The notes beneath the pieces are model-generated. The model did not search any database. It saw only the letters and a program-made list of their open reading frames with translations, and was not told the origin of the DNA. From contig JAUPKQ010000095.1 of the NCBI GenBank assembly GCA_030837345.1, positions 1-49,777 of the forward strand: 49,777 nt of DNA. Direction: 5' to 3'. Below are positions 1 through 49,777 of this stretch, one piece after another (position 1 is the first letter of the stretch; every line of letters begins with the position of its first letter). The translations under genes and the position numbers were made by a program. This DNA comes from Actinomycetota bacterium. GTDB taxonomy: Bacteria; Actinomycetota; Actinomycetes; Actinomycetales; Kineosporiaceae.

Positions 1-281
1 ACGAGGCGAGACTCGAACCTCTCGTCCACTGAGACACCACCGGTGGTGTTGCGCAACTCATCCCACGGCGAGATGCCTTGACGGTCTCGAAGCGCGGACT
101 TCTTGCGCTGGCGAGACCAGGCTGCTCGGCATCGAGGAGAGCAGAAGCGGGCATGTCGACGGGCCAGCACGTCCAGGGGCTGCCGACAGTGACCACACTG
201 ACGCGACCGCCGTCCCTTGGATGCCACGCTCCTCGCCTCCCAGCGACACGGCAGCGCTGGGGCGACGCTCCCGACTGCCAT
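1..281 (-). CDS. Zinc-ribbon protein, partial (C-terminus beyond the left edge)
   Basis: An open frame runs from an ATG whose first base is 281 to the window edge without a stop (93 codons visible). Near residues 33-36 it has CGHC and about 16 residues later FCSPRCRAAWSRQRKK, so four cysteines in CxxC...CxxxC arrangement followed by a basic stretch. This is the pattern of small zinc-ribbon proteins common in actinomycetes, some encoded next to mobile DNA. The zinc-binding role is inferred from the cysteines; the biological function is unknown. No clear Shine-Dalgarno precedes the ATG. The overlapping frames at 58-314 on either strand lack such motifs and are taken as shadows. Confidence 0.5.
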   Translation of the reverse strand, partial: MAVGSVAPALPCRWEARSVASKGRRSRQCGHCRQPLDVLARRHARFCSPRCRAAWSRQRKKSALRDRQGISPWDELRNTTGGVSVDERFESRL

Positions 282-360
282 GGGTCTTCTGGACGGTACC
301 GGGAGCTTCAATAGCACGGCAATGGCATGAGGGGCGTCAGGACCAGGAACACCTCGCAGG

Positions 361-390
361 GCAGGTCAGAGAATCATGCCCCTGACCTGC
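361..390. repeat. Inverted repeat in the 282-556 gene-free stretch
   Basis: Perfect 9-bp arms (GCAGGTCAG at 361-369 and CTGACCTGC at 382-390) are separated by 12 nt. The repeat lies between the zinc-ribbon gene and the 3' end of the YoeB-type toxin gene, so it could terminate the minus-strand toxin-antitoxin transcript or be an operator. No U-tract follows in either direction. The rest of 282-556 shows no supportable gene. Confidence 0.35.
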
Positions 391-556
391 GAAAACATGA
401 GTGGAGGTACTGACCGCCCACTCGCGCCCTGGCATCCGCATGGATCTTCCAGGGACCCCAGGACCGGGGCCCCGATGACAACCGGGAGCAGCTCTCAGCG
501 ATCGAAGTTCGACGCTAGGCGGCACCCCGGAGCTAAGTCGACAGCAACAGAAGAAC

Positions 557-808
557 TCAGTAGTGGTAGCGAGCCTGGACGATGATGAGATTCTCGCCCC
601 GGACCGCGTAGACGAGGCGGTTTTCATCGGTGATGCGGCGGGACCAGTAGCCACTGAGGTTTTCGGCTAGTCGCTCAGGCTTACCGATGCCCTGAGCGGG
701 GTCACGAACGGCCTCCCCAATCATGCGATTGATCCGGCGGATTATCTTGGGTTCACCCGCCCAGGAGATATAGTCCTCCCAGCCTGCCTTGTCGAAGACG
801 ACGTTCAC
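557..808 (-). CDS. yoeB: YoeB/Txe-family mRNA-interferase toxin
   Basis: An 83-residue protein, the family's usual size. It matches YoeB along its length, with the block GYWSRRITDENRLVYAV and the C-terminal RYHY. The catalytic residues expected for YoeB are present: Glu45, Arg64, His82 and Tyr83. The family cleaves mRNA in the ribosomal A site when released from YefM. The start is GTG at 808 and its first bases overlap the antitoxin stop codon (GTGA, 805-808), giving translational coupling with antitoxin first, the normal yefM-yoeB order. All catalytic positions are intact, so the toxin is probably functional. Confidence 0.93.
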   Translation of the reverse strand: MNVVFDKAGWEDYISWAGEPKIIRRINRMIGEAVRDPAQGIGKPERLAENLSGYWSRRITDENRLVYAVRGENLIIVQARYHY

Positions 809-1077
809 GAGGCCTGCTGCTCCGCATCACTCTCGCCGATCAGGGCGTGGGCCTCGTAGTCATCGGCCTCGACCCGGGCGACACTGTCGAGCAGACGCTG
901 TGCGTTAGCTGGCGAGCGCAGCAGATACCGAGTCTCCATGAGCGAGCGCCACATGTGCTCGGGCACCAGGAAGGCCGTGCCGGACTTCGAGACGATCTCT
1001 ACTGCTTCCTCATCGTCGTTGACCTGCTCGATCAGCGGGAACAACCGCTTGCGGGCCTCGCTCGCTGACATCGCCAT
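805..1077 (-). CDS. yefM: YefM/Phd-family antitoxin
   Basis: A 90-residue protein with the N-terminal block MSASEARKRLFPLIEQV and later FLVPEHMWRSLMET, characteristic of Phd/YefM DNA-binding antitoxins. It should fold with DNA through its N-terminal half and wrap the YoeB-type toxin with its C-terminal half. I chose the ATG at 1077 because a strong Shine-Dalgarno (GAGGAGG) lies about 6 nt upstream; the longer frame from 1128 would add 17 unlikely residues and cross the probable operator. It overlaps the toxin gene by 4 bp. Confidence 0.9.
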   Translation of the reverse strand: MAMSASEARKRLFPLIEQVNDDEEAVEIVSKSGTAFLVPEHMWRSLMETRYLLRSPANAQRLLDSVARVEADDYEAHALIGESDAEQQAS

Positions 1078-1108
1078 GCCGACCTCCTCGACCCAACCCC
1101 CTCGACTC

Positions 1109-1127
1109 GTACCACCCCATGGTACCA
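1109..1127. promoter_or_regulatory. Probable yefM-yoeB operator
   Basis: GTACCA (1109-1114) and TGGTAC (1120-1125) form a 6-bp inverted repeat, and the right arm lies in a perfect 8-bp palindrome TGGTACCA (1120-1127). The site is 32-50 bp upstream of the antitoxin start. YefM proteins bind short palindromes with a GTAC core in their own promoter, so autoregulation here is likely. Function is inferred from position and symmetry. Confidence 0.5.
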
Positions 1128-1256
1128 CCTAGCTCGCTCGGTACGTTCTCGCTGAGAAGTCTCCCGAAATCCCGCCAGCCCGACACGAAGCGCCGCAACA
1201 CGATCCCGAGGCTGCACCCACAGGAGACTCAACGGGGACTCGCACCCCTCAAACCA

Positions 1257-1287
1257 CGAACGCCCAGATCAGTGACCTGGGCGTTCG
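1257..1287 (-). terminator. Terminator hairpin of tRNA-Val
   Basis: Perfect 11-bp arms (CGAACGCCCAG and CTGGGCGTTCG) around a 9-nt loop, located 4 nt beyond the 3' end of the minus-strand tRNA gene. There is no long U-tract, as usual for actinobacterial terminators. Confidence 0.75.
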
Positions 1288-1291
1288 GCTG

Positions 1292-1364
1292 TGGGCCCGG
1301 CCGGACTTGAACCGACGACACCCGCGGTGTAAGCGCGGCGCTCTACCAACTGAGCTACAGGCCC
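1292..1364 (-). tRNA. tRNA-Val (anticodon TAC)
   Basis: A 73-nt cloverleaf on the minus strand. The acceptor stem is GGGCCTG pairing with CGGGCCC (one G-U pair), with discriminator A. The D-arm contains GCTCAGTTGGTAGAGC. The anticodon stem is CCGCG/CGCGG with loop CTTACAC, so the anticodon is TAC (reads GUA, valine). The T-arm is GTCGG-TTCAAGT-CCGGC. CCA is not encoded. Confidence 0.96.
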
Positions 1365-1531
1365 GGACGACGGGACGGGAGCCGTCCCCCCTCGCGGTAC
1401 GCCGCCAGTTTACGGGTGACAGCCCTGCGGTCGACGACCGCCCGGCGAGTCGGTCGCGAGAAGGACGGTACCTCGAATCACCGGGAACGTGTCGGCGTCG
1501 GGCACGCCGCGGCCGGGCCTGGCACGGCAGG

Positions 1532-2491
1532 ATGCCTGATGTGCCGGACGACCTTCCCCAGGGCAATCCCCCGCCGAGCGATGACCACACTCCACACGGC
1601 TTCGCCTCGGCCCCCTCCCCGGAGGTGGCCGAGCTGCTCGCCTCCGCGTGGGACGGCGTCGCGGACCTCGCCCGGGCGACCGATCTCGACGCCCCCAGCC
1701 GGCTGGAGGGCTGGACGGCGCGCGACGTCCTCGTGCATCTCGGCAGCTGGCCAGAGCACGTCCGGTTCGAACGTCTCGTGGAGGACGTCCGTCGCGGGCG
1801 GGTCCCCGAGCGGGACGACGTCAACGCCCGCAACGCCCTCGTCGTCGCCGCGCACGCCGACGCCGGGGTCGACGACATCGTCGCGGCGCTGGGCCGGGCC
1901 CGTGACCGGGCTCTTGAGTTCCTCACCTCGGCGGAGGCGGAGACCCTCGGACACCGTCCCGCGGATTCCCCCGTGGGGCCGATCCCCCTCACCGGTGTCC
2001 TCGTCGCCGGCGCCTACGAGCTCGCCGTGCACGCGCTGGACGTCGCGTCGCCGCACGAGGTGCCGCCGGGCGTCCTGGGGGCGGGAGTCGCCTCGCTCGT
2101 CGACACCGCGGGTGCCCTGGCTGCCCGGTCGGGGCTGGACGCCCGGTTCGCGGTCCTCACACCGGTTGGCAGCACGGCCTGCCGCAGCCAGCACGGAGGC
2201 TGGACGACGCTGCGCCTCGGCCATCGGCCGATCGACGAACTCGGCTGGCCGTCCGTGCGCGGCGAGGCAGCGGACGTGATCGACGCCTCCGCGGGACGGC
2301 GCGCCGCCGTCCCGCTGATGCTGGCGCGGCGGCTGAGACTCACCGATGTCCCCGGGCTGCTCACGCTGTTACCGGCCCTGGAAACAGTTCCGGGGCTGCC
2401 CGGCGGCACAGCGCTGCGGGCGGCGGCACGCAGCCTCGCCCGTGCGGGATGGTTGGTCGGCAGGGTCTCCACGACACTGCGCGGAGTCTGA
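1532..2491 (+). CDS. MDMPI/DinB-like maleylpyruvate isomerase family protein
   Basis: A 319-residue protein. After a roughly 30-residue disordered N-terminus comes an MDMPI N-terminal (DinB-fold) domain with the signature GWTARDVLVHL (residues 60-70; His69 is a likely metal ligand) and a second histidine in YELAVHALD. The family binds a divalent metal and includes mycothiol-dependent isomerases and transferases; most actinobacterial members have no known substrate. The ATG at 1532 was chosen because the frame farther upstream runs back through the tRNA gene. Upstream signals are weak (GGCAGG directly before the ATG). The gene stands alone and ends just before a strong terminator. Confidence 0.7.
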   Translation: MPDVPDDLPQGNPPPSDDHTPHGFASAPSPEVAELLASAWDGVADLARATDLDAPSRLEGWTARDVLVHLGSWPEHVRFERLVEDVRRGRVPERDDVNARNALVVAAHADAGVDDIVAALGRARDRALEFLTSAEAETLGHRPADSPVGPIPLTGVLVAGAYELAVHALDVASPHEVPPGVLGAGVASLVDTAGALAARSGLDARFAVLTPVGSTACRSQHGGWTTLRLGHRPIDELGWPSVRGEAADVIDASAGRRAAVPLMLARRLRLTDVPGLLTLLPALETVPGLPGGTALRAAARSLARAGWLVGRVSTTLRGV

Positions 2492-2495
2492 GACA

Positions 2496-2547
2496 CCTTC
2501 CCTCCGGTGTCCACGGCGCGTTGACGTCGCGGACACCGGAGGGAAGG
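2496..2547. terminator. Bidirectional terminator
   Basis: Perfect 17-bp inverted repeat (arms 2496-2512 and 2531-2547, 18-nt loop) between the convergent MDMPI-like and DUF3052 genes. It can serve both strands. Confidence 0.85.
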
Positions 2548-2556
2548 GATCTACGT

Positions 2557-3030
2557 CTAGCGGCGCCCGCTGCGTGGCGCAGCGAGCCTCGTACCCGTCC
2601 AGTCGGGGCAGGCGCTGATCGTCGTCGTGGCGTGCAGTCCCGCGGTGGGGGCTGCCTCCTCGATCTCGGACAGCTCCAGATGACCGGGCCGCCCGGACTT
2701 CGGTGTGAGCAGCCAGATCACCCCGCCGTCGGCGAGGTTGGTGAGGGCGTCCACGAGGGCGTCCACGAGGTCTCCATCACCGTCCCTCCACCACTGGAGG
2801 GCGACATCGACGACGTCCTGTCCGTCCTCGTCACCTAGTTCGTTCCCGGTCAGGCCTTCAATGGAGGCCCGCAGTTCATCGTCGGCATCGCTGTCGTAGC
2901 CGAACTCCTGGACGACCATCCCCGGCCGAAGCCCGAGTCGGCCGGCCATGGATTGGTCAGCCGCGGACCCCGCGGTCGTGCCCACCCCTGTGCCCTCCTC
3001 GACTACCTGATCACTCACCCTGGCGTCCAT
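2557..3030 (-). CDS. DUF3052 family protein
   Basis: About 157 residues. The signature of the family is visible: AGRLGLRPGMVVQEFGYD, then ALQWWRDGDGDLVDALVDAL, then DGGVIWLLTPKSGR and EEAAPTAGL. DUF3052 proteins are small, soluble, acidic and restricted to actinobacteria; their function is unknown. The gene is divergent from aceE, an arrangement repeated in other actinobacteria, which hints at a link to pyruvate dehydrogenase or its regulation. GTG at 3033, ATG at 3030 or GTG at 3018 could each start translation; none has a strong Shine-Dalgarno. A 12-nt tandem repeat in the gene encodes LVDALVDAL. Confidence 0.85.
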   Translation of the reverse strand: MDARVSDQVVEEGTGVGTTAGSAADQSMAGRLGLRPGMVVQEFGYDSDADDELRASIEGLTGNELGDEDGQDVVDVALQWWRDGDGDLVDALVDALTNLADGGVIWLLTPKSGRPGHLELSEIEEAAPTAGLHATTTISACPDWTGTRLAAPRSGRR

Positions 3031-3098
3031 CACCCTGGTCCATCCTGGTCCGTCAGTGTGGACACGCTAGTGCACGTCGGGCGTGGAGGGAATGCGTC

Positions 3099-3113
3099 CT
3101 CACCGTCGGTGAG
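3099..3113. promoter_or_regulatory. Perfect palindrome in the DUF3052-aceE divergent region
   Basis: CTCACCG-T-CGGTGAG is a 15-nt perfect palindrome in the 382-bp gene-free region between divergent DUF3052 and aceE. A related half-site set (GTGAG...CTCAC) follows at about 3149-3165. It is a candidate operator for a dimeric regulator; the regulator is unknown. Confidence 0.4.
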
Positions 3114-3290
3114 TCGATCAGATGAGGTCGGACCTGAATCCGCGGGGGGTGAGACACCCCTCACACCGATCGGACCGCTCCTGCCAAGTGACCTTGGTCC
3201 CCCTGGGGCAATCGCGCGCCAATGCACCGTCACGCGACATTCCGTCCCTTCTCCGAAGAGCGACGCGCCACGGTCAGGATGTGACGTCCA

Positions 3291-3320
3291 CCGCTGAAGG
3301 GGTGAGGATGTCCTCAGCGG
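3291..3320. promoter_or_regulatory. Nested inverted repeats upstream of aceE
   Basis: CCGCTGA (3291-3297) is repeated inverted as TCAGCGG (3314-3320), and inside it TGAGGA-TG-TCCTCA (3303-3316) is a second perfect palindrome. The nest lies about 95 bp before the aceE start. It may be an operator or an RNA structure in the leader. No promoter hexamers are certain in 3031-3412. Confidence 0.4.
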
Positions 3321-3412
3321 ACGTGCGTCCCTGACGCCCGACGTCCGTTTCGGACAGCTGCTCGCACGCCAGGACGGGCGGATTCGGCCCGGTGGAACGA
3401 AAGGGAACGAAC

Positions 3413-6160
3413 GTGGCTGCACACCCCGACGCCGGCCCCATCATCAACGGTCTCCCGAGCCAGCTGCCCGACATCGACCCGGACGAGACGCTTGAGTGGC
3501 TCGCCTCGCTCGACGCCGCGGTCGACGAACGGGGTCGTGACCGGGCGCGCTACCTGATGCTGGCGCTCCTGCAGCGGGCGCGGGAGAAGAACGTCGGCGT
3601 CCCCAGCCTCTCGTCGACCGACTACATCAACACGATCCCGCCCGAGCGTGAGCCGTGGTTCCCCGGCGACGAGGACGCCGAGCGCGCCTACCGTCGCTGG
3701 ATCCGCTGGAACGCGGCCGTGATGGTCCACCGGGCCCAGCGCAGCTCGATCGCGGTCGGCGGCCACATCTCGACGTACGCGTCGTCCGCGACGCTCTACG
3801 AGGTCGGCTTCAACCACTTCTTCCGGGGGAAGGACCACCCCGGCGGCGGCGACCAGGTCTTCATCCAGGGCCACGCCTCCCCCGGCGTCTACGCGCGGGC
3901 TTTCCTGGAGGGGCGTCTCTCCGAGTCGCAGCTCGACGGTTTCCGCCAGGAGAAGTCTCACGCCGGTGGCGGGCTTCCGTCGTACCCGCACCCCCGCCTC
4001 GCCCCCGGCTTCTGGGAGTTCCCGACGGTCTCGATGGGCCTCGGCCCGATCAACGCCGTCTACCAGGCCCAGTTCAACAAGTACCTGCACGCCCGGGGGA
4101 TCAAGGACACCTCGCGGCAGCGGGTATGGGCCTTCCTCGGCGACGGCGAGATGGACGAGGTCGAGAGCCGTGGAGCCCTCCAGCTCGCCTCCTTCGAGGA
4201 GCTCGACAACCTCACCTTCGTCGTCAACTGCAACCTCCAGCGGCTCGACGGGCCGGTGCGCGGCAACGGGAAGATCGTCCAGGAGCTCGAGGCGTTCTTC
4301 CGCGGCGCGGGCTGGAACGTCATCAAGGTGATCTGGGGGCGGGACTGGGATCCGCTGCTCGCCTCGGACCGCGACCACGCCCTGGTCAACCTGATGAACG
4401 CCACTCCGGACGGCGACTACCAGACCTACCGCGCCGAGAGCGGCAGCTACATCCGCGAGCACTTCTTCGGGCGCGACCCGCGCACGCGCAAGCTGGTCGA
4501 GCACCTGTCGGACGACGACATCTGGAACCTTCGGCGCGGCGGCCACGACTACCGCAAGGTCTACGCCGCCTACAAGGCCGCGACCGAACACAACGGGCAG
4601 CCGACCGTCGTCCTCGCCAAGACCATCAAGGGCTGGGCGCTCGGTCCCTCGTTCGCGGGCCGCAACGCGACGCACCAGATGAAGAAGTTCGCCATGGCGG
4701 ATCTCAAGATGCTCCGTGACCGGCTGCGGATCCCGATCAGCGACGCCCAGCTCGAGGCCGACCCGTACCTGCCCCCGTACTACAACCCCGGTCCGGAGCA
4801 CGAGGTGATCCAGCGGTTGCGCGCCACCCGTCGCGACCTCGGCGGCCCGATCCCCCAGCGCCGCGCCACCGCGAGTGCGATCAAGCTCCCGGAGGAGGGC
4901 GCGTACGCCGTCTCCAAGCGGGGGTCGGGCAAGCAGGCGGTGGCGACGACGATGTCCTTCGTCCGTCTCCTCAAGGACCTGATGCGCGACAAGGGGTTCG
5001 GACCCCGCGTCGTCCCGATCATCCCGGACGAGGCGCGGACCTTCGGGATGGACTCCTTCTTCCCGACCTCCAAGATCTACAGCCCGCACGGCATGACCTA
5101 CACGTCGGTCGACCGGGATCTGATGCTCGCCTACCGGGAGTCGGAGACCGGCCAGATCCTCCACACGGGTATCAACGAGGCCGGGTCGGTCGCCGCGTTC
5201 ACCGCCGCGGGCACCTCCTACGCGACCCACGGCGAGTCGATGGTGCCGATCTACATCTTCTACTCGATGTTCGGGTTCCAGCGCACCGGTGACGCCTTCT
5301 GGGCCGCCGCCGACCAGATGGCCCGGGGGTTCGTCATCGGGGCGACCGCCGGGCGGACGACGCTCACCGGGGAGGGCCTCCAGCACGCCGACGGGCACAG
5401 CCCGATCCTCGCCGCCACCAACCCCGCCGTCGTGTCGTACGACCCCGCCTACGCCTACGAGATCGGGCACATCGTGCGGGACGGCCTCCGGCGCATGTTC
5501 GGCCCCTCGCCGGAGAACATCTACTACTACCTCACCGTCTACAACGAGCCGATGCTCCAGCCCGCCGAGCCTGAGGGCGTGGACGTCGAGGGCATCCTCC
5601 GGGGTATCCACCGGGTGAGCGCCGCCGGCGTCCCGGACGGCGTGGACCGGCCGCGCGCCCAGCTGCTCGCCTCGGGTGTCGCCCTGCCGTGGGCTCTTGA
5701 GGCCCAGACCCTGCTCGCCGAGCACTGGGGGGTCGCGGCGGACGTCTGGAGCGTCACCAGCTGGACCGAGCTGCGCCGCGAGGCGATGGACTGCGACCGC
5801 GTCGCCCTGCTCCACCCGGACGAGCCGACGCCGACCCCGTACCTCACCTCGAAGCTCGCGGGAGCACCCGGCCCGGTGATCGCGGTCAGCGACTTCATGC
5901 GCCAGGTCCAGGACCAGATCGCCCCCTGGGTGCCCGGCGACTTCTCCTCCCTGGGGACCGACGGCTTCGGCTTCTCCGACACCCGGGCGGCGGCCCGCCG
6001 CTTCTTCACCGTCGACGCGCCGTCGATCGTCACCCAGACGCTGTCACGCCTCGCCGTCATGGGCCAGGTGGACGCCGATCTGCCGCGCCGTGCGCTCGAC
6101 AAGTACCGGCTGCTCGACGTCACCGCCGCGACGACCGGCACGACCGGAGGCAACGCCTGA
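3413..6160 (+). CDS. aceE: Pyruvate dehydrogenase E1 component, homodimeric type
   Basis: A 915-residue protein, the usual length for single-chain AceE. It decarboxylates pyruvate with thiamine diphosphate and passes the acetyl group to E2 lipoyl domains to form acetyl-CoA. The ThDP/Mg motif GDGEMDE begins near residue 243 and ends in NCN ([16 protein letters not shown]). The active-site loop region [15 protein letters not shown] and the second-domain block [23 protein letters not shown] are present. GTG at 3413 is preferred: GAAAGGGA lies 6 nt upstream, while the ATG at 3392 lacks a ribosome site. The gene is monocistronic, ends before a strong terminator and sits near the fatty-acid operon that consumes its product. 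Confidence 0.97.
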
Positions 6161-6200
6161 CGACGCACCGACGTCCGGGGCAGCCGCCCGGCTGAGACGG

Positions 6201-6240
6201 TGATGCCGGGTCTGACGGAGAACCGTCGGACCCGGCATCA
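6201..6240. terminator. Bidirectional terminator after aceE
   Basis: 18-bp arms (6201-6218 and 6223-6240) with a single T-G mismatch and a 4-nt loop AGAA, placed between convergent aceE and the minus-strand gene ending at 6261. Confidence 0.85.
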
Positions 6241-6260
6241 GTCCGGCATCACCGGGAGGA

Positions 6261-7133
6261 TCAGTGCTTGTGGCGGTCCCTGGCGATGGCGCTGTCCCGG
6301 AGGTCGATGAGCGGCCCGCGGACCGAGATGCCCGCGGGGTCGGTCATCGGGCCGCCCGCGGCGCGTTCGGCCTCCAGCTGAGAGATCAGCCCGTCGAGCT
6401 CGCGACGGAGCTCGGCGACGCGCCCGGCGTCCGGGTGGGTCGACAGAGCGTCGAGGTGCCGCCGCGCGTCGCCGATGCGGCGGGCCTCGATCGCCGCGAG
6501 CACGAGGTGACGGCCCGCCTCCAGGTCGTGCTCGCTCGGACGCCAGTGCGCCACCCCGAGGCCGAGAGCGTCGCTGGGCAGCTGTTCCTCCCGGAGGACG
6601 GCGAGGGCGGTCGCGAGCGCGCGCCCGCTCGGGTCGCGCTCGGCGGCCGTCGCGAGACGTCTCAGCGCCGACTCGCGGTCGGTGTGGACCGACAGCCTGC
6701 CGAGCTCGATCAACGGGAACCAGGCCCGGGAGTTGTGGGCGAGCTCCTCCGCGAGGGCCCACACGGCGTCGTCCGCCGCCCGGCGACGGTCGTCCTCGGA
6801 CCGTCCCTCGGCCTCATGGCCCGCCGTGGCGTTGGCCCGCACGATCTCCGCGAGCCGGGGGAAGGCCTCGACGTCGTTCGGGTCCTCCCGGAGACGTTCC
6901 CAAAGAGCGGCCTCCTCGCGAGGGTCGGTGCCCGGGCCCGTCGCGCCTGCCCATGCCGCGCCGGTCCATGCCGCGCCGATGCGGGCCGTGGAACCACCGA
7001 TACCGACCGCGGGGGGCACCCCTGCCCCCGCCGTCACGTCGGCGATGACGACTGTTGGACGCTCCGCGTCGAACGACGCGGGACGCCGCCTCAAGCGATC
7101 CCCCAACTCGGTCAACCTGTCGATGGCCTTCAC
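6261..7133 (-). CDS. Hypothetical alpha-helical (TPR-like) protein
   Basis: About 290 residues, no confident family. Residues 1-40 form a charged helix with Leu/Arg; residues 40-70 are Gly/Ala-rich and low in complexity (GAAWTGAAWAGATG). The remaining 200 residues look like helical hairpins resembling tetratricopeptide repeats (EAFPRLAEIVRANA; ARRHLDALSTHPDAGRVAELRRELDGL). No signal peptide or membrane segment. GTG at 7133 follows GGAGGT by 4 nt; an ATG at 7145 has no ribosome site. It lies between aceE and ppk2 on the opposite strand. Function unknown; protein interaction is a guess from the fold. Confidence 0.65.
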   Translation of the reverse strand: MKAIDRLTELGDRLRRRPASFDAERPTVVIADVTAGAGVPPAVGIGGSTARIGAAWTGAAWAGATGPGTDPREEAALWERLREDPNDVEAFPRLAEIVRANATAGHEAEGRSEDDRRRAADDAVWALAEELAHNSRAWFPLIELGRLSVHTDRESALRRLATAAERDPSGRALATALAVLREEQLPSDALGLGVAHWRPSEHDLEAGRHLVLAAIEARRIGDARRHLDALSTHPDAGRVAELRRELDGLISQLEAERAAGGPMTDPAGISVRGPLIDLRDSAIARDRHKH

Positions 7134-7149
7134 GAATACCTCCATTGCA

Positions 7150-7177
7150 GGTCGGCGCACGGTCGGCGCACGGTCGG
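7150..7177. repeat. 11-bp tandem repeat
   Basis: GGTCGGCGCAC occurs twice and a half in tandem immediately upstream of the minus-strand gene start. The remainder of 7178-7390 shows no supportable gene. Confidence 0.6.
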
Positions 7178-7390
7178 CTCCGACCGGCCCGAAGGATGCC
7201 GAACTGTGCTAGTCACCCGATGCGACCCTAACCCGCCTGACCGCGACCAGCGAGCCTCGACAGCCGTCCGGCCCAACCGCCGGCCGGACCCGGACGCCGA
7301 CAGCAGCAGCGCCTCGTCCCGCCGGGTGACACGACGACCTGTTGGGCGCAGGCGCTTGCGCAACGTAACCGGGGGCGGTGAGGTGGGGAA

Positions 7391-8392
7391 ATGGCGAGCG
7401 ATGAGCTGACCTCGAAAACGTCGGTGTCTCCTTCTGATCAGCACTCGGACGGGGCCCACAGCGAACCACATCATGACAAGCCCGAAAAGTCGGAGAAACC
7501 CGGCATGACCGGCAAGCCCACCACGAAGCATGGGGCAAAACGTGCAAAAGATACTAAAGGCGACCCTAAGGGGGCGGATGGCGCCCCCCGGAGACTCTCC
7601 CGCAAACGGTACGAGGCCGAGTTGCAGCGCCTGCAACAGGAGCTCGTCGCCGTCCAGGAGTGGGTGAAGGCGACCGGGCAGCGTGTCGTCGTCGTCTTCG
7701 AGGGCCGTGACGCCGCGGGCAAGGGCAGCACGATCAAACGGATCACGGAGTTCCTCAACCCCCGGGTCGCCCGGATCGTCGCCCTGCCGATCCCGACCGA
7801 ACGCCAGCGCACGCAGTGGTACTTCCAGCGGTACGTCGATCACCTGCCCGCGGCGGGGGAGATCGTTCTCTTCGACCGGTCCTGGTACAACCGCGCAGGC
7901 GTCGAGCGGGTGATGGGCTTCTGCACCCCTGACGAGTACCGCCGGTTCCTCCACCAGTGCCCGATGTTCGAGCGCATGCTGGTCGAGGAGGGGATCCTGC
8001 TGCGCAAGTACTGGTTCTCGGTGAGCGACGAGGAGCAGGAGCGCCGGTTCCGTTCCCGCATCGAGGACCCCCTGCGCCGGTGGAAGTTCTCCCCCAACGA
8101 CCTTCTCACCCGGGACCGCTGGGTCGACTTCAGCCGGGCCAAGGACGAGATGTTCGTGCACACCGACATCCCCGAGGCCCCTTGGTACGTCGTGGAGGCC
8201 GATATCAAGCGTCACGCCCGTCTCAACATGATCGCCCACCTGCTGTCCGTCCTGCCCTACCAGCGCGTCGAACACCCCCGGATCGAATTGCCGCCCAGGC
8301 CGGCCGCCCAGGATTACCAGCGCCCGCCCCGGGAGCTCTTCACACAGGTTCCGGACCATGCGGGGGACCTCCTCTCCACCGGCGACGCGTGA
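7391..8392 (+). CDS. ppk2: Polyphosphate kinase 2 family protein
   Basis: A 333-residue single-domain PPK2. The first 70 residues are charged and disordered. The catalytic domain has a Walker A EGRDAAGKGST (Lys111), the lid-preceding FLNPRVARIVALPIPTERQ, and a Walker B-like FDRSWYNRAGVE (Asp162). The family transfers phosphate between polyphosphate and nucleoside mono- or diphosphates; single-domain members (classes I and III) make NTP or NDP, and I cannot assign the class by eye. ATG at 7391 follows GAGGTGGGG. The gene is monocistronic. The product would buffer nucleotide and phosphate pools in the cytoplasm. Confidence 0.93.
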   Translation: MASDELTSKTSVSPSDQHSDGAHSEPHHDKPEKSEKPGMTGKPTTKHGAKRAKDTKGDPKGADGAPRRLSRKRYEAELQRLQQELVAVQEWVKATGQRVVVVFEGRDAAGKGSTIKRITEFLNPRVARIVALPIPTERQRTQWYFQRYVDHLPAAGEIVLFDRSWYNRAGVERVMGFCTPDEYRRFLHQCPMFERMLVEEGILLRKYWFSVSDEEQERRFRSRIEDPLRRWKFSPNDLLTRDRWVDFSRAKDEMFVHTDIPEAPWYVVEADIKRHARLNMIAHLLSVLPYQRVEHPRIELPPRPAAQDYQRPPRELFTQVPDHAGDLLSTGDA

Positions 8393-8517
8393 GCGGCACC
8401 TGCGCGACGTGTGAGTGACGCGTGAGTGATCTGACACGGAGAGTTGTCCATGTGGCACAAAGGCCGACACAAAAGTAGAGGCGAGGCTGGAGGATCTCGT
8501 CGCACTACTCTGGCCCG

Positions 8518-9723
8518 GTGACCGTAACGCGCTCGGACGCCACCCTTGCCCGGTTACGCCGTGGTGCCGGCGCGCTGGCGACGTCCGCCATTCAGCGTAT
8601 GGAGGAACGCCTCCCCTGGTACCGCGCCCTCCCGCCCGAGGACCGCTCGTGGGTGGGGCTGGTCGCCCAGCAGGGCATCGCCGCCTTCGTCTCGTGGTAC
8701 GACCATCCGGGCCCCAGCGTCGCCCTGACCGCGGGTGTCTTCGGGGTGGCGCCCCGCGAACTCATGCGGTCGATCTCGCTCCAACAGACCCTCGAGATGC
8801 TGCGGACGGTCGTCGACGCCGTCGAGGACGAGGCGCTGGCCCTCGCCGCGCCCGGCAGCGAGGAGGCCCTGCGGGACTCGATGCTCCGTTTCTCCCGCGA
8901 GGTCGCCTTCGCGGCGGCGGAGGTCTACGCGCGGGCCGCCGAGATGCGCGGCGCGTGGGACGCCCGCCTGGAGGCCCTCGTGGTCGACGCGCTCGTGCGG
9001 GGCGAGGCGGACGACGCGCTGCGCTCCCGTGCCGCGGCCCTGGGGTGGTCCGACACGGTGACGGTGACGGTCCTGGTGGGCGCCACTCCGCCGGGCAGCG
9101 TCGAGAACCTCGTGGACGACGTGCGCCAGGCAGCGGCGTCCTGTTCGGCCGAGGCGCTCGTGGGCGTCCAGGGGGACCGCCTCGTCGTCGTGGTCGGTCA
9201 CAACGGGCCGGTCTCTCCCGTCGCCACAGCGCTGGCGGGTCTCTGCGGCCCCGGCCCCGTGGTCACCGGGCCAACGGTCGACGGCCTGACCGATGCCGCC
9301 CGATCCGCCCGCGACGCCCTGTCGGGACTCGTCGCGGCCCGGGCCTGGCCGCAGGCACCCCGGCCCGTCGCCGCTGACGACCTTTTGCCCGAACGCATCC
9401 TCAGCGGGGACACCTCGGCCCGGCACTCCCTCGTCGAACGGGCCTTCCAGCGACTCCAGCAGTCCGATGTCCCCCTGCTCGACACCACGACCGCCTACCT
9501 CGACCACGGTCGCTCGATCGAGGCCGCCGCACGGGCCCTGTTCGTCCACCCCAACACCGTGCGGTACCGGCTGCGCCGCGTGGCGGACATCACCGGGTGG
9601 GACCCGGTCGACCCCCGGGAAGGCTTCGTCCTCCAGGTCGCCATTGTCGCCGGGCGACTCCTTGACGTTCCCCCAGGCACCGGACAAAACGGCAACCGAG
9701 TTCCCCCACCCACTCGCCATTAG
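8518..9723 (+). CDS. fasR: FasR, PucR-type activator of fatty-acid synthesis
   Basis: A 401-residue protein with a GGDEF-like central region and a C-terminal PucR-type helix-turn-helix: LDHGRSIEAAARALFVHPNT then VRYRLRRVADITGWDP (about residues 327-362). It lies directly upstream of fabD-fabH-acpP-fabF, the position of the Streptomyces FasR activator, which binds the fabD promoter. The N-terminus (MEERLPWYRALPPEDRSWVG) is characteristic of FasR. The start is GTG at 8518. The 81-nt gap to fabD should hold its target promoter, but no repeat there is convincing. Confidence 0.93.
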   Translation: MTVTRSDATLARLRRGAGALATSAIQRMEERLPWYRALPPEDRSWVGLVAQQGIAAFVSWYDHPGPSVALTAGVFGVAPRELMRSISLQQTLEMLRTVVDAVEDEALALAAPGSEEALRDSMLRFSREVAFAAAEVYARAAEMRGAWDARLEALVVDALVRGEADDALRSRAAALGWSDTVTVTVLVGATPPGSVENLVDDVRQAAASCSAEALVGVQGDRLVVVVGHNGPVSPVATALAGLCGPGPVVTGPTVDGLTDAARSARDALSGLVAARAWPQAPRPVAADDLLPERILSGDTSARHSLVERAFQRLQQSDVPLLDTTTAYLDHGRSIEAAARALFVHPNTVRYRLRRVADITGWDPVDPREGFVLQVAIVAGRLLDVPPGTGQNGNRVPPPTRH

Positions 9724-9804
9724 TGGATTCCCACAAAGCATGGCCCCGAGCTTCGTCCTCGTCGCGGGAGCGGAAAACGCCGGCCAAGGGCGAGTCTTGA
9801 CCTC

Positions 9805-10761
9805 GTGCTCGCCATCGTCTGCCCCGGACAGGGGTCCCAGTTACCCGGATTCCTCTCCCCCTGGCTTGAATTGCCCGGTGTAGCCGAGCAGTTGGGGCAA
9901 CTGTCGGAGACGATCGGCATGGATCTCACGGCGCACGGGACGACCTCGGACGCCGAGACGATCCGCGACACCGCCGTCGCCCAGCCACTGATCGTCGCGG
10001 CCGGTTTGATCAGTGCCTCCTGCCTGTTCCCGGTCGGCGCCGTTCCGGCGGGGGTCGTGGCGGGGCACTCGGTCGGGGAGTTCACGGCAGCCGTTCTCGC
10101 CGGCGTGATCACCGCGGAGGAAGCCCTGTCCCTCGTCAACGTGCGGGGACGGGCGATGGCCGAGGCGAGCGCGGTCACACCGACCGGCATGAGCGCCGTT
10201 CTGGGAGGGGACGCCACCGAAGTCGTCGAGGCAATCGCCCGGCACGGGCTGACGGCGGCGAACATGAACGGTTCAGGCCAGGTCGTGGCGGCCGGGACGC
10301 TCGAGCAGCTCGCCGCGCTGGCGGCCGATCCTCCGGCCAAGGCGAGGATCGCGCCGCTGAAGGTCGCCGGGGCCTTCCACACCCATCACATGGCACCGGC
10401 CGTCGACGCCCTGTCGAGGGCGGCCTCCGCCGTCGTGCCGGGTGATCCGGCGGTCCGGTTGCTCTCGAACACCGACGGCGCGGTGATGACGGACGGACGC
10501 GAGACCCTCGCCCGGATCGTGCGCCAGGTGAGCGGTCCGGTCCGTTGGGACGCCTGCACGACGACCATGGCGGACCTCGGCGTGACCGCCGTCCTGGAGC
10601 TCCTCCCCGGCGGCACCCTGGCGGGGATGATCAAGCGGGGACTGCGCGGGACACGCATCGTGGCTCTCAAGACCCCTGCTGACCTGGACGCCGCCCGCGA
10701 ACTGCTCGCCTCCGACGACGTCGTCACTCTCCACCACGATTCCGCGGGGGCTCTCTCGTGA
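9805..10761 (+). CDS. fabD: Malonyl-CoA:ACP transacylase
   Basis: 318 residues. It moves malonyl from CoA to ACP, loading the extender unit for FAS-II. The nucleophile motif GHSVGE is present (Ser89), preceded by the oxyanion motif CPGQGSQ (residues 6-12), and the catalytic His lies in GAFHTHHM. First gene of the fab operon. The GTG at 9805 has no good Shine-Dalgarno, so the transcript may be leaderless or nearly so. Its stop overlaps the fabH start by 4 bp. Confidence 0.97.
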   Translation: MLAIVCPGQGSQLPGFLSPWLELPGVAEQLGQLSETIGMDLTAHGTTSDAETIRDTAVAQPLIVAAGLISASCLFPVGAVPAGVVAGHSVGEFTAAVLAGVITAEEALSLVNVRGRAMAEASAVTPTGMSAVLGGDATEVVEAIARHGLTAANMNGSGQVVAAGTLEQLAALAADPPAKARIAPLKVAGAFHTHHMAPAVDALSRAASAVVPGDPAVRLLSNTDGAVMTDGRETLARIVRQVSGPVRWDACTTTMADLGVTAVLELLPGGTLAGMIKRGLRGTRIVALKTPADLDAARELLASDDVVTLHHDSAGALS

Positions 10762-11804
10762 CAACCGCTGAGACACCCGGGGAAGCACCCCGGGGAACCT
10801 CCCGACCCACGATCAGTGTCGCGGAGGGATCCCGGTTCAGCCGGATCCTCTCGGTGGGCAGCTACCGGCCCGAGCGAGTCGTCACCAACGAGGAGATCTG
10901 CCAGTTCATCGACTCCTCGGACGAGTGGATCCGGTCGCGGTCCGGCATCTCCACCCGCCGGTTCGCCGCCGCCGACGAGAGCATCGCGGACATGGCCGAG
11001 ATCGCCGGGCGGGTGGCGATCGAGCGGGCGGGCCTGCTCGGTGCCGACATCGACGCCGTCATTCTCGCCTCGATCACGTACCCGTTCCAGACGCCGTCGG
11101 CCGCCGCCGTCGTCGCCGACCGGCTGGGGACGACCCCGGCGGCGGCGTTCGACGTCTCGGCCGCGTGCGCCGGATTCTGTTACGGGGTGTCGCTGGCCTC
11201 GGACATGATCCGCGGAGGTAGCGCCCGCAACGTGCTGGTCATCGGGGTCGAGAAGAACTCCGACTTCATCAACCCGGCGGACCGCTCGGCGGCGTTCCTC
11301 TTCGCCGACGGCGCGGGCGCGGTCGTCGTCGGCCCGTCCGACCGCCCGTCGATCGCCCCCACGGTGTGGGGCTCGGACGGCAGTGCCTGGGAGCTCATCC
11401 GCAGCCAGAACTCGTGGATCGAGTACCGGGACGACCCGGAGGCGGGGTGGCCGTACATGATCATGGAGGGCCAGTCGGTCTTCCGCTGGGCGGTCTGGCA
11501 GATGTCGCCCGTCGCCGCCAAGGCCATCGACGCGGCCGGGATCTCGCCGGCCGACCTGACCGCCTTCATCCCCCACCAGGCCAACGGCCGGATCATCGAC
11601 GCGATGGCCAAGCAGCTGAAGCTGCCCGGCACCGTGACGATCGCCCGGGACATCACGGACTCGGGCAACACGTCGGCCGCGTCGGTCCCCCTCGCCATGG
11701 ACCGCCTCCTCACCGATCACCCCGAGGCCTCGGGCGGCCTGGCCCTGCTCATCGGTTTCGGCGCGGGCCTGGCCTACGCGGCCCAGGTCGTCGAGCTCCC
11801 CTGA
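10758..11804 (+). CDS. fabH: Beta-ketoacyl-ACP synthase III
   Basis: 348 residues. It starts each fatty acid by condensing an acyl-CoA primer with malonyl-ACP. The catalytic triad is visible: Cys137 in SAACAGF, His273 in IPHQAN and Asn304 in SGNTSAAS. A roughly 30-residue extension precedes the core, which begins at SRILSVGSYRPERVV. GTG start at 10758 overlaps the fabD stop (GTGA), showing translational coupling. Primer specificity (branched or straight) cannot be read with certainty. Confidence 0.97.
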   Translation: MTTAETPGEAPRGTSRPTISVAEGSRFSRILSVGSYRPERVVTNEEICQFIDSSDEWIRSRSGISTRRFAAADESIADMAEIAGRVAIERAGLLGADIDAVILASITYPFQTPSAAAVVADRLGTTPAAAFDVSAACAGFCYGVSLASDMIRGGSARNVLVIGVEKNSDFINPADRSAAFLFADGAGAVVVGPSDRPSIAPTVWGSDGSAWELIRSQNSWIEYRDDPEAGWPYMIMEGQSVFRWAVWQMSPVAAKAIDAAGISPADLTAFIPHQANGRIIDAMAKQLKLPGTVTIARDITDSGNTSAASVPLAMDRLLTDHPEASGGLALLIGFGAGLAYAAQVVELP

Positions 11805-11887
11805 ACCACCCCGTCGCCGGCCCCGGCCGGGTCCCACCCACGGTTCCCGTCATCAGGCGGGAACCACCAGCGAACAGGAGCACCGCA

Positions 11888-12142
11888 ATGGCATTGAGCG
11901 AGCAGGAGATCCTCAGTGGTCTCGCCGAGATCGTCAACACCGTCACCGAGGTTCCGGTCGAATCGGTCGAGCCCGGCAAGACCTTCACCGACGACCTCGA
12001 GATCGACTCGCTTGACATGATGCAGATCGTGGTGGACGCCGAGGAGCGTTTCGGCGTCCGTATCCCCGACGACGAGGTCAAGAACCTCAAGACCGTCGGG
12101 GACGCCATCTCCTACATCCAGACCGCCGCGACGGCAGCCTGA
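11888..12142 (+). CDS. acpP: Acyl carrier protein
   Basis: 84 residues, acidic. The phosphopantetheine attachment site is Ser41 in EIDSLDMMQIV, and the core EERFGVRIPDDEVKNLKTVGD is typical. It carries growing acyl chains between FabD, FabH and FabF. ATG at 11888 follows AGGAG by 8 nt. The 83-nt gap after fabH is the largest inside the operon before fabF. Confidence 0.97.
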   Translation: MALSEQEILSGLAEIVNTVTEVPVESVEPGKTFTDDLEIDSLDMMQIVVDAEERFGVRIPDDEVKNLKTVGDAISYIQTAATAA

Positions 12143-12158
12143 CCCAGGCCTTCGCCCG

Positions 12159-12177
12159 CCGGCGCCCCTGGCGCCGG
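12159..12177 (+). terminator. Hairpin between acpP and fabF (possible attenuator)
   Basis: CCGGCGCC-cct-GGCGCCGG: 8-bp perfect arms with a 3-nt loop, 16 nt after the acpP stop. It has no U-tract. It may partly terminate or protect the acpP message, which would raise ACP over FabF; this is inference. Confidence 0.45.
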
Positions 12178-12233
12178 TGGGCAGCCCGTAGACAACCTTG
12201 ACCACCGAACCACGATCACGAGGGGAACTCCCC

Positions 12234-13484
12234 ATGGCCACCGACACGCAACACCGTGTCGTCGTCACCGGACTCGGCGCGACGACGCCGCTCGGCGGTG
12301 ACGTGCCGTCGACCTGGCAGGCGGCACTCGCCGGCACGCCCGGCGCCCACACCATGGATCACCCCTGGGTGGAGAAGTACGACCTGCCCGTCACCTTCGC
12401 CGCGGAGGTCGCCGTCCCGGCCAAGCAGGTGCTCTCGCGGACAGAGGCCCGCCGCCTCGACCCCGCGGGCCAGATGGCGATGATCGCGGCCCGCGAAGCC
12501 TGGAAGGACGCCGGAACCCCTGAGGTCGACCCTGAGCGCCTCGGCGTCGTGGTCGCCAGCGGCATCGGCGGCATGTGGACCCTCCTGGACGCCTACGACA
12601 CGCTCCGCGAGCGCGGCCCGCGCCGCGTGGGTCCGCTGACGGTTCCGATGCTGATCAGCAACGGACCGGCGGCCTCGGTCAGTATCGAGCTCGGCGCCAA
12701 GGGCGGTGTGCAGACGCCGGTCTCGGCCTGCGCCTCCGGCGCCGAAGCGGTCGCCGCGGGGCTCCAGATGATCCGCTCGGGCCGGGCCGACATCGTCGTC
12801 GCCGGGGGTTGCGAGGCGTGCACGCACCCGCTCCCGATCGCGGGGTTCGCCGCGATGCAGGCCTTGTCGACGCGCAACGACTCCCCCGAGACGGCGTCCC
12901 GCCCCTACGACACCACCCGGGACGGTTTCGTCCTCGGTGAGGGGTCCGGGCTCCTCGTCCTTGAGTCGGAGGAGCACGCCCGCGCCCGTGGGGCCCGCGT
13001 GTACGCCGTCCTCGCCGGGGCGAGCCTCACCTCGGACGCCTATCACATCGCCGCACCCGATCCGGAGGGCACGGGAGCGGCCCGGGCGATGTCGCTCGCG
13101 CTCGCCGACGCGGATCTCACCCCCGGGGACATCTCGCACCTGAACGCCCACGCGACCTCGACCCCGATCGGGGACGTCGCCGAGGCGAAGGCGGTGCGGC
13201 TGGCTCTCGGTGACGCCGCCGACGGGGTCGCGATCTCGGCGACCAAGTCGATGACCGGCCACCTCCTCGGAGCGGCTGGTGCCCTGGAGAGCATCTTCAC
13301 CGTGCTCGCCCTGCACCACCGTCTCGCGCCTCCCACGATCAACATCGACGATCTCGACCCCGAGATCGACCTCGACATCATCCGCAAGGACGCGCGGATC
13401 CTCCCGGACGGCGACATCGCCGCGCTCAACAACTCGTTCGGGTTCGGCGGCCACAACGCCGCCTTGGTGTTCCGGTCCGCCTGA
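12234..13484 (+). CDS. fabF: Beta-ketoacyl-ACP synthase II
   Basis: 416 residues. Elongating condensing enzyme of FAS-II. Cys166 in VSACASGAE, His306 in NAHATST and His343 in SMTGHLLGAAGA form the Cys-His-His centre; the Lys in SATKSMTGH is also present. I chose the ATG at 12234 (GAGGGG 7 nt upstream, protein starting MATDTQHRVVVTG) over the GTG-like start at 12198, which would add 12 unconserved residues. Last gene of the operon, followed by a strong terminator. Confidence 0.97.
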   Translation: MATDTQHRVVVTGLGATTPLGGDVPSTWQAALAGTPGAHTMDHPWVEKYDLPVTFAAEVAVPAKQVLSRTEARRLDPAGQMAMIAAREAWKDAGTPEVDPERLGVVVASGIGGMWTLLDAYDTLRERGPRRVGPLTVPMLISNGPAASVSIELGAKGGVQTPVSACASGAEAVAAGLQMIRSGRADIVVAGGCEACTHPLPIAGFAAMQALSTRNDSPETASRPYDTTRDGFVLGEGSGLLVLESEEHARARGARVYAVLAGASLTSDAYHIAAPDPEGTGAARAMSLALADADLTPGDISHLNAHATSTPIGDVAEAKAVRLALGDAADGVAISATKSMTGHLLGAAGALESIFTVLALHHRLAPPTINIDDLDPEIDLDIIRKDARILPDGDIAALNNSFGFGGHNAALVFRSA

Positions 13485-13494
13485 GCCACCACGC

Positions 13495-13547
13495 ACGACG
13501 AAGCGGAGCCGCACTTCCCTCGGGGAGGTGCGGCTCCGCTTCGTCGT
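13495..13547. terminator. Bidirectional terminator after fabF
   Basis: Perfect 20-bp arms (13495-13514, 13528-13547) with a 13-nt loop, between convergent fabF and the DUF3145 gene. Confidence 0.9.
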
Positions 13548-13577
13548 CTCCTGCCGGCTCCGCCGGAGCGGGACCGG

Positions 13578-14081
13578 TCAGCCCACGCGGTGCAGCCACT
13601 TCACGGGGGCCCCGTCACCGGCGTAGCGGAACGGTTCCAGCTCGTCGTCCCAGGCCCGGCCCAGGGCGAGGTCGAGCTCGCGCACGAGCACGACGGGATC
13701 GCCCTGCCCGGCGTCGAGCGCGGCCCGGATCCTGTCCTCGGGGACGACGACATTCCCGTGGACGTCGGTGACCGCGTGGAAGATCCCCAGTTCCGGGGTA
13801 TGGCTCCACCGTCCTCCGTCCACGCCGGGACTCGCCTCCTCGGTCACTTCGTACCGAAGATGAGCCCATCCCCGCAGGGCGGACGTCAGACGAGCCCCTG
13901 TTCCCTGCTCGGCCTGCCAGGAGAACTCGGTACGGTACATACCCGAGGCTGCCGGTTGAGGAATCCAGTCAAGGGAAACACGCACACCGAGAACGCCACC
14001 GGCGGCCCACTCGATGTGCGGGCACAACGCACGCGGCGCCGAGTGCACGAACAGGACCCCGCGCGTGATGGCACCAGCCAT
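13578..14081 (-). CDS. DUF3145 family protein
   Basis: 167 residues. It carries the family blocks RGVLFVHSAPRALCPHIEWA, RTEFSWQAEQGTGARL and ALGRAWDDELEPFRYAGDG. DUF3145 is an uncharacterised actinobacterial family found convergent with the fab operon in many genomes, as here, so a link to fatty-acid or envelope lipid metabolism is reasonable but unproven. The ATG at 14081 is supported by a very strong ribosome site GGAGGAGG. No signal peptide or membrane helix. Confidence 0.88.
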   Translation of the reverse strand: MAGAITRGVLFVHSAPRALCPHIEWAAGGVLGVRVSLDWIPQPAASGMYRTEFSWQAEQGTGARLTSALRGWAHLRYEVTEEASPGVDGGRWSHTPELGIFHAVTDVHGNVVVPEDRIRAALDAGQGDPVVLVRELDLALGRAWDDELEPFRYAGDGAPVKWLHRVG

Positions 14082-14612
14082 CTGGACCTCCTCCACTTCT
14101 TCGAGGTGCGTCTTCCCCTACGACCTCGATGTGGCGGTAACCAGATTCGCTGGCTGCAGACAGGTGCGGTGTCTGCGGGCCATTGTGCCCTAGAGGTCAC
14201 AGCTGCACCAGGCGCGGTACCCGCCCAGCCCTAGGCACTCACAGTAATGGACAGTTACTCTCCGCCAGCATCACTGGCCTTCGGTGTGTCGGTGTCTCCC
14301 GGCGTCCGGCCCTCCGGCCCCTCTTCGGAACACGCCGGTCAAGCAGCGGAAACGCATCGGGCGAAGCCTGCGGCGAAGCGGGCGAGGCCACCCGGACGCT
14401 CCCGCTCACGACCCGGCGGACCACCGTCCGGACCCCGCGAGGGCGTGACGACGTCCAGGGTCTCCGGGCGCGGTTCCCCTCCTTCAGGGGGCACACCTCC
14501 ACACCTTGGGCCGATCCGGTCCCTCGGAGAATGTGGTGACCGATTCACCGATCAGACGGCGCCGATCCGCCGTTCAGCATGCGGTAACCGGGGACCCCCT
14601 ACCCTTGAGGGC
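14082..14612. promoter_or_regulatory. Gene-free divergent region before the two-component genes
   Basis: No coding frame here is convincing; the long frame from 14247 only acquires response-regulator homology after 14613. Immediately before the response-regulator GTG, TACCCT (14600-14605) is followed by 7 nt, the spacing expected for a -10 box driving a leaderless mRNA. No clear -35. No strong repeats were seen. Confidence 0.35.
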
Positions 14613-15338
14613 GTGGCTCGGGTGATGCTCGTGGAGGATGACCGGCGGATCGGTCCCCTGGTTGTCTCCGCCCTGCGCGAATACGGTCATGAGGTCCACT
14701 GGAGCACCACGGGCGGTGAAGCTCTCGACACGACGCGGACCCGGCCGGTCGATCTGGTCCTGCTCGATCTGGGTCTTCCGGACATCGACGGCGTCGACCT
14801 CTGCCGGCGGCTGCGCCGGGATCACCCCGAGACGGTCATCATCATGCTCACCGCTCGGGGTGAGGACATGGACGTCATCACCGGCCTCGAGTCCGGCGCC
14901 GACGACTACGTGACCAAGCCCTTCGGGATGACGGTCCTCCAGGCCCGGGTCCAGGCGCACCTGCGCCGGATCCCGAGTCTCGCCGGTGTCGACGTCATCC
15001 GCCTCGGCGACCTCGAGATCGCCCCGGGGGCGCGGCGATGCACGATCGCGGACGTCGAGGTGCCGCTGCGGGCGAAGCAGTTCGACCTCCTCGAGCGGCT
15101 GGGCCGCGACGCCGGCCGACCGGTCAACCGGGACACGTTGATGGCCGACGTCTGGGACGAGAACTGGTTCGGGTCCACCAAGACCCTCGACGTCCACATC
15201 GCAACCCTGCGGCAACGGCTCGCCGAGATCGCCGCCGTGGCGGAGTCCCGGACCGGCAGGGCCCTTCGGCTCCCCAGGGTCGCCACGGTGCGCGGTGTGG
15301 GATACCTGCTCGACCCGCCCGGCCTGGCCGGGTCGTAG
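14613..15338 (+). CDS. OmpR-family response regulator
   Basis: 241 residues. Receiver domain 1-120 with acidic pocket Glu8-Asp9-Asp10, phospho-acceptor Asp52 in LLDLGLPD and Lys near 102 in VTKPF. The C-terminal winged-helix domain includes RAKQFDLLERLGRDAGRPVNR and ends in VRGVGYLL. It is followed without a gap by its histidine kinase. GTG at 14613 is chosen because the receiver begins there (VARVMLVEDD); there is no spaced Shine-Dalgarno and translation may be leaderless. The target genes are unknown; the downstream lipid genes are candidates. Confidence 0.92.
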   Translation: MARVMLVEDDRRIGPLVVSALREYGHEVHWSTTGGEALDTTRTRPVDLVLLDLGLPDIDGVDLCRRLRRDHPETVIIMLTARGEDMDVITGLESGADDYVTKPFGMTVLQARVQAHLRRIPSLAGVDVIRLGDLEIAPGARRCTIADVEVPLRAKQFDLLERLGRDAGRPVNRDTLMADVWDENWFGSTKTLDVHIATLRQRLAEIAAVAESRTGRALRLPRVATVRGVGYLLDPPGLAGS

Positions 15339-16781
15339 GTGCAGCGCCGGATCCTCCTCGTCGCCATCACCGCGGTCGCCCTCGCGGTGACCGTCCTCGG
15401 CGTCCCGCTCGCCTTCGTCCAGAAGGAGCTCCTCCGCGAGAACGAGCAGGGAAAGCTCTACGACGCGGCCGTCTCGTTCACCGTCAAGGTGAGCCACAGC
15501 ATGCGGGAGCGCAACGAGCCACCGACGATCTCGAACGACGAGTCGGGTATCCACCTGGGCGTCTACGACGACGAGGGCCACCTGATCGCCGGGGAGGGCC
15601 CCGAGACCGCCGACGAGATCGTGCAGGAGGCGATGGAGGGCGAGCCCTCGAAGGGCTTCGCCGGTGACGACCTCGTCGCCGCGGCACCCGTCGAGGGCGG
15701 AGGCGACATCATCGCCGTCACGCGGGCGTCCTCCCACCGGCACGAGCTCCGGGAGCGGGAGCTCCTCACCTTCGCCGCGATCGGCGGAGTGGCGGTCTTC
15801 GCCTCCCTGATGTCCCTCCTGCTCGCCCTGCGCCTCGCCGTCAGGCTCGCCGCACCGATCCGCGACCTCCAGCAGGCCGCCGAGGAACTCGGCGACGGCA
15901 ACTTCGCCGTCCGGGCCCCCACGAGCGGTATCGGCGAGCTGGACGCCGTCGCGACGTCCATGAACGTCACCGCGCAGCAACTCGGCGAGCTCGTCAGCCG
16001 CGAACGCGCCTTCGCCGCCCATGCGAGCCACCAGCTGAGGACGCCGCTCACCGCTCTGCGGCTGCGCCTCGACTCGGCCCTGCACGGCGGCCCTCAGGAT
16101 CTCTCCACCGCCGTCGACGAGTCCCTGGCGATCGTCGACGACCTGGAGTCGACGGTCCACGACCTGCTCGCCGTCTCCCGGGGCCGGACCGGTGCGGCGG
16201 CCAGGCTCGACCTCGACACCCTGCTCTCCGGTCTCCCCCACCGCTGGCAGGGGCTCCTGGAGGCCGACGGGCGCGGCCTGACGATCCGCACCGACGACCC
16301 GCCCGCCGCCACCGGCCGTGCGGCGACGGTCCGGCAGGTGCTCGACGTCCTGATCGACAACGCCTACCGGCACGGTGGAGGAGCGGTCCAGGTCGTCGCC
16401 CGGGACTCGAGCGGCGCCCTCGCGATCGACGTCGTCGACGAGGGCAGACCCGGCGAGTCGTCCCACGTCGACGCCCAGTTCGCGCGGATCTCCTCCGGGG
16501 GGCGGTCAGGGTCGGTGGACCGCTCCGCCGACCTCATCGCCTCCGGGCACGGCCAGGTTCCCCCGGCGCCGGCCTCCTCACCGGCGACGGCGCCGACGGC
16601 GGTGGGACAAACCGGACGGCGCCCCGGCCGCGGCCGCCAGGCCGCCCGTCGCGGGGGGACGGGTATCGGGCTGGGACTCGCCCGGTCCCTGCTGGTCGCG
16701 GACGGCGGCCGGCTGTTGCTCACGTCGGCACCTGGTCGGACCTGTGCGACGGTTCTGTTGCCGGGAGCCGACTCGGGGTGA
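15339..16781 (+). CDS. Sensor histidine kinase with an enlarged ATP-lid region
   Basis: 480 residues. TM1 about 5-25, extracytoplasmic sensor about 27-140, TM2 about 145-167, HAMP, then H-box ASHQLRTPLTALR (His231), N-box IDNAYRHGGG (near 341), G1/D-box VVDEGRPGE (about 364-372) and G2 GGTGIGLGLARSLL (about 436-449). Between G1 and G2 is a low-complexity insert of about 65 residues rich in Ser, Ala, Pro, Gly and Arg, where most kinases have a short lid. The start GTG follows the regulator stop directly (TAGGTG). It should phosphorylate the adjacent OmpR-type regulator; the signal is unknown. Confidence 0.9.
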   Translation: MQRRILLVAITAVALAVTVLGVPLAFVQKELLRENEQGKLYDAAVSFTVKVSHSMRERNEPPTISNDESGIHLGVYDDEGHLIAGEGPETADEIVQEAMEGEPSKGFAGDDLVAAAPVEGGGDIIAVTRASSHRHELRERELLTFAAIGGVAVFASLMSLLLALRLAVRLAAPIRDLQQAAEELGDGNFAVRAPTSGIGELDAVATSMNVTAQQLGELVSRERAFAAHASHQLRTPLTALRLRLDSALHGGPQDLSTAVDESLAIVDDLESTVHDLLAVSRGRTGAAARLDLDTLLSGLPHRWQGLLEADGRGLTIRTDDPPAATGRAATVRQVLDVLIDNAYRHGGGAVQVVARDSSGALAIDVVDEGRPGESSHVDAQFARISSGGRSGSVDRSADLIASGHGQVPPAPASSPATAPTAVGQTGRRPGRGRQAARRGGTGIGLGLARSLLVADGGRLLLTSAPGRTCATVLLPGADSG

Positions 16782-16919
16782 GACGAACTTGTCCTTCCTC
16801 GATGCGCGCCGGACCCGATGTGCTTTATGGTCCCTTAACGAGGTCATGACCGGAGGCGACCGGCATGACGCCACACCTCGCGAAACGCTCGACCTGCCGG
16901 TGACGAGAAGGGAATCGTC

Positions 16920-17558
16920 GTGACGCTCGCGCTGGCCGACGAGCTCTTCCTGATGACACACGATATTCAGTCCGGCAAGGCAAGGCTCTCCGACCCGGCT
17001 CTCGGGATCGGTTTGTCCGCCGCGCTGCTCTCCGAACTCGTGTTCTCGGGATCGCTGATGCTGTCGAACGGCCAGTTGCTCCTCGGGGAGTACCCGCCCC
17101 CGAACGAACACCTCGCGGAATCCCTGCTCGACGAGACCCGCGCCCAGCTGTACGGCGGCGAACTGACGGTGCGGAACTGGCTGGGAGCCCACCGGAGGAT
17201 CGTCCTGGACCTCGTGGCGGACCGTATGGCCGGGGCCGGTGAACTGCGACGGGAGGAGCAGCAACGTCGCCTGGGCCGGACGGTGACCCGTTTCTACCCG
17301 CTCAGACCGGCCGAGGCGTTCATCCGATGTCAGCGGATTTCCTCCTACTTGCGACACCGGGTGGAGATCACCGCTGGCGACGCTCTTCTCGCCGCGCTTC
17401 TCCACATCATGGCCCCGGGGGCGAATCTCCTGGAACTCGACGACGTCGGACGCGGTTACCTCGGGGAGGTCGTACCTCTTCTCCCCGGTCCTCTGGCCGA
17501 ACTTCTCAATCAGACCGAGAGCGCAATCCAGATGGCCCTGCGGAACCCGAGCTTCTGA
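16920..17558 (+). CDS. GOLPH3/VPS74 family protein
   Basis: 212 residues, matching the GPP34 fold: start TLALADELFLMTHD, then GIGLSAALLSELVFSGSL and later RVEITAGDALLAALLHIM. Eukaryotic members bind phosphatidylinositol-4-phosphate at Golgi membranes; in actinobacteria the family is common but uncharacterised. GAAGGGA precedes the GTG at 16920. A phosphatidylcholine-synthase-like gene follows convergently and a two-component system precedes, so a membrane lipid role is plausible but inferred. Confidence 0.9.
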   Translation: MTLALADELFLMTHDIQSGKARLSDPALGIGLSAALLSELVFSGSLMLSNGQLLLGEYPPPNEHLAESLLDETRAQLYGGELTVRNWLGAHRRIVLDLVADRMAGAGELRREEQQRRLGRTVTRFYPLRPAEAFIRCQRISSYLRHRVEITAGDALLAALLHIMAPGANLLELDDVGRGYLGEVVPLLPGPLAELLNQTESAIQMALRNPSF

Positions 17559-17682
17559 TCCCCGGGCCCTCCCGCGACTTCACCGGGCTGACGTCCGAGC
17601 AATCACGACAATTCGAACAGGAAGTCGGCCGCTCACCCACAACGGCGTCTGGAGAGATAAGCGAATACCGGACCGATCAGCC

Positions 17683-18474
17683 TCAGACGGGCCGGCGGTC
17701 GACGTCCTGCTCGCGATCCCCGGCCGTCGCCCCCGCGTTCTCGGTGGCGGCGCGCCGTCCCCGCAATGTCAGGTAGACGCTCGCTCCGGCGTAGTACGCG
17801 ACGTACCCGAGCGACACCCCGATGACGAGCGGTGACGGGGCCGGCATCTGCACGAGCAGCACCGCATACGTGATCAACCAGATCGCCGCGAACACCAGGT
17901 TCGTCCGGCGCAGGACGACGGTCCGCGAGGGGTAGATGTACTTGACCGGCACGAAGACCAGCACCGAGCAGACGATGAAGATGATCGCGAGCGTGCTCGG
18001 CGTCAGTCCCATCACCACGGCGTAGAACGCGATGACGTTCCAGTAGCTCGGGAAACCGAGGAAGTAGTGGTCCTCCGTCTTGGCGTCCACCCGGCAGAAC
18101 TGGTAGCTCGAGGCCAGGAGGGGTAAGGCGGCCAGGACCTCCCCCCAGTGCCCCCGTGGCAGGAACCCACCCGTCCAGAGCAGGACGACCGGGGCGAAGA
18201 CATACGTGATGTAGTCCACGATGTCGTCGAGCCGGGCCCCGTCGAACTGCGGGATGGTCTCCTTGACCCGCAGGCGGCGCGCCAGCATGCCGTCGCTGCC
18301 GTCGATGATGAGGGCCGCCAGGCCGAGCCAGAGGGCCCGGGTCGCGTTACCCTCCAGGGCCGCGACCACGACGAGGAACGCCAGCACGGTACCGCTGGCC
18401 GTGTAGACGTGGACCCCGGCACCGGCCAGGAGGAACCGCCGCGAAGGGGCTGGGGAGGGGGCCATCGGCTCCAT
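17683..18474 (-). CDS. pcs: CDP-alcohol phosphatidyltransferase, phosphatidylcholine-synthase type
   Basis: 263 residues, about seven or eight hydrophobic helices. The CDP-alcohol motif reads D61-G62-x2-A65-R66-x12-G79-x3-D83-x3-D87. The x12 spacing, rather than the x8 of PgsA and PssA, is the one described for bacterial phosphatidylcholine synthase, which joins choline to CDP-diacylglycerol. The blocks GVHVYTASGTVLAFL and GFPSYWNVIAFY also fit Pcs. The start is uncertain (GTG 18504, ATG 18474 or ATG 18465; none has a good ribosome site). No choline transporter is nearby. Other head groups cannot be excluded. Confidence 0.75.
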   Translation of the reverse strand: MEPMAPSPAPSRRFLLAGAGVHVYTASGTVLAFLVVVAALEGNATRALWLGLAALIIDGSDGMLARRLRVKETIPQFDGARLDDIVDYITYVFAPVVLLWTGGFLPRGHWGEVLAALPLLASSYQFCRVDAKTEDHYFLGFPSYWNVIAFYAVVMGLTPSTLAIIFIVCSVLVFVPVKYIYPSRTVVLRRTNLVFAAIWLITYAVLLVQMPAPSPLVIGVSLGYVAYYAGASVYLTLRGRRAATENAGATAGDREQDVDRRPV

Positions 18475-18706
18475 GATCACATTGCTAGTCGTTGCAGACA
18501 CCACCAGTCGCCGGCCCCACGGGATCGTCGATGAACGGAGTGGCCGAGTCTCTCACACATCGGGCATCGCCCTTCGCCACTTAGAACGTCGGACCTCCGC
18601 CTCCGCCCCGCACCCGCCCCACTCCGTCTGCCCCCGCTGAAGGATCACGCGCAGACCTTACCGAAAGTGGCAGGCCCCGGAGAACGACGGTCGCCCCGCT
18701 GGCCGT

Positions 18707-19378
18707 CTACTGACCCCCCAGGCAGAAGAGCCGGTCGACCATCAGCTCCGACCCGTTCCGGAGGCGGCCGCCGGAACCCCAGTTCCACAGGTACTCCTCG
18801 TCGGTCCCCGGCACGTCGGCGCACGCCTGCTTGATCTCGAAGTCAGCCACCGCGGAGAGCCGCTTGAGGACCTTGTAGTTCGCCTCCGGGTCCGAACAGG
18901 CGACCCGTTCGGCGACCTCGCCGACGAGCCGCAGGCAGTCACCCTGCTTCGCGACGTTCACGGCCTTGGCGGTGTCGACGCCGACCGGGCCGAGGCAGAG
19001 GGTCTCGCCGTCACCGGTCGCAGCCTTCGTCGATCCCGCCATGTCGTGGCACGCCGAGTCGTCACCCGTCCGGGGAACCGCCCCCAGAACCGTGAACCGG
19101 GCGGCGGAGTCGGAACACCCCACGATCCGGTAGGGAGACTCCGTGTCCTCCGGAGCCAGCCGAAGACAGTCCCCCACGGACGCCTCACTGACGAGGTCCC
19201 GACCGTTTGACCACAGCCAGTAAGCGCCACCGGTGACGAGCAGTGCCAGAACGGTCAAACCGGCGATCACGGCGGCCGTCGGCCGGAAGGGCGGCTTCGG
19301 CGGCCGGGAGACTGGCTCCGTCACCACAGCGTACGGAATCGGCGCAGGTGAATACTGATTTTGAGCATGCTGAACCAT
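18707..19378 (-). CDS. LppU-like single-pass membrane protein with two Cys-rich repeats
   Basis: 223 residues: Pro-rich cytoplasmic N-terminus, one transmembrane helix (about 35-56, AVIAGLTVLALLVTGGAYWL), then two copies of an extracellular module. Copy 1 starts VGDCLRLAPED and includes VGCSDSAARFTVLGAV; copy 2 starts QGDCLRLVGEV and includes VACSDPEANYKVLKRL. Each ends in a paired cysteine (LCLG, FCLG). The module resembles actinobacterial LppU/septum-formation-related domains of unknown function. ATG at 19378. It is divergent from a secreted peptidase gene. Confidence 0.75.
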   Translation of the reverse strand: MVQHAQNQYSPAPIPYAVVTEPVSRPPKPPFRPTAAVIAGLTVLALLVTGGAYWLWSNGRDLVSEASVGDCLRLAPEDTESPYRIVGCSDSAARFTVLGAVPRTGDDSACHDMAGSTKAATGDGETLCLGPVGVDTAKAVNVAKQGDCLRLVGEVAERVACSDPEANYKVLKRLSAVADFEIKQACADVPGTDEEYLWNWGSGGRLRNGSELMVDRLFCLGGQ

Positions 19379-19678
19379 TGGCTCGGCTCTCCCGTCGTCG
19401 TTGAAAACAGACCGGCGAGAGGAGCGCCGGCGCGAGTCAGTTAGTAACTCTACCGAACCAAACCACCGACTCCGAACCAGGCCCGGTCACTGTCCGCAAC
19501 GTTGGCGTCCCCACTGTGCACCGGGTCACAAACATGTCATTCGCGATGAATGTCATCCGTTCGCCCGATATTGGCTGCGGGCGACAATCTCCCCGGTTTT
19601 GCCGGTCCCGCGTTAGGCTCGCACTCCGTCGAGGCACGAACTCGGCGAGGTCCGGAGCGGAGGCGAAAGGGGACCGAA
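19379..19678. other. Divergent intergenic region without a gene
   Basis: 300 bp between divergent LppU-like and secreted hydrolase genes. It must hold both promoters. I see no strong inverted repeats and no certain promoter hexamers; the frame 19550-19678 is fused to the hydrolase but lies upstream of its signal peptide and is not counted. Confidence 0.4.
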
Positions 19679-21445
19679 GTGCACCGAGCCAAGGACGCCG
19701 CCGCCTGGGTCACCACCGTCGGCATCGTCGCCGGGGCGCTGCTTCCGGCGTCCCCCGCCTCGGCCAGCCCGTTACCCGCTCCGACCGACAGACCGGCCAC
19801 GCCGTCGTCCCGGCTGACGACCGTCCCGGCATCACCTTCCGCCACCATCCCGGCGTCGACGTCGGTCACCGTCCCGGCGCCCAAGCCCGGGTCGTCCTCG
19901 TCGTCCGGGCCGACGTCGTCCGGGCCGACAGCGTCCGGCCGGGCGGCACCGGCCGCGGAGGGCGCCGCCGCGGCCTCGGCGGTCGAGGCGGCCACCGAGG
20001 GCTGGGGGCCGTGCTCGGACGCCGAGCTCGACAAAGCGGGAGCCCGCTGCGGCACGGTGACGGTGCCGCTGGACCACCGTCGTCCCGGCGGGACGAAGAT
20101 CACGCTCGCCCTCTCCCTCGTCCCGCACACGGTCCGCGAGGACCGCTACCAGGGCGTGATGCTGGTCAATCCCGGTGGTCCCGGAGGCTCAGGGCGCTCC
20201 TTCGCCGTCCTCGGCTCCGCCGTACCCGATGAGGCGGGGGCCGCCTACGACTGGATCGGGTTCGACCCGCGAGGGGTGGGTTCCAGCCGACCCGCTCTGA
20301 GCTGCGACGACGACTACTTCGACGGGCCCCGCCCCGACTACGTACCGTCGGATCCGGCGTCCGAGGACGCCTGGCTCAGCCGGGCGAAGGCCTACGCCGC
20401 CGCCTGCGGCGCGAACGGCGGCGCCCTGCTCGGCTCCATGCGCACCGAGGACGTCGCCCGGGACCTCGACCTGGTCCGCGCCGCCCTGGACGTGTCGCGG
20501 ATCAATTTCTACGGCTTCTCCTACGGCACCTACCTCGCCCAGGTCTACGCGACGCTGTTCCCGGGGCGGGTCCGCCGGATGGTGCTCGACAGCAATGTCG
20601 ATCCTCGGTACGGCATCTACCGGTCCGGGCTCGACCAGGGCCCGGCGTTCCAGCGGAACCTGGGCCTGTGGTGGACCTGGGTCGCGAAGAACAACGCCAC
20701 CTTCCGTCTGGGGGCGACGAGAGCGGCCGTGGAACGGGCCTGGTTCGCCGAGAAGGACCGGTTGCGCGAGGACCCGGCGGGCGACGTCGTCGGGGCGAGC
20801 GAGTGGACCGACATCTTCCTGGCCGCGGGGTACGACCGCTCCTCGTGGCCGGAGCTCGCTCAGCTGTGGTCCCGCTGGGCGGGTTCCGGTGACCCGGATC
20901 CCGTCGTGTCCCGGTACCGGGACTCGGCCGCCCCGGACGGCGACAACGCCTACGCGGCCTACACCGCCGTCCAGTGCACCGACTCCCCGAGCCCGCGGAC
21001 CTGGACACGCTGGAAGTCGGACAGCACGGCCCTCAACCGGCGGGCGCCGTCCGCGACGTGGGCGACGACCTGGCTCAACGCCCCCTGTCTCTTCTGGCCC
21101 GCCCCCGCCGGGCCCGCGGTGAACGTGACGGGCCGGGACGTCCCACCCGTCCTGCTCGTCGGCGAGACCCTCGACGCGGCCACGCCCTTCGCCGGGAGCC
21201 TGGAGGTTCGCCGGCGTTTCCCGAAGGCCCGGCTCGTGTCCGTCCCCGGAGGCACGAACCACGCGTTCTCACTGTCCGGCAACACCTGCCTGGACGACAG
21301 GATCGCGGCCTACCTCACCGACGGCACCCTGCCGGCGCGACGGGCGGGCAACGTCGCCGACGCCACCTGTGCGCCGCTCCCGGCCCCCGAACCGGTCCCG
21401 ACCGCCCGTCCCACCCGTGCGGGCATCGCTCCCGCCGCCCAGTGA
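19679..21445 (+). CDS. Secreted alpha/beta hydrolase, tripeptidyl aminopeptidase (SlpD/E) type
   Basis: 588 residues. Signal peptide about 1-31 ending PASASP, a Ser/Thr/Pro-rich linker to about residue 110, then the alpha/beta-hydrolase fold with oxyanion motif NPGGPGGSG, Ser281 in GFSYGTYL, Asp499 in GETLDAATP and His528 in GGTNHAF. Family members remove N-terminal tripeptides from secreted proteins. GTG at 19679 is preferred because GAAAGGGG precedes it by 6 nt and the signal peptide starts there; the frame upstream adds 43 non-signal residues. It ends 56 bp before a convergent gene. Confidence 0.92.
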   Translation: MHRAKDAAAWVTTVGIVAGALLPASPASASPLPAPTDRPATPSSRLTTVPASPSATIPASTSVTVPAPKPGSSSSSGPTSSGPTASGRAAPAAEGAAAASAVEAATEGWGPCSDAELDKAGARCGTVTVPLDHRRPGGTKITLALSLVPHTVREDRYQGVMLVNPGGPGGSGRSFAVLGSAVPDEAGAAYDWIGFDPRGVGSSRPALSCDDDYFDGPRPDYVPSDPASEDAWLSRAKAYAAACGANGGALLGSMRTEDVARDLDLVRAALDVSRINFYGFSYGTYLAQVYATLFPGRVRRMVLDSNVDPRYGIYRSGLDQGPAFQRNLGLWWTWVAKNNATFRLGATRAAVERAWFAEKDRLREDPAGDVVGASEWTDIFLAAGYDRSSWPELAQLWSRWAGSGDPDPVVSRYRDSAAPDGDNAYAAYTAVQCTDSPSPRTWTRWKSDSTALNRRAPSATWATTWLNAPCLFWPAPAGPAVNVTGRDVPPVLLVGETLDAATPFAGSLEVRRRFPKARLVSVPGGTNHAFSLSGNTCLDDRIAAYLTDGTLPARRAGNVADATCAPLPAPEPVPTARPTRAGIAPAAQ

Positions 21446-21501
21446 CCTCACTCTGAATGGCCACCTGGAGGTGAAGGCGGCGGGATGCTCCGGTCAGGTT
21501 C

Positions 21502-23112
21502 TCAGGCGAGGATGTCGAGGGAGATCCAGCCGGTTCCCCGGTCGATACGCCCCTGCCAGCCTCCGGACCCGTCCCCCGGGTAGATCCAGAGCCTCCCGGT
21601 GCCCGGTTCGCGGGCGGCGAGGTCGGGCACGGCGTCGCCGGTCAGGTCGCCCGGGGCCGTGAGAAGGTCGAAGACATCCCATCCGGAACCGATCTGGCGG
21701 GATGTCCGCCACCCGCCCGAGCCGTTCCCGGGGTAGAGCCAGAGCGTGCCGTCGGAGGTCTTCCTCGCGATGAGGTCGGCGAGCCCGTCGCCGTCGATGT
21801 CGCCCGGTCCGAGGACGCGGTCGAACCCGTTCCATCCGCTCCCCACCCGCACCCCGGCCCCGACCAGCCGGGTTCCCGAGCCCGTCCCGCGGTACAACCA
21901 CAGCGACCCGGTGCCGGCCTGCCGCGCGAGGATGTCGGGGATGCCGTCACCGCTCAGGTCGCCCGCCCCGAACACGGCGTTCATCCCCGCCCACCCCGGT
22001 CCCACGGCCCGGCGGGCCAGCCACCGGCCCGCCGTCGAGCGGGGGTAGAGCCACAGGACGCCGGTGGCGGCCTCCCGGGCGAGGACGTCGGGGACACCGT
22101 CACCGGACAGGTCACCCACGGTGTCAACCATGTCCATCGCCTGCCAGCCGCTGCCGATCCGGCGGGGGGAACCGGCGGACGGGTAGAGCTGGAGAACCCC
22201 GCTCGCCCTGTCGCGCCCCAGCAGGTCCGTCGTCCAGTTCCCGTCGAGGTCGCCGGGGCCGGACACCGGCCAGGGCCGGGACGGGGTCGCGGAGTAGGAG
22301 GCGCAGGTGACGTCGTAGTCGCGTCGGGAATCCCACCGCTGCGCCAGATGCGCCGCCCCGCCCGAGAAGCTCGCCCGGGTGCACGCGGCGAGGGCCTCGG
22401 CCGCCGAGCGGGTGCCGACGGTCACCCAGGTGGGGGTGCCCGGTGCGCGCCAGGTGCCGGTGATGCTCTTCCAGCCGGAGGTGTTGGAGTAGAAACCGTA
22501 GGCGTACCCGGCTTCGTCCAGCCGCCGGACCAGCCCGGTGAGCACCGCGCGGTTCTCCGCCTCCTTGGAGCGGCTGCCGGCGGGCCAGGGCTGGTTCGAC
22601 CGGGGCTCGACGTCCACCCAGATCATCCGGGGGGAGAACTTCGCCGCCGAGAGCCCGGCGATCACGGATGACGCCTCGGCGTACCCGGTGTTGGCGAGCC
22701 GTCCCAGACGGGTGGTGTCGGTCCAGGGACCCGTGTCGCGGTGGACGGTGAGCTGGGCGGGCGTCGGGAACGCCGCCATCGCGTACGCCTGGGCCGGGAT
22801 CCGCCGCTTCGCCGCCCATGCCACCTGGCTCGCCAGGCACGGGTTGGCCGTGAAGGGCAGTCCCCGGGTCAGGCCGATGACGACGAAGGCCGCGGAGTCC
22901 GGCGGCATCGGCAGCCCGTACCCGCCCTGTGCCTTGCCGCACTGCGGCCAGGACACGTCGTTGCCGTGCCGCGTCGCGGCCCCGGCGGGGGTCGGCGTCC
23001 CGCCCGCCACGACGACGGCGGTGACGAGCGCCACCACGGTTCCGGCGAGCATCGTGCGGGCCGGCGGGCGCCAAGCCTGCCGCCGTCCCCGGACCTGCCG
23101 CGAGGACCGCAC
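21502..23112 (-). CDS. Secreted DUF1906 glycoside-hydrolase-like protein with five VCBS/FG-GAP repeats
   Basis: 536 residues. A long signal peptide (hydrophobic about 20-46, ending AGAATRHG), then a GH25-like TIM-barrel domain (DUF1906): HGNDVSWPQCG, VIGLTRGLPF and WVDVEPRSNQPWP with acidic residues at the usual catalytic site. Residues about 300-536 hold five repeats of GDxxGDGxxDxxAR...GxLWLYP, calcium-binding blades of a beta-propeller. DUF1906 proteins are thought to act on cell wall, but activity here is unproven. GTG at 23112 with AGGAGGG 4 nt upstream. Confidence 0.88.
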   Translation of the reverse strand: MRSSRQVRGRRQAWRPPARTMLAGTVVALVTAVVVAGGTPTPAGAATRHGNDVSWPQCGKAQGGYGLPMPPDSAAFVVIGLTRGLPFTANPCLASQVAWAAKRRIPAQAYAMAAFPTPAQLTVHRDTGPWTDTTRLGRLANTGYAEASSVIAGLSAAKFSPRMIWVDVEPRSNQPWPAGSRSKEAENRAVLTGLVRRLDEAGYAYGFYSNTSGWKSITGTWRAPGTPTWVTVGTRSAAEALAACTRASFSGGAAHLAQRWDSRRDYDVTCASYSATPSRPWPVSGPGDLDGNWTTDLLGRDRASGVLQLYPSAGSPRRIGSGWQAMDMVDTVGDLSGDGVPDVLAREAATGVLWLYPRSTAGRWLARRAVGPGWAGMNAVFGAGDLSGDGIPDILARQAGTGSLWLYRGTGSGTRLVGAGVRVGSGWNGFDRVLGPGDIDGDGLADLIARKTSDGTLWLYPGNGSGGWRTSRQIGSGWDVFDLLTAPGDLTGDAVPDLAAREPGTGRLWIYPGDGSGGWQGRIDRGTGWISLDILA

Positions 23113-23214
23113 ATCACCCTCCTGAAGCGTCGACCGCGAGAACCTCGGTCCCCCACTCTGTCCCAGCCGGGGGCCAAGTTTCCAGGGCCGGACGCGACGG
23201 ATCGGATCCGCGAG

Positions 23215-24354
23215 TCACCAATCGACGGCCTGGTAGCCGCTCGTCAGCGTGACGGGCTTCGCCCCGGCGTCGGAGACCATCACCGAGTCCCCGGACAGGT
23301 ACAGCAGCCAGCGTCCGGAGATGTCCGAGTCAAGGCTGGTGTGGTCCTTGGTGGTCAGGCCGACGGCGATCTGGCGCCGGAGGGCACCCCTCGCGGGGTC
23401 GATCTCCTGGAGCAGTTCCGAGCGGGGCTTGACGCTCATCTCGTCGTCGATGCCTTGGCAGCACCGGTGGACGACGAACAGCCCGCCCCCGGGGAGGAAG
23501 ACCCCCTCCCGGAAGTAGGACTCGCGATTCTGCGTCGTAGCGGTACCCGGCCCGGACACCGGCACGGCGGAGCCCGCGGCCTTCTCCCCCGAGTAGTACT
23601 CGTCGGTCCCGGGGTCGACGACCCTCAGCGCCCATCCCTCGTTGTCCTGGACGCTCGTGACCGACACGGCGATCTTCGTCCCGTCGGCGTTCCAGCTGAG
23701 GCGGCCGATGGGAGAGGGCAGGGGCAGCTGTTCGTTGGGCAGCCCGAGCCGTCGGGTGGTCCCCTCCGCCAGGGACCGCACCACGAGGGCGAAAGACTTT
23801 CCGTACGAGGCGGACCCCTGGTCACAGCTGTCGCCGACGGTCTGGGTCGAGTAGGCGAGCTTCGTGCCGTCAGGGCTCAGCGCCGGGCGGTTCCCGGCGT
23901 CCACGACCTTCTTGGGGGATCCGCCGGCCACCGGAACCTTCCAGATCTGGCCGGAGCACCCGATGGCCTTCTCGTAGTAGACGGTCGAACGGTCCGGGCT
24001 GAGCTGGACGGCGGCGCCGACCGCCAGGCCGGGGTCGAGGGTCCGGATCACCGAGCCGTTCGACGGATCGAGGACGACGAGCGCACCGCTGCCGCGGACT
24101 CCCTTTCCCGTCCTGACCCCGACGAGGACCGGCGGCCGGGCGCCGCCCTTTCCGGAGGCTTTCCCCCCCTTCGCGCCCTGGTCCGCCCCCGCGTCCCCGC
24201 CTTCACCCGCACCGCCCGAGGGCACCGCCGCCGGTGCCGGAGCGCCGCCGCCGTCCACCGCCACCGGCGCCGCCTTCGCGCATCCGGCGAGCACGAGCAG
24301 CAGACCGACGACCGCGGGAAGACCCCGTCCCACTCGTGACGACACGCTCCGCAT
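23215..24354 (-). CDS. Lipoprotein with TolB/WD40-like beta-propeller
   Basis: 379 residues. A lipoprotein signal peptide with lipobox VLAGC (Cys25), a Gly/Ala/Lys-rich linker (about 30-72), then beta-propeller repeats with TolB-type turns: LSPDRSTVYY, LSPDGTKLAYS, WNADGTKIAVS and LDSDISGRWLLYLSGD. Two cysteine clusters (GCSGQIW, HRCCQG) may form disulfides. Ligand unknown. ATG at 24354 after GGAG. It is the upstream neighbour of the DUF1906 protein on the same strand, about 100 bp away, so both may be co-transcribed. Confidence 0.82.
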   Translation of the reverse strand: MRSVSSRVGRGLPAVVGLLLVLAGCAKAAPVAVDGGGAPAPAAVPSGGAGEGGDAGADQGAKGGKASGKGGARPPVLVGVRTGKGVRGSGALVVLDPSNGSVIRTLDPGLAVGAAVQLSPDRSTVYYEKAIGCSGQIWKVPVAGGSPKKVVDAGNRPALSPDGTKLAYSTQTVGDSCDQGSASYGKSFALVVRSLAEGTTRRLGLPNEQLPLPSPIGRLSWNADGTKIAVSVTSVQDNEGWALRVVDPGTDEYYSGEKAAGSAVPVSGPGTATTQNRESYFREGVFLPGGGLFVVHRCCQGIDDEMSVKPRSELLQEIDPARGALRRQIAVGLTTKDHTSLDSDISGRWLLYLSGDSVMVSDAGAKPVTLTSGYQAVDW

Positions 24355-24429
24355 GATCCACTCCGTTCGTCCGACCCCGGAGGGTCCCGATGATCCCGAT
24401 CATCCCGGTCTCTCGGCCGGTCGGCGGTT

Positions 24430-24469
24430 CAGGTCAGGTACAGCCGCCGGTTCTGGGACTCCTGACCTG
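24430..24469. repeat. Inverted repeat in divergent intergenic region
   Basis: CAGGTCAGG (24430-24438) and CCTGACCTG (24461-24469) are perfect 9-bp inverted arms with a 22-nt spacer, between the divergent lipoprotein and AB-repeat protein genes. It could be an operator pair or an RNA stem. Confidence 0.45.
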
Positions 24470-24504
24470 GGAGGCGGGTTGACGACCAGGATCACCCCTA
24501 TTCG

Positions 24505-24520
24505 TGTGATATGGATCACG
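24505..24520. promoter_or_regulatory. CRP-like binding site
   Basis: TGTGA-TATGGA-TCACG matches the CRP/FNR half-site pattern TGTGA-N6-TCACA at 9 of 10 positions. It lies 110 bp upstream of the secreted AB-repeat gene. Actinobacterial Crp regulates several secreted cell-wall genes in other species; binding here is inferred. Confidence 0.5.
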
Positions 24521-24629
24521 CTCGTTTTGTCCCGAACGGCGGCAACCCGTGCCGCGACCACGACGTGGAGAAAATGCCAGTGAAGTCCCGGCCGACGAGC
24601 GCCCCTGGGGGGCAGAAGCGTAGGTAGCC

Positions 24630-25520
24630 ATGCAGGACACTCAGCGCCGCAGCCGTTCGTGCGCGTTCCGCAACATCCCGAAACCGTTCCTCTTCACGGT
24701 GATGGCGATTCCGACCGCGATCACCGTCAGCGCCTCCGGCATTCCGGCCGCCGCCGCGCACCCGGTCCGGTCGACGTCCCTGGCCGGACCGGTGGCCGCC
24801 CCGTCCGCGCCGGCGGCGTCCCCGCTGTCGGCCCGGGGGTCGAAGGCCTGGCTCAAGGCCTACTTCCGCGCCGGGTACAACTACAACGACGCCGCCTTGA
24901 TGTCGCGGCTGTGGAGCAACAGCACGACGCCGTACTCCGCCAAACTCCGCGCGGGGAGCATGCTCGTCTCCGGTGACACCGTTCCCGTCAGGCCGAACCA
25001 GAACGTCTGGCGCGTCAGCGACGACACCGCGAGAGAGGCCTTCTACAGCAACGGCTACGGGTACCGGGACGCCGTGACGCTCGCCCGCGCGTGGAAACGT
25101 CCCCGGGACGTCGCCGGCGCCAAGACGAAGGCGGGACGCCTGGTTCTCGCGGGTCGTCCGCTGCCGGGGGTGGCCGCGAGCCAGGCGCCGTCCGCCCGGT
25201 TGAAGGCCTTCTTCCGGGCCGGGTACAACTACAACGACGCCGTGGTCCTGTCCCGGCTGTGGGGTTTCGAGAGCACCCCGTACAGCGCCAAGCTCCGTGC
25301 GGGGGAGAAACTGCTCGCCCGCGAGGCCATGCCGCTTCGCCCCCGCCAGAACGTGTGGCGGACCAGCGACGAGACGGCGCTCGAGGCGTTCTTCAACAAC
25401 GGGTACGACTACAAGGACGCCGAGAAGCTCGCCGGGCTCTGGTCGGACGACGACACGTCCGGTGTCAAGGCCACCGCCGGTCGCAAGCTCCTCGCCGGCC
25501 TCCGCCTCCCCGTGCGCTGA
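24630..25520 (+). CDS. Secreted protein of two AB repeat modules, unknown function
   Basis: 296 residues. Probable signal peptide with hydrophobic core about 20-42 (ending IPAAAAHP). The mature part is four related 45-50-residue units at 73-121, 134-179, 190-237 and 250-295. Units 1 and 3 share FRAGYNYNDA and TPYSAKLRAG; units 2 and 4 share NGY-x-Y-x-DA and end in LAGxxLP. The linkers (RPNQNVWRVSDDTA, RPRQNVWRTSDETA) also match, so an AB module of about 115 residues was duplicated. The conserved Gly-Tyr-x-Tyr-x-Asp-Ala and Trp positions suggest a peptidoglycan- or glycan-binding module, but I do not recognise the family. It is coupled to the amidoligase. Confidence 0.75.
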   Translation: MQDTQRRSRSCAFRNIPKPFLFTVMAIPTAITVSASGIPAAAAHPVRSTSLAGPVAAPSAPAASPLSARGSKAWLKAYFRAGYNYNDAALMSRLWSNSTTPYSAKLRAGSMLVSGDTVPVRPNQNVWRVSDDTAREAFYSNGYGYRDAVTLARAWKRPRDVAGAKTKAGRLVLAGRPLPGVAASQAPSARLKAFFRAGYNYNDAVVLSRLWGFESTPYSAKLRAGEKLLAREAMPLRPRQNVWRTSDETALEAFFNNGYDYKDAEKLAGLWSDDDTSGVKATAGRKLLAGLRLPVR

Positions 25521-26602
25521 TGGTCTCTCCCACCTCGCTGCCGCAGGTCCGCGCGCTCCGGCGCGGGCCTGCGGGCGGCGTCCCCACCCAGCGCATCGGT
25601 TTCGAGATCGAACTGCTCGCTCCCCCCGGCCTCAGCCGGGCGGATCTCGCCGCCGAGATCGCCCGCCGGTGCGGGGGCGACGTCCACCGGTTCCTGCACA
25701 CCGACAGCGAACCGTCCCTCGTCCCGGGAATGGACTTCTTCCTCCACCTCACCCCCGGGTTCGCCGTCGTCGGTCCCGAGGGCGACCTGCTGTGCAGGCT
25801 CGTGGACGACATCACCATCCGGGAGGACCTCGACCCGGACGCGCCACCGGTACCCGGGTGGTACCGGATCATCAGCGACGAGCCCCGGCTGATGCGGCTC
25901 GTCCACCGGCACGCCGACCCCGGCGCCCCGCTGTCCACGGTCCTCGATCCCCTCGCGGAGGTGTTCGGGGTCGAAACGGTGACGACCGAGGGCGTCGTCA
26001 AGGTGGACGACGCCGACGGGGCGACGATCGCGATGGCCGCGCCCCTGCCCGGTGAGCGGGAACGTCCCTGCGAGATCATCACACCGCCGATCCGGGAGGG
26101 GCACGAGGCCCGGCTGGAGCAACTGCTGGGCCCCGCCCGCGACCTGGGGTTCACCGTCCCGGCCGAGGCCGCCGTCCACCTGCACGTCGACGCGGCCCCG
26201 CTGCGCCAGGTGATGACGTTCGCGAACCTCGTCCGGCTGTTCTCCGCCTGGCGCGAGCACGTCCGGGACGCCCTGGCGACGAACCCCCGGTGCCTGCGGC
26301 TGGCGCCGCTCCCCCAGGCCGCGGTCGGTCTCGCAGGCGGACACCTGCCGGGGACCTGGGACGACCTGTGCCGGGCCGCGTCCGCGACCGGTCTGACGAA
26401 GTACGCCGACATCAACCTCACCGCCTTGGTCGATCCCCGGCCCGAGCAGGACACCGTGGAGATCCGCTGCCTGCCGGGCAGCATCGACGCGGCGGCCGTC
26501 GTCCGGCAGGCGGTGCTCGTCGAACGGCTCCTCGACCGCTGCCGGGAACCGCGACCGCTGCCGTTGCCGGGTCCGGGAGCCCGGCTGGCGGGCCTGCTGT
26601 GA
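25520..26602 (+). CDS. Amidoligase (Amidoligase_2-like, ATP-grasp-related)
   Basis: 360 residues. The N-terminal QRIGFEIELLAPP (Glu29, Glu31) is the hallmark Glu-rich strand of the amidoligase/glutamine-synthetase-related fold, with later acidic and His-rich blocks HLHVDAAPL, PCEIITPPI and TVEIRCLPGS that fit the metal-ATP site. Such enzymes form amide or isopeptide bonds on peptides, proteins or small molecules and often sit with their substrate gene. The ATG overlaps the stop of the AB-repeat gene by one base (TGATG), so the two are translationally coupled. The substrate is unknown; no signal peptide, so it acts in the cytoplasm. Confidence 0.75.
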   Translation: MVSPTSLPQVRALRRGPAGGVPTQRIGFEIELLAPPGLSRADLAAEIARRCGGDVHRFLHTDSEPSLVPGMDFFLHLTPGFAVVGPEGDLLCRLVDDITIREDLDPDAPPVPGWYRIISDEPRLMRLVHRHADPGAPLSTVLDPLAEVFGVETVTTEGVVKVDDADGATIAMAAPLPGERERPCEIITPPIREGHEARLEQLLGPARDLGFTVPAEAAVHLHVDAAPLRQVMTFANLVRLFSAWREHVRDALATNPRCLRLAPLPQAAVGLAGGHLPGTWDDLCRAASATGLTKYADINLTALVDPRPEQDTVEIRCLPGSIDAAAVVRQAVLVERLLDRCREPRPLPLPGPGARLAGLL

Positions 26603-26628
26603 GCCGCCGTTCAGCCGAGGACGGCGGC
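26603..26628. terminator. Hairpin between convergent amidoligase and glycosyltransferase genes
   Basis: 8-bp perfect arms GCCGCCGT (26603-26610) and ACGGCGGC (26621-26628), 10-nt loop. The right arm lies within the last codons of the minus-strand gene. Confidence 0.5.
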
Positions 26629-28290
26629 GGTCGCGAGGTCGTTCCGGCACGGGATCCCGCACGGGCGGCCGGGACTCGCCGTCCGGTACCAGGCGCCGTG
26701 GGAGGCTGACGACGCCACGGTGTACGAGGTGTTGAGCATCGCCGCCACCTTGGGAGCCCGTTCGGGGATGATCGACCGGTAGCGCGACCACTCGTACTCC
26801 ACGTAGATCCATTCCGGCCGGGCCGCCACGAGTTCCCGTTCGAGCTCCGCCCAGACCCGCCGGGGTTTCGCGTCGGCGTCCCAGCCGGAGATGGAGATCG
26901 CGGGATGGACGTCGAGCAACTCGTAGACGTGAGGGTGACCGAAGACGTACACGGCGGTGCCGGGAGCGATCCGTCCCCGGAGATCACGGACCTTCCGGTC
27001 GTGGTCCTGGCCGAGCAGGACGAAGTCGCGGCTGTTCCGCGCGTCCTCCCCCAGTCCCCAGCCGGGGATCTCCGACCGGTTGGCGAGCAAGCGCTGCGGC
27101 CCCCACAACATCGGCAGCGACAGGACGACGGCGGTTCCCAGGACGATCGCCCTCCGGACGGCGCGAACCCGGCCCTCCCTCGCCGTCCACCGCCACACGA
27201 CGTCGGCCCCGACGACGGCGAGCAGGCCGACCGGAGCGGCGAGCATGAGCATCCGGTACTGCCCCGGGTACTGCGGCCAGGCCAGGAGCACGGCGACCAG
27301 CGCCGTCCCGGCGAAGGTCGCCTCGCGGATGACGGTGCCCCGGCGGCGTGCGGTGAGAAGGGCCGCGACGGAGAGCGGCAGCAGCGGGTTGACCACGAGG
27401 TCCTTCCAGCGGAACCACCCCTTGGACACGTTCAGCTCGCGGGCCGTCTCCAGGGGGATCGTCACCGAGGTGATCCAGGTGTGCTCGAGCGCGCCGTTCC
27501 ACGCGAAGTACCCCACCGCGCCGAGCAGGACGGCGGCGCACCCGGCGGCCGCGGCGGCGATCCGGATCAGTCTGGCCCGGTGCGGGACCCGCGAGACCAG
27601 GAGCGCGCCAGCGAACAACACCGCGGGAAGCGGCAGGTACACCAGCTTCAGCAGCCCGACGACACCGGCCACCGCCCCAGCCGCGCCCCAGCGGAGCACC
27701 GGCCGCGCCGGGCCGCCCGCCGGCCGTGAGGGCCAGGTGAGGGCGACGACGGCGACCAGCCAGACGTTCAGGAGCCCTTCGATCTGGGTCACCCCCGCAC
27801 GGTGGGTCAGCAGCAGGTAGCTGCCGAGCACCAGAACCGGGGAGAGGAGCCGCGCGCCAGGCCCCACCCTCCAGGAACACGCCAGCCGCCAGACGAGGAG
27901 GCCACCGAGGAGGACCCCGGCGATCTCCAGCAGGCGAGGCCCGACGACGTCGAGGTGGAGCGCCAGCCCGAGCTGGAAGAACCAGTAGATCCCGGGCTGC
28001 TTGACGTCCCAGAAATCGCGGTGGTAGATCGCGCCCTCGGCCATCCTCCGGGCACCCACCTCGAAGGTGACCTGGTCACCGTCTCCCGGGAACCACAGGT
28101 ACACGAGACAGATCGGGATCAGCAGGGCCTCCGCCGCGACGAGCGACCGCCATCCCGGGCCCGGCAGGGCCCGACTCCCGGCCCGCCGGTCCCGGGTCCT
28201 GCGATCCGTTGTCCCGCGACCCGTTGTCCCGCGATCCGTTGTCACCGTAACCGTGGTCGTAGGGACTGGATCCACACGATGACTGTTCAC
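26611..28290 (-). CDS. GT-C fold membrane glycosyltransferase-like protein
   Basis: 559 residues with about ten transmembrane helices. The first luminal loop has DQVTFEVGARRMAEGAIYHR followed by DFWDVKQPGIYWFF, the Asp-rich loop and aromatic block typical of family-39-like (ArnT/PMT) polyprenyl-sugar-dependent transferases. The last 120 residues form a soluble extracellular domain (VYVFGHPHVYELLDV, EWIYVEYEW). The open frame extends to 28734, across the next gene, so the start is set at GTG 28290, with GTG 28275 as an alternative. The N-terminus is Thr/Arg/Asp repeats encoded by a 15-nt repeat (about 28196-28245). Donor and acceptor unknown. Confidence 0.75.
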   Translation of the reverse strand: MNSHRVDPVPTTTVTVTTDRGTTGRGTTDRRTRDRRAGSRALPGPGWRSLVAAEALLIPICLVYLWFPGDGDQVTFEVGARRMAEGAIYHRDFWDVKQPGIYWFFQLGLALHLDVVGPRLLEIAGVLLGGLLVWRLACSWRVGPGARLLSPVLVLGSYLLLTHRAGVTQIEGLLNVWLVAVVALTWPSRPAGGPARPVLRWGAAGAVAGVVGLLKLVYLPLPAVLFAGALLVSRVPHRARLIRIAAAAAGCAAVLLGAVGYFAWNGALEHTWITSVTIPLETARELNVSKGWFRWKDLVVNPLLPLSVAALLTARRRGTVIREATFAGTALVAVLLAWPQYPGQYRMLMLAAPVGLLAVVGADVVWRWTAREGRVRAVRRAIVLGTAVVLSLPMLWGPQRLLANRSEIPGWGLGEDARNSRDFVLLGQDHDRKVRDLRGRIAPGTAVYVFGHPHVYELLDVHPAISISGWDADAKPRRVWAELERELVAARPEWIYVEYEWSRYRSIIPERAPKVAAMLNTSYTVASSASHGAWYRTASPGRPCGIPCRNDLATAAVLG

Positions 28291-28414
28291 GACAATCCCC
28301 ACACCGGAAATCAGACGTCCCAAGCAGGCACAGTAGTGGACGCTTCTGCCGGGGAGGGCTTCCTCCGCCGTCCGCACCGGCGCACCCGTGCCGTCGCACG
28401 GCATCATCGACGCC

Positions 28415-30397
28415 ATGCCAGGACGCGACAGACCAGGACGCGACAGGCCCGGACGCGGCACCTCCTCGGGAGGCGTCGTCCGGCGGATCCGGCGAGCGGT
28501 GGCGACGGGCCTCGTCGTCCTCGCGCTGGCGACCGGGTGGGTCACCGCCCAGGACCACGAGGCCAACCAGAAGATCGAGATCCTGCGCTCGGCAACCCGT
28601 GACGCCGTCCGGACCGGCGAGGTCGAGGTCCTGAAACGTCTGGCCTCCGGCGGACGGATCGAGGCGGCCGACCTCGCCGACGTCGCGGCCTTCGTCGCGT
28701 CCCGCGGCGACGGCTCGGACTTCCGGATGGCCACGGTCCTGCGCGCGGCCTACAGCTACGGCGGTACCTTCCCTCCCGAGGTCGAGCGCGCTGTCCGGGA
28801 GATGGTCGTGGGCTTCCGTTACTGGATGACCGAGCCCGGCACCACCCCCGCCGTCTACTGGAGCGAGAACCACCAGATCCTCTTCTCCGGCGCCGAGTTC
28901 CTCGCCGGACGCCGGTACCCGGCCGCCCGGTTCGCCGACGGGCGGACCGGCGAGGACCACGCACGGGACGCGCGGGGAAGGATCTGGTTCTGGCTGGACC
29001 AGCGATGCCGCTTCGGGTTCTCGGAGTGGAACTCGCACTACTACACCCAGGACCTCGCGGCACTGGCCAACCTCGTCGACTTCGCCGGGGACGACGAGAT
29101 CGTCCGCAGGGCGACCGCCGTGACGGACCTTCTCTTCTTCGACATGGCGACCCAGTCGTTCCGGACGACCTTCATCGCGACGAGCGGCAGGCTCTACGAG
29201 AACAACAAGAGATACGGCGACACCGGGGTGAACCGCATCATGCGGTGGGCATTCCTCGGATCGGCCGAAGCGGCGTCCGCCGAGGGAATCGAGATCAACG
29301 TCGTCTCCAGCACGTACAAGGTTCCTCCGGTCCTTCGGGCCATCGCCCTCGACCCCGGTGACGCCGTCGTCCAGGCGTCGTACGGAAGGGACCTTCCGGA
29401 ACTGGACGACGACCGTTCCCTGTCGGCCGGGGAGCACCGGATCATGGCGCTCTGGGGCATGCAGGCCTTCACCAATCCCGAGGCCCTCGGTCCCTCACTG
29501 CGGTACGCCCGGGCGCACTCCCTGTTCTCGAATCCCTACCTCGCGCCGTTGCGGCAGCTGAACTACCGCGCCCTCCTGGTCCCGGGCGTCCTCCCGCTGA
29601 CCAGTACGGCCCTGGACCTCCCCACCGACGGGACCGTTCTGACCCGTGCGAACACCTATACGTTCCGGACGCCCGACTACACCATGTCCACGACCCAGGC
29701 CTACCGCCCGGGAGAGTTCGGCGACCAGCACCACATCTTCGGAATGACCTTCGCCGACGGTGTCACCCTCCTCCACACCCATCCCGCCGTCCTGCCGGGG
29801 GAACCCCAGCCGAACGGGAGCTCCCCCGGATACTGGACGGGGACAGGCATCCTCCCCCTCTCCTGCCAGGAGCGTTCGGTCAATCTCTCCCTGTACCGGC
29901 TGCCGTCGGGCCCGGGACGCGGACGTCGCCCGCTGCTGACGTTCACCCATCTCCATCTCCCTCTCTCCCGCTTCTCCCGTGTCGTCCACGAGGACAAGCG
30001 GCTCTTCCTCCAGTACGGCGAGGCACTGGTCGCCGTGACCGGGACGAGCCGGCTGCGTCTCGCGGACTCCGAGGTGGTCCAGGAAGGAAGGCAGACGTCC
30101 TGGATCACCGAGGCGAGTACCACCCGCACGGAGACCTTCGAGGCCTTCGCGGACAGAATCCGGAAATCGGCCGTGTCGTCGGCTGAGGGAACCGTCGCCT
30201 ACACGTCCGCGGGGCGTCGGTACACGGCGTCGCTCGGTGACGGATGCACGGTCGACGGAACTCATCTCGTCTCCTCCTACCCCCGCCACGAATCGAAGTA
30301 CGCGCAGGTCAAACGGAACCCCACGGAATTCCGGACGGCGTTCGACGGTCAAGAGCTCATCCTCGACTTCGCCCGGGGCACCCGGGAGGTACGGTGA
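28415..30397 (+). CDS. Secreted or membrane-anchored protein, predicted alpha/alpha-toroid, unknown function
   Basis: About 660 residues. A basic N-terminus and one hydrophobic helix (VATGLVVLALATGWV) form a signal anchor. Residues about 70-400 are helical with aromatic blocks YWSENHQILFSGAEFLAG, FGFSEWNSHYYTQDL and ENNKRYGDTGVNRIMRW, the look of an alpha/alpha-toroid as in polysaccharide lyases and glycosidases; the C-terminal 250 residues look beta-rich (VAVTGTSRLRL, TVAYTSAGRRYTASLGDG). Lyase-like folds are my inference; no named family is recognised. Starts at GTG 28388 or ATG 28415 lack a ribosome site. It is divergent from the glycosyltransferase gene, sharing a short promoter region. 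Confidence 0.7.
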   Translation: MPGRDRPGRDRPGRGTSSGGVVRRIRRAVATGLVVLALATGWVTAQDHEANQKIEILRSATRDAVRTGEVEVLKRLASGGRIEAADLADVAAFVASRGDGSDFRMATVLRAAYSYGGTFPPEVERAVREMVVGFRYWMTEPGTTPAVYWSENHQILFSGAEFLAGRRYPAARFADGRTGEDHARDARGRIWFWLDQRCRFGFSEWNSHYYTQDLAALANLVDFAGDDEIVRRATAVTDLLFFDMATQSFRTTFIATSGRLYENNKRYGDTGVNRIMRWAFLGSAEAASAEGIEINVVSSTYKVPPVLRAIALDPGDAVVQASYGRDLPELDDDRSLSAGEHRIMALWGMQAFTNPEALGPSLRYARAHSLFSNPYLAPLRQLNYRALLVPGVLPLTSTALDLPTDGTVLTRANTYTFRTPDYTMSTTQAYRPGEFGDQHHIFGMTFADGVTLLHTHPAVLPGEPQPNGSSPGYWTGTGILPLSCQERSVNLSLYRLPSGPGRGRRPLLTFTHLHLPLSRFSRVVHEDKRLFLQYGEALVAVTGTSRLRLADSEVVQEGRQTSWITEASTTRTETFEAFADRIRKSAVSSAEGTVAYTSAGRRYTASLGDGCTVDGTHLVSSYPRHESKYAQVKRNPTEFRTAFDGQELILDFARGTREVR

Positions 30398-30483
30398 TCC
30401 GGGACCGGAGGCGCGGAACGACAACGTACTGTCGGAGATATCGCCCCCGGCCTCGGTGACCGGACGCTAGGGCAGGGACGACC

Positions 30484-31473
30484 ATGGATAGATCTCGACG
30501 CATTCACGACCACGGGACGTCGAATCCCGACCTCGATCCGACGGTGCCCCACTTCGCCGCGCCCGACCCCGATCGCACGATGCCCCATCTCGCCGGGCCC
30601 GACCCCGATCGCACGGTGCCCTACCTCGCCGCGCCCACCTCGATGTCGCTCACCTCGCTGTCGTCCTCCCCGAAGGTGCCCGACCCTGGAACGCTCGACC
30701 TGAAGGTCATGGCGATGAGGGTCCTCGCCCTGTGGATCCTGCGGCTGCGCATCTCCACGACCCGGATCCTGCTCGTGCTCGTGCTGACCGTCGTGACCGC
30801 GATCATCACGATCATCGGCGCGGGCGCGGTCTTCGCGAAGATCGCGGATGATGTCGTCGACCGGAACGGCGTGTCCGGGTTCGACCCCCGGTTGTCCGGA
30901 TGGGTGGTCGCCCACCGTCCCCCGTCCCTCGTCACCCCTGTCGAGTACCTGACGACCCTCGTCGACCCCCCGGTGCTCCTCGTCCTCAGCCTCCTCGTGG
31001 GCGGATGGCTGGCCTGGCGCCGCGGCACCTTCGTCCCCCTGGTCCTGATGCTGGCGGCCTCCGGCGGGGGCATCGCGATCGGCAGCGCGATGAAGCTCTT
31101 CGTCCAGCGCGAACGGCCTCCGGTCGGCTGGCGGGCCGTCCAGGAGACCGGGTTCTCCTTCCCCTCCTTGCACACTCTCACCGCCACGGCGGCCTTCGGC
31201 ATGCTCGCCTACCTCTCCCCCCGCGTCTGGTCCCAGCTCCGCCGGACGACGATGGGACTTCTCGCCCTGGCCGGCGCGCTCGCAGCCGGGGGAACCCGGG
31301 TGTTCCTCGCGGTGCACTGGCCCTCCGACGTGGCGGCCTCGTTCGCTCTGGGCACGGCCTGGCTCGCCCTCTTGATCGCCGTCCACACCGTGGCGACCGC
31401 GCTCGCCGCCCGGCGCCCCCCGGCGTCCTGGCTCGAAACCCGGCCGGTCCGCCAACCCCCCGCCCCACGGTGA
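30484..31473 (+). CDS. PAP2-superfamily membrane phosphatase
   Basis: 329 residues, about six transmembrane helices. The three phosphatase motifs are present: KLFVQRERP, PSLHT (PSGH variant with the proton-donor His), and RVFLAVHWPSDV with the nucleophile His. Members remove phosphate from lipids such as phosphatidic acid or undecaprenyl pyrophosphate outside the membrane. The first 50 residues are a disordered 12-residue repeat. ATG at 30484 after AGGGA. The 3' end overlaps the opposite-strand nitroreductase frame by 265 bp. Confidence 0.9.
   Translation: MDRSRRIHDHGTSNPDLDPTVPHFAAPDPDRTMPHLAGPDPDRTVPYLAAPTSMSLTSLSSSPKVPDPGTLDLKVMAMRVLALWILRLRISTTRILLVLVLTVVTAIITIIGAGAVFAKIADDVVDRNGVSGFDPRLSGWVVAHRPPSLVTPVEYLTTLVDPPVLLVLSLLVGGWLAWRRGTFVPLVLMLAASGGGIAIGSAMKLFVQRERPPVGWRAVQETGFSFPSLHTLTATAAFGMLAYLSPRVWSQLRRTTMGLLALAGALAAGGTRVFLAVHWPSDVAASFALGTAWLALLIAVHTVATALAARRPPASWLETRPVRQPPAPR
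30532..30636 (+). repeat. 36-nt tandem repeat in the PAP2 gene
   Basis: Three units of 36 nt, the last two nearly identical, encode (P/L)DPDRT-M/V-P-H/Y-LA-A/G. They create an Asp/Pro-rich cytoplasmic tail of the phosphatase and may vary between strains. Confidence 0.75.
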
Positions 31474-32603
31474 CGGATCGCGGCGATGGCGGGCCTGCTC
31501 GTCAGGAGTGGTTCGCGCCCGCTCCTGATCAGTTGATCGACCGGCAGCCGCACGCTGCGCCGTGGCGGCTGCTCCCGGGGCCTGCCGACGCGCAGCACGA
31601 TGGCGGGGTGTTCGTCCCGCGCGCCGGGGAAGAGCCCGGCGAAGGGCTCGCGGTGTCCGCGCATCACCTCGGCGTAGCGCGGCAGGAAACCCTCGGGTTC
31701 GACGTCGAGTTTCGTCAGGTACTGCGGCAGCACCCCGTACGGCTGCACCGCCAGCTCGCGGGCGGTGGCCGCCAGCCAGAGCCGCTCCATCGCCCGGCCC
31801 GCCTCGACGTAACCCGCCGGCCCGGCCCGGCGCGCCGTCACCAGGCAGACGGCACCGGCCGCGCACAGCTTGGCGGCGAGCTGGCGTGCGACGAAACGGC
31901 CGATCCCGAGATGGCTCACGACCTTCATCACGGAGGGATACCGCAGCAGACGGGCCGCCCCCACCAGGGCGGGTGGCACGCCCAGGCTCGCGAAGTCCAG
32001 GCCGAACCCGGTCTCCTCCACCGAGCGGCGGCTGAACCGCAGGATGTCGAAGAGCTCGTCGTGGAGGGGCCGGTGCTCCAGCCGGATGTAGCTGGAGCGC
32101 GCGTCCATCGACGCCATCAGGCCGAGGTCCGCGGAGCCGCCGATCCAGTGGACCCCGGCATCGAACCGGCCCACGGCCTCGGTGAGCTCACCGAGCGTCG
32201 TCGGGTCGAGCGGCGTCTCGTCGTACGGTCCCCGGTTCGTCTCACGCCGCTCGATCCACCCGGCGAGCGGATGGCCGGAGCGGGAACCGGAACCGGAGCC
32301 TCCGGGCGACAGCCGTACCCTCACGGGCTCCCGGTCGCCGGAGGTGCCGTCGCCGAGACCGCCGTCGTCGACCGTGACGCCGAACCCCTCGTCCTCGGCC
32401 GCGATCACGAGGTTCTCGACCGCGGCGCCCAGGCCGACCCAGGCGAACATCGCGTCGACGTCGGTCGGCAGGACCCGGCCCGGTTCGACGTACACGTCGA
32501 CCACGTCGCCCGCGGCGGCGAACGACCACGCCTGCATGTTGTCCGCCGAGGGGGCCCGGGAGGCAGCGGTGACCAGCCGGTGAAGGAGCGCTTCGGAGAT
32601 CAT
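31209..32603 (-). CDS. Nitroreductase-family (Acg-like) protein with run-on C-terminus
   Basis: 464 residues; the recognisable part is about residues 1-360. It starts LLHRLVTAASRAPSADNMQAWSF, the FMN-binding block of nitroreductase-like proteins, with WIERRETNRGPYDETPLD and later PYGVLPQYLTKLD. Typical homologues are near 330-360 residues. Here the frame lacks a stop at the expected end (about 31480) and continues 90 residues antisense to the PAP2 gene, giving Arg/Ala-rich sequence without homology. The ATG at 32603 has GGGAAAGG upstream, overlapping the stop of the preceding fusion gene 16 nt away, so the two form one operon. Substrate unknown. Confidence 0.75.
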   Translation of the reverse strand: MISEALLHRLVTAASRAPSADNMQAWSFAAAGDVVDVYVEPGRVLPTDVDAMFAWVGLGAAVENLVIAAEDEGFGVTVDDGGLGDGTSGDREPVRVRLSPGGSGSGSRSGHPLAGWIERRETNRGPYDETPLDPTTLGELTEAVGRFDAGVHWIGGSADLGLMASMDARSSYIRLEHRPLHDELFDILRFSRRSVEETGFGLDFASLGVPPALVGAARLLRYPSVMKVVSHLGIGRFVARQLAAKLCAAGAVCLVTARRAGPAGYVEAGRAMERLWLAATARELAVQPYGVLPQYLTKLDVEPEGFLPRYAEVMRGHREPFAGLFPGARDEHPAIVLRVGRPREQPPRRSVRLPVDQLIRSGREPLLTSRPAIAAIRHRGAGGWRTGRVSSQDAGGRRAASAVATVWTAIKRASQAVPRANEAATSEGQCTARNTRVPPAASAPARARSPIVVRRSWDQTRGER

Positions 32604-32619
32604 GTCTCGGCCTTTCCCG

Positions 32620-35106
32620 TCAGGCGGCCGGGAGAGGCCAGGTGACCGGCCCCGGCCAGGTCGGCGTCCGCATGGCGTCGAACACCGTGAGCGCGCCCCG
32701 CAGCATCGTTTCGTCGTGGGTGGCCATCAGGCTGATCCGCAGCATCTCCTGGTGCCTCGGGACCGCCGGATGGGTGACCGGGTTGACGAAGACGCCGCCG
32801 GCGAGCAGACGGTGGAAGGCTGCCAGGGCGAGCAGTTCGTTGCCGCAGAACACAGGCAGGATCGCGTTGCCGTGATCGTCGACCCGGTAGCCGAGCGCGC
32901 GCAGCCCTCCCGCCAGGAAGCGGGCGCCCGCCAGCAGATGTCGGCGCCGTTCGGGCTCGGCGTCGATGAGGTCGAGGGCGGCGAGCGCCGCCGCCACGGA
33001 CGCCGGGGGCAGGCTCGCCGAGAACAGGTGCGAGCGCGTCGTGTGCCTCAGGGTGTCGATGATCTTGCGGTCGCCGGCGACGAACCCTCCGATCGACGCC
33101 AGTGACTTGCTGAGCGTCCCCATGACGAGGTCGACCTCGCCGAGCAGCCCGAAGTGCTCGGCGACCCCGCGACCGCCAGGCCCCATCACCCCGATGGCGT
33201 GGGACTCGTCGAGCAGCAACCGGGCACCGTGGGCACGGACCAGCCGGACGATCCGGGGCAGGTCGACGACCGTTCCCTCCATGCTGAACAACGAGTCGGT
33301 GACCACGAGCGTGCGACGGCCGGAGCACCCGGCGAGTTCCCCGGCGAGGGCGTCGGTGTCGGCGTGCCGGAAACGCACCAGGGTGGCTCCCGACAGCCGG
33401 GCGCCGTCGATCAGGCTGGCGTGGCACCGTTCGTCCATCACGACGACGTCGCCCTTGCGGACGAGCGCCTGCACCACCCCGACGTTGGTCTGGTATCCCG
33501 TGGAACAGAGCAGGGCGTCGTCCTTGCCGGTGAACCGGGCCAGCCGGCGGGCGAGGCCGACGTGCAGGTCGAGCGTGCCGTTGAGCATCGGAGACCCCGA
33601 ACAGCCGCTGCCGTACCGGTCGATCGCGGCCCGGGCGGCCTCCTTGACCCGTGGATGGGTGGCGAGGCCGAGGTAGGAGTTGGTGCCGAGCATGATGACG
33701 TCCCGGCCCTCATGCTTGACGACCGGCTCCTGGGCGCTCTCGAACACCGGACAGAACGGGTACAGATCCGCGATCCGAGACACGTCGGCACGGGTGTACC
33801 GACGCTGTCTGACGAACGGGTCTCGCGGGTCGCCGACGGCGTCGAGGATCCCGGCGTCCTCATCGGTCGTCGCCGTGGCGGGAGGGCGGCCGGCGAAGGT
33901 CCGGTGGTGGTTCGCCGGCTTCTCGATCCCGGTGCGGAAGAGTTCGGCGTAGGCGGCCCCGTGTTCGGGCTGCTTGAAGGCCTTGATCAGGTAGATGACC
34001 GGGTCGATGTCCGCTCCGAGCGACGTCTTGGCGTCATAGGTGGTGATCCCGAGGTTCAGGCTCTTCGCCCCTCGCTCGCACGCCACCCGGATCACCTCCA
34101 GGAGCAGGTTCGGGTAGAGCGCGTAGACGTGACGGAAGGCGTCGTCCAGGCCTTCCGCGACGCCTACGTACTCGTCGTCCCCGACGAGGCCCAGTCCGAA
34201 GGCGACGATGACGTCGTCCCGTTTGATCGCGACGACGTGGCTACGACCTGGTAGGTGTTTCGCCATCGCGGTGAAGTAGGCGGGGGTCAGCCGCTCGTGC
34301 TCGTACTCGCCGTGCCGCCGGGCGACCTGGCCCCACAGATCCGCCAGCCGCTCCGCGTGCGGAGCGTAGTCGTCGATCACCTCGACAGTGATCTCCGGGA
34401 CGTCGAACGCGACCCGGGCGCGGCGGAGGTTCTTGCGTTTCTTGTGCTTGAGGGCGGCGAGGTAGCCGTCGAGACTCGTCCACCTCAGGGCGAGCCTCGC
34501 GATCGGGAAACCGGGTGACGGGTGGTACCCCTCCCCCTCGAGCGCCCGGAATTCCGGGTACCGGTCCGCCGGGATGTCACGGATCACCCCCAGGTCCGCG
34601 TTCTCCACCCGGGCGAGTTCGTCGAGGTGACGGGCCAGCGTCCGCACGAACGCCTCGCCCAGGCCGGGGAGGGTCTCGACCGTCGTCCCGAGGGAGGCGA
34701 CATGCCCCACTTCGAGAAGCCGCACCGTCAGGAACCCCGGTCGCCACGCCTTCACCGTGGCCAGCACCTCGGGCGGATCCTGAAAGGTGAGTTTCGTCAG
34801 GTCCAGGTCCATCGCGAAGCAGTACGCGATGCCGACAGGGCTGCCACCACGGAACCCGATCAGGTAGGAGGGGCGGAGATCGTTGATACGCGACTCCTCG
34901 ACGGCGCGCAGGTGAGCGGCTTCGAGCCCGACGACCGCGGTCGGGGCCAGATCGTTCCAGGTGGCGACGGGAACGTCGTCGATCGAGGAGTACCGGACGA
35001 TCTGGATCTCGTCCGGAGGTGAACTCTCGTCGGTGCGCCGGCCATGGTCAACGACAGTCATGCGTTCGACTCTGGACGCCATCCCCACCGGGCGGAATGC
35101 GGACAC
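32620..35106 (-). CDS. Fusion: GNAT-fold acyltransferase plus serine-palmitoyltransferase-like alpha-oxoamine synthase
   Basis: 828 residues. Residues about 30-390 are a double GNAT (FemAB-like) acyltransferase, with KHKKRKNLRRAR and KSLNLGITTYDAKTSLGAD. Residues about 430-820 are a PLP enzyme of the alpha-oxoamine synthase family: YGSGCSGSPMLNGTLDLH, DERCHASLIDGARL (His562 stacks on PLP), DESHAIGVMGPGGRG and TLSKSLASIGGFVAG (Lys667, Schiff base). The SKS-xxS-xGGF form and the GSGCSGS-LNGTLDLH block are those of serine palmitoyltransferase rather than BioF, KBL or ALAS. Bacterial ceramide synthesis uses exactly these two activities as separate proteins. A bifunctional ceramide-type enzyme is inferred. 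GTG at 35106 has GGGGAGGGGGG just upstream. Confidence 0.8.
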   Translation of the reverse strand: MSAFRPVGMASRVERMTVVDHGRRTDESSPPDEIQIVRYSSIDDVPVATWNDLAPTAVVGLEAAHLRAVEESRINDLRPSYLIGFRGGSPVGIAYCFAMDLDLTKLTFQDPPEVLATVKAWRPGFLTVRLLEVGHVASLGTTVETLPGLGEAFVRTLARHLDELARVENADLGVIRDIPADRYPEFRALEGEGYHPSPGFPIARLALRWTSLDGYLAALKHKKRKNLRRARVAFDVPEITVEVIDDYAPHAERLADLWGQVARRHGEYEHERLTPAYFTAMAKHLPGRSHVVAIKRDDVIVAFGLGLVGDDEYVGVAEGLDDAFRHVYALYPNLLLEVIRVACERGAKSLNLGITTYDAKTSLGADIDPVIYLIKAFKQPEHGAAYAELFRTGIEKPANHHRTFAGRPPATATTDEDAGILDAVGDPRDPFVRQRRYTRADVSRIADLYPFCPVFESAQEPVVKHEGRDVIMLGTNSYLGLATHPRVKEAARAAIDRYGSGCSGSPMLNGTLDLHVGLARRLARFTGKDDALLCSTGYQTNVGVVQALVRKGDVVVMDERCHASLIDGARLSGATLVRFRHADTDALAGELAGCSGRRTLVVTDSLFSMEGTVVDLPRIVRLVRAHGARLLLDESHAIGVMGPGGRGVAEHFGLLGEVDLVMGTLSKSLASIGGFVAGDRKIIDTLRHTTRSHLFSASLPPASVAAALAALDLIDAEPERRRHLLAGARFLAGGLRALGYRVDDHGNAILPVFCGNELLALAAFHRLLAGGVFVNPVTHPAVPRHQEMLRISLMATHDETMLRGALTVFDAMRTPTWPGPVTWPLPAA

Positions 35107-35229
35107 CCCCCCTCCCCTGATCCAGGCACCGTCCGCCGCCGTGGTGGAGCTGCCCTCCCCCGCGGCGTCGTCGTGTCAGCGGGTTACAGCACGTTCTCAA
35201 GTCGTCGGCCGCCGGAACCGAGAAGGCCT

Positions 35230-36915
35230 ATGACCATCGGACAGCAGTCCTGGTCGCTGTTGTCCAGCGAGTTTGCGGCGCACGCAGGCCTCATCCCGGT
35301 GGTTGCAGACATCCTGATACGAAATGCGGTGATGGGCGTGTGGAGATGGACCATCGGGCGGAAGCTCATGGCCTTGTCCTCAGCTGGTCTGATTGTCGCG
35401 GCGGCCATCGCGGTGACGAGCGCGACCGGTGTCGGAACGATCCACGTCGCCGACACGCAGCGGAACGCCCTCGCCTTCGCGGAACAACGGGTCCGCCACC
35501 TGGAATCGTTGATGAACAGCATCGGCTCGACGGAGCGCGATTCCCTCCTCGCCTACGACGACCGCAGCTGGCGTGCCGCTGAGAGTCGATATTCGAAGGA
35601 CGCCGAGACAGTTCGCACAATTTGGGCGGAGTTGTCATGAACTGACCTCGACCCCGAGGTGTCAACCGAGCTCAACAACCTCAAGAAACACTACGACTCC
35701 TATCTCCGGGACGTCGCCACGATGATGCCGTTCTTCTCGACGATGAAGCCGGGAACGGAGCGGTCGGTGAACGCCGCCATCAGCGAGAGGGAGAGGGGGA
35801 AGAAGATCTCGGGGGAACTGCTCACGGTCAGGGACATGATGTCGAAAAAGGTCGCCGAGGCCGATGCCATCGTCGAATCGACCACCACCCGGGTCCAGCA
35901 GATCGTCATAGCGGTTCTGCTGGTGGGATTCCTCGTCCTCATGGCGCTGGCGACCTGGATCAGCCGGCTCATCAAGCGTCCCGTCACCGTCATGGTCAAC
36001 GCCCTGAAGGCACTCGCGCGCAAGGATCTCATCGCCGAGGTCGACATCCGGTCGGATGACGAGCTGGGGGAGATGGGACGCCTGCTCAACCAGGCCCTGA
36101 CCTCGGTCCGGGAAGCGATCGGAACGCTCGCCGAAAGCTCGACAACTCTCGCGACGTCCTCGCAACAGCTCAACGACGTCTCGGCCGAGCTCGGTAGCGC
36201 CGCGGAGGCGACCGCCGAACAGACCACCGTGGTGTCCGAGTCTGCGACGGCCGTCGCCAGCTCGGTGGAGTCGATGTCCGCGGCGACGGACCAGATGATG
36301 GCGTCGATCGGCGAGATCGCCGGTCAGGCGTCCAGGGCTTCGGACGTCGCGTCCGACGCGGTGAGAACGGCGGCGGAGACGTCCTCGGCCGTGATGCAGC
36401 TCGACCGGGCCAGCGCCGAGATCGGGGAGATCGTCAGGGTCATCACGATGATCGCCGAGCAGACGAACCTGCTGGCGCTCAACGCGACCATCGAGGCGGC
36501 CAGGGCCGGGGACGCCGGGCGAGGCTTCGCCGTGGTCGCCAGCGAGGTCAAGGACCTGGCTCAGGAGACGTCGCGGGCCACCGACGACATCACCGCGAAG
36601 ATCACCGCGATGCAGGCGACCACCTCCCACGCCACGTCGGCGATCGACCGGATCACCTCGGTGATCAATTCGATCAGTGAGAACCAGAACAGCATCGCCA
36701 GCTCGGTGGAGGAGCAGAGTTCGACCACCTCGGAGATCGGGCGCAATGTCAGCGAGGTGGCGAACGGGGCGACCCAGATGGCCTCCACCATCCACGACAT
36801 CACCGGGACGGCCGGGCGCACCTCGGACGCGGCCTCGGCGACCCGCCGCTCGTCGGAGGAACTCTCCCAGCTCGCCGACCGGGTCCACACCCTGGTCGGC
36901 CAGTTCACCTTCTGA
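35230..36915 (+). pseudogene. Methyl-accepting chemotaxis protein interrupted by one in-frame TGA
   Basis: The two halves (35230-35640 and 35659-36915) are in the same reading frame, separated only by a TGA at 35638-35640 after IWAELS; reading resumes at once as [18 protein letters not shown]. Intact it would be a 561-residue chemoreceptor: TM1 (about 47-68), periplasmic four-helix sensor, TM2 ([15 protein letters not shown]), HAMP and a signalling domain with [20 protein letters not shown], the CheA/CheW-binding tip. The stop falls in the sensor region. Start ATG 35230 after GAGAAGG. It may be a recent nonsense mutation, read-through, or sequencing error; a restart at 35659 would yield a receptor without TM1. 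Confidence 0.85.
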
Positions 36916-36967
36916 GTCAACGATCACCTCACAGACGACGTTTCCCCATCTCACCGAAGGACAGCTG

Positions 36968-38005
36968 ATGACCAGGACCGCACGAACCATCTCCCCCGGA
37001 CGGCGTGCCCTGCCGACCGTGGGAATGCTCATCGTCGCGGGCGTCCTCCAAGGGTGCGGCGGCGCCCCGTCCGGGGCCGCGTCTCAGGCCGTCGCGGTAC
37101 CGAGCGAGCAGATCCGGGTATCGGGCGCCTTCGGCAACACCAGCGACGCCTTCTGGACCACGGTGATGTGCAGCGCGAAGCAGCGGGCCAAGGAACGCGG
37201 GGTCAAGCTCACCGTGTACGAAAGCAAGGGAGCAGGCCCCGAGGAGCTGAAGAACATCGAGGAGACCCTGAAGAGCGACGCCCAGGGCCTGATCCTCAAC
37301 ACCTTCGCCCTGGATCAGAAGAAAGGTCCTGTCGCGGTCGCGGAGAAGATGTCCAAAGGGATCCCCGTGGTGACCGCCAACGACCTCCAGCCCGCGACCC
37401 AGTACCAGTCCGTCAACGTCAACCAGGACGGATCCATCGTCGTGAACCGGGCGCTCCAAGAGGTCGGCATCACCGGACTGGTGTACGTGCTCGGGGGGCT
37501 CTCCTCCTGGCCCGTCATGATGGCCAGCCGCTACCAGCCCACCCTTGACGCGATCCGGGCCAAGGCGCCCGCGGTACGGATCCTGCCCGTCGAGTACTCC
37601 GAGTTCTCCCCCGACCTCGCCGAGAAACTCCTCCGTCAGGCGATCACCAAGCACCCCGGCCTCACGATGATCATTGCCTCCAGCGGGCCGGAGTCAGAGG
37701 CCGCGGTCAAGGTGCTCCGGGATACCGGCAGGAAAGGAAAGATCAAGTTGCTGGGGTTCGACGCCGTGCCGAATGCGGTGTCAGGCCTGCGTGACGGCAC
37801 CGCCTTCGCCCTCGGGTCCCAGCCCGCGCTCGACATCGGGGCGGCCCAGGTGGACTCCGTTGCCGACTACCTGACCGCCAACCCGGACGGCGGCGCCGTG
37901 ACGGGAACCGAGAAACGACTCTTCCCGATGGTTCTGCTCACCCGCGAGAACCTCAACGATCCCGCGAGCGCGGGAAGCGTCTACTCCGCGACGTGCGCCC
38001 TCTGA
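36968..38005 (+). CDS. Sugar-type periplasmic binding lipoprotein (orphan)
   Basis: 345 residues. Signal peptide with lipobox VLQGC (Cys30), then a type I substrate-binding fold like ribose-binding protein: QIRVSGAFGNTSDAFWTTV, LILNTFALDQKKGPVAVAEK, IPVVTANDL, and KLLGFDAVPNAVSGLRDGT. No ABC permease or ATPase gene is beside it. The chemoreceptor gene ends 52 bp upstream, so the lipoprotein may present its ligand to that receptor. GAAGGA precedes ATG 36968 by about 6 nt. Ligand unknown; sugar or autoinducer-like compounds are typical of the family. Confidence 0.88.
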   Translation: MTRTARTISPGRRALPTVGMLIVAGVLQGCGGAPSGAASQAVAVPSEQIRVSGAFGNTSDAFWTTVMCSAKQRAKERGVKLTVYESKGAGPEELKNIEETLKSDAQGLILNTFALDQKKGPVAVAEKMSKGIPVVTANDLQPATQYQSVNVNQDGSIVVNRALQEVGITGLVYVLGGLSSWPVMMASRYQPTLDAIRAKAPAVRILPVEYSEFSPDLAEKLLRQAITKHPGLTMIIASSGPESEAAVKVLRDTGRKGKIKLLGFDAVPNAVSGLRDGTAFALGSQPALDIGAAQVDSVADYLTANPDGGAVTGTEKRLFPMVLLTRENLNDPASAGSVYSATCAL

Positions 38006-38079
38006 TCACCCTCTGAACCGGCGTCGCAGTCAGCAGGGGCAGGTACCACCAGGACGCCCTTGATGTGTATAGTATGCGC

Positions 38080-38361
38080 ATGGCTAGGGTCAACATCACC
38101 ATCCCTGACGAGCTCCTCAAGCATGCCCGCGAGGCAGGCCTCAACGTGTCGCGCCTGGCAGGGACGGCCCTGGCGGAAGAACTCGACCGACGCGCGAAGA
38201 TCGCGGCCCTTGACGCCTATCTGGCGGAGATGGACGCCGAGCTCGGCCCTGTCCCCGAGTCAGAGCTCCAGCAGGCCGCGGACTGGGCGGACGGACTGGC
38301 GGCCGGTCGCCCTGCCACCAAGCGCGCCGGTGGCCGGACACGTCAAGCACGGTCAGCGTGA
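38080..38361 (+). CDS. CcdA/VapB-type antitoxin
   Basis: 93 residues. The N-terminus ARVNITIPDELLKHAREAGLNVSRLAGTALAEEL is a ribbon-helix-helix DNA-binding domain like those of CcdA-family antitoxins; the C-terminus is charged and likely wraps the toxin. TATAGT at 38068-38073 lies 6 nt before the ATG at 38080, so the mRNA may be leaderless; ATG 38074 and GTG 38065 are alternatives. The stop overlaps the toxin start (GTGA). Confidence 0.85.
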   Translation: MARVNITIPDELLKHAREAGLNVSRLAGTALAEELDRRAKIAALDAYLAEMDAELGPVPESELQQAADWADGLAAGRPATKRAGGRTRQARSA

Positions 38362-38744
38362 CGCTCATCCTCGACTCCGGCGGAGTCAGCGCGCTGGCGG
38401 GGCACCGGGCCCGGCTGGCTGCCTTGCGCGACCGCGGGTTGTGGCCACCCCAGGTCCCCGCCGTCGTCCTGGCCGAGGCGCTGACCGGAGACGCCCGGCG
38501 GGACTTCCACGCCAACCGTCTGCTGCGGACCTGCCAGATCCGCGACGTCGACGAGTCCACATCCCGCGAGGCCGCCCGTTTGCGGACCGCGACCGGAAAG
38601 GCCTCAAAGATCTCCGCCGTGGACGCCGTCGTGGCCGCCTTCGCCAGCCTCTACCCCGACCCCGTCGTCCTCACCAGCGATCCTCGGGATCTGGGCGCCC
38701 TGGCCGATCAGACCGCCCGCCCCCTCACCATCGCCACGTCGTGA
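38358..38744 (+). CDS. vapC: VapC-type PIN-domain ribonuclease toxin
   Basis: 128 residues, the PIN-domain size. The four acidic active-site residues are visible: Asp6 in LILDSGG, Glu40 in VLAEALTG, Asp89 in SAVDAVVAAFA and Asp108 in TSDP. VapC toxins cleave tRNA or rRNA with Mg2+. GTG start at 38358 overlaps the antitoxin stop, so the pair is translationally coupled. The antitoxin is of CcdA-like rather than the commonest VapB class. Confidence 0.9.
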   Translation: MTLILDSGGVSALAGHRARLAALRDRGLWPPQVPAVVLAEALTGDARRDFHANRLLRTCQIRDVDESTSREAARLRTATGKASKISAVDAVVAAFASLYPDPVVLTSDPRDLGALADQTARPLTIATS

Positions 38745-38754
38745 GGATCCGGTA

Positions 38755-39183
38755 CTAGGACGTGGCCGTCGACGGATCGACGGCGCGGGTCGGCGTCACC
38801 GGTTCGCCGCAGGAGACACCACCGAGGGAGACGTCACGGCGAGAGGCCAGGATCCCGTAGACGGCCAGCAGGATCCCGAGCCAGAAACCGGACGACGGCA
38901 CGGCAAGCGCCCCGAGGGTGAACGCCACGAGAGCGAGCCAGCTCACCGGCTCCGGCACGGTGCCGGCCCGGCGCTGGATCCAGCGCAACGCGACCCCGAG
39001 CATGATCATGGGCGCCCCGAGGAAGAACAGCCAGAAGACGGCGTTGCGGCGCGCGTCCTCCCCGATGACGTTGACGTATCCGTCCCGGAGGATACCCATG
39101 ATGTCGTCGCGGGCCAGCGCACCGATCACCACGAAATGCAGGACTCCCAGAGCGATCCACAGCTCCCCGACACGTCTGTACAT
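38755..39183 (-). CDS. Small four-helix membrane protein (DUF6463-like)
   Basis: 142 residues with four hydrophobic helices: ELWIALGVLHFVVIGAL, AVFWLFFLGAPMIMLGVAL, WLALVAFTLGALAVPSSGFW and LGILLAVYGILA. The blocks ALGVLHFVVIG and FWLFFLGAPMIM match actinobacterial DUF6463-type proteins of unknown function. The ATG at 39183 follows GGAGCGG; an ATG at 39195 has no ribosome site. It is divergent from the NarL-type kinase and may belong to its regulon. Confidence 0.65.
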   Translation of the reverse strand: MYRRVGELWIALGVLHFVVIGALARDDIMGILRDGYVNVIGEDARRNAVFWLFFLGAPMIMLGVALRWIQRRAGTVPEPVSWLALVAFTLGALAVPSSGFWLGILLAVYGILASRRDVSLGGVSCGEPVTPTRAVDPSTATS

Positions 39184-39329
39184 GATCCGCTCCATCCACG
39201 ATCGGCCGCCCGGCGAGTCCGGGCCGCTCGGCGACGACGCCAGCCTGACGCGGCGTACCCGGGATCGCCGTCATCCGCCGGTGGGACCCCGGTACGACCG
39301 TGGTACGACCCCAGGGAGGACACGGCCCT

Positions 39330-40688
39330 ATGCTCACGGCTGTGAGCATCCGTTCGATCGCGGTGCGCGTGGCCGGAGTCCCCGGCACCGCCGTCGAACA
39401 GCTCCAGGCTCACCCCCGGGCCACGGACGCCCTGGTCGCGACGCTGCTGGCAGGCTTCCTTCTCCCCCAGTCCCTGGCCCTGCTGTTCGGGCTGCGGACC
39501 GACCGCGGGTGGCCGGTCGCCGTCGTGGCGGCCCTCGCCGCCGTGCACCTGACGCCGGCGTTGCGGCGGACCGCCCCCGTCACCGGGTACGGCCTCGCCT
39601 GCCTGGCCATGCTGATCCTGGTCACGGCTCCCAACGGCCGCTTCCCCCTGTCGACGGCGGCCGGTGATGTGAGGGCGTTTCCCCTGGTGTTCCTGCCGTC
39701 GAGCCTGCTCTTCCTGCCCGCCCTGAACGCGGTCGCCGTCCAGGCGCACCGCCGGGTGAGCGTCCTGGCCCTGCTGGCCGCCGTCATCGGCACCGGGCTG
39801 GCGATGGTGAGGGTCAGCCAGTCGGTGTCCGGCGCGTTCCCCGGAGTGCAGTACGAGTCCTACATCCTGCTCGCCCTCATGATCGCCATCCTGTCGGCCT
39901 GGGGCCTCGGGACGGCGCGGGTCACCCGCGCCCGGCTGGAGGCCGCCGCCCGCGCCGAGGCCGCCCGGACGGCGATCCTCGCCGAACGGTCCAGGATCGC
40001 CCGGGACATGCACGACGTCGTCGCACACTCCCTGGCCGTCGTCGTCCGGCTGGCCGAGGCGGGCGCGACCCTCACGACGACATCGCCGACGCGCGCCCAC
40101 GACATGCTCGTCACGATCGCCGACACCGGGCGGGACGCCCTGAAGGACATGCGTGGCATCGTCGGTGTCCTGCGGGATCCCGACGCCGACGCCACCACCG
40201 ACGCCGCCGGGCCACCGGCGCACGGCTCGGCTGTCCCTGGCCCGCAGCCCACGCTCGCGGAGCTGCCCGTGCTGCTGGAACGGGTCCGGACGACGGGCGT
40301 CACGGTCGTGCTGACGCAGTCGGGAACCGCCCTTCCGCTCGGCACGGCGATCCAGCTGGCGGCCTACCACGTCGTGCAGGAGGCGACGACGAACACCGTG
40401 AAGCACGTGGGTGCCGGGGCCAGGATCGACATTGACCTTGAGTGGCGCGCCGACCACCTCGTGCTCCGGGTCGAGGACGACGGCGGCAAGGACGACGACG
40501 GCGCCCCAGGCTCGTTCCTTCCCCACGACCCCTCCCCCGTGCCCGGCAGCGGGACCGGCCTGGCCGGCTTGCGCGAACGGGTCACCGCCGTCGGCGGATC
40601 ATTCCACGCGGGGCGTTGCGGCCGGGGGTTCGCCGTCCGGGCCGAGCTGCCCGCCACCACGATCCGGGCGGAGGGCGGACGACGATGA
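39330..40688 (+). CDS. NarL-type sensor histidine kinase
   Basis: 452 residues. Five or six N-terminal transmembrane helices with very short loops (about 35-190) leave no large external sensor, so it probably senses the membrane or an intramembrane signal. HisKA_3 block RIARDMHDVVAHSLAVVV (His228), then HATPase with QEATTNTVKHV (N-box) and GTGLAGLRERVTAVGG. Similar kinases (DesK/LiaS-like) respond to envelope stress or membrane state. ATG at 39330 follows AGGGAGGA. The stop overlaps the regulator's start (ATGA). Confidence 0.9.
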   Translation: MLTAVSIRSIAVRVAGVPGTAVEQLQAHPRATDALVATLLAGFLLPQSLALLFGLRTDRGWPVAVVAALAAVHLTPALRRTAPVTGYGLACLAMLILVTAPNGRFPLSTAAGDVRAFPLVFLPSSLLFLPALNAVAVQAHRRVSVLALLAAVIGTGLAMVRVSQSVSGAFPGVQYESYILLALMIAILSAWGLGTARVTRARLEAAARAEAARTAILAERSRIARDMHDVVAHSLAVVVRLAEAGATLTTTSPTRAHDMLVTIADTGRDALKDMRGIVGVLRDPDADATTDAAGPPAHGSAVPGPQPTLAELPVLLERVRTTGVTVVLTQSGTALPLGTAIQLAAYHVVQEATTNTVKHVGAGARIDIDLEWRADHLVLRVEDDGGKDDDGAPGSFLPHDPSPVPGSGTGLAGLRERVTAVGGSFHAGRCGRGFAVRAELPATTIRAEGGRR

Positions 40689-41338
40689 CGATCAGGGTCG
40701 CGCTCGTCGACGACCAGGAGCTGGTCAGGGTCGGTCTCGAAACCGTGATCGAAGCCGACGACGAGATGAAGGTCGTCGCCCAGGCCTGCGACGGGGAACA
40801 GGCGCTCGCCGTCCTGCCCCGTACCGGTGTCGACGTCGTGCTGATGGATGTCCGGATGCCCCGGATGGACGGCGTGGAGGCCACCCGGCGCCTGCGAAGC
40901 AGCCCGGGCGCCCCACGGGTGATCGTGCTGACCACCTTCGACCTCGACGAGTACGCCTACGCGGCGCTGCGGGCCGGGGCATCCGGATTCCTGCTCAAGG
41001 ACGCGACCGCCACCGAGATACTCGCCGCCATCCGCACGGTGCACGCCGGGGACGCCGTCATCGCCCCGGCAACGACCCGCAGGCTCCTCGACCACCTTGT
41101 CCAGGCCCGCACCCGCGACGCCGACCAGGACGCCGTCAGCGCCCTGACGGAGCGGGAACGCGAGGTACTCCAGGAGATCGCCACCGGCTACTCCAACCCC
41201 GAGATCGCCCGGCGCCTGTACCTCTCGGAGGCGACCGTGAAGACGCACGTCGGCCGGATCCTCGCCAAACTGGATCTCAGGGACAGGATCCAGGTCGTGA
41301 TCTTCGCCTACGACCACGGCCTGGTCCACCCCCGCTGA
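40685..41338 (+). CDS. NarL/FixJ-family response regulator
   Basis: 217 residues. Receiver with Asp9-Asp10, phospho-acceptor Asp55 in LMDVRMPRMDG, Thr in VLTTFD and Lys in FLLKDA. LuxR-type HTH at about 150-210: LTEREREVLQEIATGYSNPE and ATVKTHVGRILAKL. Partner of the overlapping kinase. Targets are unknown; the divergent membrane protein and the downstream phosphatase-aldolase genes are neighbours. Confidence 0.95.
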   Translation: MTIRVALVDDQELVRVGLETVIEADDEMKVVAQACDGEQALAVLPRTGVDVVLMDVRMPRMDGVEATRRLRSSPGAPRVIVLTTFDLDEYAYAALRAGASGFLLKDATATEILAAIRTVHAGDAVIAPATTRRLLDHLVQARTRDADQDAVSALTEREREVLQEIATGYSNPEIARRLYLSEATVKTHVGRILAKLDLRDRIQVVIFAYDHGLVHPR

Positions 41339-41453
41339 GCAGGGTCGCGAACAGGCGGCCTTCCTGCGGCAGATCAACGCTCACCCGAAGTGACGTCGAG
41401 CCCCTGGCCGGACGTCACCCGCCGCCCCGCGCGGACGGTGCATCGTTGACCCT

Positions 41454-42188
41454 GTGCCTCGCCTCGACCCCGTAGACCTGTTCGTCCCCGTAGACCTGTT
41501 CGTCCCCGGGTGCGCCGTCCTGCTCGACTTCGACGGCCCCGTCTGCGCCGTCTTCTCGGGATATCCCGCTCCCGGGATCGCCGACGTCCTGCGCCGGATC
41601 ATCACCCGCCACGGGCACCCGCTCCCCGACGACGTCCAGGCGACCCCTGATCCCTTCCACGTGATCCGGCGTGCCGCGGACATCGCCCCCGGGCTCGGCC
41701 CCGAACTGGAGGCCGCGCTCACCGACGCCGAGCTGCGCGCCGTCACCTGCGCCACCCCGACACCGGGGTCCACGGCCCTCCTCGCCGCCTGCGTCGCCAG
41801 CGGACGGCCCGTCGCCGTCGTCAGCAACAACTCCGCCGAGGCCATCACCGCGTACCTCGACGAGCACGGGTTGACAGATGCGGTGCGTCACGTCCAGGGA
41901 CGGGCGAAGACCGATGCGACGCTGATGAAACCGCATCCCTACCCCGTACTCCAGGCACTGGCCGCGCTCAGCGCGGACCCCACGACGCACGCCGGGAGCG
42001 CCGTCCTCATCGGTGACTCACGGGCAGATGTCGACGCGGCCCGCGCCGCCGGGATCCGCGCCCTCGCCTACGCGAACAAACCCCCGAAGAGCAGGCTGCT
42101 CGCCGACGCCGACGCCGTGATCACTAGCCTGGAGCCCCTGGCCCACGCCCTCGCCCTCCAGCGCCCCCACGAGGAGATCCCATGCTGA
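41454..42188 (+). CDS. HAD-superfamily phosphatase
   Basis: 244 residues. Motif I LLDFDGPV (Asp25 nucleophile, Asp27), motif II VVSNNS, motif III Lys in KTDATLMKPHP and motif IV LIGDSRADVDAARAAG. It resembles phosphoglycolate phosphatase-type HADs that act on small phosphorylated compounds. The GTG start at 41454 has no Shine-Dalgarno. An 18-nt tandem repeat encodes PVDLFV twice before motif I. It overlaps the aldolase gene by 7 bp, suggesting linked roles in sugar-phosphate use. Confidence 0.85.
   Translation: MPRLDPVDLFVPVDLFVPGCAVLLDFDGPVCAVFSGYPAPGIADVLRRIITRHGHPLPDDVQATPDPFHVIRRAADIAPGLGPELEAALTDAELRAVTCATPTPGSTALLAACVASGRPVAVVSNNSAEAITAYLDEHGLTDAVRHVQGRAKTDATLMKPHPYPVLQALAALSADPTTHAGSAVLIGDSRADVDAARAAGIRALAYANKPPKSRLLADADAVITSLEPLAHALALQRPHEEIPC
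41468..41507 (+). repeat. 18-nt tandem repeat in the HAD gene
   Basis: CCCCGTAGACCTGTTCGT occurs twice in direct succession followed by CCCC. It duplicates six residues (PVDLFV) before the first catalytic motif and keeps the frame. Confidence 0.9.
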
Positions 42189-43042
42189 CGACCGGTCGCC
42201 ACCTGCTCGAGGTGGCGCACGAGCACGGATTCGCCGTCCCGGCGTTCAACATCAGTGATTGGGCGATGTGCCGTGGCATCGTCGAGATCAGCGAGGAGCT
42301 CCAGGCGCCGCTGATCATCGCGATCCACCCGGACGAGCTCAGCCATGTCGGAGCCGACCTGGTGCCTGCGATCATCGCCCGTGCCCACCGGGCGAGCGTT
42401 CCGGTCAGCATCCACCTCGACCACGGGACGACGTACGAGCACGTCCTGCTCGCCGTCCAGGCCGGTTTCACCTCCGTCATGATCGACGGATCGACGCTCC
42501 CGCTACGGAAGAACATCGCCCTGACGTCCAGGGTCGTCGAGACGGCCCATGCCGTCGGCGTATCCGTCGAGGCCGAACTCGGCACGATCGGGCAGACGGA
42601 CGGCGAGGCCGAGGCCGGCGCGAACACCATCGTCCACACCGACCCGGACGACGCCGTACGGTTCGTCGCAGAGACCGGCATCGACAGCCTCGCCGTAGCC
42701 ATCGGCACCTCTCACGGGATCTACCCGTCGTGGATGAAGCCCGAGCTGAAACTCGACCTGCTGCGACAGCTCGCGTCCGTTGTCTCCACCCCGCTGGTCC
42801 TGCACGGAGGCTCGGCCAACCCGGACGCCGAGATCGCCGAGGCCGTCACCCGGGGAATCAACAAGATCAATATTTCGAGTGACATCAAGGCCGCCTACTA
42901 CACGCGGATGAGGGCCGTCCTCGCGGACGCCGGGCTGCGCGAGCCGAACGTCATCCAGCCTCCGTGCATCACGGCGATGAAAGAGACCGCCGCCCACAAG
43001 ATCAAGCTGTTCCGGGCGAAGGGCGCGGCCGGGCTCTACTGA
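42182..43042 (+). CDS. Class II ketose-bisphosphate aldolase (GatY/KbaY-like)
   Basis: 286 residues, usual for the family. Catalytic Asp80 and zinc ligand His81 in IHLDHGTTYE, zinc ligands His178 in GTSHGIY and His208 in LHGGSAN, Glu132 in EAELGT, and phosphate-binding GGS and NKINISSDI. It cleaves a ketose bisphosphate (fructose- or tagatose-bisphosphate or a related sugar) to DHAP and an aldehyde. Strong ribosome site GAGGAG before ATG 42182. Its exact sugar cannot be told; the coupled HAD phosphatase suggests a specialised catabolic step rather than central glycolysis. Confidence 0.92.
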   Translation: MLTTGRHLLEVAHEHGFAVPAFNISDWAMCRGIVEISEELQAPLIIAIHPDELSHVGADLVPAIIARAHRASVPVSIHLDHGTTYEHVLLAVQAGFTSVMIDGSTLPLRKNIALTSRVVETAHAVGVSVEAELGTIGQTDGEAEAGANTIVHTDPDDAVRFVAETGIDSLAVAIGTSHGIYPSWMKPELKLDLLRQLASVVSTPLVLHGGSANPDAEIAEAVTRGINKINISSDIKAAYYTRMRAVLADAGLREPNVIQPPCITAMKETAAHKIKLFRAKGAAGLY

Positions 43043-43062
43043 TACGTCAGGCCGTTGCGATG

Positions 43063-43080
43063 GAGCGCTGAAGAGCGCTC
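43063..43080 (+). terminator. Terminator hairpin after the aldolase gene
   Basis: Arms GAGCGCT/AGCGCTC (7 bp) around the tetraloop GAAG, 20 nt after the aldolase stop. Confidence 0.65.
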
Positions 43081-43103
43081 ATGTCGCAGCCCGTCTTGCG
43101 TTG

Positions 43104-43139
43104 GGACGGTCCCGGTCTCACAGGTGGCCGGGACCGTCC
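43104..43139. terminator. Strong hairpin, second terminator or leader element
   Basis: 12-bp perfect arms (43104-43115 and 43128-43139) with a 12-nt loop. Two smaller stems follow: CCCG-CAAG-CGGG at 43153-43164 and CCTGC-CGGA-GCAGG at 43191-43204. Together they make 43063-43204 unusually structured. The following 43205-43272 holds no feature except the ribosome site of the truncated ORF. Confidence 0.55.
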
Positions 43140-43272
43140 TGCCGGGTTGTCCCCCGCAAGCGGGAGGTGCCCTCAGCTTCGCAACCACTGCCTGCCGGAG
43201 CAGGTCTTATGGTCGCCTCCACGTCCGTTGTTGTCCGTCCCGATCAGCGCGAGACCGCAGGAAGGAAAAGCA

Positions 43273-43347
43273 GTGCGCGGCAGATTCGAGAGCCTCGACC
43301 GGAGGAAATTGTCCGCGGGTAGCTCACCATTGGGCTCACTTGGATAA
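43273..43347 (+). pseudogene. Truncated start of a Tat-exported protein gene
   Basis: GCAGGAAGG and then 7 nt lead to GTG CGC GGC, an excellent start. The 24-codon peptide runs ...FESLDRRKLSAGSSPLGSLG and stops. DRRKLSAGS resembles the twin-arginine signal RRxFLxG with the small residues that follow it, so this looks like the surviving 5' end of a Tat-secreted protein gene. It ends where the low-GC island starts; its last bases overlap the 3' end of the opposite-strand receptor-kinase gene. Remainder of the gene not found in the window. Confidence 0.45.
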
Positions 43348-45804
43348 CAGAATGTCACTTATGTACATCTGGCCATCGCCGCTTTCTGAGTTGAAAACGA
43401 GCTTCAGCTCGGTGACCTGACTTGGGAATTCGACCTGACTTGGGAATTCGGCCTGACCAGGACAAGGAATGAGTTCCTTGAACATGATTCTCTTCTTCGT
43501 CCATGCGTCATGAATCAGGGAATCTGTGGGAACACCCACATAAGTGCATTTGTCATAGCCGTACACAAGAAAAACTTGGAAGTATTTGATATTTCCGCGC
43601 GGTATCTTCAGTGACAATGTAAGTGCCGTTGAATCCTTCGGGATGGTTAATTGGTTATACTGCACGCTATAGGTTGCGGACCGCCCATCACTCTCGTTCG
43701 ACTTCCTCAAATCAAGCTTCATGCAGCGAGGTTTTCCCGACCCGAAACAGGCTGAACCATTCTCGATAGAAGGTTTGAAGTTAATACCATTTCCTGATGG
43801 TACCGGTGGATACTTCAATTGTGTTGCGAGAATTCCCCCTAGTACGCAGGTTATCGGCTTATCTGGTTGGCAGTCGACTTGAGTGGGTGCCGCCGAGGTC
43901 CTGGATGACGACAGCCACGTCCTATTGCTTCGCGGTCCGGAGGAAGTCTTCTTGGTCGAGTGAGGCCCACTGGTGATCTCTCCGGTCGGCGACTGTCGAG
44001 TTTTCGAAGATTCCGGCGGAGGCAGATTGGGTGGATTCGTAGGTGGTGTCTCAGAGGGCACAGTCCGGGGCGACGGTGATGCTGTGGGCGGAGAGTCGGG
44101 AATCAACTGCTTCCCTGGCGCCACGAACGTGACCAGCATGCATACCCCAGCGGCCGTCAAGATGACTCCCTTGATCACTGTCCATCGACGGTTCCCGCGT
44201 CGTGTGTTCGGACCAGTGTCACTCGAATCATCGTTGCTGCTGATGCCAGTCGTTTTCCGCTCCTCAGGTCGAGGGGCTTCATCGACCTCATGCCGGCGCT
44301 CTTCTCCAATCGTGGACGGGCGAGTGGTTTCGGAGCCATGCCGCGGTGGGGAGGACGATGTTGGCTGTCCTGCTGTGCGAAGGACGCTGGAGCCGAGGTA
44401 CGCCGCGAGCATGACCAGCCACTGTCGGGTCGCGGCGTCGAAGGAGCTGAACGAGGAACACCGGAGAGCTTCGACCAGCAGACAAATCCGCAGTTGTATC
44501 AACCAATCATCCAAGAACCCCTTGTCCTTAACCGCCTGCGGTTGACAGTACAGTACGGCTTCAATGGCGTTCACGGTGTCTAGTGGTAACTTGTTGCGGT
44601 CCTGAGCCGATTTCTCGACGAGATAGCGAAGAAGCGCATCGCGCTGCACGCAGGACAGCGTCTTCAACTGCCGCGCAACGATCGACATGGTGAGGGCAGC
44701 GACATCACGGGTGAGCGGAGCCTTGTGATCGAAGGTGCACAGATCAATGAGCCAGAACTGCTCCGTGTCGTGCGTCTCACTGTTTCCGCACACCATGATG
44801 TTGTACTCGTGAAGATCTCCATGACTATTGCCGAGAAGTGCTTGGAACCCATACTGTTCCACAGGCGATGACTCTCGTGTCGACAGGAGATCATACAAGA
44901 CTTGAGTTTCACCGCATTCCTTGACAAGCGTCGAACCGTTTCCGTCCTCCTGCGTTCTGGATGCAGCAATGACGTCATCCAACAGCTTGTCGAGGGGAAG
45001 GTTCACTCGTTTGAATTCTCCACGGAGAAAGTCCGCCACATTCGTTCCTTCAGCCGTGAAGACGTTGGGGGTCCATTGCTCCAATATTGCTCTCACGACA
45101 CCCCGCGTGACAGCGATATGTTCCTCTTCCGGCAATTCGGCCATCGGAAGACACTGCCGCAAGCCTCCTCCAGTAATTCCCTGCAGAAGAATCAGATCGC
45201 GGCTTCTCAGCCTTATTGCTTGTCTCAACTCCACAAGATGGTGCTTCGCGAACGCCTCGCTGGAGTATTTCCTCGCCGAACGGTGACGTGCTGCCTCATC
45301 GTCGCAGCCACCACTTCGGCACATCTTGGCAATGACTTTCTCTGGCGCTTCCCTGGCCGGCGGGCGATCACCAATCACCACTACAGCAAGCTTTGCACCA
45401 GAGCATCCTTTCGGATCCCACAATGGTTCGTCGGTCCTCATTGATCTATCATGATCATGGGCCCATTGCTGTAGATCCTCCGCAGCCTCGGGCCCGAACA
45501 TTTCCGTGAGGGCATGCATGGATCTGTTATCGATACCCGCTGGGCCTAGTTCATTTCTGGCGGACACAGCGGCAATTGTGCCAGAGGCTCTGGACCTGAG
45601 CCGCAAGACACGACTCCAAGCGATTTCCGTAGCTTTTGCCCCGCTATCATTTGATTCTGATGTTTTCCGCTTTGCGTCGATAGTTATGAATAGTCGGACA
45701 GGTTGGTTGGGAGCGATCTCCAGCAGGGCAGCCGTAGGTCGAGACGCTCCGGGTCTCCCTGAACGCGTAGGTCTCCCGTAGTGAGCCACAACGACCTTCC
45801 CCAT
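43336..45804 (-). CDS. Receptor-like transmembrane protein with cytoplasmic APH-type kinase
   Basis: 822 residues. Residues about 135-470 form an APH/choline-kinase-like domain: ATP-site strand GAKLAVVVIGD and EKVIAKM, Brenner motif SHGDLHEYNIMV (Asp330, Asn335) and metal-binding FWLIDLCTFDH (Asp354), so the kinase looks catalytically complete. A charged linker (480-538) leads to one transmembrane helix (541-562), a Pro/Ser/Thr stalk (566-640) and a beta-rich Cys-containing domain (about 645-822; KYFQVFLVYGYDKC, DGQMYISDILLSK) that should lie outside the cell. Codon use and GC are clearly lower than in neighbours. The frame continues to a TTG at 45918, but the added 38 residues look non-coding. 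Divergent from the S-4TM gene. Function inferred only. Confidence 0.7.
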   Translation of the reverse strand: MGKVVVAHYGRPTRSGRPGASRPTAALLEIAPNQPVRLFITIDAKRKTSESNDSGAKATEIAWSRVLRLRSRASGTIAAVSARNELGPAGIDNRSMHALTEMFGPEAAEDLQQWAHDHDRSMRTDEPLWDPKGCSGAKLAVVVIGDRPPAREAPEKVIAKMCRSGGCDDEAARHRSARKYSSEAFAKHHLVELRQAIRLRSRDLILLQGITGGGLRQCLPMAELPEEEHIAVTRGVVRAILEQWTPNVFTAEGTNVADFLRGEFKRVNLPLDKLLDDVIAASRTQEDGNGSTLVKECGETQVLYDLLSTRESSPVEQYGFQALLGNSHGDLHEYNIMVCGNSETHDTEQFWLIDLCTFDHKAPLTRDVAALTMSIVARQLKTLSCVQRDALLRYLVEKSAQDRNKLPLDTVNAIEAVLYCQPQAVKDKGFLDDWLIQLRICLLVEALRCSSFSSFDAATRQWLVMLAAYLGSSVLRTAGQPTSSSPPRHGSETTRPSTIGEERRHEVDEAPRPEERKTTGISSNDDSSDTGPNTRRGNRRWTVIKGVILTAAGVCMLVTFVAPGKQLIPDSPPTASPSPRTVPSETPPTNPPNLPPPESSKTRQSPTGEITSGPHSTKKTSSGPRSNRTWLSSSRTSAAPTQVDCQPDKPITCVLGGILATQLKYPPVPSGNGINFKPSIENGSACFGSGKPRCMKLDLRKSNESDGRSATYSVQYNQLTIPKDSTALTLSLKIPRGNIKYFQVFLVYGYDKCTYVGVPTDSLIHDAWTKKRIMFKELIPCPGQAEFPSQVEFPSQVTELKLVFNSESGDGQMYISDILLSK

Positions 45805-46183
45805 CGTCACGCGACGTGGGCCCCCTGTGGATTGTGCCCTTCGAGTGCCCGGCGCCGTCGTTCGGGGACCTGGTCGCCAGCCTGCTGACGAAGCTGACAC
45901 CGCCGCTTCGGCGGGCAAGGCTCCCGTCCCATGTCGTCAGCACAGTGCAGGACTGTGCTCCGAAGACCCTTGGGCTTGGTCCCGGATGTAGCAGGGCGCC
46001 GTCCAGTTGTCCTCACACGAGTGACCTGCCATCACGGACCGCCGAGATCGTCCGAGATGCAGGCCGGGGAGCGGGTTTCACTGACAGGGATCCATCTATC
46101 CAGTTACTTACGGTTTAATGTGCCTCACTCCTCGTGTCACACTGTCCCCATTGGTACGGCTTGTGTGGACGTTCGGAGGTGCG
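45805..46183. promoter_or_regulatory. Divergent control region of the receptor-kinase and S-4TM genes
   Basis: 379 bp without a supportable gene. It holds CCGCCG-ctt-CGGCGG (45900-45914), and AGCACAGT-gcagg-ACTGTGCT (45939-45959), a perfect 8-bp inverted repeat that could be an operator. The short plus-strand frame 45816-46118 has no homology that I can see. Confidence 0.45.
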
Positions 46184-47092
46184 ATGACATCCCACCAGCG
46201 GATCAGTCAGTTGCAGAACAACACTCGTTCCATCACCCTCCACAGGGCGATCCGGGTTGCCCACCGCTACACCCAGAGGACTCAGTCGATCAGTCTGGTT
46301 GTGTCTCTAGCGATCGCGTGCCTGGGAGCGCTGGCCAAGGTGGCACACCCACCGCTACTGGCGGTCGCCACCACCATCGGCGCGGCATGGGCGGGCGCCT
46401 ACATGGTCGCGCTATCCCCGCAAGTCGGCCGTTATCTGCGGACCAGCGCAGTCCTTCAGGAGATGCTGGATACCACCCTGTTCGGGACGACCTGGAACTC
46501 TGTTCTCGTCGGAGAACAGTTGCCTGAGGATGAGGTGAGTCGACTCAGCCGGCGTTTTCGTGGGGACGAAGCGTCGCTGCGTGACTACTACCTTGTGGCA
46601 GCGGTCGACGCCCCCTACGATGTGCTCTTCTGCTTGGAGCAGAATCTGGCCTGGGGGTCCCGCATCCGTCGTCGGTTCGCCGACGTACTGCTGGGCTTCG
46701 TTGCAGTTTGGTGTGTGATGGGCGTCATCGTTGGCATAGTACTCGGAAGCACCGTCGGCAATCTGGTGAACGCATGGTTCGTGCCTTCCTTGGGCCTTCT
46801 ACTGTCCTGCTCGGACATTGCACGCGTCCAGATCCTCACCACTCGCGAGCGTATGCGGGTGGTCAGGCTGGTGCGAGCGGTAATGGAGGATCCATCGTCG
46901 CCGATCCTCGACAACGACGAGGCATTTGCCGTGTTCTCCCGGCAGGTTCAGGACGTGCTGTTCTTGGCTCGCAGCCAACAATCACGCACACCGCAGTGGT
47001 TCTTTCGCCGCTTTCACGACGTCGACATGGCAGACTTCCGTTTCAAGATGCAGGAATTGGAGCGGAGGGCCAGCCAAGGGCTCCATCACTGA
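46184..47092 (+). CDS. S-4TM family putative pore-forming effector
   Basis: 302 residues, four transmembrane helices (about 36-52, 57-77, 168-190, 194-214) in two hairpins. Between them a cytoplasmic domain holds the family block LQEMLDTTLFGTTWNSVLVG, then LSRRFRGDEASLRDYYLVAAVDAPYDVLFCLEQNLAWGSR; helical C-terminus with QVQDVLFLARSQQSRTPQWFFRRF. S-4TM (SMODS-associated 4TM) proteins are predicted membrane-disrupting effectors of nucleotide-signal defence systems, usually next to a CD-NTase. No cyclase is present here. ATG 46184 has GGAGGT 3 nt upstream, spaced acceptably; the frame back to 46118 is untranslated leader. Confidence 0.85.
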   Translation: MTSHQRISQLQNNTRSITLHRAIRVAHRYTQRTQSISLVVSLAIACLGALAKVAHPPLLAVATTIGAAWAGAYMVALSPQVGRYLRTSAVLQEMLDTTLFGTTWNSVLVGEQLPEDEVSRLSRRFRGDEASLRDYYLVAAVDAPYDVLFCLEQNLAWGSRIRRRFADVLLGFVAVWCVMGVIVGIVLGSTVGNLVNAWFVPSLGLLLSCSDIARVQILTTRERMRVVRLVRAVMEDPSSPILDNDEAFAVFSRQVQDVLFLARSQQSRTPQWFFRRFHDVDMADFRFKMQELERRASQGLHH

Positions 47093-47434
47093 CACGGCGC
47101 GGCCGTCGACTTGACAAATTCCCGGAAGGGACGCTGTGAGGGGCCGATCCTTCGCGACCGTCTGCTGCCCAACCGCAGCCCGCCCACCGATGATCTGCCC
47201 AAGGCCGTACCGTCCCGCCGCGTTGAGTGGTGTTGTTTCACCGAGCTCGGCTGATTGGTGTCAACTCATCGACGCTGGTCGCACCATCTGGCTCTGCGCG
47301 TGCACGCTGAACGAGCAGCGACGGCTCTGACCTGGTCTTTGACACTTGTCGTGACACTGGTCAGCCTAAGTGACTCCCGGCCGAAGCTCCATCGGATCGA
47401 GGGCACGGCGCGACAGAAGCGAGACAGGAGTCAC
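47093..47434. promoter_or_regulatory. Intergenic region with 11-bp direct repeats before the CBM2-esterase
   Basis: 342 bp without a convincing gene. TGACACTTGTC (47340-47350) and TGACACTGGTC (47352-47362) are direct repeats, 12 bp apart and so near one helical turn; they could be a regulator site. TTGACA at 47339 overlaps the first repeat and resembles a -35 box, but no -10 is well spaced. Confidence 0.4.
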
Positions 47435-48754
47435 ATGACGACGGTGAATCAGAACCTGGGGATGAACCACCACATCATTGGTGGGGCAGCGGGCACGGCG
47501 CGCAGACCCCGATCTGCCCGGTGGCTGGCCGCAGCCGCCGTCGGGGCCTTGCTCGTTGCGGGAGGGGGCGTCACCGGTGCTCAGAGCGCGTCGGCGGCGG
47601 TGGGCTGCGAGGTCGACTACCAGATCACCTCGCAATGGCAGGGAGGGTTCGGTGCCAGCGTCACGGTGAAGAGCCTCGGGGACCCGGTGAACGAATGGCG
47701 CCTGGCCTGGAACTTCATCTCCGGGCAGACCATCACCCAGATGTGGAACGGCTCCTACATCCAGTCCGGTACCCAGGTCACGGTCGCCAACACGTCCTGG
47801 AACGGAACCCTTGCCACCGGTTCGACGGCCAGCTTCGGGTTCAACAGCACCTCCGGTTCGAGCAACCCCGTCCCCTCCTCGTTCACGCTGAACGGCACAG
47901 CGTGCACCGGCCAGGTGAGCGTGACCCCTACACCGACCACGTCCACCACACCGACCATCCCCACCACGCCCGGTGGGCCGGGGCTCATCGACAACAACTT
48001 CACCGTCACACGGGAGGCTGCCTACGGCACCAGCAACAAGTTCACGGTCCTGCGCCCGTCGCAAGTAAGCGGCACGATGCCGGTCCTCGTGTTCGGCAAC
48101 GGCGGCTGCCAGCACTCCACCAGCAGCGCCGAAGCCACGTTCCTGACCCAGGTGGCGTCCCGTGGGATCGTCGTGGTCCAGGAAGGCGCGGTCAGCGGGT
48201 CGTACAGCGGCGTGTCCAACGGTTCGCCGATCCCGACGCTGCTCACCGACGCAATCACGTGGGCTCAGTCGGAGAACGCCCGCAGCGGCGCGACACTCGC
48301 CGGGCACCTGGATCTGTCGAAGGTGACCTCGTCCGGCTTCTCCTGCGGGGGCATCGAGGCACTCATTGCGGGCGCCGACGCACGGGTCAAGTCCGTGGTC
48401 TCGCTGAACAGCGGGCTCTTCTCCGATGGTTCGCTCGGCGGGTACAAACCCAGCGAGCTCGCCAAGCTCCACTCACCGATCATGTTCATGGACGGCGGCT
48501 CCTCCGACATCGCGTACCCCCAGAGCCAGGCCAACTACAAGGTGGTCACGGTGCCGGCGGTGCTGGCCGAGCAGACGAGCGCCGGCCACGGAGGACTGAT
48601 CAACGGTTCCGCGACCACAGAGGCCGCGAAGGCCCTGGTCCAGTTCATGGACTCCACCTTGAACGGCAACACCGCGGCTCGTGCCTACCTGGTCGGGTCC
48701 TCCGGCCTGGCCTCGAAGTCCGGCTGGATCGTCCAGAGCAAGAACGGCTTCTGA
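47435..48754 (+). CDS. Secreted CBM2 plus alpha/beta-hydrolase (esterase-type) protein
   Basis: 439 residues. Signal peptide with a long n-region, cleaved near 54 (QSASAAVG). A family 2 carbohydrate-binding module at 56-157, opening with GCEVDYQITSQWQGGF, Trp104 and Trp122 in the binding face and Cys58/Cys157 as a disulfide. A Thr/Pro linker (160-183) leads to an alpha/beta-hydrolase with oxyanion region FGNGGCQ, nucleophile Ser303 in GFSCGG, Asp358 and His385 in GHGG. It should bind cellulose or chitin and cut an ester, for example as an acetyl-xylan or poly-ester esterase; the ester is unknown. ATG 47435 after AGGAG. Confidence 0.88.
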   Translation: MTTVNQNLGMNHHIIGGAAGTARRPRSARWLAAAAVGALLVAGGGVTGAQSASAAVGCEVDYQITSQWQGGFGASVTVKSLGDPVNEWRLAWNFISGQTITQMWNGSYIQSGTQVTVANTSWNGTLATGSTASFGFNSTSGSSNPVPSSFTLNGTACTGQVSVTPTPTTSTTPTIPTTPGGPGLIDNNFTVTREAAYGTSNKFTVLRPSQVSGTMPVLVFGNGGCQHSTSSAEATFLTQVASRGIVVVQEGAVSGSYSGVSNGSPIPTLLTDAITWAQSENARSGATLAGHLDLSKVTSSGFSCGGIEALIAGADARVKSVVSLNSGLFSDGSLGGYKPSELAKLHSPIMFMDGGSSDIAYPQSQANYKVVTVPAVLAEQTSAGHGGLINGSATTEAAKALVQFMDSTLNGNTAARAYLVGSSGLASKSGWIVQSKNGF

Positions 48755-48758
48755 GAGG

Positions 48759-48805
48759 CGTGCCGGAGATGCCTTCCAGCACGCGCGGAAGGCATCTCCG
48801 GCACG
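48759..48805. terminator. Bidirectional terminator
   Basis: Perfect 19-bp arms (48759-48777, 48787-48805) with a 9-nt loop, between the convergent esterase and PaaX genes. A partial third copy (GGAAGGCGTCTC) follows. Confidence 0.88.
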
Positions 48806-48818
48806 CACGGAAGGCGTC

Positions 48819-49733
48819 TCACGCGTCGTCCGGCTCATACCGGAAATGGGTGACGCATCTGGCGGCCTGCGCGGAGTACGGCTCGATCAAGGCCCGCAGC
48901 CGCTCCTGCGCCAGTGGACCGAGCACCGCGTGGATCTCGACGAACAGGCGCCTGGCTTCCTCGCGGGGCCACGGCTGCGGGAGCAGATGCGGGGGAAGAC
49001 CGGGGTCCGTGTCGGCGAAGTCCCGCCAGGAGTCCATCACCCGGGTCCTGGCCACCAGCGCCTCCGCACCACCCACGGCGCCGTCGGCGAGCCGGTCGCA
49101 CAGCGGGGAGAACCGACGCACGAACGCCTCGTACTGGGCTCGGAGGGCATCCAGATCGTAGGCACGAGCGGGCCCGCCCGGCCCCGGCTCATCCGCGAAC
49201 GTCGCATGCATCACCGACCACCTGTCGCCTGCCTCCACGCTCAGCAGCTCGCCAAGGGCCTTTTCGACGTCGGAGGTCGGCGTCCCGGGCCGGATCCACT
49301 GCCCCTTGTAGAGCAGGACGAAGCCAAGGTGCGTCAGGACCTGTCGGACGCCGTGCCGCTGGGCGCGCCGGTCAGCGGGGACCGAGTAGGAGCACATCAC
49401 CCAGTCCCCGCTCCAGGGTCGTGGCCGGGCCTCGAAGCTGAGGAAGTGACTCATCCTGGCGTGGTGTCGCGCCAGCGCCGCCGGAGTGAGGCGGTACACG
49501 GGCTGACGCGCGACACACACCCGTTCGATCAGGCCTCGCCTGGTCAGCCGGGACAGTGCGGCCAGCGCACCGGCCTCGGTGACGTCGAACTCCCGCAGGA
49601 TCGCCACTACGGCCGCCGACGGCAGCGCGGCGTCGGCGGACTCGAAGTACTCGCCCAGCAGGGTGGCCAGAAGATGCTGCGGGCTCGATCCCACCTGCCT
49701 GCGTGGGACGGCGGGGCCCTCTTCACCGCTCAT
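48819..49733 (-). CDS. PaaX-family transcriptional regulator
   Basis: 304 residues. An N-terminal winged helix (SSPQHLLATLLGEYF, LSRLTRRGLIERV) and the PaaX middle and C-terminal blocks PWSGDWVMCSYSVPADRR, LTHLGFVLLYKGQWIRP and EAFVRRFSPLCDRL. PaaX represses phenylacetyl-CoA catabolism genes; actinobacterial paralogues control varied pathways and the nearest neighbours here are not paa genes, so the target is unknown. ATG at 49733; the gene lies against the right edge, where 49734-49777 shows only upstream sequence. Confidence 0.92.
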   Translation of the reverse strand: MSGEEGPAVPRRQVGSSPQHLLATLLGEYFESADAALPSAAVVAILREFDVTEAGALAALSRLTRRGLIERVCVARQPVYRLTPAALARHHARMSHFLSFEARPRPWSGDWVMCSYSVPADRRAQRHGVRQVLTHLGFVLLYKGQWIRPGTPTSDVEKALGELLSVEAGDRWSVMHATFADEPGPGGPARAYDLDALRAQYEAFVRRFSPLCDRLADGAVGGAEALVARTRVMDSWRDFADTDPGLPPHLLPQPWPREEARRLFVEIHAVLGPLAQERLRALIEPYSAQAARCVTHFRYEPDDA

Positions 49734-49777
49734 CCGGTCAGTGTGCTCCGCACGATAGGTCCGCCGATCTTCGGGTC

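Follow-up and report, generated by a model that had tools for sequence, protein, structure and literature searches.

A single gene in the window, a 49,777-nucleotide stretch of actinobacterial DNA (contig JAUPKQ010000095.1), encodes a GNAT-type acyltransferase fused in-frame to a putative serine palmitoyltransferase (SPT)-like, PLP-dependent alpha-oxoamine synthase (AOS). The fused protein may combine two activities, condensation of serine with a fatty acyl thioester and N-acylation of the resulting amine, to yield a 3-keto-ceramide by means of an acyltransferase that is not orthologous to the bacterial ceramide synthase (bCerS). Judging from the sequence comparisons described below, we give this reading a nearly even chance.

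The fusion gene and its genomic context

The fusion gene was located at positions 32620–35106 of the window on the reverse strand, started with GTG, and encoded 828 amino acids as one open reading frame; it was defined by the ORF call, Pfam matches, and two homologues (L026 and L027). The GC contents at codon positions 1, 2, and 3 were 0.718, 0.473, and 0.889, respectively, and the value at the third position compared with that at the second is the pattern of a genuine high-GC gene. Pfam assigned residues 222–360 to PF13480 (48.2 bits; cut-off, 22), residues 209–315 to PF04339, FemAB_like (36.2 bits; cut-off, 27), and residues 469–807 to PF00155 (175.9 bits; cut-off, 19.7). All three families scored above their cut-offs, which bore out the original prediction that a single ORF contains two catalytic halves. 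The N-terminal half was placed by Pfam and profile comparisons at approximately residues 30–400 (33907–35019, reverse strand), with the PF13480 GNAT core at 34027–34443 on the same strand. Alignment showed a linker with little conservation at approximately residues 401–435 (33802–33906, reverse strand), and the C-terminal half was placed at approximately residues 436–812 (32671–33801, reverse strand) from NCBIfam and PDB matches, a phylogenetic tree, and active-site residues. An AlphaFold2 model built on three close sequences had a pLDDT of 39.9 and was unusable.

A full homologue of 814 amino acids, with 73% identity from end to end, was found in Propionicicella superfundia DSM 22317 (L027). 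In a groundwater actinobacterial MAG (contig JACRAA010000002.1; L026), the N-terminal half, the linker, and the beginning of the AOS (approximately 115 residues) were encoded in-frame up to the end of the contig. The complete homologue in P. superfundia and the intact junction in the groundwater contig indicated that the fusion is no assembly accident. The N-terminal halves of the three fusion genomes showed 67–69% identity with one another, and the C-terminal halves of the window and P. superfundia proteins showed 82% identity. These two relatives were the ones found when genome contigs were searched with the N-terminal half, a count that is a lower bound because the scan used exact back-translated patterns. 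Among 58 related genomes, only the window's own had a match across both halves; 27 of the 58 had a match of some kind to the fusion protein, in almost every case to the AOS, and a genome other than the window's own weakly matched residues 205–377. The N-terminal half was detected in one of 396 genomes of the phylum (its own; E = 1e-10) and in two of 146 genomes in each of two overlapping sets around the other two carriers, which were the same two carriers both times. The profile of the N-half family matched 31 of the 396 phylum genomes, including the window's own. No place in the PLSDB plasmids covered 80% of the full fusion protein, and the N-terminal half matched only distant relatives there (44 records, all below 60% identity). 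When unfused pairs were sought, no AOS gene was found in 29 loci with N-half-family matches (with flanks of at most 1.5 kb on either side) or in nine longer stretches of 10–20 kb, which mostly surround the same matches. Among the literature matches listed, no GNAT-SPT fusion was named in titles or abstract openings, a coverage that does not include Stankeviciute et al. 2022 (Nat Chem Biol). The name P. superfundia was likewise absent from the best literature matches listed for its lipids.

A gene for a nitroreductase-family (PF00881) flavin oxidoreductase was located 16 bases downstream of the fusion at 31209–32603 on the reverse strand (53.8 bits; cut-off, 23.5), and an NCBIfam Acg-family model matched its product below the cut-off. 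This gene is likely co-transcribed with the fusion. Residues 1–363 of the product showed 60% identity to the product of the gene directly after the P. superfundia fusion, and the last approximately 100 residues were not conserved. In P. superfundia, the ATG of the neighbour homologue overlapped the stop codon of the fusion by 4 bases. The nitroreductase-family gene was next to the fusion in both loci with a visible next gene, and the groundwater contig ended earlier. No ACP or acyl-ACP ligase family was found by Pfam in the eight ORFs scanned, which comprised the fusion and its surroundings. A profile search for bCerS found no match in any of the three draft fusion genomes, of which that of the window has a completeness of 97%; a positive control was run separately. 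A Rubrobacter CerR query gave weak matches of 19.6–30.1 bits in all three drafts, and the same query scored 118 and 108 bits on the linked CerR proteins of Streptomyces and Sphingomonas, respectively.

Elsewhere in the window, the forward strand at 46118–47092 encoded an S_4TM effector (PF18159, 220 bits; PADLOC "4TM" effector, E = 2.9e-56), which is presumably of the type found in CBASS-like defence. An ORF at 45931–46527, overlapping the 5' side of this gene, had no family match. Two large ORFs on opposite strands, at 28388–30397 (forward) and 26611–28734 (reverse), overlapped at one end and had no Pfam match (E = 0.01).

The C-terminal alpha-oxoamine synthase half

The best PDB match of the fusion was the SPT of S. 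multivorum (3a2b; E = 2e-95), and the C-terminal half showed 45–47% identity to two Bacteroidales SPTs. In a maximum-likelihood tree of 31 sequences, the fusion was placed inside a clade of 14 sequences with 99/97 support, which included 3a2b, 2jgt, the Bacteroidales SPTs, and AOSs linked to bCerS genes; the BioF, KBL, and ALAS sequences were outside this clade. The tree contained neither a SulA sequence nor a confirmed CqsA sequence. It differed from a first tree by the removal of 13 of the 18 unnamed relatives and of a second AOS carried by the window genome (L025), which had a very long branch, and by the addition of 10 sequences. In that first tree of 35 sequences, which excluded L007 for its in-frame stop and L026 because it is partial, a fork with 93/86 support had the fusion on its SPT side. 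Grouping of the C-terminal half with KBL was ruled out by the AU test (p = 0.000519), as was grouping with BioF (p = 0.00985). The C-terminal half therefore sided with the SPT references when compared with Spt, BioF, and KBL, in agreement with the SPT-type half that had been predicted. The apparent sister of the fusion in the tree was a Streptomyces AOS (L033), but this join is doubtful because L033 had a long branch and different residues at four of the eight active-site positions compared.

Among the NCBIfam models, SPT-CFB gave the best score for the fusion (423 bits), followed by bioF (356 bits). The bioF score was below the cut-off of 426 bits, and the KBL models scored 329 and 282 bits against cut-offs of 460 and 493 bits, respectively. 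CqsA was set aside on its NCBIfam score alone (209 bits, against 423 bits for SPT-CFB). The scores on the SPT models (423, 342, and 278 bits) were also below the equivalog cut-offs of 640, 500, and 670 bits, respectively. The AOSs linked to bCerS had the same best model, SPT-CFB, with 444 bits for that of Rubrobacter (L032; bioF, 379) and 377 bits for that of Streptomyces (L049; bioF, 340). The Rubrobacter, Streptomyces, and Aureispira bCerS-linked AOSs missed the SPT cut-offs as well, and the Parabacteroides and Sphingomonas SPTs passed them. A true BioF (L054) scored 393 bits on SPT-CFB and 478 bits on bioF, so that the SPT-CFB bit score alone is weak evidence.

All eight active-site residues compared, Asn476, His562, Asp633, His636, Thr664, Lys667, Ala697, and Arg790, were equal to those of the S. 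multivorum SPT. Alignment predicted Lys667 (33106–33108, reverse strand) to be the lysine that forms the Schiff base with PLP. His562, Lys667, and the block GSGCSGSPMLNGTLDLH were confirmed on the translation at the positions originally given for them. Ala697 (33016–33018, reverse strand) was conserved as Ala in 13 of the 14 sequences of the SPT clade, with Thr in L033. Elsewhere this position was Asn in seven KBL-group sequences (two named and five unnamed) and Thr in three BioF-type and two ALAS sequences. Ala was not exclusive to the clade and was also present in five sequences outside it (L050, L051, L055, L056, and L058). From a plasmid of Streptomyces sp. NBC_00158, L051 (1091–5128) encodes a long SDR-oxidoreductase/AOS fusion protein, which was outside the SPT clade.

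The N-terminal acyltransferase half

The N-terminal half had been predicted to be a GNAT acyltransferase resembling the Caulobacter ceramide synthase; the Pfam scores agreed with the former, and the profile comparisons spoke against the latter. Caulobacter-type bCerS was ruled out by hhalign, which gave a probability of 0.65% (E = 0.088). On an HMM built from three bCerS references, the window fusion scored –2.7 bits and the three fusions ranged from –1.8 to –2.7 bits, against 342 bits for a Streptomyces protein (L049) that served as an independent bCerS control; scores are quoted as bits because the E-values come from 15 sequences only. The references P0002, P0007, and P0008 were taken from ceramide-type loci of Sphingomonas (L034), Rubrobacter (L032), and Aureispira (L039), and were named by their Spt/CerR-type neighbours and mutual homology (33–35% to P0002), not by alignment with CC_1154.

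The N-terminal half matched GNATs from plasmids of Agrobacterium, Rhizobium, Nostoc, and Roseomonas over 342 columns (hhalign probability, 99.87%; E = 1.5e-31). The lack of a bCerS match together with this strong match indicated that the N-terminal half belongs to another GNAT group, one also encoded in lipid-like gene clusters, and by these profiles it is a predicted acyltransferase of the PF13480/PF04339 group and not a bCerS. A class III aminotransferase gene was nearby for three of the four plasmid GNAT genes, and a glutamate-1-semialdehyde aminomutase gene for the remaining one. A desaturase gene was present in two of the four clusters and a cyclopropane-fatty-acid synthase gene in one, and no AOS gene was found in the four loci.

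As an observation apart from the fusion, the clusters in which a PF13480/PF04339 GNAT gene accompanies a class III aminotransferase or aminomutase gene (L028, L029, L030, and L036), some of which also hold desaturase, arginase, alpha/beta hydrolase, or EamA genes, may represent an undescribed aminolipid pathway.

Possible reaction and comparison with known systems

AOS enzymes pair as dimers, and the C-terminal half of the fusion would do the same. It would condense an amino acid, presumably serine, with an acyl thioester, probably of long chain, to form 3-ketosphinganine and CO2. The N-terminal half would then act on this product, transferring a second acyl chain onto its amino group to give the putative lipid N-acyl-3-ketosphinganine (3-keto-dihydroceramide), as a non-orthologous replacement of bCerS. 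The adjoining flavin oxidoreductase might oxidize or reduce the product; this is a guess, since the gene is a candidate by position only. According to the available text of PMC11087976, Spt and bCerS of Caulobacter are cytoplasmic and N-acylation is thought to precede reduction of the ketone, an order into which N-acyl-3-ketosphinganine as the product would fit.

We counted for the bifunctional ceramide-core enzyme the clade, best PDB match, best NCBIfam model, and active-site residues of the C-terminal half, the GNAT score and 67–69% identity of the N-terminal half, the conserved neighbour, the order of steps in Caulobacter, and the halves being in one frame in the window and P. superfundia and across the junction in the groundwater contig. 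Counted against it were the N-terminal half without relation to bCerS, the absence of bCerS and the weak CerR matches in the three genomes, the scores below the SPT cut-offs, the lack of an ACP or acyl-ACP ligase family in the eight ORFs scanned, and the relatives of the N-terminal half elsewhere, which are not beside AOS genes. The one-protein ceramide synthase originally proposed may hold, though only through a non-orthologous acyltransferase; the profiles argue against one that uses a Caulobacter-type GNAT. A self-contained ceramide-core synthase, in which condensation and N-acylation are performed with a PF13480/PF04339-derived acyltransferase and the flavin oxidoreductase possibly replaces ceramide reductase, is put forward more tentatively.

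The fusion might make an N-acyl aminoketone outside the sphingolipids, from another amino acid (glycine or alanine) or another acyl chain; acylation of the amine by the GNAT would then yield a signalling lipid or a natural product. The scores below the NCBIfam SPT cut-offs would agree with such an activity, as would fusion genomes that have no bCerS match and no convincing CerR, the occurrence of N-half relatives in clusters of unknown product, and AOSs that are linked to ketosynthases or fused to SDRs, though both of the latter cases are outside the SPT clade. However, the C-terminal half lies within the clade of SPT references and has their active-site pattern, and we consider this activity rather unlikely. 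It is also conceivable that the GNAT acts before the AOS, preparing or transferring the acyl group for condensation in the manner of an SxtA-type loading part. The class II aminotransferase domain of the starter enzyme SxtA is, we assume, an AOS. The available text of PMC3097229 describes SxtA as methyltransferase-GNAT-ACP-class II aminotransferase, so that a GNAT and an AOS-type domain are in one chain in the same order as in the fusion, a likeness of domain order. In SxtA, however, an ACP lies between the GNAT and the AOS and a methyltransferase is present, whereas no ACP or methyltransferase family was among the Pfam matches of the fusion (E = 0.01). SPT-type enzymes, moreover, use acyl-CoA or acyl-ACP directly (available text of PMC11324152), and we regard an early-acting GNAT as improbable. 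The assignment of the N-terminal half as a FemX-like aminoacyl or peptidyl transferase, with the fusion working in cell-wall chemistry, draws on PF04339, which carries the Pfam name "Peptidogalycan biosysnthesis/recognition" and scored above its cut-off. A PDB sequence search with the N-terminal half was nevertheless empty up to E = 1, giving no sequence link to solved FemX proteins, and two of the named relatives are in clusters with a desaturase and an aminotransferase, one of which also has a cyclopropane-fatty-acid synthase; this role is very improbable. That the fusion performs both steps with cysteate, toward a sulfonolipid, is scarcely credible: the fusion matched two cysteate-enzyme structures (E = 3e-60 and 6e-65), and the cysteate acyl-ACP transferase SulA is an AOS of the same fold with most active-site residues in common, but in SulA the PLP lysine, Lys251, is followed 30 residues on by Lys281, where Spt has Ala, and the K281A mutant of SulA is inactive (available text of PMC9304779), so that Ala697 at the same 30-residue spacing from Lys667 counts against cysteate as the substrate and, as a single residue, was the ground on which SulA identity was ruled out.

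If the self-contained ceramide-core synthase is correct, ceramide N-acylation would have arisen independently once more, in bacteria with no detected bCerS. A fused enzyme of this kind would widen the range of possible sphingolipid producers among Gram-positives, bear on the question of whether N-acylation precedes reduction, and offer one polypeptide in which to measure how the long-chain base is channelled. The claim is open to direct test since the gene is present in a named strain, P. superfundia DSM 22317.

In the available texts of PMC11334938 and PMC10331486, bacteria are predicted to make sphingolipids from the presence of spt, bcerS, and cerR as three individual genes; an enzyme fused to an acyltransferase from a different family would escape this rule. 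From the phylogenetics of the three ceramide genes, several Gram-positive Actinobacteria are possible producers (available text of PMC12134224). The available part of PMC11324152 states that cerS is always in a different operon than spt; unlike this statement, AOS and bCerS genes were side by side in the Rubrobacter and Streptomyces plasmid loci. On the plasmid of Streptomyces sp. NBC_01001 (L049, 3890–7172), genes for an SPT-like AOS, a bCerS-family GNAT, and a CerR-like reductase are followed by one for a condensation-domain protein, apparently a ceramide operon in a Gram-positive. Plasmid 1 of Rubrobacter radiotolerans (L032, 7953–13545) carries, consecutively, genes for an SPT-like AOS, a bCerS-family GNAT, a CerR-like reductase, and an LTA-synthase-family protein, near type I-D CRISPR genes.

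PfSgaAB of Pseudomonas fluorescens MYb115 resembles the fusion in that SgaB is an AOS with shown SPT activity in a non-canonical sphingolipid route; it differs in that the acyl chain comes from an iterative polyketide synthase, and no GNAT fusion is mentioned in the available text of PMC12134224. The plasmid PF13480/PF04339 GNATs are homologues of the N-terminal half over 342 columns, whereas they are stand-alone proteins whose genes adjoin those for a class III aminotransferase or an aminomutase and not those for an AOS. The bCerS of the Caulobacter CC_1154 type is encoded separately in the systems examined and has no detectable sequence relation to the N-terminal half, but it is likewise a GNAT-type N-acyltransferase that partners Spt, and the product class expected is the same. 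Although the fusion carries a GNAT half and scores below the NCBIfam equivalog cut-offs, and although cerR, bcerS, and acp were not detected at its locus, its C-terminal half belongs to the same clade as the bacterial Spt of the Bacteroidota type (S. multivorum 3A2B) and has the same active-site residues, including Ala697.
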